Shown here: positions 1-64,000 of the stretch, in pieces
Layout: each line of letters begins with the position of its first letter
Numbering within the stretch: position 1 is the first letter of the stretch
The notes under the pieces: model-generated
The model's input: the letters and a program-made list of their open reading frames with translations, nothing else
Databases searched by the model: none
What the model was told of the DNA's origin: nothing
NCBI GenBank assembly: GCA_030655135.1
Contig: JAURWC010000081.1
Coordinates: forward strand, 248,001-312,000
Source of the DNA: Hyphomicrobiaceae bacterium
Lineage (GTDB): Bacteria; Pseudomonadota; Alphaproteobacteria; Rhizobiales; Hyphomicrobiaceae
Reading direction: 5' to 3'
Length of the DNA stretch: 64,000 nt
Made by a program: the position numbers and the translations under genes

Positions 1-667
1 TTTGCCCGCCGGCCGGTCCGCGCTCGGTGAGGCTATCGGTGCTGTTGCTCAGCGTTTCCGCAGGTTGTTGCGGCTCGGCGTTATCGACGGTGCGCTGCTC
101 GCGGTCCGCGCGCCTGACGCCTCGATCGCGCGGATCAGCGCGCGCGGACAGGCTCGCGGTCGGGATCTGGCTGCTGGCTCCTGGGGCCGCCATCATGGCG
201 AGCTTAGCTTCCTTGGTGGGCAGCATTTCGGCTGACGTCATGAACTTGCGCGAGTCTTCGGCGCCGCGCGGAGCCCAGCGCCCGGCTTCGACGCAGTAGA
301 CCGGCACCTCGATCTTCTTGGACTTCGCGGGCAGCACGAAAGACGCGGTGACGACGCGATCCTGCTTGCCGCCTTTGACGATGTCGCCGGCGTGGACGAA
401 CACCTCTTCACGGCCCTTGTTCTCGACGACGAGCTGGCTGACCGTGTCGGTCTCGTGGACTTCGACGAAGCCTTTGGCCAGTGCCTCCTCCAGCGTCAGC
501 GGCACGGGGCCGTCCGCGCTTTTTCCGTGGATGAAATAGATGCTCAAATTCTCGTGGGTGTGCGGGCCACTGACTTTGGACGGATCGTCGGCGCGGGCCG
601 CAGGGGCGAAGGCGAAGCCAAACAGCGGGGCGATAGCGAGGACGTGCAGAATGGATTGACGCAACAT
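1..667 (-). CDS. Exported ARPP-1 (DUF6569) domain protein, C-terminus cut by window edge
   Basis: The frame opens with ATG at 667 and runs without a stop to base 1, so the end lies outside the window. A GAGG ribosome site sits about 8 bases upstream of the ATG. The first 26 residues look like a signal peptide (hydrophobic AIAPLFGFAFAP, then ARA-DD), so the product is probably periplasmic. The next part matches my memory of the ARPP-1 domain: LTLEEALAKGFVEV, then VENKG, then AGDIVKGGKQDR. Residues beyond about 160 are low complexity, rich in Ala, Ser, Arg and Gln. ARPP-1 was named for its association with ARG and rhodanese-phosphatase proteins; its biochemical role is unknown. The family call is from motif memory and would be confirmed by a Pfam search. 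Confidence 0.72.
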   Translation of the reverse strand, partial: MLRQSILHVLAIAPLFGFAFAPAARADDPSKVSGPHTHENLSIYFIHGKSADGPVPLTLEEALAKGFVEVHETDTVSQLVVENKGREEVFVHAGDIVKGGKQDRVVTASFVLPAKSKKIEVPVYCVEAGRWAPRGAEDSRKFMTSAEMLPTKEAKLAMMAAPGASSQIPTASLSARADPRDRGVRRADREQRTVDNAEPQQPAETLSNSTDSLTERGPAGGQ

Positions 668-772
668 GATGAAACCTCACAACGATCAAAGTTCATTTTC
701 TGCATTGAGAACAGCGGTTTCGTAGCCTGTCTTTGCGGCTCAAGCGCGGGCGCGCGGCGGCGCTTTTCCGGC

Positions 773-876
773 CCCCGTTGCCTCAGTGACGGCTTTTCGG
801 CGGCGAATGCTGCCAAAGCCGCAGTTCCGCCGCGAACGGCTTGACGGGCGGCGCAGATGTCACTGAGGCAGTGGGG
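773..876. repeat. Long inverted repeat upstream of parE
   Basis: TGCCTCAGTGAC at 779-790 is the exact inverse complement of GTCACTGAGGCA at 859-870. Outside the arms, two wobble pairs and four C-G pairs (773-776 with 873-876) extend the stem to about 18 pairs, enclosing 68 bases. It fills most of the 668-1016 gap between the divergent ARPP-1 gene and parE. Nothing else was recognised in that gap. Function unknown; it could be a cruciform, a transcript structure or the remnant of a small inverted-repeat element. Confidence 0.6.
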
Positions 877-1016
877 CCGCTTGCATTGCCCACCCCCTCA
901 TGCGACCTGATTGGCCTTACGATTTGAGATTCGCCAGCGCGTCCCCCGTTGTGCGTTTCGTGCTGAGCGGACTGCCGCTCCCGGCAAGATTCACGCCCGC
1001 ACGGACGGAACAGCGC

Positions 1017-3029
1017 ATGGCCCAGATCGACGACCTTTTCTCCGGATTAGAGACCGATATGACGGACAAGACGGCCCGCGCGCGCAAGACCATCGATGCC
1101 TCCGACAGCTACACAGCCGCTGACATTGAGGTGCTCGAAGGCCTGGAGCCCGTGCGCCGGCGGCCCGGCATGTATATCGGCGGCACCGACGAAAAGGCGA
1201 TGCATCACTTGTTCGCCGAGGTGATCGATAACTCGATGGACGAGGCAGTGGCCGGGCATGCGACCTTCATCGAAGTGCGGCTTGACGCGGACGGTTTCCT
1301 CATGGTGGCCGACAACGGCCGCGGCATTCCCGTCGACGCGCATCCCAAGTTCAAGACGCAGTCGGCGCTCGAAGTCATCATGACGACGCTGCACTCGGGC
1401 GGCAAATTCGACGGCAAGGCGTACAACACGTCCGGCGGCCTGCACGGCGTCGGCGTGTCGGTCGTGAATGCGCTGTCGGAACTGCTCGAAGTGGAAGTGG
1501 CGCGCGGCCAGCAGCTGTATCGCATGGTGTTCTCGCGCGGCACGCCGCAGACGAAATTGGAGAAGCTCGGTTCGATCATGAACCGGCGCGGCACGCGCAT
1601 CCGCTTCAAGCCGGACGAGGCGATCTTCGGCAAAGGCGCGGCGTTCAAGCCGGCCCGGCTGCTGAAGATGGCGCGCTCGAAGGCCTACCTGTTCGGCGGC
1701 GTGGAAATCCGCTGGAGCTGCGCTCCGGACCTGATCAAGGACGATACGCCGGCCGAGGCTGTGTTCCACTTCCCGGGCGGCTTGAAGGACTACCTGCTGG
1801 CGACGATCGACGGGCAGACGCTGGTGACGAAAGAGATCTTCACCGGGCGCGTCGAGAAGCCGAACGGGCATGGCTCAGTCGAATGGGCGGTGGGCTGGAT
1901 CTCGGACGAAGACGGCTTCTCCTCGTCCTATTGCAACACGATCCCAACGCCCGAGGGGGGCACGCACGAGGCCGGGTTACGGCAGGCGCTGTACAAGGGC
2001 CTGCGCGCCTACGGCGAGCTGACGGGCAACAAGAAGGCCATCCAAGTCACGGCAGACGACGTCATGGGTACGGCGGCCTCGATGTTGTCGGTGTTCATCC
2101 GCGAGCCGGAGTTCCAAGGCCAGACCAAGGACAAGCTGGCGACGCAGGAAGCGACGCGCATCGTCGAGAACACCGTGCGCGATGCGTTCGATCATTTTCT
2201 CGCCGACAGCCCGCAGCAGGCCACCAAGCTGCTGGACTGGTCGATCGAGCAGGCGGAAGAACGCCTGAAGCGACGTCGCGAAAAGGAAGTCGGCCGCCAG
2301 TCGGCAACGCGCAAGCTGCGGCTGCCAGGCAAGCTGGCGGACTGCTCGATCCAGCAGGCGGGCGGCACGGAGATCTTCATCGTCGAAGGCGACAGCGCCG
2401 GCGGTTCGGCCAAGAGCGCGCGCGATCGCGAGACGCAGGCCATCCTGCCGCTACGCGGCAAGATCCTCAACGTGGCGAATGCGTCGTCGGCGAAGCTGGC
2501 GCAGAACCAGCTGCTTTCCGATCTGATCCAGGCGCTTGGCGTGGGGACCGGTGCGAAGTATCGCGACGAGGACCTGCGCTACGAGCGCGTGATCGTGATG
2601 ACCGACGCCGACGTCGACGGTGCGCATATCGCCTCGCTGCTGATCACGTTCTTCTACCAGGAGATGCCGGAGCTGATCGAGAACGGCCACCTATTCCTCG
2701 CTGTGCCGCCGCTCTACAAGATCACGCAGGGTGCGAAATCGTTCTATGCGCGCGATGAAAAACACCGCGACCAGCTGATCGCTGCCGAGTTCAAGGCGAA
2801 CCAGAAGATTGAGATTAACCGCTTCAAGGGCCTGGGCGAGATGAATGCCGCCCAGCTTAAGGAAACAACGATGGATCCGAAGAAGCGCACGCTGCTGCAG
2901 GTTGAAGTGGCCGAAGGCGACAAGGCCATGGTGACTGATGCAGTCAATGCGCTGATGGGATCGAAGCCGGAAGCGCGCTTCCGCTTCATCCAGGATCGCG
3001 CGGCGTTCGCCAAGGACCTCGATATCTAG
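1017..3029 (+). CDS. parE: DNA topoisomerase IV subunit B
   Basis: ParE is the ATPase subunit of topoisomerase IV, which unlinks daughter chromosomes together with ParC. The GHKL ATPase fold is clear: EVIDNSMDEA, then DNGRGIPVD, then GGLHGVGVSVVNAL. The Toprim motifs EGDSAGG and DADVDGAH follow in the C-terminal half. Length from this ATG is 670 residues, normal for alphaproteobacterial ParE. The frame stays open upstream to an ATG at 900, but that extension does not resemble the family; MAQIDDLFSG at 1017 looks like a usual N-terminus. GyrB is the close paralogue. I favour ParE because the C-terminal half lacks the insert typical of proteobacterial GyrB and the start resembles rhizobial ParE. 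Confidence 0.93.
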   Translation: MAQIDDLFSGLETDMTDKTARARKTIDASDSYTAADIEVLEGLEPVRRRPGMYIGGTDEKAMHHLFAEVIDNSMDEAVAGHATFIEVRLDADGFLMVADNGRGIPVDAHPKFKTQSALEVIMTTLHSGGKFDGKAYNTSGGLHGVGVSVVNALSELLEVEVARGQQLYRMVFSRGTPQTKLEKLGSIMNRRGTRIRFKPDEAIFGKGAAFKPARLLKMARSKAYLFGGVEIRWSCAPDLIKDDTPAEAVFHFPGGLKDYLLATIDGQTLVTKEIFTGRVEKPNGHGSVEWAVGWISDEDGFSSSYCNTIPTPEGGTHEAGLRQALYKGLRAYGELTGNKKAIQVTADDVMGTAASMLSVFIREPEFQGQTKDKLATQEATRIVENTVRDAFDHFLADSPQQATKLLDWSIEQAEERLKRRREKEVGRQSATRKLRLPGKLADCSIQQAGGTEIFIVEGDSAGGSAKSARDRETQAILPLRGKILNVANASSAKLAQNQLLSDLIQALGVGTGAKYRDEDLRYERVIVMTDADVDGAHIASLLITFFYQEMPELIENGHLFLAVPPLYKITQGAKSFYARDEKHRDQLIAAEFKANQKIEINRFKGLGEMNAAQLKETTMDPKKRTLLQVEVAEGDKAMVTDAVNALMGSKPEARFRFIQDRAAFAKDLDI

Positions 3030-3041
3030 CGTTACCGGAGT

Positions 3042-3980
3042 TTGCCGTTGCGTTACCTTTCCATGCTCGCGGTAGCGATCTTCGGCTTGCCGGCTTTGCT
3101 TGGTTTGCTGGCGCCTTTGGTGCCGCAGCTCGAACTGCCTAACCACTTCCGGCTTTTCTTGTTGCTCGGCGCGATGATGCTCCTGGCGTTCGACGTGTTT
3201 GTTCGTCGTCTGAGGCGGCCTTGGCCGGCGATCGGGCTCGTTGGTCTCAACCTCGCGCTCACGGCGCTGCCGATGACGCTGGCGGCTTTGTCCCCTCCTA
3301 TGCCGCCGGTGAACGGCGAGCCGATGAAACTGGTATCGTTCAATCTGTGGACCAGCGGACGGCACGCCGACATCGTGCGGTTCATCGAAGACGAGGCGCC
3401 GGATGTCGTGATGTTTCAAGAATTGCGCGCGTCACACGTCGCCGAGCTGCTGCCGCGATTGAAGCCGATCTACCGCCACCAGGCCGTGTGCGAGGGATGC
3501 AACATCGCGCTGCTGTCGAAGCTGCCGCTGTCGTCCGTCGATACGTCGGGCACGCTACCGCTGGTCAGTGCGATCTGGACGTCGCCGAAAGGCACGGCAT
3601 ACCGCATCGCAGGGGTCCACCTGCCCTGGCCATTCCTGCCGGAACGGCAAGAGCAAGCGGTCAACAAATTCATCGCCACGATCAACGGCTGGAGCGAACC
3701 GCGCATCATCGCGGGAGACTTCAATCTCACGCCGTGGTCCTGGAAGCTCAATAAGCTCCTTTGGCAAACAGGCCTGAAACGGCACGGCAGCTTCGAACGC
3801 AGTTGGCCAGTGGTCAAACAATTCAAGTCTGCCGGCCCAATCAGCCAGTTGCCGCTGCCTGCGCTGCTGCTGATCGACAACGTATTGGCCTCTCCCGACA
3901 TTACCGCCGACCATTTCGAGACGGGCGAAGATCTCGGGTCCGATCACCTGCCTATCGTTGCGCGCATGACGCTGCCGTAA
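3042..3980 (+). CDS. Membrane-anchored endonuclease/exonuclease/phosphatase family protein
   Basis: The frame starts with TTG at 3042, directly preceded by CCGGAG, and follows parE by 12 bases, so it may be co-transcribed. The first 95 residues hold about three hydrophobic helices. The rest is an EEP-fold phosphodiesterase domain: KLVSFNLW (metal-binding Asn), FQELR (metal-binding Glu), AGDFNLTPWS (catalytic Asp and Asn) and GSDHLPIVA (catalytic His). All key residues are present, so an active Mg-dependent phosphodiesterase facing the periplasm is plausible. The substrate cannot be read from sequence; relatives cleave nucleic acid, phospholipid or sugar phosphates. Confidence 0.85.
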   Translation: MPLRYLSMLAVAIFGLPALLGLLAPLVPQLELPNHFRLFLLLGAMMLLAFDVFVRRLRRPWPAIGLVGLNLALTALPMTLAALSPPMPPVNGEPMKLVSFNLWTSGRHADIVRFIEDEAPDVVMFQELRASHVAELLPRLKPIYRHQAVCEGCNIALLSKLPLSSVDTSGTLPLVSAIWTSPKGTAYRIAGVHLPWPFLPERQEQAVNKFIATINGWSEPRIIAGDFNLTPWSWKLNKLLWQTGLKRHGSFERSWPVVKQFKSAGPISQLPLPALLLIDNVLASPDITADHFETGEDLGSDHLPIVARMTLP

Positions 3981-4183
3981 ACCCGCGTGCTGCACTGCAC
4001 GCAACTTTTGAACAACAGTGATCTCCCCGCGGCGAAGATTCAGATCCGAGTTTCGCGTACACGTACAGTGTAGGCCCTTGTTTCGATTCGATGTGGGAAC
4101 CGGATTTCGCTGGCAAGTTCGACCGGTTTTCGCGGCATCGTTTCCAGCGCCAGGGCTAGGGGAGAAGCGAAGGAGACGATTTC

Positions 4184-4858
4184 ATGAAATTCAAAGCACT
4201 CGGTGCCGAGTTTGTCGGCACGTTCATGCTCATGGCGTCCGTGTTAGGCGCAGCATTCTATTCGTTCGGGGCGCCGGGCGGCGCGGCCGGCATCATCGGC
4301 GTGGCGTTGTCGATCGGTCTGACGGTCATGGCGCTGGCGTATTCGATCGGCCACATCTCCGGCGGGCATTACAATCCGGCAGTGACGCTCGGCCTGGTTG
4401 CCGGCGGCCGCTTCCCGATGGGCGATGCCATCGGCTACATCATCGCGCAGTGCCTCGGCGCCGTCGCCGCATGCGCGGTGTTTACGATCATCGGCAATAC
4501 CGGCACGACGTTCGCCGCCAACGGTTATGACAACCTGTCGATGCTGAAAGCAGGCCTGGTACCCGTATTCGTCATCGAATTCGTGCTGACGGCGTTCTTC
4601 CTGATCGTCATCATGGGCGCAACGCGGGCAACGGCGGCTGCGGGCTTCGCGCCGATAGCCATCGGCCTGACGCTGACGGCGATCCACCTCATGTCGATCC
4701 CGATTTCCAACGCCTCGGTCAACCCAGCGCGCAGCCTTGGTTCAGCGGTGTTTGGCGGCCCCGAAGCCTTGCTGCAGGTTTGGGTGTTCTGGGCCGCACC
4801 TATCCTGGGCGGTGTCGCGGGAGCGCTGATCTATAAGTGGCTCGACGACGAAGCCTGA
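4184..4858 (+). CDS. aqpZ: Aquaporin Z water channel
   Basis: 224 residues with six membrane helices and both half-helix motifs, HYNPAVT and SVNPARSLG. A His in AIHLMS and the Arg after the second NPA fit the narrow selectivity filter of orthodox water channels rather than glycerol facilitators. It sits in the inner membrane and speeds water flow during osmotic change. AAGGAG lies about 7 bases before the ATG. The gene is alone: a 203-base gap precedes it and a strong hairpin terminator follows. A GGAAC with AGTT 15 bases on (4096-4119) was looked at as a stress promoter and set aside because of its spacing. Confidence 0.95.
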   Translation: MKFKALGAEFVGTFMLMASVLGAAFYSFGAPGGAAGIIGVALSIGLTVMALAYSIGHISGGHYNPAVTLGLVAGGRFPMGDAIGYIIAQCLGAVAACAVFTIIGNTGTTFAANGYDNLSMLKAGLVPVFVIEFVLTAFFLIVIMGATRATAAAGFAPIAIGLTLTAIHLMSIPISNASVNPARSLGSAVFGGPEALLQVWVFWAAPILGGVAGALIYKWLDDEA

Positions 4859-4881
4859 TAACGGGACCTATATCAAAATTG

Positions 4882-4917
4882 AGCCGCGGCGCTTTCGGGC
4901 GGCCGCGGCTTTTCTTT
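4882..4917 (+). terminator. Rho-independent terminator of aqpZ
   Basis: AGCCGCGGC at 4882-4890 pairs perfectly with GCCGCGGCT at 4902-4910 over an 11-base loop, followed by TTTCTTT. It begins 24 bases after the aqpZ stop. Confidence 0.88.
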
Positions 4918-5245
4918 GGCTTTACGGGGCCGCAATCAAAGTAAACCACGCGATTTTCATCGTTTATTGGCCAAAAGTGCAGTGTTGCTAACGAAAGCCA
5001 TCCCCAGCATTGCGACAAACTGGGTGAAACCCCTGCATTATCTTGCTTTCGCCACCTACATGTGTCAGCAAGCCTGTGGCTCGAGCGCAGGGGATCGATT
5101 CAATTATCCCATTTTCGAGACCTCGGTTTTTCCGGTTTGGCCCTTTTCAGGCATCCTCTTCCCCCTGCGCTCCACCGAACCGCTGCTAGCGCGCGCCCTC
5201 ATTCGCGTGCCTCAATCTTGGTGGCGGAGGTCTTGAGAACGCTGG
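4918..5245 (+). other. Leader region of the RNA helicase gene
   Basis: No convincing gene lies between the aqpZ terminator and the helicase start. Short open frames here lack coding character. A long untranslated leader would fit a temperature- or RNA-regulated DEAD-box gene, but I see no clear structure that proves it. A GGAGGT at 5226-5231 is 15 bases before the ATG at 5246. Confidence 0.3.
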
Positions 5246-7144
5246 ATGGAGAAGTTTTTTTTGGAAACGAAAACGTTCGCTGAGCTGGGGCTCAGCGCGA
5301 AGGTCCAGGCGGCCGTGGAGGCCTCCGGATACAGCACGCCTACGCCGATACAGGCGTCCGCCATTCCGATCGCGGTAACCGGACAGGATGTGCTAGGAAT
5401 TGCGCAGACGGGTACCGGCAAGACCGCCTCGTTTGTGCTGCCGATGATTACCCGGCTGGAAGTCGGCCGCGCCCGGGCTCGGATGCCCCGCTCGCTTATT
5501 CTTGCGCCAACGCGCGAGCTCGCCGCCCAGGTGGCGCAGAGCTTCGAGAAATACGGCGTCAATCACAAGCTGAACGTCGCCCTGTTGATCGGCGGCGTCT
5601 CGATGGACGAGCAGGTCAAGAAGCTCGACCGTGGTGCGGATGTGCTGATTGCCACCCCCGGCCGGATGCTGGACCATTTTCAACGTGGCCGGCTGATGCT
5701 CATGGGTGTGGAGATCCTCGTTATCGACGAAGCCGACCGCATGCTCGATATGGGCTTCATTCCGGACATCGAGAAGATCTGCAAGCTGCTGCCGCCCAAG
5801 CGTCAGACGCTGTTCTTCTCGGCAACGATGCCGCCGGAAATCACGCGACTGGTGGCGACGTTCCTCACCAACCCGCAGCGCATCGAAGCGACGCGCCCGG
5901 CGACGACGGCAAACACGATCACGCAGCGCTTCCATTTCTGTGCCGAGGGCACCGACTGGGCCAAGCGCGACGCGCTGCGCACGCTGATCCGCGGAGAAGG
6001 CGTTCGCAACGCCATTATCTTCTGCAACCGTAAGGTCGAAGTAGCCATCCTGCTCAAGTCGCTATTGAAGCATGGCTTCAATGCCGGCGCGCTGCACGGC
6101 GACATGGACCAAAAGAGCCGGATGGAGACGCTGGACAAGTTCCGCGCCGGCACGATCACGTTCCTGGCCGCCAGCGACGTGGCGGCACGCGGGCTCGATA
6201 TCCCCGACGTCAGCCACGTTTTCAACTACGACCTGCCGCGCGACAGCGACGACTACGTGCACCGCATCGGCCGCACGGGCCGCGCGGGCAAGGAAGGGTC
6301 TTCGACGTCGCTCGTGACGCGCGAGGATCTCGGCAAATCGCTCAAGGACATCGAGAAGATCATCGGCGGACCAGCCGTATGGATCGGTGAGCCTCCCAGC
6401 GAGGACGACATCGCCAACTCCGGCAAGCGCCGTGGTGGCCGTGGCGGTGCGCGCGGTGGCGCTGAAGCCCGTGGCGGCGGCCGTGAGGGCCGCAGCGGTG
6501 GCGGACGCGATCGTGGCGAGCGCGCTCCTCAACACGGTAGCCGTGGCAGTAACGGCGGCCAGCAGCAGCCGGGTCAGCGGGTTGCGCGAGCCGCGCAGCT
6601 CGATGCGCCAGTTGCCGGCGAGGCGATCGAGGTCAAACCGCAGCAGGATGCCGGCCGTGCAGAACAGCCGCGCGGAGAACGCCCGGAGCGCAGTGCGCGT
6701 CCTGAACGTGCGCCGCGCGGTGAGCGGGGTCCTCGTCCGGAACAGCAGGCCAGCGGCGAGCCACGTGAGGATCGCGGCGAGCGGCCAGCGCGTGGCGGCC
6801 GTGGACCGCGTCCAGAGCGGGCTGAACGCCCCGAGGGCGGCGCCCGGCCGGAGCGCGGTGAGCGGGCAGCACAGCCGCGCAACGGCGAGGGCCGCCGTGA
6901 GCAGCAGCCCCGTCACGCCGAAGGCCGTGACCAGAACGCACGTCACGCCGAAGGCCGTGAGCAGCACCCCCGCCAGGAGCGTGGCGGCGACGACCGTCAG
7001 AACGCCCGGGCACGTCAGCCGGAGCGCGATCGCGACGGCAAGCGTGACGGCGGCAATCGTGACAACGGTGCGGTTGGCTTTGCCGACAACGTTCCAGCCT
7101 TCCTGCGGCGCACCTCGCGCCCGGTGAAGGTCGCGAACGAATAA
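5246..7144 (+). CDS. DEAD-box ATP-dependent RNA helicase with RGG-rich tail
   Basis: An RNA-remodelling ATPase of the RhlE/DeaD type. The core (residues 8-370) has every motif: FAELGL Q-motif region, AQTGTGKT (I), PTRELAAQ (Ia), TPGR (Ib), VIDEADRM (II), SAT (III), and YVHRIGRTGRAG (VI). From about residue 395 to the end is a long basic Arg/Gly/Glu/Gln-rich tail with RGG and RGE repeats, likely disordered and RNA-binding. Such tails extend several bacterial helicases used in ribosome assembly, RNA decay or cold growth. Start choice is open: ATG at 5246 has a distant GGAGGT, while a TTG at 5261 has GGAG 9 bases before it and would trim five residues. Confidence 0.92.
   Translation: MEKFFLETKTFAELGLSAKVQAAVEASGYSTPTPIQASAIPIAVTGQDVLGIAQTGTGKTASFVLPMITRLEVGRARARMPRSLILAPTRELAAQVAQSFEKYGVNHKLNVALLIGGVSMDEQVKKLDRGADVLIATPGRMLDHFQRGRLMLMGVEILVIDEADRMLDMGFIPDIEKICKLLPPKRQTLFFSATMPPEITRLVATFLTNPQRIEATRPATTANTITQRFHFCAEGTDWAKRDALRTLIRGEGVRNAIIFCNRKVEVAILLKSLLKHGFNAGALHGDMDQKSRMETLDKFRAGTITFLAASDVAARGLDIPDVSHVFNYDLPRDSDDYVHRIGRTGRAGKEGSSTSLVTREDLGKSLKDIEKIIGGPAVWIGEPPSEDDIANSGKRRGGRGGARGGAEARGGGREGRSGGGRDRGERAPQHGSRGSNGGQQQPGQRVARAAQLDAPVAGEAIEVKPQQDAGRAEQPRGERPERSARPERAPRGERGPRPEQQASGEPREDRGERPARGGRGPRPERAERPEGGARPERGERAAQPRNGEGRREQQPRHAEGRDQNARHAEGREQHPRQERGGDDRQNARARQPERDRDGKRDGGNRDNGAVGFADNVPAFLRRTSRPVKVANE
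6911..6970 (+). repeat. Two-copy 30-bp tandem repeat in the helicase tail
   Basis: The same 20 bases occur at 6911-6930 and 6941-6960, giving a 30-base period. In frame this encodes HAEGRDQNAR then HAEGREQHPR, showing that the disordered tail grows by short in-frame duplication. Confidence 0.8.
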
Positions 7145-7147
7145 GGA

Positions 7148-7588
7148 TCAGGAGCGCGCGGGTTTCCTGCGCGCTCTTTTCTCTGTCTTCGGCATCGCCG
7201 ATGACGGCGTCTTCTTCTCCTTCGCGACATGTGCTGACTTCCGCTTTGCCTTGGCGGTGGCATCGCGCTTGCTGATGGCAAGTGCGCGGTAGACCCATGC
7301 GCGCAGGTCGTCGGGATCATCGAGCAGACGCTCGGGCGCGCGATAGTAGGAGAAGGTCTGGATGGGGCCGTCCTTGCTCTCGTAGGTGAAGGGCCCCATG
7401 CCCTCGGCTTCGAACGGCGCGCGGCCGGGTTCGTCGGTTTTCAGATAAAGAACGTCCTCGTCGAGGAAGGCGAAGATGAAGCCGTCGCAGTAGACGCCGG
7501 CGCCGCCGAACATGCGGCGCACGGTGATGTGGCCGATGCCGTCCAGCAGTTCCTTCAGGTGTTCGACATAGCCTTCGCTGAGGCTCAC
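7148..7588 (-). CDS. TfoX/Sxy N-terminal-domain protein
   Basis: 146 residues. The front 100 match the TfoX N-terminal domain: MFGGAGVYCDGFIFAFL, YLKTDE, then GPFTYES and a closing helix with DPDDLRAWVYRAL. The tail is Lys/Arg/Ala rich and probably binds nucleic acid or is disordered. In gammaproteobacteria TfoX/Sxy activates competence genes with CRP; alphaproteobacterial proteins with only the N-terminal domain have no fixed role. It starts with GTG inside a GTGA overlap with the caspase gene stop, so it is translated with that operon as its last gene. Confidence 0.82.
   Translation of the reverse strand: MSLSEGYVEHLKELLDGIGHITVRRMFGGAGVYCDGFIFAFLDEDVLYLKTDEPGRAPFEAEGMGPFTYESKDGPIQTFSYYRAPERLLDDPDDLRAWVYRALAISKRDATAKAKRKSAHVAKEKKTPSSAMPKTEKRARRKPARS
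7152..7180 (+). terminator. Rho-independent terminator of the helicase gene
   Basis: GAGCGCGC at 7152-7159 pairs with GCGCGCTC at 7169-7176, followed by TTTT and more pyrimidines. It begins 8 bases after the helicase stop. It also overlaps the last codons of the convergent TfoX-domain gene, so those bases are both coding and terminator. Confidence 0.85.
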
Positions 7589-10500
7589 GGCGCGGGGTCC
7601 AGCGTGCGGATGACGGTGCCGGCGCTGACGCGGCGGCGGGCCGGCACGTACATGGGCTGCTGCAGCGCGACGGAGATGCCCTGCTCCTGCAAACGGCGAA
7701 TGAGACGCATGGCGGCGCTCTCCTGGTCTTGGCCGTCGAAGAAGCCGCGCACGTAGCGATCCACGTCATAGACCTCGACTTTGCGCGGCTTACTGCCAGC
7801 CTGGGCGGTGCCGGCGTCTGTCAGCGATTTCAACAGAGCGTAAGTGAAGAGGCCGTTGCCCTGTTCGTCCTTCGGGCGCGCGTTGGAGTAGGCAAGTTCG
7901 CCCTGGTCGAGCGAGTACTGGCCGGGTGCAGCGGAGAAGAAAAAATCGGCGGAGAGCAGATTGCGCTCGAATTCCAGGCGAATGGCAGCGGGATCGAAAG
8001 CGCTCTCGCCGGCAATCGTCGCCGTCGTGCGGCAGGCGTCGATGATGACCAGCTTCTCGCCCGGAATCGGATCGAGCAGCGCGATCAGCCGGTCGGATGT
8101 GAGGGCTTCGCGCTCCAGGCTTTCGCGCGTGTAGCTCGCGTCCATGCCGGGGCCGAGCAACGCCGTAAGGCCTTTGGCATCGCGGAACGGATTCAGCATG
8201 CCGTGGCCGGAGAAGTAAAACAGCACGAGGTCGTTGTCGTCGGTGCCCTGCTGCGCCAGTTTGCCGAGCACGGCGGCGATATTGCCGATGGTCGCCTCGT
8301 GCACGCGAACGACGCCGCTTGCTTGCAGATCGGCGAGTTCCGTTTTGGCGGAGGTGGAGCCGGCAGCGACCAGCAGGTCGATCGAGACGTTAGCGTAGTC
8401 GGCCGGCACCTTCGACGTCTTGTCGACGACGCGGGCTTTGTAGTCGTCGACGAAAATGCGGGCGAGGTCGAGCGCGTCGTTCTGGGCAAAGGCGAGTGAC
8501 ATCGCGGGATCTTTGTAGACGGACACGCCGACGATGACGGCGTGCAGCGCACGCGGTGCCGGCTTTTCCAGCGCGCCGGACCAATTGATGGTGTGGCAGT
8601 CGCGCTGGCGGTCGACGAGGAAGCAGACGTCGACGTTGCGATGCTGCTGGCGTTCGGACGCGGGCAGCTTGACTTGGATTTGAAGGATGCCGGGTGCTGC
8701 GATCTCGATCGGATCGTTGGCCGCGAGTTCCTTGCCGCCGACGGTCTTTGTGATGCGCGCGCCGCTGCCGGTGGCAACGTACAGACTGCGGGGCCAGGTG
8801 GTTCCGCCCTCGGCCTTGATGTCGAACTTCACGGTTTCGGTGGCGACCTCCGAATTCTCGTCGGGTGTCAGCACCATCAGGCGGAGCGCATCGGTGGCGT
8901 CGCCGATGCTCTTCTCCAGGCTGGCAACGACGTCGGGCGACGGTGTGGATTGGCGCAGCGCGTGTTTGACGGCGTCGGGAGCGTAGTACTGCAGCAGGTC
9001 GGCGAAGCGGACGGTTTCGACTTGGCTATCAGCGCCGGCGACTTGCCAGCCGAGCAGATCCTTGGCGCGAGGGTCGGCTGCGAATTGCCCGGTGGCGGGA
9101 AGCCAGCTCGCCCAAATCCAGCTGCCGTCCTCGCCATCGGCTTGGCGGATGTGGACGGCGAGAAGCTGCGTGAGGCTGCAGGCGGCGCCATCCTTGCCCT
9201 GCCCGATGCGGTACCAGCGCAGCGTGCCGTCCGCGTGGCCGACGACAGCGAGGCTGCCGTCGTCCGACACGGCGGTGCGATAAGCTTCCGCTGAGACGCG
9301 AAGCTGGCACAACACCTCGGCCTTGCCGTTGCCGTAGCCGACGATGCGCACGTGCGTTGCGGAGCCGACGATGGCGCGCTTGTCCGTCGCGAGCGCGACG
9401 GCGCGGTACGTATCGCGAATGCCTTGCAAAGCATCGAGCGGCAGGCCGTAGATGATGGGCGGCTTGGCGCCGTTCCACCAGTTCGCGAGCTTGTCGACAA
9501 TCAGGGGGTCGCGTTTTGGGGCAGCGACGTTGGCGGGGCGGCTCGTCGCGGGTTCAAGCTTCAGCTGATTGATGTTGAAGGTGAGCGCGATCGGCGCGGC
9601 GGCGGTGCTGCGATAGTCTTCAAGGTAGACCGTGCTCGCGTCAGGTGAAAGGTCGAAGCCGAGCATCGCGCCGGTCTTGCGATCGACCGGGCGGTCGCGG
9701 AAGTCGAAGGCGCGAGCGGCGGCGAAGACTTCGGTACCAGCGTCGTTGACGTAGGGTGTGCCGTCGTCGTGTAGCGCGCCGATGCGCTGCAGCGTAGCGT
9801 AGGCCAGCGCCTTGCGCTTCGGCAGCGGGGCCAGGTCCATTACCCGATCCAAGCCGGCGCGGATGAAGTGCACGTCGCCGGGCTTGTCTGCGGAACCTGA
9901 TGCGGGCAAACGCCAGCGGACGATGCAGTTCTCGGTGCCCTCGCCTTCTTGCGTTCCCAAGACGAGCGATGGGTCGGCGATCTGGCACCACGTCAGGCCA
10001 CCAGCGTAGATGGCTTCGCCGCTCTCGTCCTCAGTCCAGGCGACGCGGTTAAGCGCCATCTGGTCCGCTCCGGGAGTGGCCTTGGCGTCGAGCAGCGCTG
10101 GTGACAGCACGGCCGTATCCGGCAGGGTGAGGTTGGCGCTAGTGGGCGTCAGCGTCATGAGATCGAGGACGGCGACTTGAAGTTTTACGGCTTGGCTTGC
10201 GCCGCGAACGCGTGCGTCGCCGACGGCGAGACGCGTTCCGTCGGGACTGACGGCGACGCCCTCGGGGCGTTCCAGGGCGATGTCGGCCGGAGACTTGGTC
10301 GCCAGCAAAACGACGGCGTTGGCATCAGGCTTGTAGAGCCGCACGCCGGTGTCGCCGGACGTAACAAGCGCCTGCTCGCCGGACGCGGATTTGCTCCAGG
10401 CAAGGCCGGGCGTGTCGGGGAAAGGATCGCAATCGGTGCCGGCTGTTGCAGGACAACAGGTGCCGCCGGCCCCGCCATAACCGGCGTCGTCGCTGCCGGC

Positions 10501-11028
10501 AAGGCTCCAGTCCGCGGCGCGCCAGACGCGGAGGCCGCAGCCGTCGCTCAGGGTGGCCGCCAGCAGCGTGCCATCTGGTGAGAAGCGCAGAGCTTGCGGT
10601 CGCGTGGCGACGTCTGACGTGATCGCCTTCTCGATACGGCGACTGGCGCGTTCGATGATGTAGATGGCGGCGGTGCCGGCCTTGGCGAAGCCGTTGTCGT
10701 CGCGCAGCGGCGGCACGGCGGCTGCGACGCGTTTGCCGTCGGGCGAAATGGCGATGGCGTGAGCGCGCTGCATCTCTTCCTCGCGCAACGGCAAGCGCAG
10801 GAGTTTGGCGGCGGAGGGATCGTCGAAGGACCAGACGGCGGCGGCCTTGGCGGGCGAGCCGGCGACGAGGTGATTTTCGTCGGCGTCGACGTCGATGCGC
10901 CAGAGTGGAGCGGCGAATGGATCGTTGATGACCAGTGCGGGCGCTGGTGCCTGTGTCGGCGTCTGGGCGGTGCACGGCATCGCCAGCGCCGACAGCAAGC
11001 CTGTGCAGACGAAGCGAAACGAACGCAT
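7585..11028 (-). CDS. Large exported caspase-like (C14) protease with beta-propeller N-terminus
   Basis: 1147 residues. A signal peptide (residues 1-21, ending PCTAQ) suggests export. Residues 30-650 hold repeated SPDG and SxDG motifs with VW or LRVWR ends, as in WD40-type propeller blades. Residues 830-1070 are a caspase p20-like domain: ALHAVIVGVSVY, then YFSGHGM with the catalytic His about residue 942, then LVIIDACRTT with the catalytic Cys about residue 999. Both catalytic residues are present. Bacterial caspase homologues cleave after basic or acidic residues and some act in cell death or defence, but exported forms are mostly uncharacterised. The gene starts 16 bases after the upstream exported protein and overlaps the TfoX gene. 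Confidence 0.87.
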   Translation of the reverse strand: MRSFRFVCTGLLSALAMPCTAQTPTQAPAPALVINDPFAAPLWRIDVDADENHLVAGSPAKAAAVWSFDDPSAAKLLRLPLREEEMQRAHAIAISPDGKRVAAAVPPLRDDNGFAKAGTAAIYIIERASRRIEKAITSDVATRPQALRFSPDGTLLAATLSDGCGLRVWRAADWSLAGSDDAGYGGAGGTCCPATAGTDCDPFPDTPGLAWSKSASGEQALVTSGDTGVRLYKPDANAVVLLATKSPADIALERPEGVAVSPDGTRLAVGDARVRGASQAVKLQVAVLDLMTLTPTSANLTLPDTAVLSPALLDAKATPGADQMALNRVAWTEDESGEAIYAGGLTWCQIADPSLVLGTQEGEGTENCIVRWRLPASGSADKPGDVHFIRAGLDRVMDLAPLPKRKALAYATLQRIGALHDDGTPYVNDAGTEVFAAARAFDFRDRPVDRKTGAMLGFDLSPDASTVYLEDYRSTAAAPIALTFNINQLKLEPATSRPANVAAPKRDPLIVDKLANWWNGAKPPIIYGLPLDALQGIRDTYRAVALATDKRAIVGSATHVRIVGYGNGKAEVLCQLRVSAEAYRTAVSDDGSLAVVGHADGTLRWYRIGQGKDGAACSLTQLLAVHIRQADGEDGSWIWASWLPATGQFAADPRAKDLLGWQVAGADSQVETVRFADLLQYYAPDAVKHALRQSTPSPDVVASLEKSIGDATDALRLMVLTPDENSEVATETVKFDIKAEGGTTWPRSLYVATGSGARITKTVGGKELAANDPIEIAAPGILQIQVKLPASERQQHRNVDVCFLVDRQRDCHTINWSGALEKPAPRALHAVIVGVSVYKDPAMSLAFAQNDALDLARIFVDDYKARVVDKTSKVPADYANVSIDLLVAAGSTSAKTELADLQASGVVRVHEATIGNIAAVLGKLAQQGTDDNDLVLFYFSGHGMLNPFRDAKGLTALLGPGMDASYTRESLEREALTSDRLIALLDPIPGEKLVIIDACRTTATIAGESAFDPAAIRLEFERNLLSADFFFSAAPGQYSLDQGELAYSNARPKDEQGNGLFTYALLKSLTDAGTAQAGSKPRKVEVYDVDRYVRGFFDGQDQESAAMRLIRRLQEQGISVALQQPMYVPARRRVSAGTVIRTLDPAP

Positions 11029-11043
11029 GCGCGAGGGCTCGAT

Positions 11044-12849
11044 CTAGGGTTTCGGGGCAGGGTCCGGCTTACGGAGATCAACGACGTTGAGCGAGGAGTA
11101 GCGGCGGTAGTAGCCGGTAACCGACAACTTCGACGTCGCTATGTCAGCCGGCGCAACGCCCGCAGGCAAACTGAAGGCGATGTTGATGGCGCGGCCCGCA
11201 AGAATGCGGACGTAACGGTCGTCCTTGTCTTTGAGGCGGATGTCGTCCGGTATGAGCTGCAGCGCCTCGCCGTCCTTGCGCGTGACGTTCAACACGACGC
11301 GATTGATCTCCGACATTTCCAGTTCCTCTTCCGCGAGGCGGAAGCGGGTGGCGAAGGCGGTGATGGCGATGTCCTGCGTCATTTCCTTAGCTGGATCGTC
11401 GGCATTGTCGATGACCTTGCCGTGGCTGACCCAGGTTTTGGCGGCGTCATCGTAGGAATAGAGGAACGGACATGAGCCGTAGCCTTCGCCCGCCGTGAGC
11501 TCCAGGAAGTTAGCGCTGGTCTCTTCCAGGATAATGCGCTTGCCGTCGGCATTCAGGCCCTTCAACGTGATCTCGGGGCCCCACATGTATGGCGTGACTT
11601 TCGGCAGCTCGGGAGCGCGGAAGCTCTCCTTGGTTTTCTGCAGGGTCGACTGTTCGCCCGGCGGCTCTTCCTTGATCACCGTTCCGGGCGGCAGCTTCTC
11701 GACAGCGGAATAGATCTTGCGGGCATCCGCCAGCTTGCCGGCGAAATTGCTGGCGAGGCCCTTTGGCGCGACGAACGTCATCTTCAGCGGAACGAGGACG
11801 CGTTCGTTCGGTGCGAGCTTACCGACGGCACCGGGAATGGGAACGATGCCGGCAGCCACGACGCCGCGCATGGGTGCTGCGGGCGGACGCAAGCCTGTGT
11901 CTTCCACCTGCGTGCCGAGCAGATCGCCGACGGTGATTGCCTTGGAGGAGACGTTCTGGATGACGGCGACGTCCATCACCATTTGGCGCGGATAATAGGA
12001 GAAATCGTAGCCGCCGCCGCAGCCGTTGTAGGAACCGGTGACGACGACGAAGTCGTCGGGCCACGTGTCCTTCGTCAAATATTGCAGAAGCTTGATGGGG
12101 CCGGAGCCGGGCGTCGGGATCGGTTCTTCGTTCGTATCCTGGGCTGCTGCGAAGTCTGGGTTTTCGACGCGCATGATGGCTTGCTGTGCCTGCCAGCGTT
12201 CCTCGAAGCGTCCAAGGTCGTCGGCCGCGAGATAGCGCCACAGCGTGATGCAGCTGTAGTTGCCCGGCTTGCAGTCCTCGCCCTTATAATAAAATTTCAG
12301 GTCGTCGGGCCAGCGCTGCGTGGACCTGATGATCTTGTCTTCATCCGGCAGCGCCATGCTCTGGCCGGTCAAGCCTTCGGTGTCGGGATAGGTGAGATAG
12401 GTGATGGCCTTGCGGCCGGTGCCGGCTGGAACCTTGTCCGGCTCAGCCTCGGCTTCGCCGCCGATGGCGCGGAAATGAAAGGCGTCTTCGCGGTCTTCGG
12501 TGATGCCGTAGTTCTTGTAGAGATTGAGCGCTTCGCGGCCTACGCCGTTGTCGAGCACGCGGGCCTTGCCGATGACGGCAGAGACTTCCGGCCAGGGCTT
12601 GCCGGCGACAACGCCGGCGGCTGCAGCTTCGCTGAGACGATGAAATTCAACGCGAACGGACGGGGTCGCGCCGCCTTCGGCCTTGCAGAGAAACGTGACG
12701 AGCTTCGCGTTGCCCTCGCCGAATTTCGCCTCGCGGGCATCCTTGACGCATTGTGCGACGGCGGCGTTGAATACTCCGCAAGCTGCAAGCAGCGCTAGCG
12801 ATGCCACCCGCATGGTTCGGCGCAAAGCGCGTCGTGCCCAAACAGCCAT
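11044..12849 (-). CDS. Exported Cys-containing protein, operon partner of the caspase
   Basis: 601 residues from ATG 12849, which has GGGGGA about 5 bases before it; a GTG 27 bases upstream is the alternative. The N-terminus is a signal sequence: basic ARRALRR, hydrophobic VASLALLAAC, then GVFNAAVAQ. LLAAC fits a lipoprotein cleavage box, while AVAQ fits ordinary signal peptidase I cleavage, so either a lipoprotein or a periplasmic protein is possible. I do not recognise a family. Several cysteines occur (QC near the front, EDCKPGNYSC, NGCGGG), suggesting disulphides. Immediate linkage to the caspase gene suggests a shared task, for example as substrate, inhibitor or scaffold. Confidence 0.75.
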   Translation of the reverse strand: MAVWARRALRRTMRVASLALLAACGVFNAAVAQCVKDAREAKFGEGNAKLVTFLCKAEGGATPSVRVEFHRLSEAAAAGVVAGKPWPEVSAVIGKARVLDNGVGREALNLYKNYGITEDREDAFHFRAIGGEAEAEPDKVPAGTGRKAITYLTYPDTEGLTGQSMALPDEDKIIRSTQRWPDDLKFYYKGEDCKPGNYSCITLWRYLAADDLGRFEERWQAQQAIMRVENPDFAAAQDTNEEPIPTPGSGPIKLLQYLTKDTWPDDFVVVTGSYNGCGGGYDFSYYPRQMVMDVAVIQNVSSKAITVGDLLGTQVEDTGLRPPAAPMRGVVAAGIVPIPGAVGKLAPNERVLVPLKMTFVAPKGLASNFAGKLADARKIYSAVEKLPPGTVIKEEPPGEQSTLQKTKESFRAPELPKVTPYMWGPEITLKGLNADGKRIILEETSANFLELTAGEGYGSCPFLYSYDDAAKTWVSHGKVIDNADDPAKEMTQDIAITAFATRFRLAEEELEMSEINRVVLNVTRKDGEALQLIPDDIRLKDKDDRYVRILAGRAINIAFSLPAGVAPADIATSKLSVTGYYRRYSSLNVVDLRKPDPAPKP

Positions 12850-13227
12850 TCTGTCCCCCGACAAATGCACGCTCAAATGGTCGGCAAGCGAACCTTACGC
12901 TGCCGCGCAGACGCCGGAAGCTTAACGCACAATTCAAGCGGGAGTCATGGACGAGAAAATATTGCGGTTATAAAATTTCTTAAGAACGGAACCAATCAAC
13001 GCAGAACACGTTCGGCGAAGTTAGGCCGAGTTGCATGACAGCCGGAGGGAATGTGGTTGCAGCATCAAGCGCGGTATGCTCCGTCGCCTGCCGACGCTGC
13101 GCACAATTATGGGCACGTCGTTTATTAGACGATGCGGCCATCTCCTGGCTTAATTCCGGGCGCCACTTAAGGTTCCGAACATGTTCTGTGACCGGATCGC
13201 ATATCGTCTGCATCCCGTCCAATTTCT
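12850..13227. other. Divergent control region, caspase operon versus poly-HAMP kinase
   Basis: 378 bases without a gene. It includes an AT-rich patch at 12952-12986, unusual for this window, and the EcfG-type promoter listed separately. Short frames here overlap each other and have no coding signature. Confidence 0.5.
12988..13012 (+). promoter_or_regulatory. EcfG-type general stress promoter
   Basis: GGAAC at 12988-12992 and CGTT at 13009-13012 are separated by exactly 16 bases. GGAAC-N16/17-CGTT is the known consensus for the alphaproteobacterial general-stress sigma factor EcfG. It points at the poly-HAMP kinase gene and would give a leader of roughly 200 bases. This is a pattern match; no transcript start was measured. 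Confidence 0.6.
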
Positions 13228-19545
<6,318 letters not shown>

Positions 19546-19552
19546 TCTTGTC

Positions 19553-19591
19553 GTGCTTCCGAGCGGAAAACCCGTTCCGCGCCGGAAGCAC
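19553..19591. repeat. Short palindromic intergenic element, copy 1
   Basis: Outer arms GTGCTTCC (19553-19560) and GGAAGCAC (19584-19591) are perfect complements, and inside them GCGGAA pairs with TTCCGC. The nested hairpin fills the 61-base gap between the two sensor kinase genes. Related copies lie at 22231 and 26603. It may attenuate or stabilise the mRNA between the kinases. Confidence 0.8.
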
Positions 19592-19606
19592 TCAGAAAGG
19601 AATGCG

Positions 19607-21484
19607 ATGAGCGTTCACGATCCGGTCAACATCCTTCTCGTTGACGACCAGCCGGCTAAGCTGCTGGCGCATGAGGTGATCCTGCGCGATCTGGGCGAGA
19701 ACCTGGTGAAGGCAAACTCGGCCCGCGAGGCGCTCGCATACCTTTTGAAGAACGACGTCGCCGTAGTGCTGATGGATGTCTGCATGCCGGAGCTGGACGG
19801 GTTCCAGCTGGCCGCAATGCTGCGGGAACATCCCCGCTACGAACGCACGGCAATCATTTTCATCTCCGCGATCCATTTGTCAGACGTGGACCGGGTGAAA
19901 GGCTACGAGACGGGTGCCGTCGACTATGTGCCCGTGCCGGTGGTGCCGGAGATCCTGCGCGCCAAGGTGAAGATCTTCGTTGAGCTCTACCGCAAAACGC
20001 GCGAGCTGCAGCAACTCAATAACGAGCTGGAATCGCGGGTTCTGGAACGCACCTCGGAGCTCGAGGCATCGACAGCGCGCCTGTCGGAGCGCGAGGAACG
20101 GTTCCGGCTGGCCAGCGAGGCGGCCGAATTCGGCACCTATGATTACAATGCCGAGGACGACAAGCTGCAGCTTTCCGACCAGCTGATGAAGCTCGTAGAA
20201 TTGTCCAACGAGCAGGAAATGTCGCTTGATCAAGCGCTGTCCTGGGTGCACCCGGAGGATCGCTCCAAGGTGCGGGACATGATGGTGGCACCGCGAGAAT
20301 CCGGAGAAGACCGGCACGAGCTGGAATTCCGCATCATCCGCAAAGATGGCGAGATGCGATGGCTGATGGACCGCGGTCAGGCGTTCCACGACGGGGAAGG
20401 ATCGGCACGGCGCGTCATACGCGCCATGGGAACCGTGCTGGACATCACGGAGCGCAAGCAGGCGGAAGAGCGCCAGATCCTGCTGATGGCCGAACTCGAC
20501 CATCGCGTTAAGAACATCCTTGCGAACGTCAGTGCCATCGCGCGGCTGTCGAGTTCCAGCGCCGGCTCAGTCGACAGTTTCGTCACCGCGCTCGACGGCC
20601 GCATCCAGGCGATGTCGCGTGCCCATGGTTTGTTGCGCCGGGGCGGCTGGACGGGTGCCAACCTCGCGGAACTGGTTGCTGCGTCGCTGTCGCCGTTCAA
20701 GTCGCGTTCCGAGCACAATATCGTCGTCGAGGGCGCGCCGTTGCGGCTGGTGCCGAAGATTGCGCAGTCGCTCGCACTGGTACTCCACGAACTGGCGACC
20801 AATGCGGTGAAGCACGGCGCGCTGTCGCAACCGGGCGGCAAAGTCAGCGTCTCCTGGTCGCGCGTGGCCGATACCGATCCGCCGCAGCTGCGCTTCATCT
20901 GGAGCGAGCGTGGCGGGCCGCCGGTGCGCGAACCAGATCGCCGCGGCTTCGGGCTGACGGTGCTGGCCGCTGCCGCATCGGAGATCGGCGCGAAGGCTGA
21001 TTGCACGTTCGGCGAAGAAGGACTGAACTATACGTTCGTCGGTCCGCTCGATCCTCAGAGACGAGTTCCGACACCAGCGCTGCCACCTGAGCCCGCAAAG
21101 CCAGAGCCGCAGACGAACGGGTTCAAGCCGGCGCGCATTCTCGTCGTGGAAGATGAGCCACTGGTGGCGCTACAGCTGCAGTCGGACCTTGAGGGCGACG
21201 GGCATCACGTCGTCGGACCGGTGGGCGACCTGCTGCAGGGCATTGCCATCGCGCAGAAAGAACAGATCGACGCTGCCTTCGTCGATGTGAGCCTGGGGGA
21301 AGACACGAGTGCCCAGATCGCAGACCAGCTGTTGGCGCGTCACATCCCGTTCGTTTTCGCCACCGGCTACACGGACGTGTTGATGTTGCCGGAGCATCTG
21401 CGCACGGTGCCGCGGCTCGCCAAGCCATACGCCATCGACGATGTCCGCCGCGTCATGGAAGGCTTCCTAGCCAGAACGGCCTGA
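19607..21484 (+). CDS. REC-PAS-HWE histidine kinase-REC signalling protein
   Basis: 625 residues from ATG 19607, preceded by AGAAAGGAA. Order: receiver at residues 5-125 (phospho-Asp 57 in LMDVCMPELDG), a coiled coil with LNNELESRVLERTSELE, a PAS/PAC domain at about 165-290 ending in VLDITERKQ, an HWE kinase (ELDHRVKN, phospho-His 299; HELATNAVKHGAL; WSERGGPPV carrying the W-x-E signature), and a second receiver at 508-620 (Asp 560). There is no membrane segment. HWE kinases of alphaproteobacteria include regulators of the general stress response. The gene follows the poly-HAMP kinase in the same direction, and its first receiver is a natural partner for that kinase. The upstream in-frame extension overlaps the previous gene and is unlikely to be translated. 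Confidence 0.92.
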   Translation: MSVHDPVNILLVDDQPAKLLAHEVILRDLGENLVKANSAREALAYLLKNDVAVVLMDVCMPELDGFQLAAMLREHPRYERTAIIFISAIHLSDVDRVKGYETGAVDYVPVPVVPEILRAKVKIFVELYRKTRELQQLNNELESRVLERTSELEASTARLSEREERFRLASEAAEFGTYDYNAEDDKLQLSDQLMKLVELSNEQEMSLDQALSWVHPEDRSKVRDMMVAPRESGEDRHELEFRIIRKDGEMRWLMDRGQAFHDGEGSARRVIRAMGTVLDITERKQAEERQILLMAELDHRVKNILANVSAIARLSSSSAGSVDSFVTALDGRIQAMSRAHGLLRRGGWTGANLAELVAASLSPFKSRSEHNIVVEGAPLRLVPKIAQSLALVLHELATNAVKHGALSQPGGKVSVSWSRVADTDPPQLRFIWSERGGPPVREPDRRGFGLTVLAAAASEIGAKADCTFGEEGLNYTFVGPLDPQRRVPTPALPPEPAKPEPQTNGFKPARILVVEDEPLVALQLQSDLEGDGHHVVGPVGDLLQGIAIAQKEQIDAAFVDVSLGEDTSAQIADQLLARHIPFVFATGYTDVLMLPEHLRTVPRLAKPYAIDDVRRVMEGFLARTA

Positions 21485-21499
21485 CTAGCGAGAGATTGG

Positions 21500-22207
21500 C
21501 TAGTTCTCATTCAGCAAGCGCTCCACGAAGGCTGGCACCACCTGCGTGGCGGGGCCGTGGATGGCTTCGTCGAACAGGGTGACGCCGTCGGATGGCTCCA
21601 GGTTCAGTTCGACCGTGCGGGCACCGTTGGCGGCGGCTTCGGCGACGAAGCCGGCGGCGGGATAGACGTTGCCGCTCGTGCCGATCGAGATGAAGAGATC
21701 GGCGGTGGCGAGCAGTTTGGCGATGCGCGTCATGTGATACGGCATCTCGCCGAACCAGACGACGTCGGGGCGCATCCCGCCCTTGTGGCCGCAGGTGGGG
21801 CAAGCGAGATCAAGGCTGAGATCTGCTGTCCATGGCCGGCGAGCACGGCAACTGTCACACAGCGCGGCGAAGATCTCGCCATGCATGTGGATGAGGTTGT
21901 GCGAGCCGGCCTGCTCGTGCAGCGCGTCGACGTTTTGCGTGACGACGGTGACCTCGCCGGGATATGTCTGCTCGAGCCGGGCAAGAGCCAGATGCGCGGC
22001 ATTGGGCTTGATGCCTTCGTGGGCGCGGCGGCGCATGTTGTAGAACTCATGCACCAGCACCGGATTTTTGGCGAAGCCCTCCGGCGTTGCGACGTCGCGG
22101 TAGTCGTACTTGGCCCAGATGCCGCCCTTGTCGCGAAACGTCGGCACGCCCGATTCAGCGGAAAGCCCGGCGCCTGTGAGAATGACGATGTTGCTGTAGC
22201 CGGGCAT
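21500..22207 (-). CDS. cobB: NAD-dependent protein deacylase, sirtuin (CobB)
   Basis: 235 residues with the full sirtuin set: TGAGLSAESGVPTFRD (NAD pocket), TQNVDALHE, the catalytic His in HMHGE, and four zinc-type cysteines in CDSC and CPTCG. The segment EFYNMRR carries the Tyr-x-x-Arg pair that in SIRT5 and E. coli CobB binds acidic acyl groups, so desuccinylase as well as deacetylase activity is likely. It removes acyl groups from lysines using NAD and so links metabolism to protein activity. It converges on the HWE kinase gene with only 15 bases between stops. Confidence 0.93.
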   Translation of the reverse strand: MPGYSNIVILTGAGLSAESGVPTFRDKGGIWAKYDYRDVATPEGFAKNPVLVHEFYNMRRRAHEGIKPNAAHLALARLEQTYPGEVTVVTQNVDALHEQAGSHNLIHMHGEIFAALCDSCRARRPWTADLSLDLACPTCGHKGGMRPDVVWFGEMPYHMTRIAKLLATADLFISIGTSGNVYPAAGFVAEAAANGARTVELNLEPSDGVTLFDEAIHGPATQVVPAFVERLLNEN

Positions 22208-22230
22208 CGGTCCTCAGCGCTTTGTTGGTC

Positions 22231-22273
22231 GTGCTTCTTATCGGAAACCGCTGCACACGTTTTCCGGAAGCAC
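22231..22273. repeat. Short palindromic intergenic element, copy 2
   Basis: GTGCTTC (22231-22237) and GAAGCAC (22267-22273) bracket TCGGAAACCGC and a TTTTCC stretch, the same layout as the copies at 19553 and 26603. The bases just after it (CTAG) supply the TAG stop of gltX at 22275. Confidence 0.75.
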
Positions 22274-22274
22274 T

Positions 22275-23648
22275 CTAGCTGGTCAGCCGCGCGCGTGCGC
22301 GATCGGCGCCGATGAAGGGCAGCAGAAATTTCAGTTCCGGGCCTGCGTCACGGCCGGTCAATGCCAGCCGCAGCGGGTGAAAGAGCGCGCGCCCCTTGGC
22401 GCCTGTGGCGGCCTTCACAGCGTCCGTCCAACGGCTCCAGGTCGCCTGATCCCAAGGCTCGGCGGGAAGCAGGGTTGCCGCCTGCGACGTGACGGCGGCA
22501 TCCTCGATCACGGGTTTGATGTCGCCGGTGGCGATGTGCCACCAATCTTCGGCGTCACGCAGAAGCGTGAGGTTGCCGCGCACCGCGTCCCAGAACGCGG
22601 CGCCGCCGCCGCGGCTGGCGCCGAGGTGATCGGCGACGTCTTCGAACGGGAGCTTGTGCAGCAGCTTGGCGTTGAGGCCATGCAGTTCGTCGAGGTCGAA
22701 CCGGCCGGGAGCCGTAGAAATCTTGGCGAGATCGAACAGCTCCGCGAGTTCGGCAAACGTGCGATGCGGTTCGATCGCGTCCGACGTGCCGACAAGGGCT
22801 GCGTGACTGACGACGGCCATCGGCTCAAGGCCCGCTTCGCGGAAACTGGCTATCGACAACGCGCCGAGACGCTTCGACAGCGCCTGGCCGTCGGCGCCGA
22901 TCAGCAAGCTGTGATGGCCGAAGGCTGGCGGCTGGGCGCCCAGCGCTTCGAAAATCTGGATCTGCACGCCGGAGTTCGTCACGTGGTCTTCACCGCGCAC
23001 GACATGGGTGATGGCGAAGTCGATATCGTCGACGACGCTGGTGAACGTGTAGAGGTATGAACCGTCTGCGCGGATCAGAACGGGATCGGATAACGAGCCG
23101 ACGTCGACGATCTGGTCGCCGCGGATCAGGTCGTTCCACGACACAATTGTGGGCTGGGGCGTAAGACCGTCGGCGTGATCGGCCTTCATCAGGTCGGAGT
23201 TGGCGAGACGGAAGCGCCAATGCGGGCGGCGGCCTTCAGCCTCGAATTTGGCTTTCTCTTCAGCTGTCAGGCGCAGGCCGGTACGGTCGTAGATCGGCGG
23301 CAGCCCACGACCCATCTGGCGCTTGCGCTTGCGGTCGAGTTCGTCCTCGGTTTCGTAGCAAGGGTAGAGCCGGCCCGACGTGCGCAACTGATCGGCAACG
23401 ATATCGTAGCGGGCCGTGCGGTCCGACTGCTTTTCCTCCGCGTCCCATGTGAGGCCCAGCCACGTGAGATCCTGGCGGATGCTTTCGGCAAACTCCTCCG
23501 TTGAGCGCTCGCGATCGGTATCGTCGAGACGCAGCAGAAACGAGCCACCAGCCTTGCGCGTGAGCAGAACGTTGAGTACCGCCGTGCGAATATTACCGAT
23601 GTGTAGCCGGCCGGTAGGGCTCGGGGCGAAACGGACTTTGGTCGTCAT
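22275..23648 (-). CDS. gltX: Glutamyl-tRNA synthetase, GltX2-like
   Basis: 457 residues from ATG 23648 ([13 protein letters not shown]). The open frame extends 131 codons upstream but that part has no family likeness and overlaps the promoter region of ugd. Class I synthetase signatures: HIGN at the front and LSKRLG as the KMSKS-like loop. The enzyme charges tRNA-Glu with glutamate, and in bacteria lacking GlnRS also tRNA-Gln, for later amidation. Many alphaproteobacteria carry two GltX enzymes; KRLGALSI rather than KRHGAVS and the short length suggest the second type, whose tRNA preference is unclear. A tRNA-Gln bias, as in Helicobacter GluRS2, is only a possibility. Confidence 0.92.
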
Positions 23649-23900
23649 GGGCCTCTTGCGGCCGCGGCCGCTGCAAATCTCGATTTGCGGCCAACGTAGC
23701 CGCCCCGATCCAGAACACAAGTTGATTGCGCTGCCCAATATAACGGTGGGAGCGCCAAATTGCGGCATACCTTGCATCCGTCGCAGCCGCTTTCTGGGCG
23801 TCGGCTTGGAATTCCGGCCGAGATGGGTTACGCGACTAGGCGCGCGGTGCCCGGTGCGGCTGGCGCGCGGTCTTTCACTCTGTCGGCACGGTTGATACAC

Positions 23901-25223
23901 ATGAAAATCACGGTGGTCGGAACGGGTTACGTGGGTCTCGTCACCGGGGCCTGTCTGGCCGATGTCGGCAATGACGTCCTGTGCCTGGACCTGGACGAGC
24001 GCAAACTCGCGGTGCTCAAGACCGGCGACGTGCCGTTCCACGAGCCGGGGCTGGCGGAGATCGTCCGGCGCAATTACGAAGCCGGCCGCCTACAGTTCAC
24101 CTCCGATACCGAGGCCGCCGCGCGCCACGCGACGATCCAGTTCATCGCCGTCGGAACGCCACCTGCTGAAGACGGCTCGGCCGACATGCAGTATGTGCTG
24201 GCCGCTGCCAAACAAATCGCGCGTTCGATGGATGGCTATCGGCTGATCGTCGACAAGAGCACCGTGCCGGTGGGCACTGCCGATCGCGTGCACGCTATCG
24301 TGGGCGAAGAACTCAAGGCCCGCGGCGTCGACTACAAATATGCCGTCGTTTCTAATCCCGAGTTCCTCAGGGAAGGCGCCGCGGTCGGAGACTTCCAGAA
24401 GCCGGCGCGCATCATCATCGGCACCGACGATGCCGAGGCGATCGAAATCCTGCGACAGCTCTACGCGCCATTCGAGCGCAATCACCCTAAGATCATGGTG
24501 ATGGATGCGCGCACGGCAGAGCTGACGAAGTATGCGGCGAACGCCATGCTCGCCGCACGCATCAGCTTCATGAACGAGATGTCGTTGTTCGCCGAAGCGG
24601 TCGGCGCGGATATCGATGCCTTGCGGCGCGGCATCGGCGTCGACGAGCGGATCGGAACGCAATTCCTGTACGCCGGCTGCGGCTATGGCGGATCGTGCTT
24701 TCCCAAGGACGTGAAGGCGCTGCTGCAAATGGCCAAGGACCTGAAAGTCCCGGCAAGTCTTTTGCAGTCGGTATCGACGGTCAACGAAAACCAGAAGAAG
24801 CTGCTGGTCGCAAAGATCGTGAAGCGGTTCGGAGACGATCTCGCGGGCTTGACGTTCGCGATCTGGGGCTTGGCTTTCAAGCCGGAAACGGACGACGTGC
24901 GCGAGGCGCCCAGCCTGGTGATCATCGAGGAACTGCTGCGCCGCGGCGCCAAGATCAAGGCGTTCGACCCGGTTGCGGCAAAGGAAGCCATGCGCGCGCT
25001 CGGAGATCCGGCGGGCGTGACCATAACGCCCCGCGCGTTCGACGCGCTGGAGGGGGCTGATGCCCTCGTGATCGTGACGGAGTGGAAAGAGTTCCAGAGC
25101 CCGGATTTCGAGCGCATGCGCGGCCTGCTGCGGCAACCGGTGATCTTCGACGGCCGCAACACGCTGGATATCAGGGCGGCAAGGGGCGCGGGCTTCGAAT
25201 ACTCCGGAATTGGCCGGCCCTAG
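23901..25223 (+). CDS. ugd: UDP-glucose 6-dehydrogenase
   Basis: 440 residues starting [16 protein letters not shown], a classic NAD-binding Rossmann start. It oxidises UDP-glucose twice to UDP-glucuronate, a precursor for exopolysaccharide, lipopolysaccharide and polymyxin-resistance sugars. Seen motifs: [19 protein letters not shown], the helix with [16 protein letters not shown], and GGSCFPKD with catalytic Cys 266. A longer in-frame upstream extension exists, but ATG 23901 gives the expected N-terminus. It is divergent from gltX across 252 bases. No other polysaccharide genes are adjacent. Confidence 0.95.
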
Positions 25224-25342
25224 GCAGCCAGAGCCCGGCAAGCTTCTGAAATCAGTGGCGATAAAAAATTCGCACGCCGTGTCGATCTCGCCGGAGCTGT
25301 CTCGTCATGTGAGTATCAACGGCTCGCAGCAGGAGATCCCCC

Positions 25343-25789
25343 ATGGCGAAAGCAAAATCAGCGACAGCAGCGAAGGCAGAACCCGCGCCCGGCGCAGACG
25401 TGCCCGTCCTCGGCGGCATGGTAGCGTACCTGAATGTCGATGGCGCCGCGAAGGCTGCCAAGTTCTACGAGAAGGCGTTTGGCGCCAAAGAGGTGTTTCG
25501 CTATCCGGTCGACGAGAAGGGCCGGACCATGCACATCCATCTGCACATCAACGGCAGCTCGATGATGCTGAGCGATTTCTTTCCCGAGCACGGATACCCG
25601 GCAAAGCCCGCGGAAGGTTTCACCATGACCCTAATGGTCGACGACATCCAGACGTGGTGCAAGCGCGCCGCCGACGCCGGCATCACCGTGACGTTGCCGA
25701 TCGAGAAGATGTTCTGGGGCGACTTCTACTGCCAGATGCGCGACCCCTTCGGCATCCTTTGGGCAATGAACCAGCCCGACAAGGGTTAG
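25343..25789 (+). CDS. VOC (glyoxalase/PhnB-like) family protein
   Basis: 148 residues. After an Ala/Lys/Pro-rich start, the beta-alpha-beta-beta-beta fold is visible: AYLNVDGAAKAAKFYEKAFGA, HIHLHINGSSMMLSD, TMTLMVDD, then DPFGILWAMNQ at the end. This is the PhnB-like branch of the vicinal oxygen chelate superfamily; its members include isomerases, dioxygenases and binding proteins, so the reaction cannot be told. AGGAG lies 6 bases before the ATG. It is 43 bases upstream of the DUF899 gene and likely co-transcribed with it. Confidence 0.86.
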   Translation: MAKAKSATAAKAEPAPGADVPVLGGMVAYLNVDGAAKAAKFYEKAFGAKEVFRYPVDEKGRTMHIHLHINGSSMMLSDFFPEHGYPAKPAEGFTMTLMVDDIQTWCKRAADAGITVTLPIEKMFWGDFYCQMRDPFGILWAMNQPDKG

Positions 25790-25832
25790 CCGATTGCTGA
25801 CCACGCATCGCCTTACGCCGAAAGGACATGTC

Positions 25833-26549
25833 ATGACATTGAAGTATGCATCCGCTCCGCCGCACGATGTCGGCTCGCGGCAGGACTGGCTGGAAAAGCG
25901 CAAAGCACTCCTGTTGAAGGAGAAGGCCCTGATTGCGCAGCAGGACGAGATCGCCGCCGAGCGGCGGGCATTGCCGTGGGTCAAGGTCGATAAGGCGTAC
26001 GTTTTCGAGACACTGCAGGGTGAACGCACGCTGTCCGACCTGTTCGACGGCAAAGGGCAACTCGCCGTCTACCATTTCATGCTGGCACCCGGGTCAGATC
26101 ACATCTGCGGTGGCTGCTCGTTCCTCTCCGATCACATCGATGCCGCTCGCCAGCACTTCGAACATGCGGATCTCGCATTCACGGCGGTGTCTCGCGCCAC
26201 GTTGGCGCGCATCGAAGAGGTGCGCCGGCGCATGGGCTGGACCTTCCGGTGGGTGTCGTCCAACAAGAGCGATTTCAACTTCGACTACGGTGTCTCGTTC
26301 GACGGGCGGCCCGGCGAAACCTACAATTTCGAACCGGCGACCACCAAAGGCGAGGCGCATGGCGTCAGCATCTTCGCCAAGGACGACGATGGTGCCGTCT
26401 TCCACACCTACTCATCGTATGCGCGCGGCGGCGAGGTATTTATCGGTGCTTTTCGATGGCTGGATCTCACGCCCAAAGGCCGCAACGAGGCGAGCATCAT
26501 GAGCTGGGTCGAATTGCACGACGAGTATCCCGGCGCCGAGCCGCGCTAG
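25833..26549 (+). CDS. DUF899 family thioredoxin-fold protein
   Basis: 238 residues from ATG 25833, with AAAGGA 6 bases ahead; a TTG at 25794 is in frame but has no ribosome site. Family marks of DUF899: WLEKRKALLLKEKAL, LPWVKVDK, SDLFDGKGQLAVYHFM, CGGCSFLSDH, and WVSSNKSDFNFDYGVSF. The fold is thioredoxin-like and CGGC would be a redox pair. The reaction is not established. Its stop codon TAG is formed by the first bases of an intergenic palindrome. Confidence 0.85.
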   Translation: MTLKYASAPPHDVGSRQDWLEKRKALLLKEKALIAQQDEIAAERRALPWVKVDKAYVFETLQGERTLSDLFDGKGQLAVYHFMLAPGSDHICGGCSFLSDHIDAARQHFEHADLAFTAVSRATLARIEEVRRRMGWTFRWVSSNKSDFNFDYGVSFDGRPGETYNFEPATTKGEAHGVSIFAKDDDGAVFHTYSSYARGGEVFIGAFRWLDLTPKGRNEASIMSWVELHDEYPGAEPR

Positions 26550-26586
26550 AGCCTTTCCGGCTTTTCGTTGAATCGCGGAAAGACTC
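26549..26586. repeat. GAGCCTTTCCG-type palindromic element
   Basis: GAGCCTTTCCG (26549-26559) pairs with CGGAAAGACTC (26576-26586) with one mismatch over a 16-base AT-richer loop. Palindromes of this type are common between rhizobial genes. It overlaps the DUF899 stop codon and lies just before a second, different palindrome. Confidence 0.7.
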
Positions 26587-26602
26587 CAGCTTCTTGTTCG
26601 TG

Positions 26603-26646
26603 GTGCTTCTTCTCGGAAAACCGCTTCACACTTTATCCGGAGGCAC
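26603..26646. repeat. Short palindromic intergenic element, copy 3
   Basis: GTGCTTCT (26603-26610) and GGAGGCAC (26639-26646) enclose CTCGGAAAACCGCTTCACAC, closely matching the copy at 22231. CTAG after it again supplies the TAG stop of the minus-strand neighbour. With the preceding palindrome it forms a double hairpin between two convergent genes, likely ending transcription from both sides. Confidence 0.75.
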
Positions 26647-26647
26647 T

Positions 26648-27493
26648 CTAGCTGCCGATAGCCAGAGTCGTGCGCGTTGTGTGGCCACGGCCTTCGGCCT
26701 TTGCCCAGACTTCCGGCACCTGGTAGGTGACTTCGCCTTGCGGCCAGGCGAACGCGACATCGGCTGCGTCCTGGCCAGCGGCGATGCGCACCAGGCTGTC
26801 GACCGAACTCATGCGGCTAGCGTCGAAGGCAAACCACTCGCCGCCTTTGGGGCCATCGAGATAGGCCTGGAACACGGCGTGGAAATCCTGCGGGCTAAGC
26901 GCGTCGGCATAGACCGACGCATAGCGCGCGGGGATACCCAGCGCGCGGCACAGCGAGATCCCCAGATGCGCGAAATCGCGGCAGACGCCTTTGCGCGACT
27001 GAAAGACGTCCGCGGCATTCGTGGACGGCCCGGTGCTGCCGCTTTCGTACTGGATATTCTCGAAGATCCAATCGCAGATCCTGGAGACGCGGACGTGACC
27101 GCGCGGGCACTCGCCAAACGTCTGGTGCGCAAATTCGGTGAAGGTATCCGACGGGCAGTAGCGGCTCGGTGCCAGGTCGTCGAGATAGTCCATCGGCAAG
27201 GCGGCGAAATCGAACTCGCGGACGTCAGCTGGATCGAAACCGGTCGCATCCACATCCACCGTCGCCTCGTAGACGACCTCGACCGGGCCAGGGCCCAGCA
27301 GCGCGCGTACCTTGCGCGTCGCTGTGACGGGATCGCTATAGATCTCATAACCCGTTCCGGATGGGGTTGGTGGCAGCCGCAGCGCCTCCGTCTTCACCAC
27401 CTGGCCATCAGCCTTTGCCGCCTCGATCTGGAATATGAAATAGGTCGGCTGCGCCATGTCGTAGCGCAGCCGGCATCCGACTGAAATTTCCAT
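26648..27493 (-). CDS. Transglutaminase-like cysteine protease family protein
   Basis: 281 residues from ATG 27493 (MEISVGCRL); the longer upstream frame is unlikely. It has the bacterial transglutaminase N-terminal beta domain followed by the core with GVCRDFAHL (Cys), DFHAVFQAY (His) and FDAS (Asp), the papain-like triad. These proteins are thought to be peptidases or amidases. No signal peptide, so cytosolic. It is divergent from the CoA-transferase gene and converges on the DUF899 gene across two palindromes. Confidence 0.88.
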   Translation of the reverse strand: MEISVGCRLRYDMAQPTYFIFQIEAAKADGQVVKTEALRLPPTPSGTGYEIYSDPVTATRKVRALLGPGPVEVVYEATVDVDATGFDPADVREFDFAALPMDYLDDLAPSRYCPSDTFTEFAHQTFGECPRGHVRVSRICDWIFENIQYESGSTGPSTNAADVFQSRKGVCRDFAHLGISLCRALGIPARYASVYADALSPQDFHAVFQAYLDGPKGGEWFAFDASRMSSVDSLVRIAAGQDAADVAFAWPQGEVTYQVPEVWAKAEGRGHTTRTTLAIGS

Positions 27494-27781
27494 TCTGGAC
27501 GTGCCCGCGGTTGGTGATGTGGATCCAGGCAGCCTAACCCGCCATTGCGGCCGTTGTTCCGCCAGTCGGCAGCTGCCCAAAATTGCGTCGATTCACCCAA
27601 GATAACGCGGACGGCAATTGTCTCACCCGCACGGGTAGGACGATTGCTCCGGAGAAGCGCCATTGCCGTCGGCCGCGTGCCGATTTACCCTTGGCGGATC
27701 AAAAGACGAACTCAGCCGCGTTACCGTGGGATAGTCATGCCCGCAGGTGCCGACGAGCAATGGGTCGACCAGGGGAACGCC

Positions 27782-29734
27782 ATGAAAACGAACAAGGTCA
27801 TCACGGCCGACGAAGCCATTGCTCTGATCAGCGACGACGACGTCGTCACCACCACTGGATTCGTCCAGAGCTGCATTCCCGAGGCCCTGCACGCGGCGCT
27901 GGAAAAGCGCTTCGTCGAAACCGCAGCCCCTAAGGGCTTGACGCTGATCATGTGCGCGGGCGCAGGCGACAGCAAAGGGCTCGGCACCGGACGCTTCCAC
28001 CACGAAGGCCTACTAAAGCGCGTCATCGCTGGAAATTTCGGGCGGATGCCCAAGGTTGCTCAGGCAGCCCAGGACAACAAGATCACGGGCTACAACCTAC
28101 CCCAAGGGGTGATCTCGCAGCTGTACCGCGCGTGCGCGGCCGGGCAGCCGGGGCTGTTTTCCAAAGTCGGCCTGCATACCTACGTCGACCCGCGCCACGG
28201 TGGCGGCAAGGTGAACGAGGTGACGACGGAAGACATCGTCAAGCTGGTCGAAGTCGAGGGCGAGCAGTGGCTGTTCTACAAGGCCACCAAGATCGACGTG
28301 GCTTTCATCCGCGGCACCAGCGCCGACCCCTCAGGCAACATCAGCCTTGAGAAGGAAGCGCTGACACTGGACAACCTGGCGCAGGCCATGGCCGCCCACA
28401 ACAACGGCGGCATCGTGATCGCGCAGGTTGAGCGCATCGTCGAGCAGGGATCGATCAAGCCGAAGGACGTGCGTATTCCGGGAATTTTGGTCGATTGCGT
28501 CGTCGTGGCGGAGAGCCCCGAGATGCATCGCATGAACTACGGCGTGCAGTATAACCCGGCTCTGTCGGGCACCATTCGCGTTCCCGTCGAGGGCATGGCG
28601 AAGATGCCGCTCGACGAGCGCAAGATCATTGCGCGGCGTGCGGCGTTCGAGCTGCCGCCAAACGGCGTCGTCAACCTTGGCGTCGGCGCACCCGATGGCG
28701 TTGCGGCCGTCGCCAACGAAGAGAAGGTGACGCCCTACATCACGCTGACCACCGAAGCCGGCGCCATCGGCGGCGTGCTGGCGGGCGGCTCGAGCTTCGG
28801 CTCTTCGGCCAACGCGCATTCGATCATCGACCAGAACCAGATGTTCGATTTCTACGACGGCGGCGGCCTGGATCTCACGTGCCTCGGCATGGCCGAGTGC
28901 GACGAGAAGGGCAACGTCAACACCAGCCGCTTCGGCGGCAAGCTGAACGGCTGCGGCGGCTTCATCAACATCGCGCAGAACTCGCGCGCGGTGGTGTTCG
29001 CGGGAACCTTTACGGCCGGCGGACTGAAGATTGCGATCGAGAACGGCAAGCTGAAGATCGTGCAGGAGGGCCGCGCCCGCAAGTTCGTCAAGGACGTGGC
29101 ACAGATCACCTTCAGCGGACCATTTTCCAAGGAGCGGACGCAGCCCGTCATCTACGTGACCGAGCGGTGCGTATTCGAGCTGACGCCGGATGGCCTGGAA
29201 CTGATCGAAGTAGCGCCGGGCATCGACATCGAGCGCGATATTCTCGCGCACATGGACTTCAAGCCGATCATCAACAAGCCGGCAGTGATGGACGCCCGCA
29301 TCTTCGCCGACGAGCCGATGGAGCTTCTGTCGGACCTGATGAACATGAAGCTGTCGGAGCGCGTGAAGTACGACGCGGAGCGCAACATCCTGTTTCTCAA
29401 CCTCGAGGGCTGGAGCGTGCGCAAAAAGAGCGACATCGACGATTTGCAGAAGTGCCTCGTCGAGGCCTGCGAGAACGCGGGCAAACGCGTTCATTCCGTC
29501 GTCAACCACGACGGTTCGCGCATCGCCGAAGACCTGTATGACGACTATGCGGCCATGATCGCCTACATGATGAAGCATCATTACTCGTCCACCAGCCGCT
29601 ACACCACGAGCGCCTTCATGCGCCTCAAGATGCAGGAAGCGCTGGACCGGCGCGGCGTCGCCCCGCACATCTTCGAGCGGCCGGAAGAAGCCCATGCCAT
29701 CCTACACGGCGAGAAGCGGACGGCTGCGGAGTAA
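27782..29734 (+). CDS. Family I acyl-CoA:acetate/propionate CoA-transferase, C-terminally extended
   Basis: 650 residues from ATG 27782 with GGGGA upstream. Fused alpha and beta halves of a ketoacid-type CoA-transferase, close in layout to YdiF/Pct: the start KVITADEAIALI, GLHTYVDPRHGGGK, and TTEAGAIGG with the likely catalytic Glu. It would move CoA between short-chain acyl-CoAs and acetate or propionate. YdiF is about 530 residues; here an extra 110-120 residues follow, with an EGWSVRKKSDIDDL segment, a Tyr-rich helix DLYDDYAAMIAYMMKHHY and EALDRRGVAPHIF. I do not recognise this tail. It may regulate or oligomerise the enzyme. Confidence 0.88.
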   Translation: MKTNKVITADEAIALISDDDVVTTTGFVQSCIPEALHAALEKRFVETAAPKGLTLIMCAGAGDSKGLGTGRFHHEGLLKRVIAGNFGRMPKVAQAAQDNKITGYNLPQGVISQLYRACAAGQPGLFSKVGLHTYVDPRHGGGKVNEVTTEDIVKLVEVEGEQWLFYKATKIDVAFIRGTSADPSGNISLEKEALTLDNLAQAMAAHNNGGIVIAQVERIVEQGSIKPKDVRIPGILVDCVVVAESPEMHRMNYGVQYNPALSGTIRVPVEGMAKMPLDERKIIARRAAFELPPNGVVNLGVGAPDGVAAVANEEKVTPYITLTTEAGAIGGVLAGGSSFGSSANAHSIIDQNQMFDFYDGGGLDLTCLGMAECDEKGNVNTSRFGGKLNGCGGFINIAQNSRAVVFAGTFTAGGLKIAIENGKLKIVQEGRARKFVKDVAQITFSGPFSKERTQPVIYVTERCVFELTPDGLELIEVAPGIDIERDILAHMDFKPIINKPAVMDARIFADEPMELLSDLMNMKLSERVKYDAERNILFLNLEGWSVRKKSDIDDLQKCLVEACENAGKRVHSVVNHDGSRIAEDLYDDYAAMIAYMMKHHYSSTSRYTTSAFMRLKMQEALDRRGVAPHIFERPEEAHAILHGEKRTAAE

Positions 29735-30267
29735 CGTCCGCCCTCGTCGCACCTTGACCATCTGAACTGGCGGATCCGTCCGCCGGTTCACCACCCTTGA
29801 CGGTGCTCCACCCCTCTTACTCGCGGCAGAAGCGGACAAACCGTTCGCTGGCCTGCGATGGTGGAACCAATGACACGCTATCCTGCCGCAATCCGAGGCG
29901 AGCGCGCGCGGGTCGACGGTCTGTTCGCGACGCTACGCGACAGGTCGAAGGCGGGCGCCGGCCTTGATGCCCTGCAAGGGGCGTAACGCCGTCACGCAGC
30001 GGCCGGTTCGTCAGCGGCCTGCCACGTCCGTTCATCACGGAAGATGCGCAACGATGCGTTCGCCGCGCGACGGACACCGTCCGCATGGTTTGCAAGCGAA
30101 CGCATGCGGCATGCAACGCATCTTCATTAACCTTGTCATTTCAAGGCCCTATTCGCGCCGCATGCGCGCCGCCGATGGCGCATTTGCTAGTCGTGTTCCG
30201 GCGGAAACAGCAAAGTTGGCGGCAGGCGCCCAACCTCTGCGCGGAATCAGCGAAAGGGGTAGATGCC
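29735..30267 (+). other. Gap after the CoA-transferase gene
   Basis: 533 bases without a supported gene. A hairpin at 29765-29788 (AACTGGCGGA against TCCGCCGGTT, one mismatch, 4-base loop) may end the CoA-transferase transcript, though no T-run follows. The rest carries short overlapping frames with no recognisable product. Confidence 0.45.
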
Positions 30268-31185
30268 GTGAACATGATGCAGCAGCTCGTGCGGCCGGTG
30301 GCGGTGGAAACGATACCGCGCGCGGCCCAGGTTTCGATTGCCGGGACCGAGCCGGCCTGGCCGATGCCCGTGGCGGATTTTCTTGCCGGGCCGTATCTGC
30401 GGCCCAGTGACGTGGTTCTGACACGCAAGCGCCAGAGCCTGCAGTCCTGGCTGATCCGGATCGCCACGCGCGGCGCGTTTTCGCATGCTGCGTTGGTGTT
30501 TCTCGTGCCGCGGTTGGAGAAGGGTTTCGACCAGTCCTTCATCATTGAGGCCGCGCGCGGCGGCGTCGACCTGACCAACCTTTCCGACTACCTCAATGAT
30601 CGCCGCACCATCGTTGGCATCAAGCGGCTCGACAAGCCCTGGTTCACCGAGGAGTTGCAGTGCCTGGTACGCGGGCGGCTGTTGAATTCGATCAAGTCTC
30701 CGTACTGCTATTCGTCGCTGATCACTGTGTGCCGCGATACCTGGAACGAGCTGCGCTACGGGATGCGCTCGTGCGTGTTCGGCACGTACAAGGCCATAAC
30801 CAAGGCGCGCCGGTTGAAGCTTACGCCGCCCAACCAGTACATCTGCTCTGGCCTCGTGCAGCAGGGCTTCCTGCAGGCCATCGCCGACCTTGCTTTCGAT
30901 GACCGCATCGCGCCGGAATGTCTCAACGACGTGGTCTTCCGCGACGACCTCGCCAAACTGCTGCCGCAGGACTGGAACCAGTTCACGCAGAAGGAGCAGC
31001 GGGAGATCATCTACGACTACGCCAGCGGCTTCTCCGACCAGTTGCAGTCCGTCACGCCGAACGATTTGGCCAGGTCCGCTTCGCTCGACTGGGCCTATGT
31101 GATTCGGGATGGCCAAGTGCACAAGGTCGTGTGCGAAGACCAGGCCAAGGCCCTCCTGAAATGGCGTTGGCGCGGCAACCGTTGA
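30268..31185 (+). CDS. Permuted NlpC/P60-like (YiiX/YebB-type) papain-fold protein
   Basis: 305 residues from GTG 30268, chosen because AAGGGG lies 9 bases before it; the frame is open for 61 more codons upstream without family likeness. It has the circularly permuted papain layout: LRPSDVVLTRKRQ, then GAFSHAALVF (catalytic His region), then YICSGLVQQGF (catalytic Cys region). Related YiiX/YaeF proteins are amidases or acyl-hydrolases acting on cell envelope or lipid substrates. No clear signal peptide. It lies 55 bases upstream of nadE in the same direction. Confidence 0.78.
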   Translation: MNMMQQLVRPVAVETIPRAAQVSIAGTEPAWPMPVADFLAGPYLRPSDVVLTRKRQSLQSWLIRIATRGAFSHAALVFLVPRLEKGFDQSFIIEAARGGVDLTNLSDYLNDRRTIVGIKRLDKPWFTEELQCLVRGRLLNSIKSPYCYSSLITVCRDTWNELRYGMRSCVFGTYKAITKARRLKLTPPNQYICSGLVQQGFLQAIADLAFDDRIAPECLNDVVFRDDLAKLLPQDWNQFTQKEQREIIYDYASGFSDQLQSVTPNDLARSASLDWAYVIRDGQVHKVVCEDQAKALLKWRWRGNR

Positions 31186-31240
31186 ACATGTGACGGCGCA
31201 GGACTTGCGGCAGGCCGTGCCTGCCTCATATGGTCCGCGC

Positions 31241-32911
31241 ATGTCGAACGCTCCATCTCAACTTACCATCGCGCTGGCCCAGTTGAATCCGCTGGTCGGC
31301 GATCTCGAAGGCAATGCCGAAAAGCTGCTGGCGGCGCGCGAAGCCGCTGGCGCGCAGGGGGCAGACCTCCTTGTGTTGCCGGAGCTGTTCATCACCGGCT
31401 ATCCCCCCGAGGATCTCGTCCGCAGGCCAGCGTTTCAGCAGGCGGTGCGCGATACCGTCGAGGCTCTCGCCGCGCGCCTGCCCGCCGCCGGCCCCGCCGT
31501 GCTGATGGGCACGATCTGGCCCGATGACGGCAAGCTGTACAACGCCGTCGTGCTGCTGGATCAAGGCCGCATCAGCGCCATCCGCTTCAAGGTGGAGTTG
31601 CCGAACTATGGCGTGTTCGATGAAAAGCGCGTGTTCGACGCAGGCCCCCTGCCCGGCCCTATCGATTTCCGCGGCATCAAGATCGGCGCGCCGATTTGCG
31701 AAGACATCTGGGAAGAGCAGGTTTGCGAATGCTTGGCGGAATGCGGGGCCGAGATATTGATCTCGCCAAACGGCTCGCCGTTCGACTGGCCCAAGGCGGA
31801 TCGGCGCATGAACGTCGCGGTGGCCCGCGTGGTCGAAACGGGATTGCCCCTCGTCTATCTCAACCAGGTCGGCGGCCAGGACGAGCTGGTCTTTGATGGC
31901 GCATCCTTCGTGCTGAACGGCGATCGCACTTTGGCGCTGCAAATGCCGGCTTGGGAGACGGGGCTTCTGCTGACGCAGTGGGAGCGCGGCGACAGCGGCT
32001 GGACGTGCCAGCCCGGCGCGCTCGCCCGTGTCGGCTCGGGGGACGGGGCGGCGTATCATGCCTGCGTCCTGGGTTTGCGCGACTACGTCAACAAGAACGG
32101 ATTTCCCTCCGTCGTGCTCGGCCTATCAGGCGGCGTGGATTCCGCTCTCGTAGCCGCCATGGCCGTGGATGCTCTCGGGCCGCAACGCGTGCATTGCGTG
32201 ATGCTGCCCTATCGCTACACGTCGAACGAAAGCCTCAGCGATGCTGCCAGGTGTGCCGAGGCGCTCGGCGTGCGCTATGACGTCGTGCCGATCGCCGATC
32301 CGGTCGAAGGCTTCGCGCGCACGCTAGAACCGCTGTTCAAGGGCGCCGACGCCGACACGACGGAGGAAAACATCCAAAGCCGTGTGCGTGGCGCGACGTT
32401 GATGGCGGTCTCCAACAAGTTTGGCGGCATGGTGCTGACGACAGGCAACAAGTCGGAAATGTCGGTCGGATACGCCACGCTCTACGGCGACATGAACGGC
32501 GGCTTCAATCCCATCAAGGATTTGTACAAGCTCGAGGTGTATCGCCTATGCCGTTGGCGCAATGCCAACGTGCCCGTGGGCGGGCTCGGCCCTGCGGGCG
32601 AGGTCATTCCGGAGAACATTCTGACGAAGGCGCCAACGGCCGAGTTGCGCGACAATCAAAAGGATCAGGATTCACTGCCGCCCTACGAAGTCCTGGACGA
32701 GATTCTGAGGCTGCTGGTCGAGCAGGAGATGCCGCTGGCAGAGATCGTCGCCATGGGACACGACGTGGAGACGGTGCGCAAGGTCGAACGGCTACTGTAC
32801 CTAGCTGAATACAAGCGCCGGCAGGCCGCTCCAGGTGTCAAGATCTCATCGCGCAGCTTCGGGCGAGACCGGCGGTATCCGATCACCAACACGTTTCGAG
32901 AGAAACTCTAA
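31241..32911 (+). CDS. nadE: Glutamine-dependent NAD+ synthase
   Basis: 556 residues. It makes NAD from deamido-NAD, ATP and glutamine, the last step of NAD synthesis. The N-terminal nitrilase-type amidase has its triad in PELFITGYPPEDL (Glu), FKVELPNYGVFDEKR (Lys) and GAPICEDIWE (Cys 153). The C-terminal synthetase has the pyrophosphate loop SGGVDSALVA, then TTGNKSEMSVGY. ATG 31241 is preferred over an upstream in-frame start with no ribosome site. Its stop abuts the stop of the convergent response regulator with no bases between. Confidence 0.95.
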   Translation: MSNAPSQLTIALAQLNPLVGDLEGNAEKLLAAREAAGAQGADLLVLPELFITGYPPEDLVRRPAFQQAVRDTVEALAARLPAAGPAVLMGTIWPDDGKLYNAVVLLDQGRISAIRFKVELPNYGVFDEKRVFDAGPLPGPIDFRGIKIGAPICEDIWEEQVCECLAECGAEILISPNGSPFDWPKADRRMNVAVARVVETGLPLVYLNQVGGQDELVFDGASFVLNGDRTLALQMPAWETGLLLTQWERGDSGWTCQPGALARVGSGDGAAYHACVLGLRDYVNKNGFPSVVLGLSGGVDSALVAAMAVDALGPQRVHCVMLPYRYTSNESLSDAARCAEALGVRYDVVPIADPVEGFARTLEPLFKGADADTTEENIQSRVRGATLMAVSNKFGGMVLTTGNKSEMSVGYATLYGDMNGGFNPIKDLYKLEVYRLCRWRNANVPVGGLGPAGEVIPENILTKAPTAELRDNQKDQDSLPPYEVLDEILRLLVEQEMPLAEIVAMGHDVETVRKVERLLYLAEYKRRQAAPGVKISSRSFGRDRRYPITNTFREKL

Positions 32912-33343
32912 TTACGCCGCAAACCCTGCGGGATTGCTGAGCAGGCTGCGGCAAGCGCCGATAATTTTGGATGCATCGTAGGGCTTGGGGAAGAAGATGC
33001 TGCCGGACACGGCGCGGCGGTGGGAACGCTTGATGCCGGACGTATACAGGACGGCAAGGTGTGGAAAGGCAGCACGAAAGGCGTCAGCGACATCCCAACC
33101 ATTTGCCATGCCGCCGAGATCGATGTCGGTGAAAAGCGCGTCGATCGGCGGGCCGGGGCCCAATAGCGCGAACGCGCCGGCCGCATTGTTTGCCTCGCGA
33201 ACCTGCCAGCCGGCATTGGAAAATGCCGCGGCGATATCGTAAGCGATGACGCTATCATCTTCAACGATGAGCACAGCCCTGCTCCGACCGGGTGAGTGAG
33301 CGGACAATGACGGCTCCAGACTTTTGAGGATGGTCGCCTTCAA
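32912..33343 (-). CDS. Single-domain response regulator
   Basis: 143 residues, one receiver domain with a 20-residue lead. Seen: AVLIVEDDSV (acid pocket), FTDIDLGG (phospho-Asp), YTSG (switch Ser region) and FFPKPY (Lys). There is no output domain, so it passes phosphate on or binds a partner. The partner kinase is not adjacent; the hybrid kinases in this window are candidates. It is divergent from a Crp/Fnr regulator across 209 bases that hold a 20-base palindrome. Confidence 0.9.
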   Translation of the reverse strand: MKATILKSLEPSLSAHSPGRSRAVLIVEDDSVIAYDIAAAFSNAGWQVREANNAAGAFALLGPGPPIDALFTDIDLGGMANGWDVADAFRAAFPHLAVLYTSGIKRSHRRAVSGSIFFPKPYDASKIIGACRSLLSNPAGFAA

Positions 33344-33427
33344 GGCGAAAGAGACATCTTATGGAGATGCTTTAGCTTTAAAAGTAACAGCGTAATTGTT
33401 CGGTTCCGTACAAACGTCCGGAATCGT

Positions 33428-33447
33428 ACAATTAGATCATTAATTGT
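33428..33447. promoter_or_regulatory. 20-bp palindrome in divergent promoter region
   Basis: ACAATTA (33428-33434), GATCAT, TAATTGT (33441-33447): perfect 7-base arms about a 6-base centre, in a region distinctly AT-richer than its surroundings. Two CGTACAA direct repeats lie just upstream (near 33409 and 33426). It sits between the divergent response regulator and Crp/Fnr genes and is a likely operator, perhaps for the Crp/Fnr protein itself. It is not the standard FNR box TTGAT-N4-ATCAA. Confidence 0.5.
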
Positions 33448-33552
33448 GCTTTTTCTGTAAGTACCTATATCTCGTACTTCGGCTGCAGCGACGCTCGGGC
33501 GCAGCCTACTGGGCGACGTAGTCATGCTCTGGCCCGTTATCGGGAGTTGAGC

Positions 33553-34242
33553 ATGCACACGCCCCCTCCGGCGCGAAACGCCGTGCTGGCTGGTCTAAAA
33601 CCAGCCGATTACCGGCTACTGGAGCCGTATCTCAAAAAGGTCGATCTGCCGCTGCGGACGCCGCTTGAGCACCGCATGAAGGAGGTCGAGTACATCTACT
33701 TCATGGAATCGGGCATCGCTTCGGTGGTCGCTGATGGCGACAGGCCGATCGAGGTCGGCGTTATCGGGCGAGAGGGCATGACGGGGGTTTCCGTCATCCT
33801 GGGCAAAAGTGGCGAAGTTCCGTACGAAACCTACATCCAGATCGAAGGCTCAGGTCAGCGCATCGCGACCGGCAGGCTTCGTGATGCGATCAAGAAAAGT
33901 TCGGCCCTGCATTACGTGCTGCTGGGCTATGTGCACTCGTTCTTGGCGCAAGCTACCCAAACCGCGCTGGCAAATGGCCGGGGAACGCTGGAGCAGCGGC
34001 TATCGCGCTGGCTGCTAATGGTCGATGACCGCGTGGATGGGAACACCGTGCCTATGACGCACGAATTTCTAAGCATCATGCTCGGCGTGCAGCGCTCAGG
34101 CGTAACGGTTGCGCTCAAGGAGATCGAGCGGCAGGGCGCGATCTCGCAGAAACGAGGCTCGATCGAGATCATTGATCGTTTGACGCTGGAAGACATTGCA
34201 AAAGCGAATTACGTCAGGCTGACATCGGCGCTGGCGACGTGA
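33553..34242 (+). CDS. Crp/Fnr family transcription regulator
   Basis: 229 residues from ATG 33553, with CGGGAG 6 bases before it. A cyclic-nucleotide-type beta barrel (FMESGIASVVADG, IEVGVIGREGMTG) and a C-terminal winged helix-turn-helix (LSIMLGVQRSGVTVALKEIERQGAI). There is no Cys cluster for an iron-sulphur centre, so it is not an oxygen-sensing FNR. Similar rhizobial genes are called Crp/Fnr family regulators of stress; the ligand is unknown. Confidence 0.9.
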   Translation: MHTPPPARNAVLAGLKPADYRLLEPYLKKVDLPLRTPLEHRMKEVEYIYFMESGIASVVADGDRPIEVGVIGREGMTGVSVILGKSGEVPYETYIQIEGSGQRIATGRLRDAIKKSSALHYVLLGYVHSFLAQATQTALANGRGTLEQRLSRWLLMVDDRVDGNTVPMTHEFLSIMLGVQRSGVTVALKEIERQGAISQKRGSIEIIDRLTLEDIAKANYVRLTSALAT

Positions 34243-34561
34243 GATGCCCCAGCGGCCTACTTCTTGTTAATCGGTTTTGTGATGCCGACCGGCCAATGGC
34301 GCTGCAGTTCGGGCTCCTGCGGGGGTAAGCGCGCGGGCTGAGGCGATCGGCGATTTTTCACACGGCAACTCGTCGTCAAGCGTGCAGACTTGCGTCATGG
34401 TGAACGTTGGAGCGGAGAGTTTCAGCATTCAACATTATTGCCTACGCCCGTCAGAATACGTACGATCTCGGCAGGCAGTACTGGGGCTTAGGTAAACCGG
34501 CGTTCAAGATCGATAGATACCGATCCGGGCGGCTAGTCGCCAGTCCCCAGCCTTCTAGGTT
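34243..34561 (+). other. Gap between Crp/Fnr and methyltransferase genes
   Basis: 319 bases. No supported gene, repeat or hairpin was recognised. Base composition begins to shift to lower GC here. Confidence 0.3.
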
Positions 34562-35584
34562 TTGCGGAGTTCCCAATTGGTCGACAATCAAGAACGATAC
34601 AATCCCATCTATTTCACAGAACGTAGCGTTTGCCCTGTCTGCGCAGGTCGCAATGGGATCGAGTTCTATCGGTCGCCCCTCGATGAAGAGCCGATCCGAG
34701 GTTTCATCGCAAGCCACTACGAGACACAGGGGACCGTGGATTGGAACAAATTGGCCGGGACAGACTACGTTCTGCGCGAGTGCCAAACATGTTTTTTGAT
34801 CTACCAAGTCAACGTGCCCCTCGATGCAATGCTGTACGACATCTACTGCGTCATGGTTGCTCCGGGCCCGCTGGCGCAACTTGAGAAGCAACGCCTTACG
34901 CTGGAGAATTTCAATCAAATCGCATCCGAGCTCGAGACGCTCTTTCAGTTGACTGGGAAACATCCAAGCGACGTAACATTCCTGGACTACGGGTTCGGTC
35001 ACGGCCGATGGGCGAGGGTTGCTCGTGGCATGGGAGCCACCGTGTTCGGCATCGAGCATGGTGAAGACAAAGAGCGCGAAGCGGCGCAACTCGGCATAGC
35101 GATCGTCTCAGACGCCGAGATCGACGCCATGCGTTTCGACATTGTGCACACGGAGCAAGTCTTTGAGCACCTTGTGAACCCCGGCCGAGATTTCAAGCGG
35201 CTCGCAAGGATCACGGATCATGTTTTCAAGGTCGCAGTGCCCCGACCTGGCGATATCCGCCAGCTGGTTCAGCGTCATGGCATGACAAATCAATCGCCAC
35301 TGGCAAAGTATGTCGGCGGCGCGCGGTTAACGATGGACGACGAAAGCTACAACGCCATTTTTCCGCTTGAGCATCTCAACGCTTATAGCGATCGGACGAT
35401 CGAGTATCTCGCGAGCCAAACCGATATGGAGCTCATCAGCCGCGCGCGCCGGTGCGCACCTCGCGTGGATCTCAGCACGGCGAGGTCGGCGGTGCGTTCA
35501 GGAAAGCGGATTTTGTCTCCGCTATATAGAAAAGCAGCCTCCGATCAGGGATATTACATTCTGAAGCCGCGGGCTTCGGCTTGA
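34562..35584 (+). CDS. Class I SAM-dependent methyltransferase with N-terminal zinc ribbon
   Basis: 340 residues. CPVC near residue 24 and ECQTC near 73 form a two-knuckle zinc site, as in methyltransferases of nucleotide-sugar and secondary metabolism. The Rossmann core follows: VTFLDYGFGHGRWARVARGMG (SAM loop), FGIEHG, and HTEQVFEHLVNP. The start is uncertain: TTG at 34562 has no good ribosome site and another TTG lies at 34579 out of frame. GC is lower than in the flanking housekeeping genes, suggesting transfer. No sugar genes are adjacent, so the substrate is unknown. Confidence 0.75.
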   Translation: MRSSQLVDNQERYNPIYFTERSVCPVCAGRNGIEFYRSPLDEEPIRGFIASHYETQGTVDWNKLAGTDYVLRECQTCFLIYQVNVPLDAMLYDIYCVMVAPGPLAQLEKQRLTLENFNQIASELETLFQLTGKHPSDVTFLDYGFGHGRWARVARGMGATVFGIEHGEDKEREAAQLGIAIVSDAEIDAMRFDIVHTEQVFEHLVNPGRDFKRLARITDHVFKVAVPRPGDIRQLVQRHGMTNQSPLAKYVGGARLTMDDESYNAIFPLEHLNAYSDRTIEYLASQTDMELISRARRCAPRVDLSTARSAVRSGKRILSPLYRKAASDQGYYILKPRASA

Positions 35585-36198
35585 GAACTTGAAGGCCAAG
35601 TGGGCGATGCGCTTCACGATCGAGCGAGATTCCGCTAAGAACCAGCCTTGACCCTTTCGCTTACGGCTTGGCCTTGCCCCACGATCACAAATTCTCCGTT
35701 GCCCCGATGATGGATGGGCAAGATACATAGGCATTTACAATAACTTAAGACGCCGCGTGAGCAATTCGTGCACGATGGTCGTGGAAGCTCGGAAGTGTCC
35801 TTGATCGCATTGGAGGGGAAGTGCTGACCTTCACGGACTTAGTTGTGCGAGCCCGATCACGGGCGTTCGGGTCCCGTCGCTGCATGTCAGCGTTATGTCC
35901 GCAAATTGGATGCTAGTTTGCGTGCGCTTTGCCGAGAAAGCGGACTGACGCCCCAAGCTATTGCTATGGCAGCAATTCCCAACGCGATGACATTTCAGGA
36001 AAGCCTGAACACTCTATCCAAGATCTCGTTCTACCGCAACGATAATTACGGCTTTGCGAAAGTGGCGCACAATCTTCTATTTTGCGAGAGGCTCGGAATT
36101 TGATGTGCCTGAAGTTCAGATGACTTACCGACTAGCGTCGACGAGCATGCTCGATGCTTTGGCGCTGATCGACCACGGTGAGACGCTTAGACTCTCTG
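35585..36198. other. Low-information accessory gap with a possible small ORF
   Basis: 614 bases. A frame at 35843-36103 could encode 86 residues (ending NLLFCERLGI) but has no recognisable family, no clear ribosome site, and a repeat element inside it at 35925, so I do not call it a gene. The rest shows nothing. Confidence 0.3.
35925..35942. repeat. GCTTTGCCGAGAAAGC-type palindromic element, copy 1
   Basis: CGCTTT and AAAGCG pair over the loop GCCGAG. The same core with flanking GGAC recurs at 54161 and 59104. All three copies lie in the accessory or decaying stretches of the window, none between housekeeping genes. Confidence 0.65.
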
Positions 36199-38508
36199 TC
36201 ATCGATCGCCATCTATGAGTTCGCGAATTTTCGCGCCAAGCGCGTCGAGCTCGAACGGCTTGGTCAGCAGATCCATTCCGGGAGAGAGAAAGTCTTCCCG
36301 GATTGTTGCTTTTTCGGTGTAGCCGGTGATGAAGAGCACTTTGAGTGACGGACGATACACCCGCGCCATTTCGGCAAGCTCGCGCCCATTGATTTGCGGC
36401 AAGCCAACGTCAGTGACCAAGAGATGAATGGGCTGATTTGATTTAAGGTGCGGCAAGGCGCCGTGCGCGTCGCCGGCCACGATGGCCTTGTAGCCCAACT
36501 CGTCGAGAACTTCGGTGATGATCAGACGGACTGTTGGATCGTCCTCGACGACGAGGACCGTCTCGGTTCGCCCACGAGAGACAGGACTAGCCGCTGCGGG
36601 CGTTGCAGGAATTTTCTCGGACAAAGCAGCCCGGGGAAGATAAAGGGACACCTCAGTGCCGCGGCCCACCATGCTTTGTATATCAACATGGCCACCGCAT
36701 TGCTTCGCAAAGCCGTAGATCATCGAGAGCCCGAGACCAGTTCCCTGGCCGATTGGCTTAGTGGTGAAAAACGGATCGAACGCTTTACCGATGACCTCGG
36801 CGGGCATACCGGAACCCGTATCCGAGACGCAGATACGGACGTAATCACCGGCATGCATTCCCTTAAAAGATTTAGCGGCATTGGCATCGAGAGATACGTT
36901 GAACGTCTCTACAGAAATTTCGCCGCCGTCGGCCAGAGCATCGCGGGAATTGATGACGAGGTTCAAGATCGCGTTCGCGAGCTGGTTTGCGTCAGTCAGT
37001 GCCGGCCAAACATCAGCCGATAAAGACATTGTGAGTTTGATATTTTCGCTCACGCTCCGACGCAGCATGTCCTCAAAGCCAACGAGAATTTCGTTGATCT
37101 GCTGGCCTTTGATATCCAGAGACTGGCGCCTTGAGAACGCAAGCATGCTGTGGGTAAGGGCTGCCGCGCGACGCGCTGATGTCGTCGCGGCATTGATGAA
37201 GTTGTCGAGATCCTCAAGTTTTCCTGACTTCAGCCGGCGCTGAATCAGGCTCAGTGACGCGGTAATACCGGTCAGCAGATTATTAAAGTCGTGGGCTATG
37301 CCGCCTGTCAGCTGGCCGATCGCCTCCATCTTGTGGCTTTGACGGAGCTGTTCTTCGGCTTCGACGAGACTGCGGGCATTTTCTAGTTCTTCTGTGACGT
37401 CTCGAGCCACACAATAAAAGAGGCCTTCTTTTGGAACGATCGTCCACGACAAGCTCCTGTATGAGCCGTCTTTGGTTCTCAGACGGTGCAGGAAAGCCGT
37501 CTTCGTGAACATCTCCTCGATATGCGATTTTTCCGCTGGATCTTCCAACCAATGAGATGTTCTGCCTTCGAGCTCACTTTGCTGCCAACCGAGCGTACGC
37601 GTCCAGGCCGGGCTAACGCTGGTCCAGACGCCTCTGGCGTCGGCAATACCAAGCAAATCGCGGGAAAGGCGCCAGATGTCATCCCGCTCCAACGTCCGCT
37701 CGCGAACGCGTTCCTCCAACGTCTCGTTGAGGAGCAGCAGTTTCTTTTCAATCAGCTTTGAGTGGGTGATGTCGTAGATGACACCACTGTAGCGTCGGGC
37801 CTTGGAGTCACTGTCAGAAACGTACTCACCCTTGCGCGTGAGCCATCTCACCTCTTGGGTATCCGGCCGCGTGATTCGAAATTCGACACGACCTTCGGAC
37901 ATCGAGCCGGAGTTTCTTTCGCCGAGGATGATTGGCGTGTCGTCAGGATGCACGAGAGCATTGATGCTGCGGACCGGAAGGTCGGTCGCAGGGTGCAGTC
38001 CAAGAAGACGACAAAACTGGTCCGACACAGTCGCTGTACCGAAGCCATCAATGTATTCGAACGTGCCGACTTCCCCGGCGGTCTGAGCGACCCTGAGCCG
38101 TTCCTCCACCTTTTTTTGTTCGGTAACGTCCACGAGGACGCCGTTGAAATGGGTGGAGTCTGCAGCTTCGCGGCGGCCCCGGGCATGCAGCCACCGTAAA
38201 GAGCCATCAGCCAGATTGACTCGAAACTCTTTCGAAAAAACTTCGGCGCCACGCAGCACGCCGCCGATGGCCAGGCGGATTCTTGTCTGATCGTGAGGAT
38301 GGATGATGGAAACGAAGGTAGCAGGGGCGATGCCAGCTACCGCTTGCGCGGCCGAGATATTGTACATACTGGCAAAGCGCGCATCCCCGGAGATGAGGTT
38401 GGTGCTCAGGTTCCATTCCCAAGCTCCCGCTGCACCAGAGACGGCAAGGGTCAGCCTTAGCCGTTCGGCCAATGACTCGGGAGATTCAGCATCTGGGTTG
38501 ATGGCCAT
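36199..38508 (-). CDS. Triple-PAS hybrid histidine kinase
   Basis: 769 residues, soluble. Three PAS/PAC sensor domains: about 20-135 (ends [11 protein letters not shown]), 140-260 ([10 protein letters not shown]), and 280-395 ([10 protein letters not shown]). Then a HisKA with [14 protein letters not shown], an ATPase with [16 protein letters not shown] and [10 protein letters not shown], and a receiver with [10 protein letters not shown] and LTKPFELD. The HDFNNLL type of kinase usually feeds its own receiver. It ends the chemosensory cluster, 6 bases after cheC, so it may join a phosphorelay with the Che proteins. The PAS ligand is unknown. Confidence 0.92.
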
Positions 38509-38514
38509 CGCGTT

Positions 38515-39201
38515 CTATTCTGCAGGCGTCAAGCCAGTATTACCGAGATCGTCGTGCATCACGCGCGCTATGAATTCACCGATCAGAACTTTCAGCGCGG
38601 CTAAGGAAGGCACATCCATCAGCATTGCGATGTAACCGCGAATGTCGCGGCCTTCCACGGCAAAGTTGATGAAGAAAAAGAGGACTAGACCCTGTTCGGG
38701 AGGAGAACATTGGACCGTGAAAAGCTCTTGTCCCGTTCCTCTCTTTATTGTCGGCAAAGACATGCTCAGCGGCTGGTTCAACATATTGGCCATGGTGCCA
38801 ACGCAGCCGTTCAGTATGACATTGCCGGTCTCAGCCAGGGCCTCTTCTACCATGCTGGAGATTTGGTCTGGCGATACGTCCGCTCCAAGGACCGCGCGGG
38901 TCAACTCGATGCCGTTTTTCTGCGGAAAAATGAGCAGCGCCCGGCCGTCAAACGCGCCGGAGAAAGCTTGCGTCACAGCAACGAGGTCGTCAGTTTCGCG
39001 CTGACCTATTAAGTCGGCTGCGGATTGATGAGTAACAACTTCAACCGACGGCACCGAGAGCAAAACCTGCCGATCGACCATCTTGCGCAAGCTGGATGCT
39101 GCGCGACTGACGCCGATATTGGCGATCTCAGTGAGAGCGTCCCTCTCAATGTCGCTGAGTTTCCTGTCGTCGGTGATTTCGTCGACACTACGATTGGTCA
39201 T
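38515..39201 (-). CDS. cheC: CheC-like CheY-P phosphatase
   Basis: 228 residues. The CheC/CheX phosphatase motif occurs twice: LTEIANIGVSRAASSL in the first helix and VEEALAETGNVILNGCVGTMANML in the second, each with the E-x2-N pair that attacks phospho-Asp. CheC removes phosphate from CheY and ends the signal. Its start overlaps the receiver gene stop as ATGA, so the two are made together. CheC usually works with CheD; no cheD is in the window. There is no CheZ either. Confidence 0.88.
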   Translation of the reverse strand: MTNRSVDEITDDRKLSDIERDALTEIANIGVSRAASSLRKMVDRQVLLSVPSVEVVTHQSAADLIGQRETDDLVAVTQAFSGAFDGRALLIFPQKNGIELTRAVLGADVSPDQISSMVEEALAETGNVILNGCVGTMANMLNQPLSMSLPTIKRGTGQELFTVQCSPPEQGLVLFFFINFAVEGRDIRGYIAMLMDVPSLAALKVLIGEFIARVMHDDLGNTGLTPAE

Positions 39202-39572
39202 GCGGAGACGATCTTGTCGGCTTGAATGAGAAAGTCGCGCAGACCTTCCGGTGTGACCGGCTTGGCAACAAACGTCGCATTGGCCGCCCGCGCTAGCGAG
39301 AGGACTTCCGCCTGCACGTTTGCAGTGATGATCGCGATCGGCATGGATGGTCGTGAGCTGCGCAGATCCTGGGCTAGTTCAAGACCATTTTTCCCGGGCA
39401 TATTGTAGTCAACCAGCACGACGTCGATCTCGTGTGAACCTATCAAGTCCATTGCCTCATCAGCGTTGCTGGCTTCTAGCCGTTCCCAGGTAGGCTGCGT
39501 TGCGGTGACAGCTTTGCCAGCAACGATCCTGGCGAGTTTGCTGTCGTCAACGATCAGTACGGTTACGGTCAT
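39198..39572 (-). CDS. cheY: CheY-like single-domain response regulator
   Basis: 124 residues from ATG 39572 (MTVTVLIVDDSK); an in-frame extension upstream is unlikely. Acid pocket Asp 9 and Asp 10, phospho-Asp 55 in LVDYNMPG, and conserved Lys in FVAKPV. It is the natural target of CheA here. It overlaps cheC by four bases. A 144-base gap separates it from cheA, so cheY-cheC-kinase could have its own promoter. Whether it binds a flagellar motor or another target is unknown because no motility genes are near. Confidence 0.87.
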   Translation of the reverse strand: MTVTVLIVDDSKLARIVAGKAVTATQPTWERLEASNADEAMDLIGSHEIDVVLVDYNMPGKNGLELAQDLRSSRPSMPIAIITANVQAEVLSLARAANATFVAKPVTPEGLRDFLIQADKIVSA

Positions 39573-39716
39573 TCGTCGGGGCTCCAACTTTAGTAGAATG
39601 GGGTTATTACATGGGCGCGGTGTTGCGTCATACAAATCAACCCTCTGCAAATTTAACAAACGGCCCGCGCGCGGTTCGCAGCTGGCCTCGTTCCAAGCGC
39701 CGATCGACCGTCTTGC

Positions 39717-41351
39717 CTATCCACCCAGGACATTGGAAATATTTAGCACCATCAAAACCTTACCGTCGCCTAGCAGTGCCGTGCCGAGCAGGTCGGTAAA
39801 GCCGGACAACAATCCGGTCACGGGGCGTAAATGGACCTCCATCCTTTCTCCAAAATCCTCGACCTCAAGACCCACGGGGGCGGCGGGAGAGCCGACGACC
39901 AGAATACGTGCGTTGTCAGGTCTTGTTGATGCTGGTAGCCCGAGCAGCGACGACAACTGGATCAGGGGGAGGACGCGGTTTCGAAGTGAGAAGGCCTCTC
40001 CCGCCTTGATTGGGAGAACGCGATCGCGGGGTATTCGCACGGTTTCGCGAACGGCCTCGAAAGGCACGCCGAACCACTGCTCACCGGCTCGCACGAGCAT
40101 GATGGTTGAAACGAAAACTGCCAGAGGCAAAATGAGCGTGACATTCGTCCCGGCACCGGGATTGGAGGTTACCGCAATTCGGCCGGAGAGAGCCTCGACG
40201 GATGTTTTGACAGCGTCCATCCCGACGCCGCGGCCAGAGACTTCCGATACAGATGACGAGGTTGAGAATCCCGGGGCGAATATCAGGTTGACCACCGCCT
40301 CCTCGTCGAGGTCAGCAACCGTACTCGGCGTCATCATGTTCTTGCGGAGCGCCGTCCGACGAATTTGCTCAACCTCGAGGCCGCGTCCATCGTCGCTTAC
40401 AGAGATCGTGATTTGGCCAGCACTTTTCCTGGCCTCCAGTTTAATGCGTCCGGACGCAGATTTGCCGGCTGCTGTTCTGACAACTGGTTCCTCGATGCCA
40501 TGATCAAGCGCGTTTCTCAAAATGTGGAGAAGCGGCTCATAGAGCCCGTCCACGATGGTCTTGTCGGCCTCAACCTCTTCGCCAACGATCTCAAGATCGA
40601 CCGTTTTTCCCAGTTTTCCAGCCATGTCGCGAACAAGTCGTGGAAACCGTCGAAACGAGCGGGAGAGTGGTACCACTCGGAGCCGCGTGACCGATCGGTG
40701 CAGATCGCCGATCAGACGCTCCATATCGGTGTGGTTTGCTTTCAGGGCCCTACTGAGTTCCGTGTTGACGTCCGCGGCCCTCGACGCAATGTTCCCTAAG
40801 ACATTCTTTGCGATGATAAGTTCACCCACGACGTCGGCAACCGCATCCACTTGAGTTCCGTCTATCCTAAGAGAGCGGTTAGCGGCCGAAGAAGATGAAG
40901 GCGTTGCGATGGGAGCTTCCGGCTTAGAAGACGGCGACAGCACCGTAGGATCTCGGGAATACGGTGAGGGCCCGGCGATGTGGCTTAGCAGCGCCTTTAA
41001 CCGCTCGCTTTCCATCAGACTTTCGGGCCCTAGGGCGCCTGTCGCGGCAATTGACTCAATCCACGCGTCCGAGGCAGTCACGCATTGCAGCAGGGCATCG
41101 AGCACCGGCTTGTCTGCAGGCACCCTGTGTCCGCGCACTGCGGACAGCAACTCTTCTGCGGCGTGAAGCGCTGACAGCATGGGTGGGAAGTCGAAAATTG
41201 CGACTGATCCCTTCAGCGTATGCATCGCGCGAAAGGCGCTATCGATACGCGCCTGATCTCCCAGATTACCGTCGAGAGAAATCAGATCGTCCGACGCTTG
41301 CTGCACAAGCTCGCGTGATTCAATGAGGAACTGCTCCATCAACTCGTCCAT
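39717..41351 (-). CDS. cheA: Chemotaxis histidine kinase, short form
   Basis: 544 residues. HPt domain with phospho-His 44 in AMHTLKGSV; a short Pro/Ser linker in place of a full P2 domain; dimerisation and kinase core with NALDHGIEEP, SDDGRGL and GRGVGMDAVKTSVEALSG; and a C-terminal CheW-like P5 (FVSTIMLVRAG... RNRVLPLIQLSSLLG). It lacks P2 and any receiver, so it should dock its regulators through the kinase core or HPt. Its ATG overlaps the cheR stop as TGATG. Confidence 0.94.
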   Translation of the reverse strand: MDELMEQFLIESRELVQQASDDLISLDGNLGDQARIDSAFRAMHTLKGSVAIFDFPPMLSALHAAEELLSAVRGHRVPADKPVLDALLQCVTASDAWIESIAATGALGPESLMESERLKALLSHIAGPSPYSRDPTVLSPSSKPEAPIATPSSSSAANRSLRIDGTQVDAVADVVGELIIAKNVLGNIASRAADVNTELSRALKANHTDMERLIGDLHRSVTRLRVVPLSRSFRRFPRLVRDMAGKLGKTVDLEIVGEEVEADKTIVDGLYEPLLHILRNALDHGIEEPVVRTAAGKSASGRIKLEARKSAGQITISVSDDGRGLEVEQIRRTALRKNMMTPSTVADLDEEAVVNLIFAPGFSTSSSVSEVSGRGVGMDAVKTSVEALSGRIAVTSNPGAGTNVTLILPLAVFVSTIMLVRAGEQWFGVPFEAVRETVRIPRDRVLPIKAGEAFSLRNRVLPLIQLSSLLGLPASTRPDNARILVVGSPAAPVGLEVEDFGERMEVHLRPVTGLLSGFTDLLGTALLGDGKVLMVLNISNVLGG

Positions 41352-42205
41352 CAAGCACCTGGACGTTGATAGACGATGGCATCCTTGAAACGTCGGGCGG
41401 AAAATTCGAGGGAGATCCGGGACATTGACTCACTATGCCCAAGGCAGATGAAACCATGTGAATGCAGGGCATTGGATAGATTATTTACGGCTGCTAGCCT
41501 TGAGGCATCGTCAAAATAGATTAAGACGTTACGGCAGAAGATGACGTCGAACGGGCCTTGCGCGGACACGCCGCCGGCGTCTAGCAGGTTCACTTGAGTG
41601 AACGTCACCGACTCTCGCAGATCCGCAATGATTTCCCGGCGTCCCCCGTAACTCGGCGAGAAATACTCGTTGTGCAAAGCTGCAGGAAGTTTCGACAAAG
41701 CTCTCTCGCCGTACCTTCCCTGTTTTGCTGCGGCCAGAACGCGGGTATCGATATCGGAGCCGACAATGTCGATGTGATAGGCGTCGACCAGAGGCCAATT
41801 TTCCAGGAGCCAAATGGCGACAGAATAAGGTTCTTCCCCGGTCGAGCATGGCACACACCAGATACGGACAAGATCGCCGGGCAATTTCGACCGCACAATC
41901 TCAGGCAATATGTCATGGGTCAGACAACGGAGCTGATGGTCCTCTCGGTAAAAGTAGGTCTCGTTGACGGTGAAGATGTTGATGAGATGTTCGGCTTCGC
42001 CTGAGCCTGATCTGAGCAAGGCCATATAGGAGTTAAAGGAGGTCGAAGACGTTTGCGCGATCCGCTCGGCGACGCGCCTTTCGATGTAGAACCTCTTGCT
42101 CTCGTCATAGCTGATACCTGATAGACGATAGAGATACTCGCACAGGCGCAGAAGCTCATCAGAGCTCAGGAGCGGCGCAGGATTTTCTGATCTGATCTCC
42201 GCCAC
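41351..42205 (-). CDS. cheR: Chemoreceptor methyltransferase
   Basis: 284 residues. All-alpha N-terminal domain (YLYRLSGISYDESKRFYIERRV) and SAM-binding core with FTVNETYFYRE, WCVPCSTGEEPYS, GSDIDTRVL and VIFCRNVLIYFD, typical of CheR. It methylates glutamates of the receptor to adapt it. It has no TPR extension. The neighbouring receptor has no NWETF-type tail, so CheR must find it directly. It ends in cheA and starts 3 bases after cheB. Confidence 0.94.
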   Translation of the reverse strand: MAEIRSENPAPLLSSDELLRLCEYLYRLSGISYDESKRFYIERRVAERIAQTSSTSFNSYMALLRSGSGEAEHLINIFTVNETYFYREDHQLRCLTHDILPEIVRSKLPGDLVRIWCVPCSTGEEPYSVAIWLLENWPLVDAYHIDIVGSDIDTRVLAAAKQGRYGERALSKLPAALHNEYFSPSYGGRREIIADLRESVTFTQVNLLDAGGVSAQGPFDVIFCRNVLIYFDDASRLAAVNNLSNALHSHGFICLGHSESMSRISLEFSARRFKDAIVYQRPGA

Positions 42206-42207
42206 GC

Positions 42208-43290
42208 TTACTTGGCCCAGCTGATCAGCTTGTCAGCGATCCCTTCAATGGGAAGAACTGCTTCAGCGCCGCCGGATTTAAAAAGCTCGCCGGGCATCCC
42301 CCAGACGACAGCCGTCTCTTCTGCCTCCGCGATCGTGCGACCGCCAAGCGTTCGTAGCGTCGTCATAGCAGCGACCCCGTCGTTTCCCATCCCGGTGAGC
42401 AGCACACCAATTAGTCGCGAGGGGACAAAATGTTCCATGGCGCTATTAACGAGGCGCTCGACACTGGGGTGCCAGAGATAGGTGGGCAAGGACGGCACCG
42501 GGGCAGCCGCGGGAACGCCGTCTCGGAGCGTCACGACGACATCGGCGTCCCCTTTTGCAACGTACACGTTTCCCCGGACCATTTTTGTGGGACGGATAAG
42601 TTCAGTTACCTCAAGCGGAGCGAGGCCATTCAAGCGGCGCGCAAAGGGCCCGGTGAACGCTGCTGGCATGTGCTGAGCAATCAGGACGGGCCAGGGAAAC
42701 ACAGCCGGAAGACGCGAGAGTAACTTATCAAGGGCCGGCGGCCCGCCGGTGGAAGTCCCCACAATGACGAGCCCGGTGCCAAAGACATTAGCGACTGCGT
42801 CGTCTTCCGCAAAAGACTCCACGTCGTCAGGCCGAACATCCCTGATTGTTCCGGTTTTAAGGCGGACACGCTCGGCAAGCCTGTGGCTTCTGCGTAATCG
42901 GGCCGTTGAGGCCGTGACGACTTTAGCAAGCAAACCGGGACCGAATTCCCGCATATTCAAGGACATCGCGCCTTCGGGTTTCGTCATGAAATCGACGGCC
43001 CCCAGCGTCAACGCCTCAAGCGTTATCGCGGCGCCTTCCTCGGTCTGGGACGAAACCATGATGGTAGGGGTCGGCCGCTCCAGCATAATCCTGTTCAGAC
43101 ATGCGATTCCGTCCATCACTGGCATATTGACGTCGAGTGTTATGACATCTGGAAGGAACGAGTGCAGTTGCGCCAGAGCCTCTTCCCCGTTGCGCGCATA
43201 CGCGACGTCAAAATCTGAGTTCCCGCGAAACACGCTTCCAAGAAGCCTCCGCATCAGCGCTGAATCGTCCACAACCAGGACTTTGATCAC
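42208..43290 (-). CDS. cheB: Chemoreceptor methylesterase/glutamine deamidase
   Basis: 360 residues. Receiver with Asp 8, Asp 9 and phospho-Asp 53 (ITLDVNMPVMDG), a linker, and the methylesterase domain with the Ser-His-Asp triad in GTSTGGP, AQHMP and GMGNDGV. Phosphorylation by CheA activates it to demethylate the receptor. Order and length are normal for the family. It sits between the triple-CheW gene and cheR with gaps of 6 and 2 bases. Confidence 0.94.
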   Translation of the reverse strand: MIKVLVVDDSALMRRLLGSVFRGNSDFDVAYARNGEEALAQLHSFLPDVITLDVNMPVMDGIACLNRIMLERPTPTIMVSSQTEEGAAITLEALTLGAVDFMTKPEGAMSLNMREFGPGLLAKVVTASTARLRRSHRLAERVRLKTGTIRDVRPDDVESFAEDDAVANVFGTGLVIVGTSTGGPPALDKLLSRLPAVFPWPVLIAQHMPAAFTGPFARRLNGLAPLEVTELIRPTKMVRGNVYVAKGDADVVVTLRDGVPAAAPVPSLPTYLWHPSVERLVNSAMEHFVPSRLIGVLLTGMGNDGVAAMTTLRTLGGRTIAEAEETAVVWGMPGELFKSGGAEAVLPIEGIADKLISWAK

Positions 43291-43296
43291 TGAAGC

Positions 43297-44703
43297 CTAT
43301 CCTTCAGGAGCCAGGTCGCCACGGCGAAGCATGTCCTTCTCAGTCTGATCCAGCAGGGAGCCTGGATCAACGAGAAGTAGCATCCTTCCGTCAGCGCTTG
43401 ATGCAATTCGGTCAAACAAGCCGGCATCACCCAGCGTAACGTCCGGGGCAGGGCCAATGTCCCGTCCCGGGATACGAATAATTTGATCAATATCATCTAC
43501 CAGGAAGCCAGCAATTACCGTGCCTATACTGATGATGATGATGCGACCCGCAATGCCGGCCGGGGACAGCTTCAAACCAAAACGTTCGCGTTGATCTATA
43601 ATTGGGATGACTTGGCCGCGGAGATTGAGGACGCCTTTGACGAATCCCGGTGCGTGCGGCACCCGGGCGAGACTGTGCGGGCAGCGCACGATTTCTCGAA
43701 CGGCTGCGATTGGAAGGCCGTAGCGCTCATCCTCGAGCGAAAAGATCACAAACTGCTCGGCCTCTGATTTTGGGGTTGCGTGGGCGTCTGTCATCGTTGT
43801 CGCTGCCTCGCCGATATCGTTTGACGCGAGCCTCGCGGCCGTTTCAGCATCGAAAAGCTTTTCGATGGAGAGTATCGAGACCAACCGCTTCCCGTCATCG
43901 AGCCGGCAGATGGCTTGGATCTGGCTCTCGCCTTTGCCCCTCGTCAGCACGGCCGGTACCGGATCGAGAGAAGACGTCGGAACCCGAATAATTTCTTTGA
44001 TGCGGTCGACGACCAGTCCGACTCGCATCCTGCCAAGGCGGGTAAAAAGCACGCGCCTACCTTCTGCATTTGCACGGTGAGCGGCGGGCAACCCGATAAG
44101 ATAATGAAGCGAAAGAAGAGACGTCATCTCGCCGCGCTGGGCGGCGACGCCCAATATGGCCTGATCAGATCGCGGCAGGCTGGCGACGTTATCGTCCGCC
44201 GGTGCGACCTCTTCGATCTCCTTAATCGGGAGGGCATATTCCTGACTGCCCAGCATGAAGCTCAGAAAGACGTGATCGAAGCTTTCAGCGCTGCTCTTGT
44301 CTTTGGGCTGCGCGGGCTCATCGGAGGCCACGGATGCACGCGTTCGGCGAACCTCGCCGAAGGCACGATCGAGCATTCCGTTTATATCGATGCGCTCCGG
44401 CCCGTCAGCTTCGGCCAGCGATGTGACCTTGTCGACCAGAAGGCCAACCGGACCATTCCGACGCACAACAACAATTTTGGATGAACCGATTGGACCGGCT
44501 GCCTTGACGCCCAACAACGTTGCCAGCGAGACGACAGGAAGAGCGGCCCCGCGAAGATTGGTAATACCGAGAAGTGCGGCCGGGCTGTGCGGTACGCGGG
44601 TGAGAACACCAGGCCGTATCACTTCAGTTAGCGTAGCTGACGACAAGCCAAAGCTTTCGCCACCCACGTTCAGCAGCAGCACCAGATTGTCCAGCGAGCT
44701 CAT
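43297..44703 (-). CDS. Triple-domain CheW scaffold protein
   Basis: 468 residues from ATG 44703; a GTG at 44712, right after the receptor stop, is possible. Three CheW-like SH3-fold domains in a row: residues about 5-115 (NLRGAALPVVSLATLLG), 135-280 (FLSFMLGSQEYALPI, with a degenerate AAQRGEMTSLLSL), and 310-450 (FSLEDERYGLPI, VLNLRGQVIPIIDQRERFG). A usual CheW is one such domain of 150 residues linking receptor to CheA. Three in one chain could bridge several receptors and kinases, or match the double-tip receptor. Confidence 0.88.
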   Translation of the reverse strand: MSSLDNLVLLLNVGGESFGLSSATLTEVIRPGVLTRVPHSPAALLGITNLRGAALPVVSLATLLGVKAAGPIGSSKIVVVRRNGPVGLLVDKVTSLAEADGPERIDINGMLDRAFGEVRRTRASVASDEPAQPKDKSSAESFDHVFLSFMLGSQEYALPIKEIEEVAPADDNVASLPRSDQAILGVAAQRGEMTSLLSLHYLIGLPAAHRANAEGRRVLFTRLGRMRVGLVVDRIKEIIRVPTSSLDPVPAVLTRGKGESQIQAICRLDDGKRLVSILSIEKLFDAETAARLASNDIGEAATTMTDAHATPKSEAEQFVIFSLEDERYGLPIAAVREIVRCPHSLARVPHAPGFVKGVLNLRGQVIPIIDQRERFGLKLSPAGIAGRIIIISIGTVIAGFLVDDIDQIIRIPGRDIGPAPDVTLGDAGLFDRIASSADGRMLLLVDPGSLLDQTEKDMLRRGDLAPEG

Positions 44704-44712
44704 GGGATGCAC

Positions 44713-46641
44713 TCAGGTTTCAGCGATGAGCAGCTCGTCAGCCAGACTCGCGATCTCTTCGATGGCGGCCGCCAAATCTTCGGCCCCGCGCGCCTGCTGA
44801 CGCGCGGCCGTGGCAGCTTGGGCCGCGGCACCGCTGGTCTCTTCGGCAGCCGTCGCGATTTGCTCGGTGCCCGAAAGAACCTCGCCGCAGGATTTCAAAA
44901 CGGCATCCGCGCCGCCGAGGATCTCATTGACCCCCGCCTTGATGCTGAGCATTCCCTCCTCAATCGAAGCCAGCCGCTCGTCGATGCCGGCATTCTTGCG
45001 AACCTCCGTTTGTGAGGTTGCCGCAATCAACTCAACGTCGCGGCGGACGGCGAGGATCTGCGTCTGGACGTTCCTGACGACGTCTTTCACCCGCCCGGCG
45101 TTCTCTGCCGACTCCCGGGCGAGATTGCGAATATCAGCCGAGACGACAGCAAAGCCCCGACCTTGTTCCCCGGCGCGCGCGCCTTCGACCGAGCCGCTGA
45201 CAGCCAGCATGTTTGTCTGGATAGCTACCAGGGCGATGCCATCGACGAACTTTTCGATACGACTTCCAGACTTCTCCAGAGTCGCTATCAACTCAGAAAC
45301 GTCCCTGCTGTCCTGCGCTGCCTGAAGGGCATTTTTCAGGAGCTGCTGAACGCCTTCGCGGTTGGCCTTCAGGATAGGAAGCAGGCGATCGGCGCGCTCG
45401 GAAGCGGCGGCGGCTGCAGTCTTACTGCTGACCGCTGCTTTCTCTATTTGGCGCATCGCGGAAGATGATTGCTGGGTCGCGGCTGCCTGAGCCTGTGCAC
45501 CCCGATTGATCTGATCAAGCGCTACAAGAATTTCAGTCGCGGCGCCTGACAACTCCTGCACTGTCGCAGAAAGCTCCTCAGCGGCAGAGGCAAGCTGCTC
45601 GGCGCTGTGTTCACCTGTCTCAGACTGCAGCGCTTCAGCGAGCTCTGCGAGTGATTCGGCGGTCTTTTTGCTCTGGTCCAGTGCCGTGCTTTGCTGTTGC
45701 AGGGCGCGCTGCGATTCCATGGTCGCTGCAGACTGTTCTTCAGCGGCGCTCGCGACTTGCTCTGCACCACGTTGCGCTTCACGACTACCTGTATCGGCCT
45801 CGATGGAAGCTACAAGGACCGCTTGCGCGTTCTCTGCCATCTCCCTGACATCTGACCGAAGCTGCTCGATGCTGGCGATCATGTCCCGGCCGCGCTTTGC
45901 TTCCACCTGCGCGGTTTCGGCCGAGGTCTTGATGCTCTTGGCAATGCGGCGGACATCCTCGGCAATTGTGTCTGCGATCTCCCGGACTTCCTTGGCGCTT
46001 TTCTCCGACGTTTCGGCCAGATTGCGAACCTCGTCGGCGACAACAGCAAAGCCCCGCCCGTGATCGCCGGCTCTTGCGGCCTCAATGGCAGCGTTCAGTG
46101 CGAGGAGATCGGTCTGATCGGCGATGTCACCGACGGTGACCGTTATCGCGCTGATATCCGCGGCCTGGGTCTCGAGCTGGGCTACGACATCGACTGCTTC
46201 CAGCTGTCGTGCGGCATTATCCTGCACCGAGGCTGCAAAGCTGTCGATCTGCGTTGCGAATTCGCCGAGCTGGGTTTGCAGTGTGTCGGTTTTTTGCCGC
46301 CAGGATTCCGCGCGCGTGCGCGCCTGTGCGAAAATGGCGCCAAGGCTTCCAACGGCTGCCTGCGATTCATGCGCAGCCCCTGCGGCCTCTTCTGCTGCGG
46401 CCGAGATCTGCATGAGCGATCGATTGAGCTCTTCGGATGCAGCCGAAGCCTCGACGACGCCCGCTGCCAGCTCTTCGGTAGCGGCCGCGATGCGCTCTGC
46501 GGCTTTTTCCTGCCGCGCCCTGGACCGCTCACGCGCGCGGCGAGCGGCCGGCTTCGGCGCTTCTGCATTTGGCACCACGGCCTTGGCAAGGCCCGGTTCA
46601 GTGGATCTGCGTGGAAGATCAGTCTTTTTAACGAGCGCCAT
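44713..46641 (-). CDS. Soluble chemoreceptor with two tandem MCP signalling tips
   Basis: 642 residues, almost all coiled-coil helix, no membrane segment and no separate sensor domain. A canonical tip lies at about 172-212: [21 protein letters not shown] then [17 protein letters not shown] second, diverged tip lies at about 467-508: [20 protein letters not shown] then [18 protein letters not shown]. So one chain carries two receptor hairpins in series. The second keeps the E[14 protein letters not shown] shape but differs at the kinase-contact part. It begins with [12 protein letters not shown] after AGAGG, and ends ADELLIAET without a CheR-binding pentapeptide. It is first in the chemosensory operon. 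Confidence 0.9.
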
Positions 46642-47003
46642 TTTACCTCTGGTCCCGAAACTTACCGGAAGCGTTACGTAAGGTTCTCAAGTCAAGTTGC
46701 TGATGTCTTGACTTTTACGGCGCAAGGCAAGGAAATGCTTGCTCAATCTATCTTGGTTTACGCGCAAACTCTCAGCATTCTTAACTGAACCTCGGGCAAC
46801 CCCTAAAAGCCTTGAAACCAGAATGTTGAGGACGTGTGGACTGGCCGACCTTTCACCACCTTCGGCCGAATCGACTGCTCCGTAAGCTCGCTGAATAACG
46901 GCTTACACGGATATTCTAGGATCAGGTAGTGAGCCGGTGGTGCAGTTCTCAACTCCTACTTAGGACTAAGGACATCGTCCCGAAGTGGTTTTTGTAGACC
47001 TTG
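46642..47003 (-). other. Promoter region of the chemosensory operon
   Basis: 362 bases between the receptor start and the recombinase stop. On the minus strand TTGACT lies inside the dyad and the palindrome TTACGTAA is at 46674-46681. No gene is supported. The part beyond 46760 shows nothing. Confidence 0.4.
46689..46714. promoter_or_regulatory. Dyad upstream of the chemosensory operon
   Basis: AAGTCAAG (46689-46696) and CTTGACTT (46707-46714) are perfect 8-base arms with a 10-base spacer, one helical turn apart centre to centre, about 50-75 bases before the receptor ATG. The spacing suits a dimeric helix-turn-helix regulator. Each arm contains TTGAC on one strand, so an RNA polymerase -35 overlap is also possible. 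Confidence 0.5.
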
Positions 47004-47852
47004 TTATGCAGACGGTAATTTCTTAGCAAGCGACACGAGATGCGGCCTTCGATCCGAAAGATTCGCCGTAGCTCCAACGCTGGGGAAGAAGGCAAGCCGC
47101 CCTCGCGAGCTGTGGTCCACTCGGTCGGGTGACATCAAGCCGATTCCTCGTGCGTTCAGGTTTTTGCGAATGTCGGCCATGCTCAATCCGCGCTGGGTGT
47201 ACGCCTCGTAGATCCAGCGAACAGTGGCCAGCTCTTTCGGAGGACCCAATGTGAGGACAACCCTGTCCGTGGTTAGGCTTTTGCGCTCGCCTGGCGCCAG
47301 CAGCCCTTTGTCTCTTCCATCCTGATCGAGTAGCCGCCTACGAAATCCGAAGCCAGGTACACTTCCTTGGCGAAACCCGTAGCTTGCTAGTCGTGCCTTG
47401 CCGACTTTTACTTTTTCTGAAAGCTCGCGGCTGTACTCGGCTGCCAATGTGCGCTTCATGACTTTGTACAAATTGGCCATCGTCGAGCCGTCGTTCGTAA
47501 ACTGTTCTGCACAGTAGTGAACCGTGATGCCAGCGGAGCGACACAGGTATTCAAGATGGGCGCTTTCGTCTGCGTCCTGGAATCGGCCCCAACGCGAGAC
47601 GTCGTAAACCAGGATCGCGTCGAACAATTGAGGTCCTGCCAGTGCGTCGGCGATCAGTTGCCGAAGACCAGGTCGGCGAGCAAGTGTCAGCCCGCTTTTG
47701 CCGGCATCCTCGTAGGTTGCAACGATTTCGATCCCGCGCGCCTCAGCCCATAAGGCGATGGCGGCTTTTTGATTAATCGTCGAGTACTGCTGCTGGTCGG
47801 TGGACATCCGTACATACTGTGCAGCGCGCTTGAGTGGAGGCGTTGTCTGCAT
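47004..47852 (-). pseudogene. Large serine recombinase, C-terminally truncated
   Basis: 282 residues. The N-terminal resolvase domain is intact: AAQYVRMSTDQQQYS with the catalytic Ser, AILVYDVSRWGRFQD, and a following helix YSRELSEKV. A start of the recombinase domain (TVRWIYEAYTQRGLSMADIRKNLNARGI) is seen, then the frame ends after about 35 residues with no family likeness. Full members run 450-550 residues with zinc and coiled-coil parts, so this is a relic. It lies at the border between the chemosensory cluster and an accessory region and may have inserted that region. Confidence 0.8.
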
Positions 47853-48059
47853 GGCGCATCACTCGCAAAAGCTAACAGAGCCTTCTGAGTAGCTTACATA
47901 CCCGTCGTGTTGAAGCCAGGAGGATCTAGTTACCTCGGACTTTTAGCTGCAAATGTCGAGGTAGGCAGACGGCTGATTGCCCAGTATCGGTGCGTCTCCC
48001 CGGCATTAATCCGCGGTCGCCAACGTTCGAAGTCGAACCCCCAATCGCACTTAGCCGCC

Positions 48060-48267
48060 GAGCCACCGGATTGCGAAGCACGGAAGAAACGTTGCTACGG
48101 TTCCTAACCATTGTCCCCTCAGCGCCTTTCGTCGATCAGCTTGGTGGCTCGCTTCTCGGCGGACGCGATGATCTCGGCGACGAGCTTTGCATCCGCCGCG
48201 GCGCGAGCCATTAAAACCGCGCCGGTGAGAAGAGACAAGAGCTCGATCGCTTTGCCACGGCGTTCGC
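48060..48267. repeat. Duplicated tetR 3' segment, copy 1
   Basis: About 208 bases covering 60 bases of downstream flank and the last 50 codons of the intact tetR. A diverged copy lies at 59147-59354 in the same orientation, including the flank starting GAGCCACCGGATTGCGAAGC. Differences are scattered point changes plus one inserted base in copy 2. Confidence 0.88.
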
Positions 48268-48703
48268 GCCGTGGACACGACAATCCGTGCGAGACAAGCG
48301 CGAGCGTCGTTTTCATCCCGTCCGTGAACGTCCGCCTGATCGATTCGTGTTCCCGCGCAACGTCAGGACCAAAGGACGGAATTGGGCAACCTAGCTCCGG
48401 GCGCCGAACATGCGACATCATCAGATAGTCGGCCACGTAGGCCTTGAGTGCCGCCTTCGCACCGTGTGAGTGCGTTCTGGCTTCAAAGCGAGAATTGATC
48501 TCCCCGAATATCCTTTCTGTCGCCTCCGCAACGAGCACATCCTTGGACTCGAAGTGCTTGTAGAACCCGCCATGCGTGAGGCCCGCTGCCGCCATGAGGT
48601 CGGCAAGGCTTGTCCCGCCAATGCCACGCTGGCGCAGCATCTTCGCCGTTTGCGAGATGATCTCATCGTGGCGTTGAGCCATGACCTCTCGCGACGCCCG
48701 CAT
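48119..48703 (-). CDS. TetR/AcrR family repressor
   Basis: 194 residues. N-terminal helix-turn-helix of the TetR type: MLRQRGIGGTSLADLMAAAGLTHGGFYKHFESKDVL. The C-terminal part binds an unknown ligand, with a GCPIPSFGPDV loop. It is divergent from an RND efflux operon across 260 bases, the usual layout for a local efflux repressor. Its 3' end is duplicated as a relic near 59.2 kb. The most likely role is to repress the efflux genes until a drug or metabolite binds. Confidence 0.88.
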   Translation of the reverse strand: MRASREVMAQRHDEIISQTAKMLRQRGIGGTSLADLMAAAGLTHGGFYKHFESKDVLVAEATERIFGEINSRFEARTHSHGAKAALKAYVADYLMMSHVRRPELGCPIPSFGPDVAREHESIRRTFTDGMKTTLALVSHGLSCPRRERRGKAIELLSLLTGAVLMARAAADAKLVAEIIASAEKRATKLIDERR

Positions 48704-48880
48704 TCTCTATCTCCTCCGAACGGCACCCGGAGCCTTTCCCAGGACGGCGCTCCGATCAAAAACCTCCGTGCCGACGCCCAAAATATAGATGTTTTCTGCA
48801 ATCCAAACAAGCCTTGAGATCGACCGTCTGCCTGCCCGGAGATCGCGGACGCTACGCCGCAGGAGCCGGGCTTGCAATTT

Positions 48881-48900
48881 TAGATGCTATCCATAATCTA
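48881..48900. promoter_or_regulatory. Possible TetR operator
   Basis: TAGAT and ATCTA arms with a 10-base spacer, in the divergent gap before the efflux operon and in an AT-rich patch. A further TAGATG lies near 48787. Position fits a repressor site, but the arms are short, so this is a weak call. Confidence 0.3.
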
Positions 48901-48964
48901 TTTGAATAGTGCGTCGGATTGTTCTGGCGCCCGGAAACGGCTGTGGAAGGTATCGAGGTCGCAC

Positions 48965-50092
48965 ATGAGCTCGAGGTTAACTGAGGTGAAAAGTGTCTGG
49001 TCAGTGCGGCGGAGCGCGCCAGTGGCGGCTGCCGTCCTGATGGTTACGGCCGCCGGCTTGGGTGGCTGCAAGCCAACCGTTGCCGATCCGAGGACGGATG
49101 TGCCGCTGGTTCGTATCGCCACGGTCCAGCCGGCAGGCGCGGCAGAACGGGCGTTCACCGGGTACATATCCGCGCGCGTGCAAAGCAATCTCGGCTTTCG
49201 TGTCTCGGGAAAGATCATCGAAAGATTGGTCGATACGGGCCAGACCGTAACGGCTGGCCAGCCTCTGATGAAGCTCGATCCCGCCGATCTCAAACTGGCA
49301 ATCGTGGCGCAGACCAATGCAATCAACGCAGCCCGCGCAACTGCAATTCAGGCGCGTGCCGACGAGACGCGCTATCGTAAGCTCGTGAGCGATGGATGGG
49401 CGTCGCATCAGCGATACGAGCAGGCCAAGTCTGCGCTCGACAGCGCCGAGGCAGCACTCGCCGGCGCCGAAGCAATCGCCCAGGTGGCGCGCAACGCCGG
49501 CGACTATTCCGTCCTATTGGCTGATGCCGACGGCGTCGTGATGGAAGCGCTCAGCGAACCGGGGCAAGTGGTTTCGGCCGGGCAGACCGTTGTTCGTCTG
49601 GCTCACGCAGGGCCGCGGGAAGCGGTGGTCAGTTTGCCTGAGACGGTGCGCCCGCCGATCGGCTCGCAGGCGACCGCGACCCTTTACGGCGATATTCAAT
49701 CGCGCTCGCCCGCGCAGCTGCGGCAGTTATCGGACGCGGCCGATCCCGTGACGCGAACCTACGAGGCCCGCTTCGTCCTGGAGGCAGCAGCCGCCAAGGC
49801 TCCACTCGGGGCAACGGTGACGATCCTAGTCCCACGCACAAGGGATAGGACCCTTCTCGAGGTCCCAGTGAGCGCCATCGTCGACAACGGAGCGGCATCC
49901 GGTGTCTGGCTGCTGGATCAGCACAAGCTCGTCGTTGGCTTCCGGCCGGTCAAGCTTGAGGGGATAAGTGACGAAAAGGCGCTGATCAGTGACGGCATCC
50001 AGGCTGGCGAGCAGGTCGTGGCGCTCGGTGTCCGCCTGCTGCGCGAGGGCGATACAGTCCGCGTGACCGGTGAAGAGGGGGCTTCACGATGA
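48965..50092 (+). CDS. RND efflux periplasmic adaptor lipoprotein
   Basis: 375 residues from ATG 48965 with GAGG 7 bases before it. A signal sequence ends in GLGGCKP, a lipobox, so it is a lipoprotein anchored in the inner membrane. The HlyD/AcrA layout follows: GFRVSGKIIERLVDTGQTVTAGQPLMKLD (lipoyl half), a helical hairpin around residues 100-170, the second lipoyl half GVVMEALSEPGQVVSAGQ, and beta-barrel parts. It links the pump to an outer membrane channel, which is not encoded nearby. Its stop overlaps the pump start as ATGA. Confidence 0.92.
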   Translation: MSSRLTEVKSVWSVRRSAPVAAAVLMVTAAGLGGCKPTVADPRTDVPLVRIATVQPAGAAERAFTGYISARVQSNLGFRVSGKIIERLVDTGQTVTAGQPLMKLDPADLKLAIVAQTNAINAARATAIQARADETRYRKLVSDGWASHQRYEQAKSALDSAEAALAGAEAIAQVARNAGDYSVLLADADGVVMEALSEPGQVVSAGQTVVRLAHAGPREAVVSLPETVRPPIGSQATATLYGDIQSRSPAQLRQLSDAADPVTRTYEARFVLEAAAAKAPLGATVTILVPRTRDRTLLEVPVSAIVDNGAASGVWLLDQHKLVVGFRPVKLEGISDEKALISDGIQAGEQVVALGVRLLREGDTVRVTGEEGASR

Positions 50093-53000
50093 CCTCTTTC
50101 AACCTCTCGGCCCTCGCTGTCCGCGAACGCGCCGTCACGCTCTTCTTGATCATCGCAATTACCTTGGCCGGAGCCTATGCCTTCGCGAAACTCGGCCGCG
50201 CCGAAGATCCACCTTTCACCATCAAGATCCTGACGGTCTCGGCGGTCTGGCCCGGCGCTACCGCGAAAGAGATGCAGGATCTCGTGGCCGAACCGCTCGA
50301 AAAGCGGATGCAGGAGCTGCGCTGGTACGATCGGGTCGAGACCTTCACACGGCCAGGCCTGATGCTGATGAAAGTTGCGCTCAAGGACCAGGCACCTCCG
50401 ACGGACATCGCCGATCAGTTCTATCAGGCTCGCAAAAAACTCGCCGACGAAGCGCCGAGGCTGCCTGCCGGCACGATCGGGCCATTCGTAAACGACGAAT
50501 ATGCCGACGTCACCTTCTCCTTGTATGCGGTGAAGGGAGACCGGATGCCACCGCGCCAGTTGACGCGAGAAGCTGAGGTGTTGCGCCAGCGCTTGTTGCA
50601 TGTCTCCGGCGTCAAGAAGGTCGATATTCTGGGTGAGCGTCCAGAGCGGATCTTTGTCGAGTTCTCATACGCAAAGCTGGCGACGCTCGGCATCAATGCC
50701 AGAACGATTTTCGACGCGCTCAATCGCCAGAACGTCATCACGCCCGCAGGCTCTATCGATACCAACGGCCCGCAGGTGTTCATGCGGGTAGAAGGCGCCT
50801 ACGACGATCTTCAGAAGATTGCCGACACACCGATCGTTGCGGCAGGACGCGTCCTGAAGCTGTCCGACATCGCCGAGGTGAAGCGCGGCTATGAAGACCC
50901 TGCTACGTTCCTGATTCGCCATCACGGCGATCCGGCCATGGTGCTCGGCGTTGTCATGCAGGATGGCTGGAACGGCCTCGACCTCGGCAAGGCGCTTGAC
51001 GAGGAAGAAGCCAAGATCGCCAAAGACCTTCCAGCGGGACTGACGTTCACGAAGATCATCGATCAGGCGGCCAACATCCGCGAATCGATCGACGAGTTCA
51101 TGTTCAAGTTCGTCATTGCCTTGGCGGTCGTGATGATCGTGAGCTTGGTCAGTTTGGGATGGCGCGTCGGTATCGTCGTGGCAGCTGCGGTGCCGCTGAC
51201 GCTCGCGGCGGTTTTCGTGATTATGATGATCACCGGACGAAATTTCGATCGCATCACGCTCGGCGCGCTCATCCTCGCCCTTGGTCTTCTCGTGGACGAC
51301 GCGATCATCGCCATCGAAATCATGGTCGTGAAGCTTGAAGAAGGCTATGAGCGCACAGCAGCTGCGGCCTATGCCTGGACGCATACCGCGGCACCGATGT
51401 TATCAGGTACGCTGGTGACCGTGATCGGCTTGATGCCCGTCGGGTTTGCCAAGTCCACTGCCGGCGAATACGCCGGTAATATCTTCTGGATCGTTGCCTT
51501 CGCCCTCATCACTTCGTGGATCGTCGCTGTCGTCTTCACCCCTTATCTGGGCGTCAAGCTTCTCCCTGCGATCAAGCCGGTCGCGGGCGGGCACGCGGCG
51601 ATCTATGCCACCCCGAATTATCAGCGGTTCCGCCGGGTCGTCGCCTGGTCGGTTCGCCATAAGTTCATCGTGGCGGGTGCGGTCTCGGCCCTGTTCGTCC
51701 TGTCCGGTGTCGGCATGGGCAGCGTGAAGCAGCAGTTCTTTCCCAGTTCCGATCGCCGCGAGCTCCTCGTCGAGGTTCAGATGCCCGAGGGGACGAGCAT
51801 CGAAATGACAAGCGCTGCCGCTGCCAAGGTCGAGGCCTGGATCAAGGACCAGCCCGAGGCAACGGACGTTGTGACCTACATCGGCCAGGGAGCGCCCCGT
51901 TTCTTTCTCGCTTACAACCCGGAACTTCCGGATCCCGCTTTCGCAAAGATTGTGGTGGTGACGCCGAGCGCAGAAGCTCGCGATGAACTTAAGCTGCGCA
52001 TTCGCAGCAAGATTGCGGAAGGACTGGCGCCGGAAGCCCGTGTCCGCGCCACCCAGTTCGTCTTCGGCCCGCCGTCGCCCTACCCCGTCGCGTTTCGCGT
52101 GATGGGCCCAGATCTCACGAAACTGAGGGAGATCGCCCAGAAAGCCGTCGAAATCATGCGAGCCAACCCGCACATGCGGGAGGTCAACACCGATTGGAAC
52201 GAACGGGCGCTGGCGCTCCGTTTCACGCTGGACCAAGACCGGCTGCGCCTGATTGGCCTGTCACCCAATGATATCGCACAGCAGCTGCAGTTCTTGCTGA
52301 TCGGAACTACCGTCACCACGGTCCGGGAAGACATTCGCACGGTTCAAGTGATGGCGCGGAGTGCAGGTCCGGATCGGCTGGATCCGAGCAAGCTCGGCAA
52401 TCTCGTCTTACAGAACGAGACGGGCCAGTTGGTGCCGCTGACCCAGATCGGACACGTGGAGGTGATCTCGGAAGATCCGATCCTGAAGCGGCGCGATCGA
52501 ACGCCGACAATCACCGTCCAGGGCGACATCGATGAATCCATGCAGCCGCCGCCGGTGTCTCTAGAGGTTCAGCAAGCGTTACAGCCGCTCATTGCAGAGC
52601 TGCCAGAAGGATATCGCATTGAGATGGGCGGCAACATCGAGGAGGCTGACAAGGCCAATCGCGCGCTCGCTCCCGTTTTTCCCACCCTCTTCATCTTAAC
52701 GTTGATCGTAATCATCTTCCAGGTCAGGTCGTTTTCGGCGATGTGGCTTGTCGTGGCCACAGCCCCGCTGGGTGTGATCGGTGTCGTTCCGACGCTTCTA
52801 GTCTTCCAGCAGCCGTTCGGATTCAACGCCATTCTCGGTCTCATCGGCCTATCGGGCATCTTGATGCGGAACACCTTGATCCTGATCGAGCAGATCAAAA
52901 GCAACAAGGCGGACGGCCTTGACGATTATCACGCGGTGGTCGAGGCAACTGTACAGCGTGCCCGCCCGGTAGTGCTGACGGCTCTGGCTGCCGTCCTCGC

Positions 53001-53184
53001 CTTCATTCCGCTGACGACATCTGTGTTCTGGGGATCGATGGCCTACACGCTCATCGGAGGCACGGCAGGCGGCACGCTTCTCATCCTGCTGTTCCTTCCC
53101 GCGCTTTACGCGATCTGGTTTCGCGTCCGCGCGACCGGAACCGATGCGCCATCGCAGTTTGTAGCGATGCCGGCGCCGGCCTGA
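50089..53184 (+). CDS. RND efflux pump permease
   Basis: 1031 residues with the AcrB-type plan: twelve membrane helices and two large periplasmic loops. Start FNLSALAVRERAVTLFLII, then the early pore-domain motif VSAVWPGATAKEMQ, and the proton-relay pair in LGLLVDDAIIAIE in helix 4. The C-terminal half repeats the plan (GLSGILMRNTLILIEQ). It exports drugs, detergents or metabolites driven by protons. It is translationally coupled to the adaptor, and an alpha/beta hydrolase follows 40 bases later. The sequence falls in the hydrophobe/amphiphile pump group rather than the heavy-metal group; substrate unknown. Confidence 0.94.
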   Translation: MTSFNLSALAVRERAVTLFLIIAITLAGAYAFAKLGRAEDPPFTIKILTVSAVWPGATAKEMQDLVAEPLEKRMQELRWYDRVETFTRPGLMLMKVALKDQAPPTDIADQFYQARKKLADEAPRLPAGTIGPFVNDEYADVTFSLYAVKGDRMPPRQLTREAEVLRQRLLHVSGVKKVDILGERPERIFVEFSYAKLATLGINARTIFDALNRQNVITPAGSIDTNGPQVFMRVEGAYDDLQKIADTPIVAAGRVLKLSDIAEVKRGYEDPATFLIRHHGDPAMVLGVVMQDGWNGLDLGKALDEEEAKIAKDLPAGLTFTKIIDQAANIRESIDEFMFKFVIALAVVMIVSLVSLGWRVGIVVAAAVPLTLAAVFVIMMITGRNFDRITLGALILALGLLVDDAIIAIEIMVVKLEEGYERTAAAAYAWTHTAAPMLSGTLVTVIGLMPVGFAKSTAGEYAGNIFWIVAFALITSWIVAVVFTPYLGVKLLPAIKPVAGGHAAIYATPNYQRFRRVVAWSVRHKFIVAGAVSALFVLSGVGMGSVKQQFFPSSDRRELLVEVQMPEGTSIEMTSAAAAKVEAWIKDQPEATDVVTYIGQGAPRFFLAYNPELPDPAFAKIVVVTPSAEARDELKLRIRSKIAEGLAPEARVRATQFVFGPPSPYPVAFRVMGPDLTKLREIAQKAVEIMRANPHMREVNTDWNERALALRFTLDQDRLRLIGLSPNDIAQQLQFLLIGTTVTTVREDIRTVQVMARSAGPDRLDPSKLGNLVLQNETGQLVPLTQIGHVEVISEDPILKRRDRTPTITVQGDIDESMQPPPVSLEVQQALQPLIAELPEGYRIEMGGNIEEADKANRALAPVFPTLFILTLIVIIFQVRSFSAMWLVVATAPLGVIGVVPTLLVFQQPFGFNAILGLIGLSGILMRNTLILIEQIKSNKADGLDDYHAVVEATVQRARPVVLTALAAVLAFIPLTTSVFWGSMAYTLIGGTAGGTLLILLFLPALYAIWFRVRATGTDAPSQFVAMPAPA

Positions 53185-53224
53185 GTTCCTTTCAACAACA
53201 GACACGAACGCGAAGGAAATCACG

Positions 53225-54073
53225 ATGCAACTTTCAGCCGTCAAGGACCCAGTACTACTCAGGCTCTCGGACGAACTCTGCCTCAGATATGAAATATCCG
53301 GCAGCGGGCCGCCACTGCTGCTGCTTCATACCATCCGGACCCAGCTCGAGTATTTTCGCGCGTTGGCGCCACTCCTGGCGAGAGAGTTCACCGTATATGC
53401 GATGGATCTGCCCGGGCACGGGTACTCGCCGATCGACGCATCCGCGCCGTTCGACGAGCCCTACATGCGCAAGGCCGTGGTGGGTGTGATCGAAGCGCTC
53501 GATCTCCGCGACGTGACGATCGCCGGAGAATCGATCGGCGCGGTTCTTGCGCTGACGGCTGCGGCCGAGCTTCCCGATCGCGTTCGAGCTGTCTATGCCC
53601 TCAATCCCTACGACTACGAGATGCGCTATGGCGACGGTATCCGGCGCGGCGGCTGGTTTTCAAACCTGATCATCGGCAGTCTGCAGGTCCCCATTTTCGG
53701 AGCGATCGGCGCATCTATCGAAAACCGAAAGATCCTCGGCCAGATCATGGGCGGCGGTTACTCGGATCCGAGCAAGCTGCCCGACGATCTCCTGATTGAT
53801 TTCGACAAAGCAGCGCGTGGTCCAGGGTATCGATCTGCCTCGCGCAAGGTGTTGGCGGGATGGCGTTCTTGGGCCGAAGCGCGGAAGCACTACGCCACTG
53901 TTCGCGCACCTGTGACCCTGGTCTACGGCGATAAGGATTGGTCACACGTCGGCGAGCGGGAGAGGACCAAGGCGACGCTGCCGAACGTTCGAATGTTTAC
54001 GCTTACGAATACCGGCCATTTTTCGTCGGTAGAAAACCCTAACGGCGTGGCACGCATCATCCTGTCGCGGTGA
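53225..54073 (+). CDS. Alpha/beta hydrolase
   Basis: 282 residues. The nucleophile elbow is AGESIGAV with Ser 103; the acid is in YGDKDW; the base His 265 is in NTGHFSS. The oxyanion segment reads LLLLHTIRTQ instead of the usual HG, a variant seen in a sub-branch of the family. It probably cleaves esters or amides in the cytosol. It follows the RND pump by 40 bases with its own ribosome site (GAAGGAAAT), so it is likely part of the efflux operon and may inactivate the same compound. Confidence 0.88.
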   Translation: MQLSAVKDPVLLRLSDELCLRYEISGSGPPLLLLHTIRTQLEYFRALAPLLAREFTVYAMDLPGHGYSPIDASAPFDEPYMRKAVVGVIEALDLRDVTIAGESIGAVLALTAAAELPDRVRAVYALNPYDYEMRYGDGIRRGGWFSNLIIGSLQVPIFGAIGASIENRKILGQIMGGGYSDPSKLPDDLLIDFDKAARGPGYRSASRKVLAGWRSWAEARKHYATVRAPVTLVYGDKDWSHVGERERTKATLPNVRMFTLTNTGHFSSVENPNGVARIILSR

Positions 54074-54160
54074 TCGAGCGGGTGGTGGCGCCGTGCAACT
54101 CTCAGAGATCGGTCGACCATGCGTCGAGGTCCGTTATTGGGACGAAGCAGACACAGCTGA

Positions 54161-54188
54161 ATGTCGGCTTTGCCGAGGAAGCGGACAT
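54161..54188. repeat. GCTTTGCCGAGAAAGC-type palindromic element, copy 2
   Basis: ATGTCGGCTTTGCC then GAGGAAGCGGACAT: outer ATGTC/GACAT arms and GCTTT/GGAAGC inner arms with one mismatch. It matches the copies at 35925 and 59104. Confidence 0.7.
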
Positions 54189-54364
54189 CAGAACTTGCGT
54201 GCAAAATTGAGCCACATTCAACCCTGGGGCACCGCGGCAGTCGTTCCCGCTTACGGATCCACCGCTCAGCCTCGCTTGATCAACGCCCCACGACGCGCCA
54301 ACGTGGGCCGCACCTGCGTCGCGGTCTCAGTTATGAAGCCGCTTGGCTGACCGGCGATGTACTC

Positions 54365-54392
54365 GCTGCGTTGCAGTCAGCTGCAACGCAGC
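54365..54392. terminator. Perfect 12-bp inverted repeat, possible terminator
   Basis: GCTGCGTTGCAG (54365-54376), TCAG, CTGCAACGCAGC (54381-54392). It lies 24 bases after the stop of the small exported repeat protein on the minus strand. A stem this long would be very stable in RNA. No T-run follows, so it may be an mRNA end protector or a protein site instead. Confidence 0.5.
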
Positions 54393-54415
54393 GTGGGCAG
54401 CCGATCCTGGCAACT

Positions 54416-54715
54416 TCACCGCGTGCCGAGCTGATCCTTCATTGCCTTGTCCGACAGGCTGCCGGAATTCGGCTTGGCGGTCGGCATGCTGCTTGTTCCG
54501 GTTTTGCTGCTATTTCCAGGCTGGTCGTTCATGGCTTTTTCCGACAGCGAACCGGAATCTGGCTTTGCCGTCGGCATCGCCGTCGAGCCGGCCGACGTGT
54601 GACCCGGCTGATCGTTCATGGCTTTGGTGGACAGACTTCCCGAGTCGGAGGTCTGCGCCAAAGCGGCGGCCGGCATGGCTAGTAACAATGCGATAACAGC
54701 AGTGCGAATTTTCAT
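54416..54715 (-). CDS. Small exported repeat protein
   Basis: 99 residues from ATG 54715, with AGAGGAAA 9 bases before it. Signal peptide MKIRTAVIALLLAMPAAALA, cleaved before QTSD. The mature part is three copies of a unit of about 30 residues: DSGSLSTKAMNDQPG, DSGSLSEKAMNDQPG and NSGSLSDKAMKDQLG, joined by Ser/Thr-rich linkers ending MPTAKP. It is probably disordered in the periplasm. I do not recognise a characterised family; similar short repeat proteins occur in other rhizobia. Confidence 0.75.
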   Translation of the reverse strand: MKIRTAVIALLLAMPAAALAQTSDSGSLSTKAMNDQPGHTSAGSTAMPTAKPDSGSLSEKAMNDQPGNSSKTGTSSMPTAKPNSGSLSDKAMKDQLGTR

Positions 54716-54838
54716 GACAGCGTTTCCTCTCGTGTGATGTCGATAGCTGTAAGTTCGTGAAAACGAGAGATTGGTTACATCTGGGGGGATACATTCCAAA
54801 AATAAACGAACGTTCGGCTTGCTCGTATCGAGTGCCGT

Positions 54839-55499
54839 CAGATCCCAGCAAACCAGTCGTAGCCGCGATCTTCCCAAAAGCCGCCTTTTCCCATTCCGAC
54901 ATTGGCGAAGCTGTCGGCAAGTTCGATCGTATGTACGTTATTTCCGTGCGGGCGCTCACCGGCCAATGCGCACGCGCCCGGCGCACTGTTCGTGAACGGC
55001 AGGGATCGATCGTTGAGACCATACGCCAGTATCGTCTGCGGATGCCGCGCGTCGATCGGATCGCAGCCATTGAGCGCGTATCGCTGCCGCCGCTGTAGCG
55101 ATCGAAACAGTGAAACACAACGAACCGCGCGGCGGACCGGGCTTCACCTCATCAAGGATGCCGGCCAGCGGCGTCCCGGTCCACTTCGTGATGCAGCTCC
55201 GGCCCTCGACGCAATCGTGGCGCGTGATCTGCGTGCGTGGCGGCTTGTTGCGCAGTTCAGTCGCGTGTAGCTGCGCGGCTGCGCGACCAGGCCCGACACG
55301 GTGAGCCGGTAATCGGCAAAGTCTGCATCTTGACCGCGAGATACTCAGGCGATTGCGGATCGACGTTACCATTGGGCCGTTGCCCTTGGCGATCGCTTTC
55401 GGAATACTCCGGCGCGAGTGCGCCATCACGTATCAGAAGCCGCTGTAGGGCAGGCCGGAGCGTCCGATACTTGGCGGCGATAAACCGAGCCGTCCGCAT
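54839..55499 (-). pseudogene. Molybdopterin-dependent oxidoreductase (sulfite oxidase family) relic
   Basis: The protein can be followed across at least three frameshifts: GALAPEYSESDR...RPNGNVDPQSPEYLA, then FADYRLTVSGLVAQPRSYTR, then RTQITRHDCVEGRSCITKWTG with the molybdenum-ligand Cys region, then RFVVFHCFD, then DARHPQTILAYGLNDRSL, and finally GKGGFWEDRGYDWFAGI and TGA at 54839. These blocks are those of YedY-like/SUOX-fold enzymes. It is clearly dead, but the end is well kept, so decay is fairly recent. The annotated span is approximate at its 5' side. Confidence 0.85.
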
Positions 55500-55604
55500 T
55501 AGAGATCGGCGGCTAATTCATTTGACCCACTTAGTCGCTCACTGCATGCCAGGCGGATCGGCGGAAAGCTGATGGCTTCGCGCAATTAAGCGTGAAAACA
55601 AGTG

Positions 55605-55670
55605 ATCGTCTTGAGCCGCGAGCAGCGACGGAGACATATCGTCTTGAGCCGCGAGCAGCGACGGAGACAT
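55605..55670 (+). repeat. Perfect 33-bp tandem duplication
   Basis: The 33 bases at 55605-55637 repeat exactly at 55638-55670. It lies between the molybdopterin relic and a small membrane ORF. No function is apparent. Confidence 0.9.
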
Positions 55671-55720
55671 GAAGCCATCGTCGTCTATAGGGGATGTAGT
55701 CGCGACCCTCGGAGACAAAA

Positions 55721-55921
55721 TTGGCTTTAGTTGCTCACCTAGATACGCTGGCAGACAGGTTGCTTGATAGCGCTACGCAATTTATCCCCGCCGAAATGCT
55801 GCTACTTTGTGTGGTGCTCTTGCTGAGTTTCGCGCTCTTGCTTTACGCGGCATCTAGGCTCTCCGATTCCGGTGCTGACGACTCTTGCAGGCGGTATAAA
55901 AACGAAGAGGATCAAATATGA
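55721..55921 (+). CDS. Possible small single-pass membrane protein
   Basis: 66 residues from TTG 55721 with GGAG 7 bases before it. One strong hydrophobic helix (MLLLCVVLLLSFALLLY), then a polar tail with DSGADDS and KNEEDQ. No family recognised. The clean helix and plausible ribosome site favour a real gene, but the region is full of decay, so doubt remains. Confidence 0.4.
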   Translation: MALVAHLDTLADRLLDSATQFIPAEMLLLCVVLLLSFALLLYAASRLSDSGADDSCRRYKNEEDQI

Positions 55922-56430
55922 CCCCGGCGTCGGCTTAGATCGAATAAGCAAGAGATGGCATCTTTATACGCTGCTTGATTGCTCGGATCAGTTCCTGCGG
56001 CGGACAATGCGATCACCCAAATGAGCGCGAAGACGCGAGAATTAGAGCGCGAGGAGGCACCACGCTCCTCATGTCGACGAGCCGCTTTGAACCGGGGCTG
56101 GCGGACGGTCAACAGCGGGAGAGCAACGATGTTCCGTGATTAGCGTAATTCTCATCCTCGGGCGGCGGCTATCGCGATTCTAATTACTCATTACTGCTCA
56201 AACGAGGTGTTGGCGTCAGGCCTAGTATGACCAGCAGATGGCCAGCCCGAGTGGCGAGCCGCCTTTATCTGTTGAGCTCGGTGACGGCTGTACCTGAGAG
56301 ACGGCTCAACAAACGAAACAGAGCGCTGACTGCAATTCAGATTATCTCCTACCCACTCCTTGATGCACTCAGAAAGCAAGCCCGCCGAGCACGACCGGCA
56401 GGAACCAAGACAGTAAGTGTCGGCAAAAAT
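55922..56430. other. Empty stretch in decaying region
   Basis: 509 bases with no gene, repeat or hairpin that I can support. Short frames on both strands lack ribosome sites and family likeness. Confidence 0.35.
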
Positions 56431-56752
56431 CTAAGCTGCTGGCTCTAATGCCAAGCTGAAAAGCCTGTCGTAATGACGGACAGAACCGGCTTTCCAGCTT
56501 GTCGCAGTCGTGATGTAAGGCACACCGTGTTCGTCCAAGGCTCGCTTTAACTCGCGCGGGCAATTCTTGAAGTGATGGCCGTCAGAGCAACGTCCAATCT
56601 CTTCGCGCAAACCACAGCTTCGGCCGATTTGGGGTTGGCGACGACGTGAACTTTCGCACCCAAGTTGCTCAGCCGAGCAGAGATGTCTGCAGCCGAAAGG
56701 CTTGCCCATCGACAATCAAGACTGAATAACCATTGAGAAGAGGTTTGTTCAT
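56431..56752 (-). pseudogene. Frameshifted single-domain receiver
   Basis: Starts MNKPLLNGYSVLIVDGQAF at ATG 56752, shifts to LSAADISARLSNLGAKVHVV...KRLDVAL, then shifts again to KNCPRELKRALDEHGVPYITT and ends EPAA at 56431. Put together this is a receiver domain of about 105 residues. Two frameshifts and loss of one acid-pocket residue make it dead. Confidence 0.7.
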
Positions 56753-56974
56753 CGCGGGCACCTCGCTGCGCGATACGCTGCGCTTTGCGTGGAGCAAGGC
56801 CAGATGGCCCGCAGTTACTAAGACAGTCCGTGCTCGGTAAACGGTACTGACAAACTAAAATCGAAGCCCGATCTGCGATTTGTTGAGCAGCTATGTATCA
56901 GGCGCAAGACAATTCGATTGTGCAATGCGGTCAACGCATAATGGACTATTCTGAAAGCGCGATCAGCAGCTCAA

Positions 56975-57496
56975 TCATTCGGCCCCTGCCGAAATATCGC
57001 ACTGTGTAGTTGGTCTAAAGCTATCTTCGATAGTTTCAACGATGGGGTCATAGAACGTGCGCTCGGCTATCGGGTATGTAAGAGCGAACGTCGTGATCAT
57101 CCGGCCGCCACAATTGAAAAACGCCTTCTGATAAAACATCGTCTCATCCTTAGTGCCAGACAGCACGGTCCAGCTATCCCCAACCGGCGCATAGTCGAAT
57201 TTCGCCCCTTGGTAAGACTCGTCTGAGATGAATTTTTGGTAGGAGCGGGGTGTATGGTTTTCGGCGTTAGGCAACGCACCGACAAGCAGTCGTGCTGAGC
57301 CATCCTGGGTGACGAACACGCGGCCAGCCGGCGAGGTCTTCGATGGGTCAGGTTTGAAAACGGCTGCGGGGTAACGTAGCTCAACGTTGGCATTTGGTTC
57401 TTGATAGTGCTGCCAGCCGAGGGAGGTGGAAACTTGAGCAAGCGCAGGGAGGGCCACGCCCGCGAGACACGCCACTAGGCTCAATTGCTTCATCAT
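56975..57496 (-). CDS. Exported protein of unknown function
   Basis: 173 residues from ATG 57496 (MMKQLSLVACLAGVALPALA, then QVS: a signal peptide). The mature part has GWQHYQEPNANVELRYPAAVF, VFVTQDGSARLLVGALP, SYQKFISDESY, NCGGRMITTFALTYP and VETIEDSFRP. This looks like a family of exported rhizobial proteins of unknown function that measure or bind small molecules at the cell envelope; I cannot name it. It is intact within an otherwise decayed neighbourhood, which suggests it is still used. Confidence 0.72.
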   Translation of the reverse strand: MMKQLSLVACLAGVALPALAQVSTSLGWQHYQEPNANVELRYPAAVFKPDPSKTSPAGRVFVTQDGSARLLVGALPNAENHTPRSYQKFISDESYQGAKFDYAPVGDSWTVLSGTKDETMFYQKAFFNCGGRMITTFALTYPIAERTFYDPIVETIEDSFRPTTQCDISAGAE

Positions 57497-57804
57497 CTCA
57501 TATGACTCATCTGTTTCGAGCGTCTGATCTGATTGAAGTCTGCGCAGAGCTGATAGTTGCAAGCGGTTGGAAAAATCATGTGGTCAGCGATCCGAAGCAA
57601 CCACCGTCAGACACAGCGCGCACAACGATGTGAAACCGGACCGCCAGCCCAAGCGGCTAATCGATTTAGCGTGCGCTTCGGCGACTGCGCACTCGCGTGA
57701 TCTGACCACAATTAATTCATAGAAAAGTCAGCCCCCTCTTTATGCGGAACAACATCGGCGCGTTTGAGTTTTTCGTCACCTTGGTAGAACCCGTGGAGAA
57801 ACTC
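57497..57804. other. Divergent gap between two exported proteins
   Basis: 308 bases carrying the promoters of both flanking genes. No motif stands out. Confidence 0.3.
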
Positions 57805-58020
57805 ATGAAATACCTAAATGCGGCAGTCGTGTCTTTGGCACTTAGCACTCCGGTGCTCGCCGCCGAATATTATGTTGTGCAGGATAAGACGACTAAAAAG
57901 TGCAAGGTGGTCAGTACGAAGCCAACCGAAGAGACATGGGTCGTCGTCGGCAACACGGCTTTTAAGACACAAACGGAAGCGGACGAGCAGGTGAAGGTTG
58001 TTTGTAAAGAGAAGCACTAA
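57805..58020 (+). CDS. Small exported protein
   Basis: 71 residues from ATG 57805, with GGAG 7 bases ahead; the longer frame upstream is not needed. Signal peptide MKYLNAAVVSLALSTPVLA, then AEYYVVQDKTTKKCKVVSTKPTEETWVVVGN and an end with VKVVCKEKH. Two cysteines may pair. Short proteins with a YVVQD...KKC start are frequent in rhizobia and have no known role. A hairpin follows the stop. Confidence 0.72.
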   Translation: MKYLNAAVVSLALSTPVLAAEYYVVQDKTTKKCKVVSTKPTEETWVVVGNTAFKTQTEADEQVKVVCKEKH

Positions 58021-58025
58021 GCGTA

Positions 58026-58049
58026 GGGCCTCATTATGAGGCCCCGTTT
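58026..58049 (+). terminator. Hairpin terminator of the small exported protein
   Basis: GGGCCTCA (58026-58033), TTA, TGAGGCCC (58037-58044), then CGTTT. The stem is perfect and starts 5 bases after the stop; the T-run is short. Confidence 0.7.
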
Positions 58050-59103
58050 CCCGAGCAGGATGAGTTGCTTGAAAGGGCTTGTGCCATGCCACGCTAATGC
58101 GCGCCGGTAGAGCACTCGAGACCAAAAGAATCGGCTCTCGCCAGACAGAGTTCTCCGCGATCTGACTTTAAGTAGCCATTTTTTTCGATGTCGATCCGGA
58201 CAGACGCGAGAAACTGGGACGCTTATTTTACAATTTCATGATCCCCATTGTCGGAATGATATGCACTCCATTGGACTTCTGCTTGGGTTGTCCGAATTGG
58301 ATTTGCTTGTTTTGGAACAGGCTCGGGGGGAAAGCCCCTGATCAATCCGGCGATACGTGATCACAATCAGATCAGTAACAGACGTCCCCATTTCACCGCG
58401 AATTAGCCTCGCTATGTGCTTCTTTAGCGGTCTTCATATGGGCTCGGAAGCGAAATGTGCGCTTTCTTACGTATCGGTAGGAGTTCGGATCCCCGAATAT
58501 TGTTGCTGACAGCTAGTAGCAGCCCCCGTCGCAAGCCGCGCTGGCGGTGCTGAAGGGCACAGCGGCTGAGGGAGGCCCTGCCGCTGTGCTCGGACGCCAG
58601 GTTACTGGACCAGCATCCACGCAAGCGGCGCTTCGAGAGCCTTCATCCCCGGTGCTGACGTGATGAAAGCTAGGCGAAGTATCTTACCCCGCTGCGAACC
58701 GATATAATTCTACGATTTAGAAATGGTTGTCGAAAAAACAGTTCAGGTTTCCACAAATTCGTTCGGTAGAAACTCGGCTTCCTACTCCTGACAAAAAGCT
58801 GAAGAAAGTGTGGCCATTTAAATGAAACACATCAGGTACTTCATGGCTGATCCTCCGGATGAACTAGTCGTCACCCGAGCGGAGCGACGTTATCCGGGAG
58901 CGCGTGATGGGCAGCTTATCGGCCGCGATCACGCCAAGCTCTTGCAATGAGCAAGTGACGGCCATCACGACTGCGTAAGCTAGTACCTTTCACCCGCGAA
59001 CACGCTTTTAAAATATGTTCTAGCACCACCCCACACGCGTCACTGAGCGGCCCGCCAAAGATGTTGATATCTGCCCATGGGCCGAAGCCGTCATGCCTCA
59101 CTT
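58050..59103. other. Non-coding or fully decayed stretch
   Basis: About 1.05 kb with no supported gene. Base composition swings between AT-rich patches and GC-rich ones. A 42-codon frame at 58822-58950 starts MKHIRYFMADPP but has no ribosome site or known likeness. Confidence 0.4.
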
Positions 59104-59127
59104 GTCGGCTTTGCCGAGAAAGCGGAC
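59104..59127. repeat. GCTTTGCCGAGAAAGC-type palindromic element, copy 3
   Basis: GTCGGCTTTGCC and GAGAAAGCGGAC; GCTTT pairs with AAAGC around GCCGAG and GTC with GAC outside. It lies 19 bases before copy 2 of the tetR-derived duplication. Confidence 0.7.
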
Positions 59128-59146
59128 TTCGGAAATAAATCGTCAC

Positions 59147-59354
59147 GAGCCACCGGATTGCGAAGCACGGTAGAACGCTGCTTCGGCTTTCAACCAATGT
59201 CCCCTCAGCGCCTTTCGTCGATCAGCTTGGTGGCTCGCTTCTGGGTGGCTGCGATTATCTCGGCGACGAGCTTTGCGTCCTCCGCGGCGCGAGCCATTAA
59301 AACCGCGCCGGTGAGAAGAGACAAGAGACTCGATCGCTTTGCCACGGCGTTCGC
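59147..59354. repeat. Duplicated tetR 3' segment, copy 2
   Basis: Same orientation and extent as 48060-48267. It carries one inserted base near 59329 (GAGACTCG where copy 1 has GAGCTCG) plus scattered substitutions. Confidence 0.88.
59205..59354 (-). pseudogene. TetR C-terminal relic
   Basis: Encodes LLSLLTGAVLMARAAEDAKL...KRATKLIDERR and TGA at 59205, nearly the same as the last 40 residues of the intact TetR at 48119. No DNA-binding domain is present. A single-base insertion separates it from the preceding ERRGKAIE codons, which run on in the frame of the SOUL relic. Confidence 0.85.
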
Positions 59355-59748
59355 CGTCGTCGGGTTGGGGGGCGTTCGCCGCCGTCACCCCCAGCGGTAG
59401 AAAGATCCGCATCGTCAATGCGCCGGATTGCACCCGCCGCGTTTCCACCGGGGCGGTCGTCGCAAGCTAGCGACTGCTTTCGGTTGATACCGGCGATGTC
59501 ATGGGCAATTCGAAGCGGTCTTTATTTTAACCGAAGATGTAGCCCGCGAGGATGCTGAACGCCTGGCTGCGCGCCTGCCTATTGTCTTACGCGTGCACGC
59601 TGGTCTCAGCCACGGCTCGCATGCCGTACTGGCGAAGTTCGACGCCACCGATGCGGTCGATAACGGCATACGGCGGGTCGTCCTCGGTGCGGATACCGAT
59701 GACTGAGACGGCGGCGGATTGTGCGAGTTGTTTGATCATATTGGGCAT
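59345..59748 (-). pseudogene. SOUL-family haem-binding protein relic
   Basis: From ATG 59748 one frame reads EDDPPYAVIDRIGGVELRQYG, MRAVAETSVHA, stop, ARSQAFSILAGYIFG, stop, DRFELPMTSPVST, stop, TAPVETRRVQSGALTMRIFLPLG, to about 59350. IGGVELRQYG, LAGYIFG and MTSPV are hallmarks of the SOUL/HBP haem-binding family. Three in-frame nonsense codons (at 59587, 59527 and 59467), with no frameshift, show decay by point mutation. It then runs in frame into the TetR relic, so the two were joined by a deletion or recombination. Confidence 0.85.
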
Positions 59749-59785
59749 GCCAACCGAACGCGCGACGAACCGGTTGGTTGCCGGC

Positions 59786-60184
59786 CTACGATCCGAGGAT
59801 CGCCACCAGGATGAGAATTATCCCCAACAACCCGACCGACCAGGCCAGCGAACGAACGACCGGGATGCCCGCAGCGTAGAGCGGCACGTAAACGATGCGT
59901 GCGACTATATAGAGCCAGGCGCCCCAGAGGGTCAGGAGCCCTTCGCGTCCGGCGACATGGGCAATAAGCACGGCCGCCGCAAATAGCGGCAGCGTCTCGA
60001 ATAGGTTCTGCTGCGCGCGTTGAAGCCGGCCGGTGACCTTGCCCACCGGCGCAGGCGAGGCCTCGTCTCGGGGGCTCGCATTGTATGCGGCGCCGGTTTC
60101 CCTGGTCCGCAGGAAGCCGGGCACGAGGATCTGCACCAATGCCAGCACCAGTGTCCAGCCGAGCAGGGTCAATTCTTGCGACAT
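59786..60184 (-). CDS. MAPEG family membrane protein
   Basis: 132 residues from ATG 60184 with AAGGAA about 10 bases ahead. Four hydrophobic helices and family segments GRLQRAQQNLFETLPLFAAAVL and ARIVYVPLYAAGIPVVRSLAW. MAPEG proteins use glutathione in membrane detoxification or eicosanoid synthesis in animals; bacterial members of this type are probably glutathione transferases or peroxidases. It is complete and starts the intact region after the pseudogenes. Confidence 0.88.
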   Translation of the reverse strand: MSQELTLLGWTLVLALVQILVPGFLRTRETGAAYNASPRDEASPAPVGKVTGRLQRAQQNLFETLPLFAAAVLIAHVAGREGLLTLWGAWLYIVARIVYVPLYAAGIPVVRSLAWSVGLLGIILILVAILGS

Positions 60185-60348
60185 GTGTCTGAATTCCTTG
60201 AGACAGGGGACCGTACATAACGACAAAGCCGCCGCGCCGTTGCATTGCGGCGCTCATCACGGGTCAACGCCTCCGGCCGAGACGTTTCACCGATGATCCA
60301 GGACCTTCGCCGCTCGTATAGTCTGCGATGGTATTGCTAGGCGGCACC

Positions 60349-61143
60349 ATGAAATCGGCTTCTTTGGCAGCGTCAATCTTTGCATTCGGCATGTCGAACG
60401 CCATGGCTTCCGACGTCACGGTCCGTGAGTTCACGTCGGCCCTGCATGCGGCCACCCCTGGGCAGCCGATCGATTTTTCCAATCGCGACCTCAGTTACCT
60501 CGACCTTTCAAACCTCAACTTCGGTGCGGCGCGGCTCGCCCGCAGCGACCTGTTCGGCACCGACATGACAGACGCCAACTTGAAAAACGTCAGTCTGATC
60601 GGGGCAAGGCTTGATCGCACCACCATTATTCGCGCCAACTTCTCTGGTGCAGACCTTTCAGGTGCGACGATGATGGTGCCCGCGGCTTTTATCGATCCCA
60701 TCACAGCGGTAGCAGAGGCGCCGAAGTTCACGGGCGCCACGTTGGTCCGGTTCCGCGTTACCGGCGTCTACTGGCAAGTCGACTTTCGCGGCGCCGACCT
60801 AACGGACGCCGACTTCAGCCCTCACGCCAAGCGCTTTGGCGACACGACCGTCAACGAGCCTCTCCGCACGGCGGTTCGCTCGTGTGATTTTTCAGGCGCA
60901 CGACTGGTACGCGCCAACCTGCGGCGCCTGCTGGCGCACTTCACGGTGTTCGCAGGCGCGGACTTGACCGACGCGAACTTGTCGGAGGCCGATCTTTCCA
61001 AGGCTGACCTTTCAGGTGCCAATCTCACAGGTGCGCAACTATTCGGCGCCAATTTTGATGGCGCGATCCTCCGAGGGGTGCAGGGCCTTAAGGACGCCAA
61101 AGACGTTGCGCATGCGCTCAACCTCGATAAAGCCGTTCGATAA
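60349..61143 (+). CDS. Exported pentapeptide-repeat protein
   Basis: 264 residues from ATG 60349, giving a signal peptide (MKSASLAASIFAFGMSNAMA, then SDV); an ATG at 60328 is the alternative. Most of the rest is pentapeptide repeats of the A(D/N)LXX kind: LDLSNLNFGAARLARSDLFGTD, ANFSGADLSGA, GADLTDANLSEADLSKADLSGANLTGA. These form a right-handed square helix. Some family members mimic DNA and protect gyrase, but a periplasmic one would have another role. It converges on the photolyase gene. Confidence 0.87.
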   Translation: MKSASLAASIFAFGMSNAMASDVTVREFTSALHAATPGQPIDFSNRDLSYLDLSNLNFGAARLARSDLFGTDMTDANLKNVSLIGARLDRTTIIRANFSGADLSGATMMVPAAFIDPITAVAEAPKFTGATLVRFRVTGVYWQVDFRGADLTDADFSPHAKRFGDTTVNEPLRTAVRSCDFSGARLVRANLRRLLAHFTVFAGADLTDANLSEADLSKADLSGANLTGAQLFGANFDGAILRGVQGLKDAKDVAHALNLDKAVR

Positions 61144-61158
61144 CGGTCGAAGCTGAGC

Positions 61159-62715
61159 TTATGGCCACACGGTGGAGGGGCGTAGGTCATCCAGAAACGC
61201 GCGCGCGCGTGCTTTGATCTCGGCCTTGTCGTCGGTCGAGAGATTGTCAAAGAGGCGGTACATCTGCGCCATGCGGCGATTGCTCGATAGCTTCCGCCGA
61301 TGCGTTGCCAGGAAGTTCCAGTACAGATAATTGAACGGACACGCGTTCGGACCAGAGCGGTCATTCACGTCGTACCGGCACGACCCGCAATAGTCGGACA
61401 TGCGGTTGATGTAGGCGCCCGACGAAATGTAGGGCTTCGACGCCATCAGCCCACCGTCGGCAAACTGGCTCATGCCCAGCGTGTTGGGCAACTCCACCCA
61501 TTCATACGCATCAGCGTATACGCTCAGGTACCATTCATGCACGGCGTGCGGCCGGATGCCGGCCAGCAAGGCGAAGTTGCCCGTCACCATCAGCCGTTGG
61601 ATATGATGCGCATAGGCCTCGTGCCGACTTTGGCTGATCGCCTCTGACATGCAGCGCATGGGTGTCTCGCCGGTCCAATAGAAGTCGGGGAGGGGACGAC
61701 CGTGCTCGAACGCGTTGCTCTCCGCATAAGCCGGCATCTTGAGCCAATAGATGCCGCGCACATATTCGCGCCAGCCGAGCACCTGTCGGATGAAGCCCTC
61801 GGCCGAATTAAGAGGCACCTTACCGGCCCGGTAGCCGCGTTCCACGGTCCGGCATAATGTCAAGGCATCGAGCAGACCGGCATTAAGGTAGATCGAGATC
61901 ACGGAATGATAGAGGTAGGCTTCGCCGGCCAGCATCGCGTCTTGATAGTCGCCGAACAACGGCAGCGCGTGCTCAACGAAGTGATCGAACGCTGCTTCCG
62001 CGTCATGGCGGGTAACAGCGAAGTGAAAGGGCCGCAGGGTGCCGAAGTGATCCGAGAACCGCGCTGACACCAATTCGAGGACAGTGTCCGTTGTCTTGTC
62101 GGGTGGAAAACGAAGGGGGCGTGGCATCAACAGATCGCGTTTTGCCGGCTTGCGATTATCGCGGTCGTAATTCCACTGGCCGCCAGCCGGCGTTTCGCCG
62201 TCCATCAGCAAGCCTGTGTGCTTGCGCAGCTCACGGTAGAAAAATTCCATCCGCAGCTCTTTGCGGCCCTCAGCCCAAGTGGCGAATTCAGAGGTGGAGC
62301 AGATGAAGCGGTCATCCGGCAGGATGTCGATTGAGCAGTTCGATCGCCTCTGCAAGACCTTCAGAAGCTGAAGGACGCGCCATTCTCCTGGCTCCGTGAC
62401 AACAACACGGGCGGGTGAATAGATCTCCACGGCCCGATCGAGCTCGCCGGTGAAGCTGCCCCGGTTGTCCGGCTCTGCAAGAGACCGGTAGCAGACCTCC
62501 CAGCCGTCGGCGCGAAGCTCGTCGGCAAAGTGCCGCATAGCGGAGAATACAAAAGCGAGCTTCTTCCGGTGGTGACGGACGTACTGCGCTTCGTCCAGCA
62601 CTTCCGTCATCAGCACGATGTCGCGCGATTTGTCCGCCTCGCGCAGGCTCGATAGTTGGGCCGACAGTTGATCGCCCATTACCAAAATGACGTTGCGAGA
62701 AGCGTCATGGATCAT
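61159..62715 (-). CDS. phrB: FeS-type bacterial cryptochrome/(6-4) photolyase
   Basis: 518 residues from ATG 62715; a TTG six codons upstream is in frame. It starts NVILVMGDQLS like the FeS-BCP (CryPro) group, of which Agrobacterium PhrB is the known (6-4) photolyase. FAD-domain segments: GEAYLYHSVISIYLNAGLL, GFIRQVLGWREYVRGIYW and HHIQRLMVTGNFALLAGI. Four cysteines for the 4Fe-4S cluster are visible: one in PMRCMSEA, two in YCGSC, one in ACPFNYLYW. It would repair UV lesions using blue light. It is the only light-related gene here. Confidence 0.93.
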   Translation of the reverse strand: MIHDASRNVILVMGDQLSAQLSSLREADKSRDIVLMTEVLDEAQYVRHHRKKLAFVFSAMRHFADELRADGWEVCYRSLAEPDNRGSFTGELDRAVEIYSPARVVVTEPGEWRVLQLLKVLQRRSNCSIDILPDDRFICSTSEFATWAEGRKELRMEFFYRELRKHTGLLMDGETPAGGQWNYDRDNRKPAKRDLLMPRPLRFPPDKTTDTVLELVSARFSDHFGTLRPFHFAVTRHDAEAAFDHFVEHALPLFGDYQDAMLAGEAYLYHSVISIYLNAGLLDALTLCRTVERGYRAGKVPLNSAEGFIRQVLGWREYVRGIYWLKMPAYAESNAFEHGRPLPDFYWTGETPMRCMSEAISQSRHEAYAHHIQRLMVTGNFALLAGIRPHAVHEWYLSVYADAYEWVELPNTLGMSQFADGGLMASKPYISSGAYINRMSDYCGSCRYDVNDRSGPNACPFNYLYWNFLATHRRKLSSNRRMAQMYRLFDNLSTDDKAEIKARARAFLDDLRPSTVWP

Positions 62716-62806
62716 TGCGGCACTTGCGTCCAACGCGGCTCAACGCGAGCCATCCGCCAAGCGTTCTCATTCACGCAAACCGCCAGCCGGTTCATACCCG
62801 GACTTG

Positions 62807-63076
62807 CTAACCGGCCGGCGACTTGAGTTCACACGAGATGCGCAGGGCATCCTGCGACTCATCGTAGACGCCAAGCTCCGCCAGCTTCTGCTGGATGGGG
62901 ACGAAGCAAATGCTGCCTTCAAGGGGAATGCGATAAACGCTACGGGCAGTGTCCTTGTTGCAAACCTTCTGCCCCTTCGGACAAATCGCGATGACCGCCG
63001 TGGTTTCGGCTAGTGCGTGCCCGGCCAGCGGAAGCGTCCACGCAAACAAAAGAGCAACCGGTGTCAGACGCTTCAT
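62807..63076 (-). CDS. Small exported Cys-containing protein
   Basis: 89 residues from ATG 63076, with GAGGAG 8 bases ahead. Signal peptide MKRLTPVALLFAWTLPLAGHALA, then ETTAVIAICPKGQKVCNKDTARSVYRIP. Four cysteines (ICPKGQKVC, SICF, ISCEL) suggest two disulphides. No known family. It is followed, 91 bases on, by the photolyase gene. Confidence 0.75.
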   Translation of the reverse strand: MKRLTPVALLFAWTLPLAGHALAETTAVIAICPKGQKVCNKDTARSVYRIPLEGSICFVPIQQKLAELGVYDESQDALRISCELKSPAG

Positions 63077-63303
63077 TCAGAGCTCCTCGCAATTCGGCGA
63101 CAATTGGCGATTCTACGAGCGGCTGCATCGACTGGTTTTATGAACAATCGGCAATGGAATACCCGCGCCGGGCCATGGACCAGGGTCGAAACTTGTGCCG
63201 CGCGAAAGCGTATCGTCAGACCAACACAAATCAGGCTGGCCCTTGAAAAGACGCCTTTGCCAGTCCGTATATGGTCAAGAGACCGGCTGCGCATGTTCGT
63301 TCG

Positions 63304-64000
63304 TTACGGCACTACGGTGAAAAACAAATAGCTCGCGAAGACGACGAGGTGGACCGCGCCCTGCATAACCGTGGTGCGGCCGGTGCCAAGCGTAAGCGTG
63401 GCGATGAACAGCGAGAGCGCGAGAAGCGTGATCTCTTTCGGATCCAAACCGAGCGTCAGCGGAAGACCCAGCGTCAGAGAGACGATGGCAACGCTCGGGA
63501 TGGTCAAGCCGATCGTCGCCAGTGCGGAACCGAGCGCAAGGTTTAGGCTCGTCTGGATGCGATCCCGGCGTGCGGCACGGTAAGCAGCAAGGCTTTCTGG
63601 AGCCAGCACGAGGGCCGCGATCACGACACCAACGACCGTCAGCGGGAGACCAGCCTTGATGACCGCACTTTCAACCGTGCCAGCCAACGCCTTAGCAAGT
63701 AGAACGACAGCAACCAGAGCGACAAGCAACATGCCGAAGGACGCGATAGCCGTGTTCCGCGCCGGCGGCTCGGCATGGGCGGTAGCGGGCAAATCATCCC
63801 CGTCAGGCAGGAAATAGTCACGGTGGCGAACCGTTTGCACCATGACAAACGTGCCGTACAGGATCAACGATATGACGGCTACGAAAATGAGCTGGGAGGA
63901 CGAATAAGTGGGGCCGGGCGTGCTGGACGCGTAGTTGGGAAGCACCAGAACCAGCACGGCCATCGCCGCGAGCACACCAAGCGTCGCACTGACGCCTCGA
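63304..64000 (-). CDS. chaA: Calcium/proton antiporter ChaA-like, N-terminus outside window
   Basis: The frame runs from the TGA-side end at 63304 through the window edge, where GVSATLGVLAAMAVL continues the frame, so the start is missing. About 232 residues are seen: hydrophobic helices, a cytosolic loop with HRDYFLPDGDD, then a second set with GVVIAALVLAPESLAAYRAARRDRIQTSLNLALGSALATIGLTIP. The APES and NLALGSALATIG segments are the second alpha-repeat of CaCA exchangers. It would export calcium or sodium in exchange for protons. Confidence 0.85.
   Translation of the reverse strand, partial: RGVSATLGVLAAMAVLVLVLPNYASSTPGPTYSSSQLIFVAVISLILYGTFVMVQTVRHRDYFLPDGDDLPATAHAEPPARNTAIASFGMLLVALVAVVLLAKALAGTVESAVIKAGLPLTVVGVVIAALVLAPESLAAYRAARRDRIQTSLNLALGSALATIGLTIPSVAIVSLTLGLPLTLGLDPKEITLLALSLFIATLTLGTGRTTVMQGAVHLVVFASYLFFTVVP

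Follow-up and report, generated by a model that had tools for sequence, protein, structure and literature searches.

A class F9 chemosensory cluster of a compact subtype, with a double-tip soluble receptor and a PAS hybrid kinase, in a Hyphomicrobiaceae bacterium

Eight che-type genes occupy positions 36199 to 46641 of the window, the whole 64,000-nucleotide stretch of contig JAURWC010000081.1 from a Hyphomicrobiaceae bacterium that was analyzed here. All are on the reverse strand, with every frame open and with tight spacing, and Pfam matched the domains of each one as an earlier note, made from the letters alone, had read them:

44713..46641, reverse strand: soluble DosM-type receptor of 642 aa with two MCP hairpins and a basic N-terminal tail (two Pfam MCPsignal stretches, tip spacing, tail charge, a sequence match to 3g67_A and a structure model)
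43297..44712, reverse strand: triple CheW (CheW3) of 471 aa (three PF01584 stretches; three beta-rich domains in the model)
42208..43290, reverse strand: CheB, a receiver plus methylesterase (Pfam, and NCBIfam PRK00742 above its cut-off)
41351..42205, reverse strand: CheR methyltransferase (PF01739 and PF03705)
39717..41354, reverse strand: short CheA with P1, P3, P4 and P5, without the P1-P3 insert (Pfam)
39198..39659, reverse strand: CheY-like receiver, likely start 39572 (PF00072)
38515..39201, reverse strand: CheC/CheX-type phosphatase with two ExxN motifs (PF13690, PF04509)
36199..38508, reverse strand: PAS hybrid histidine kinase with a C-terminal receiver (Pfam: PAS, HisKA, ATPase, receiver)

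The probable start of CheY is an ATG; the listed TTG adds 29 residues, and relatives are 126-129 aa long. For CheA, the ATG at position 41351 is the probable start. Neither cheD nor cheZ was found by Pfam among the cluster genes, and no flagellar or motor-switch gene was seen beside the cluster, either among its nearest neighbors by Pfam or by eye at 24-31 and 50-58 kb; both absences had already been remarked upon in the earlier note, and hold over this range. The adjoining genes, as classified by Pfam, encode an NAD synthase, a receiver, a Crp-like regulator, a methyltransferase, a resolvase, a TetR protein and an HlyD-type efflux protein.

The receptor has no recognized sensor domain, and its tip motifs begin at residues 176 and 475, giving a tip spacing of 299. 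The core residues of the second tip (such as Q475, M478, G483, E486 and R489) are invariant in 60/60 aligned receptors, the stretch 415-597 of the receptor profile matches a soluble chemoreceptor of known structure, 3g67_A (E 8e-18), and the model is helical across both hairpins (mean pLDDT 89; helices 32-340 and 344-641). Taken together, these findings rule out the possibility that the second tip is an alignment artifact, and the double-tip receptor proposed at the outset is real in this respect. In the VIA-align comparison of the model, unrelated helical proteins came out on top (TTYH at Z 19), with the MCP rows at Z 11 to 13, below the level that VIA-align treats as telling for helical bundles; the case for the second hairpin is thus made by the conserved residues and the 3g67_A match. 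The arms of approximately 140-150 residues, along with the tip spacing, are a rough fit to the 44H length class when judged by residue lengths rather than by heptad counts from class models. At 0.15 nm per residue, an unbroken helix across the roughly 300 residues that separate the tips would measure about 45 nm, against the 35 nm reported for V. cholerae. A parallel is offered by FrzCD of Myxococcus xanthus, which, unlike the window receptor, has a single signaling domain. FrzCD is likewise described as soluble with a basic N-terminal tail, and DNA binding by the tail is reported for that protein, not for the window receptor (PMC5716589).

The combination of a tandem-tip receptor (DosM) with CheW3 is described as unique to class F9 (PMC9321776), and the DosM/CheW3 pair of Vibrio cholerae is described as sitting in a two-layer cytosolic array (PMC7534058). 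The window cluster displays the tandem signaling domains in the receptor, the concatenated triple CheW and a CheA grouping with such clusters, and belongs to this already described class; it is not a novel type of system. Through this membership, by homology to DosM and CheW3, the cytosolic array that had been envisaged is well supported, though not as a novelty, and the matching of a multivalent CheW to a repeated receptor turns out to be a published trait of the class. V. cholerae cluster I, as it is described, shares with the window the soluble double-signaling receptor (DosM, VC1403), the concatenated CheW3 (VC1402) and a CheA (VC1397) (PMC7534058, PMC9321776); compared with that description, the window has an in-operon CheC and PAS hybrid kinase and a short CheA. 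Vibrio sp. THAF191d was considered as a DosM carrier and set aside, its locus having yielded only single-tip receptors. Another related system is a locus of Azospirillum brasilense (L114), which by its gene content is probably the published che2 and has the double-tip receptor, triple CheW, CheB, CheR, CheY and CheA in one run, with CheC genes and a PAS kinase in the vicinity; unlike the window, it possesses a HEAT gene and the STAS-like mini-gene, and its PAS kinase belongs to another family and lies on the opposite strand. The text on che2 in PMC8561660 gives its function as not known. Counting against the array reading, CheA2-YFP of A. brasilense, whose che2 apparently belongs to the same class, formed no foci (PMC6759762).

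Phylogenetic analysis united the window CheA with 46 CheAs of double-tip/triple-CheW clusters to the exclusion of 6 others (branch 100/100) in a tree built after dropping three long rows (L057_other, L118_WspElike and L134_Halomonas); in a first tree that included these rows, the F9-type and other CheAs were unseparated. The classification of CheA by class phylogeny that had been suggested earlier reaches as far as kinship to such clusters, the reference set being one without a class profile or the V. cholerae CheA. In the comparison with ACF systems, the window CheA lacks a receiver, and the WspE-like row had too long a branch in the first tree. By Pfam, the window CheA has Hpt, dimerization, ATPase and CheW domains, with neither P2 nor receiver. 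Its P1-P3 stretch measures 54 aa against 146-172 in 36/36 complete compact CheAs, all of which share about 100 residues that are absent here. The C-terminal motif of this insert raised the suspicion of a P2 domain, but neither Pfam nor a search of PDB sequences bore this out. Further, a STAS-like mini-gene follows cheA in all 38 compact loci and is absent from the window operon. The window copy is therefore reduced, with both the insert and the mini-gene gone, and may be partly degraded; their joint loss in this one case suggests that the two may act together.

The compact loci just mentioned come from a set of 80 loci, of which 38 are compact and 9 untyped. A contig scan with the whole receptor recovered no relative (none of 76 pattern matches was confirmed), and the relatives were found by a contig scan using second-tip segments. 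Genome G114 and 35 of the 38 compact loci have all eight genes in the order of the window, which answers the search for this order in other genomes that the earlier note had proposed; of the three loci short of the full order, L033 and L046 are cut. These sequences define an alphaproteobacterial compact subtype with CheC, usually a PAS hybrid kinase (36/38) and no HEAT gene. The cluster of G067 (L029_I in the CheA trees, though it carries a HEAT gene) encodes a HEAT protein between CheB and CheR and is thus mixed, falling outside the subtype.

Residue-level checks covered CheA P1, CheY, CheC and the PAS hybrid kinase. The phospho-acceptor His45 of CheA is kept in 37/37 sequences, the five key receiver residues of CheY are invariant and both ExxN motifs of CheC are kept (39/39 each), and His406, Asp656 and Asp700 of the kinase are kept in 37/37. 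These residues, like the gene content, the class signature and the kinship of CheA, are established by sequence; for the array geometry, the path of the phosphate, the partner input and the output, we infer the following. The DosM-type receptor and triple CheW would come together with CheA in an array free of the membrane. Since the receptor has no recognized sensor domain, a partner would have to supply the signal; this could be a second soluble receptor, or a protein like the PAS hybrid kinase, whose gene closes the operon. CheA would then autophosphorylate at His45 and pass the phosphate to CheB and CheY, with CheB and CheR providing adaptation on sites in both hairpins and CheC stripping phosphate from CheY. 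Probably the PAS hybrid kinase reads CheY or shares it with CheA, in which case the output would be a two-component response rather than the flagellar motor. We consider this scheme as a whole, a compact-subtype F9 system with partner input and two-component output, to be quite probable. A bolder version is possible but doubtful: a sensorless scaffold fed by the PAS hybrid kinase and integrating a phosphorelay, flagella-free and in at least one host the sole MCP, perhaps tethered to the nucleoid by the receptor's conserved basic tail.

An input through the kinase has to be weighed against its being an independent two-component sensor that lies downstream by chance, a reading that we regard as tenable, if rather less than even. 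Pointing to independence, the kinase starts at least 200 bases past cheC in 25 of the 36 compact loci that carry it, the A. brasilense kinase has the different family and orientation noted above, and L093 has none despite 2988 bases beyond cheC. The other compact locus without it, L046, ends 323 bases past cheC, but the downstream kinase is otherwise conserved, in several families, and that of the window begins just 6 bases past cheC. The reading of the kinase as the candidate input is strengthened by this recurrence in 36/38 compact loci and by a precedent, CheA3-CheS3 of Rhodospirillum centenum; the Che3 system there (CheA3-CheS3-CheY3) is likewise described as a cascade of the Che type in which a hybrid kinase and a lone CheY take part, with a nonchemotactic output (PMC3868531). 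In contrast to the window system, Che3 has a hybrid CheA3 and a CheS3 whose receiver is N-terminal; the description, which terms Che3 an alternative-function system, mentions no double-tip receptor (PMC3868531).

As for the output, the system might mainly tune swimming, by CheY crossing over to the motor or by its array mixing with that of the flagellar che system in the cell, which we consider unlikely. FlgI is present in 43/48 genomes in one search and in 32/34 in another, and flagellar gene sets are reported for 97% of F9 species (PMC9321776), so a link to swimming would be possible in most hosts. The window genome itself has FlgI and FlhA, as well as a second che locus with FliM and, as read by eye, FliG-like genes on another contig, and CheC is from a family of CheY-P phosphatases. 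Against this, FlgI and FlhA are both missing in the same 5 of the 48 genomes (four with compact clusters and G067, with its additional HEAT gene), and these hosts retain CheY, CheC and the PAS kinase. In one of them, the metagenome assembly G311, the sole detected MCP matches are the two within the double-tip receptor. The H-kinase_dim counts (one match each in G114, G311, G313 and G332) are lower bounds; the idea that this match marks the only CheA of these genomes was rejected on finding that a WspE-like CheA in G332 (L118, by eye) escapes the model. The five hosts and the separate flagellar che locus of the window genome favor an output other than flagellar swimming, and the nonflagellar output of the earlier note is to this extent upheld, tempered by the prevalence of flagellated hosts. 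It is very unlikely, in our estimate, that the cluster was acquired horizontally, is now in decay and does little in the window host. The resolvase gene next to the cluster, the plasmid location of some F9-type clusters, the absence of triple CheW from 17/17 genomes of the same family (two only 78-83% complete) and the loss of an insert and a mini-gene that no complete compact locus compared is missing would accord with decay, but the eight open frames, tight spacing and intact key residues speak against it.

In the literature searched, outside which lie the supplementary gene-order tables of PMC9321776, neither the compact subtype nor its PAS kinase nor the STAS-like gene was described. What F9 arrays do is termed unknown or poorly understood in the accounts available (PMC7534058, PMC7184735). 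Cleaner test beds for this function are offered by hosts with the compact cluster and neither FlgI nor FlhA, such as Microvirga pudoricolor and M. aerilata and above all G311, since flagellar swimming should not figure in the phenotype of a deletion made there. The recurrent PAS hybrid kinase partner is a specific candidate for the input or output that is missing from the picture.

The compact chemosensory cluster is real but belongs to a published class, F9. Excerpts of PMC9321776 name two hallmarks that only this class has, a receptor with tandem double signalling domains and a CheW made of three concatenated domains; of 2781 species, 64 have the full set. Both hallmarks are present in the window.

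36199-46641, minus strand: eight-gene cluster, in order of transcription receptor, triple CheW, CheB, CheR, CheA, CheY-like receiver, CheC/CheX protein and PAS hybrid histidine kinase

Pfam searches and coordinates bear out the gene content listed in the earlier note, eight genes on one strand, together with its CheA lacking P2 (P1, P3, P4 and P5 were recovered by Pfam, and P2 was not) and its receptor lacking a sensor domain (Pfam gave two MCP signalling stretches and no other domain). Motility genes next door, which that note had set against its own reading, were not found: by Pfam, none of the genes closest to the cluster has a link to motility, and the same holds for genes further out that were read by eye. 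A resolvase-type recombinase gene lies just upstream of the receptor gene (window 47004-47852). The CheA phylogeny that the note had proposed places the window's CheA with those of double-tip/triple-CheW clusters; in a tree of 53 rows, a branch with support of 100/100 separates 47 such CheAs from 6 others, among them the flagellar CheA of the window's own genome. The two groups were not resolved in an earlier 56-row tree that included three long rows.

The receptor's two tip motifs, of 17 residues each, begin at residues 176 and 475. In an alignment of 60 receptors (the window's and 59 of 65 complete relatives, the six omitted being mostly near-copies), the tips are spaced by 300 residues in 54, by 299 in four, including the window's, and by 302 and 305 in one each, and all gaps between the tips fall near residues 341-346. 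In sequence searches, profile residues 415-597 hit 3g67_A, a soluble chemoreceptor of solved structure (E 8e-18), and 2ch7 was hit by residues 152-260. Consensus methylation pairs are present in both hairpins, and Glu/Gln pairs at 301, 302, 355, 362 and 615 are kept in 60/60 receptors. On these sequence grounds the double tip is real; the artefact of alignment that had been considered for the second tip is countered by its retention in the aligned relatives and by the 3g67_A match. The AlphaFold2 model has long helical runs at 32-340 and 344-641 (mean pLDDT 89). Structure searches pair the second hairpin with the MCP chains 9a65_B, which is an integrative model (1.8 A over 276 residues, Z 11.2), and 8c5v_I (3.4 A over 280 residues, Z 12.6), at Z values that give weak support where helical bundles are concerned. 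Residues 141-543 of the monomer model also match the single-chain four-helix bundle 6z0c_D (190 residues, 2.1 A, Z 18.0), which may be read as two hairpins lying side by side; we do not prefer this folded form, because a monomer prediction cannot tell a hairpin pair within a chain from one between chains. In V. cholerae, the double-tip receptor and its triple CheW are described as part of a two-layer cytosolic array (PMC7534058).

A scan with second-tip segments gave at least 568 confirmed places, the best 80 of which were kept as loci, which weights the sample towards near relatives. By gene content, 38 of these loci are of a compact subtype (CheC, no HEAT gene), 31 have a HEAT gene without CheC, two have both and nine were left untyped by the script, at least one of which, L073, has CheC and the PAS kinase. 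The earlier note had also proposed a search for its gene order elsewhere; within this sample, the window's order of all eight genes recurs in 35 of the 38 compact loci, the other three being two cut loci (L033 and L046) and L093, where the script detected no CheR and no kinase, though CheR is seen there. A kinase related to the window's PAS hybrid kinase lies downstream in 36/38, the exceptions being L046, cut after 323 bases, and L093, with 2988 bases and no kinase; in 25 of these 36 it starts at least 200 bases past cheC. Key residues are invariant across 39 CheY, 39 CheC and 37 kinase sequences (window counted). In the other subtype, the HEAT protein is encoded between CheB and CheR. By script, this subtype also has a ParA-like ATPase, encoded after cheA, in 12 of the 80 loci (L057, L066, L069, L070, L076, L080, L097, L098, L099, L101, L108 and L110), recalling PpfA, a ParA homologue of Rhodobacter sphaeroides that, in excerpts of PMC6829392, positions a cytosolic cluster.

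In a sample of 297 genomes from the same order as the window, the triple CheW was matched at 1e-20 in 14, counting the window's own genome. Of seven fetched neighbourhoods, five pair the triple CheW with an adjacent double-tip receptor, and those of G098 and G274 do not; those of six of the 14 genomes lie outside the fetched set. The triple CheW was found in 0/17 genomes of the window's family, two of which have single-CheW matches and two of which are only 78-83% complete. Compact clusters also sit on conjugative plasmids of Agrobacterium vitis (L113) and Novosphingobium resinovorum (L137). IS6 transposase genes lie upstream of the cluster in L113.

The window's genome has FlgI and FlhA and, on another contig, a separate che locus (L010, G000:C51:208000-227999) encoding CheB, a FliG-like protein, a 459-aa MCP with no other Pfam sensor domain, CheY, FliM, a CheZ-like protein (assigned by eye, without a Pfam match), CheA, CheW and CheR. 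The CheA of L010 has 887 aa, with a C-terminal part that looks receiver-like by eye. FlgI was found in 43 of 48 searched genomes, a set that leaves out the L060 host and includes one genus mate without a detected triple CheW, G001; the same five genomes lack both FlgI and FlhA. Four of them (G114, G311, G313 and G332) are compact and G067 also has the HEAT gene; CheY, CheC and the PAS kinase are retained in every one of the five. Completeness is listed as 100% for both G114 and G067, the latter a single contig. In G311, a metagenome assembly whose completeness is not known, the MCP search gave no match beyond the two in the double-tip receptor; a single additional MCP, by eye beside Wsp-like genes, was found in each of G114 and G332, and G313 and G067 have more. 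A WspE-like CheA seen by eye in G332 (L118:87-2396) was missed by the Pfam dimerisation-domain search, which makes the CheA counts from this model underestimates. In a second set, searched for FlgI only, it is present in 32 of 34 further genomes, mostly of the HEAT subtype (G320 being common to both sets) and absent from the metagenome assemblies G359 and G379. The cluster is therefore kept in genomes that lack flagellar marker genes. The non-flagellar output proposed earlier draws support from these five hosts, whereas the FlgI of most hosts in both sets speaks against it.

As judged from sequence, the window copy is reduced. The P1-P3 stretch of its CheA has 54 residues versus 146-172 in 36/36 complete compact CheAs (L090 and L100, with broken CheA frames, being left out). 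A STAS-like mini-gene directly follows cheA in 65 of 71 loci (38/38 compact, 27/33 HEAT, the other six all being cut within or before cheA), and is absent from the window after cheA (39572-39716 compared with L033-L112). The mini-gene profile derives from five of these sequences, four of which come from the 38 compact loci, and Pfam support for STAS is weak (E 0.005 to 0.1, all under the cut-off). This one case of joint absence suggests that the CheA insert and the mini-protein may act together.

From their families, phosphate would pass from CheA to CheB and CheY, the methylation state of both hairpins would be adjusted by CheR and CheB, and CheC would dephosphorylate CheY. Because no sensor domain is recognised in the receptor, its input would be borrowed; candidate sources are the PAS kinase and, within the window's own genome, soluble receptors with protoglobin or PAS domains. 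Two MCPs of this genome with such domains and no predicted membrane segment (L126:1383-2732 and L131:2368-3921) are possible partner receptors. In Che3 of Rhodospirillum centenum, as excerpts of PMC3868531 describe it, CheA3 phosphorylates a receiver in CheS3, a hybrid kinase, and CheY3 is phosphorylated by CheS3 alone. By analogy, we prefer a reading in which CheA, the PAS kinase and CheY would engage in a similar exchange.

The net charge of the first 50 receptor residues ranges from +2 to +10 (mean 6.5, +8 in the window; n=60), compared with a mean of -2.6 and a highest value of +4 for 1323 other stretches of 50 residues in these proteins; in the AlphaFold2 model, pLDDT is below 50 for residues 1-31. 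A comparable basic N-terminal tail mediates the nucleoid binding of FrzCD in excerpts of PMC5716589; the likeness lies in the tail, nucleoid binding being a feature of FrzCD. The present analysis extends the F9 class by a compact subtype in which a PAS hybrid kinase recurs, by hosts that lack flagellar marker genes and by the reduced window copy, with the basic receptor tail as a further lead.
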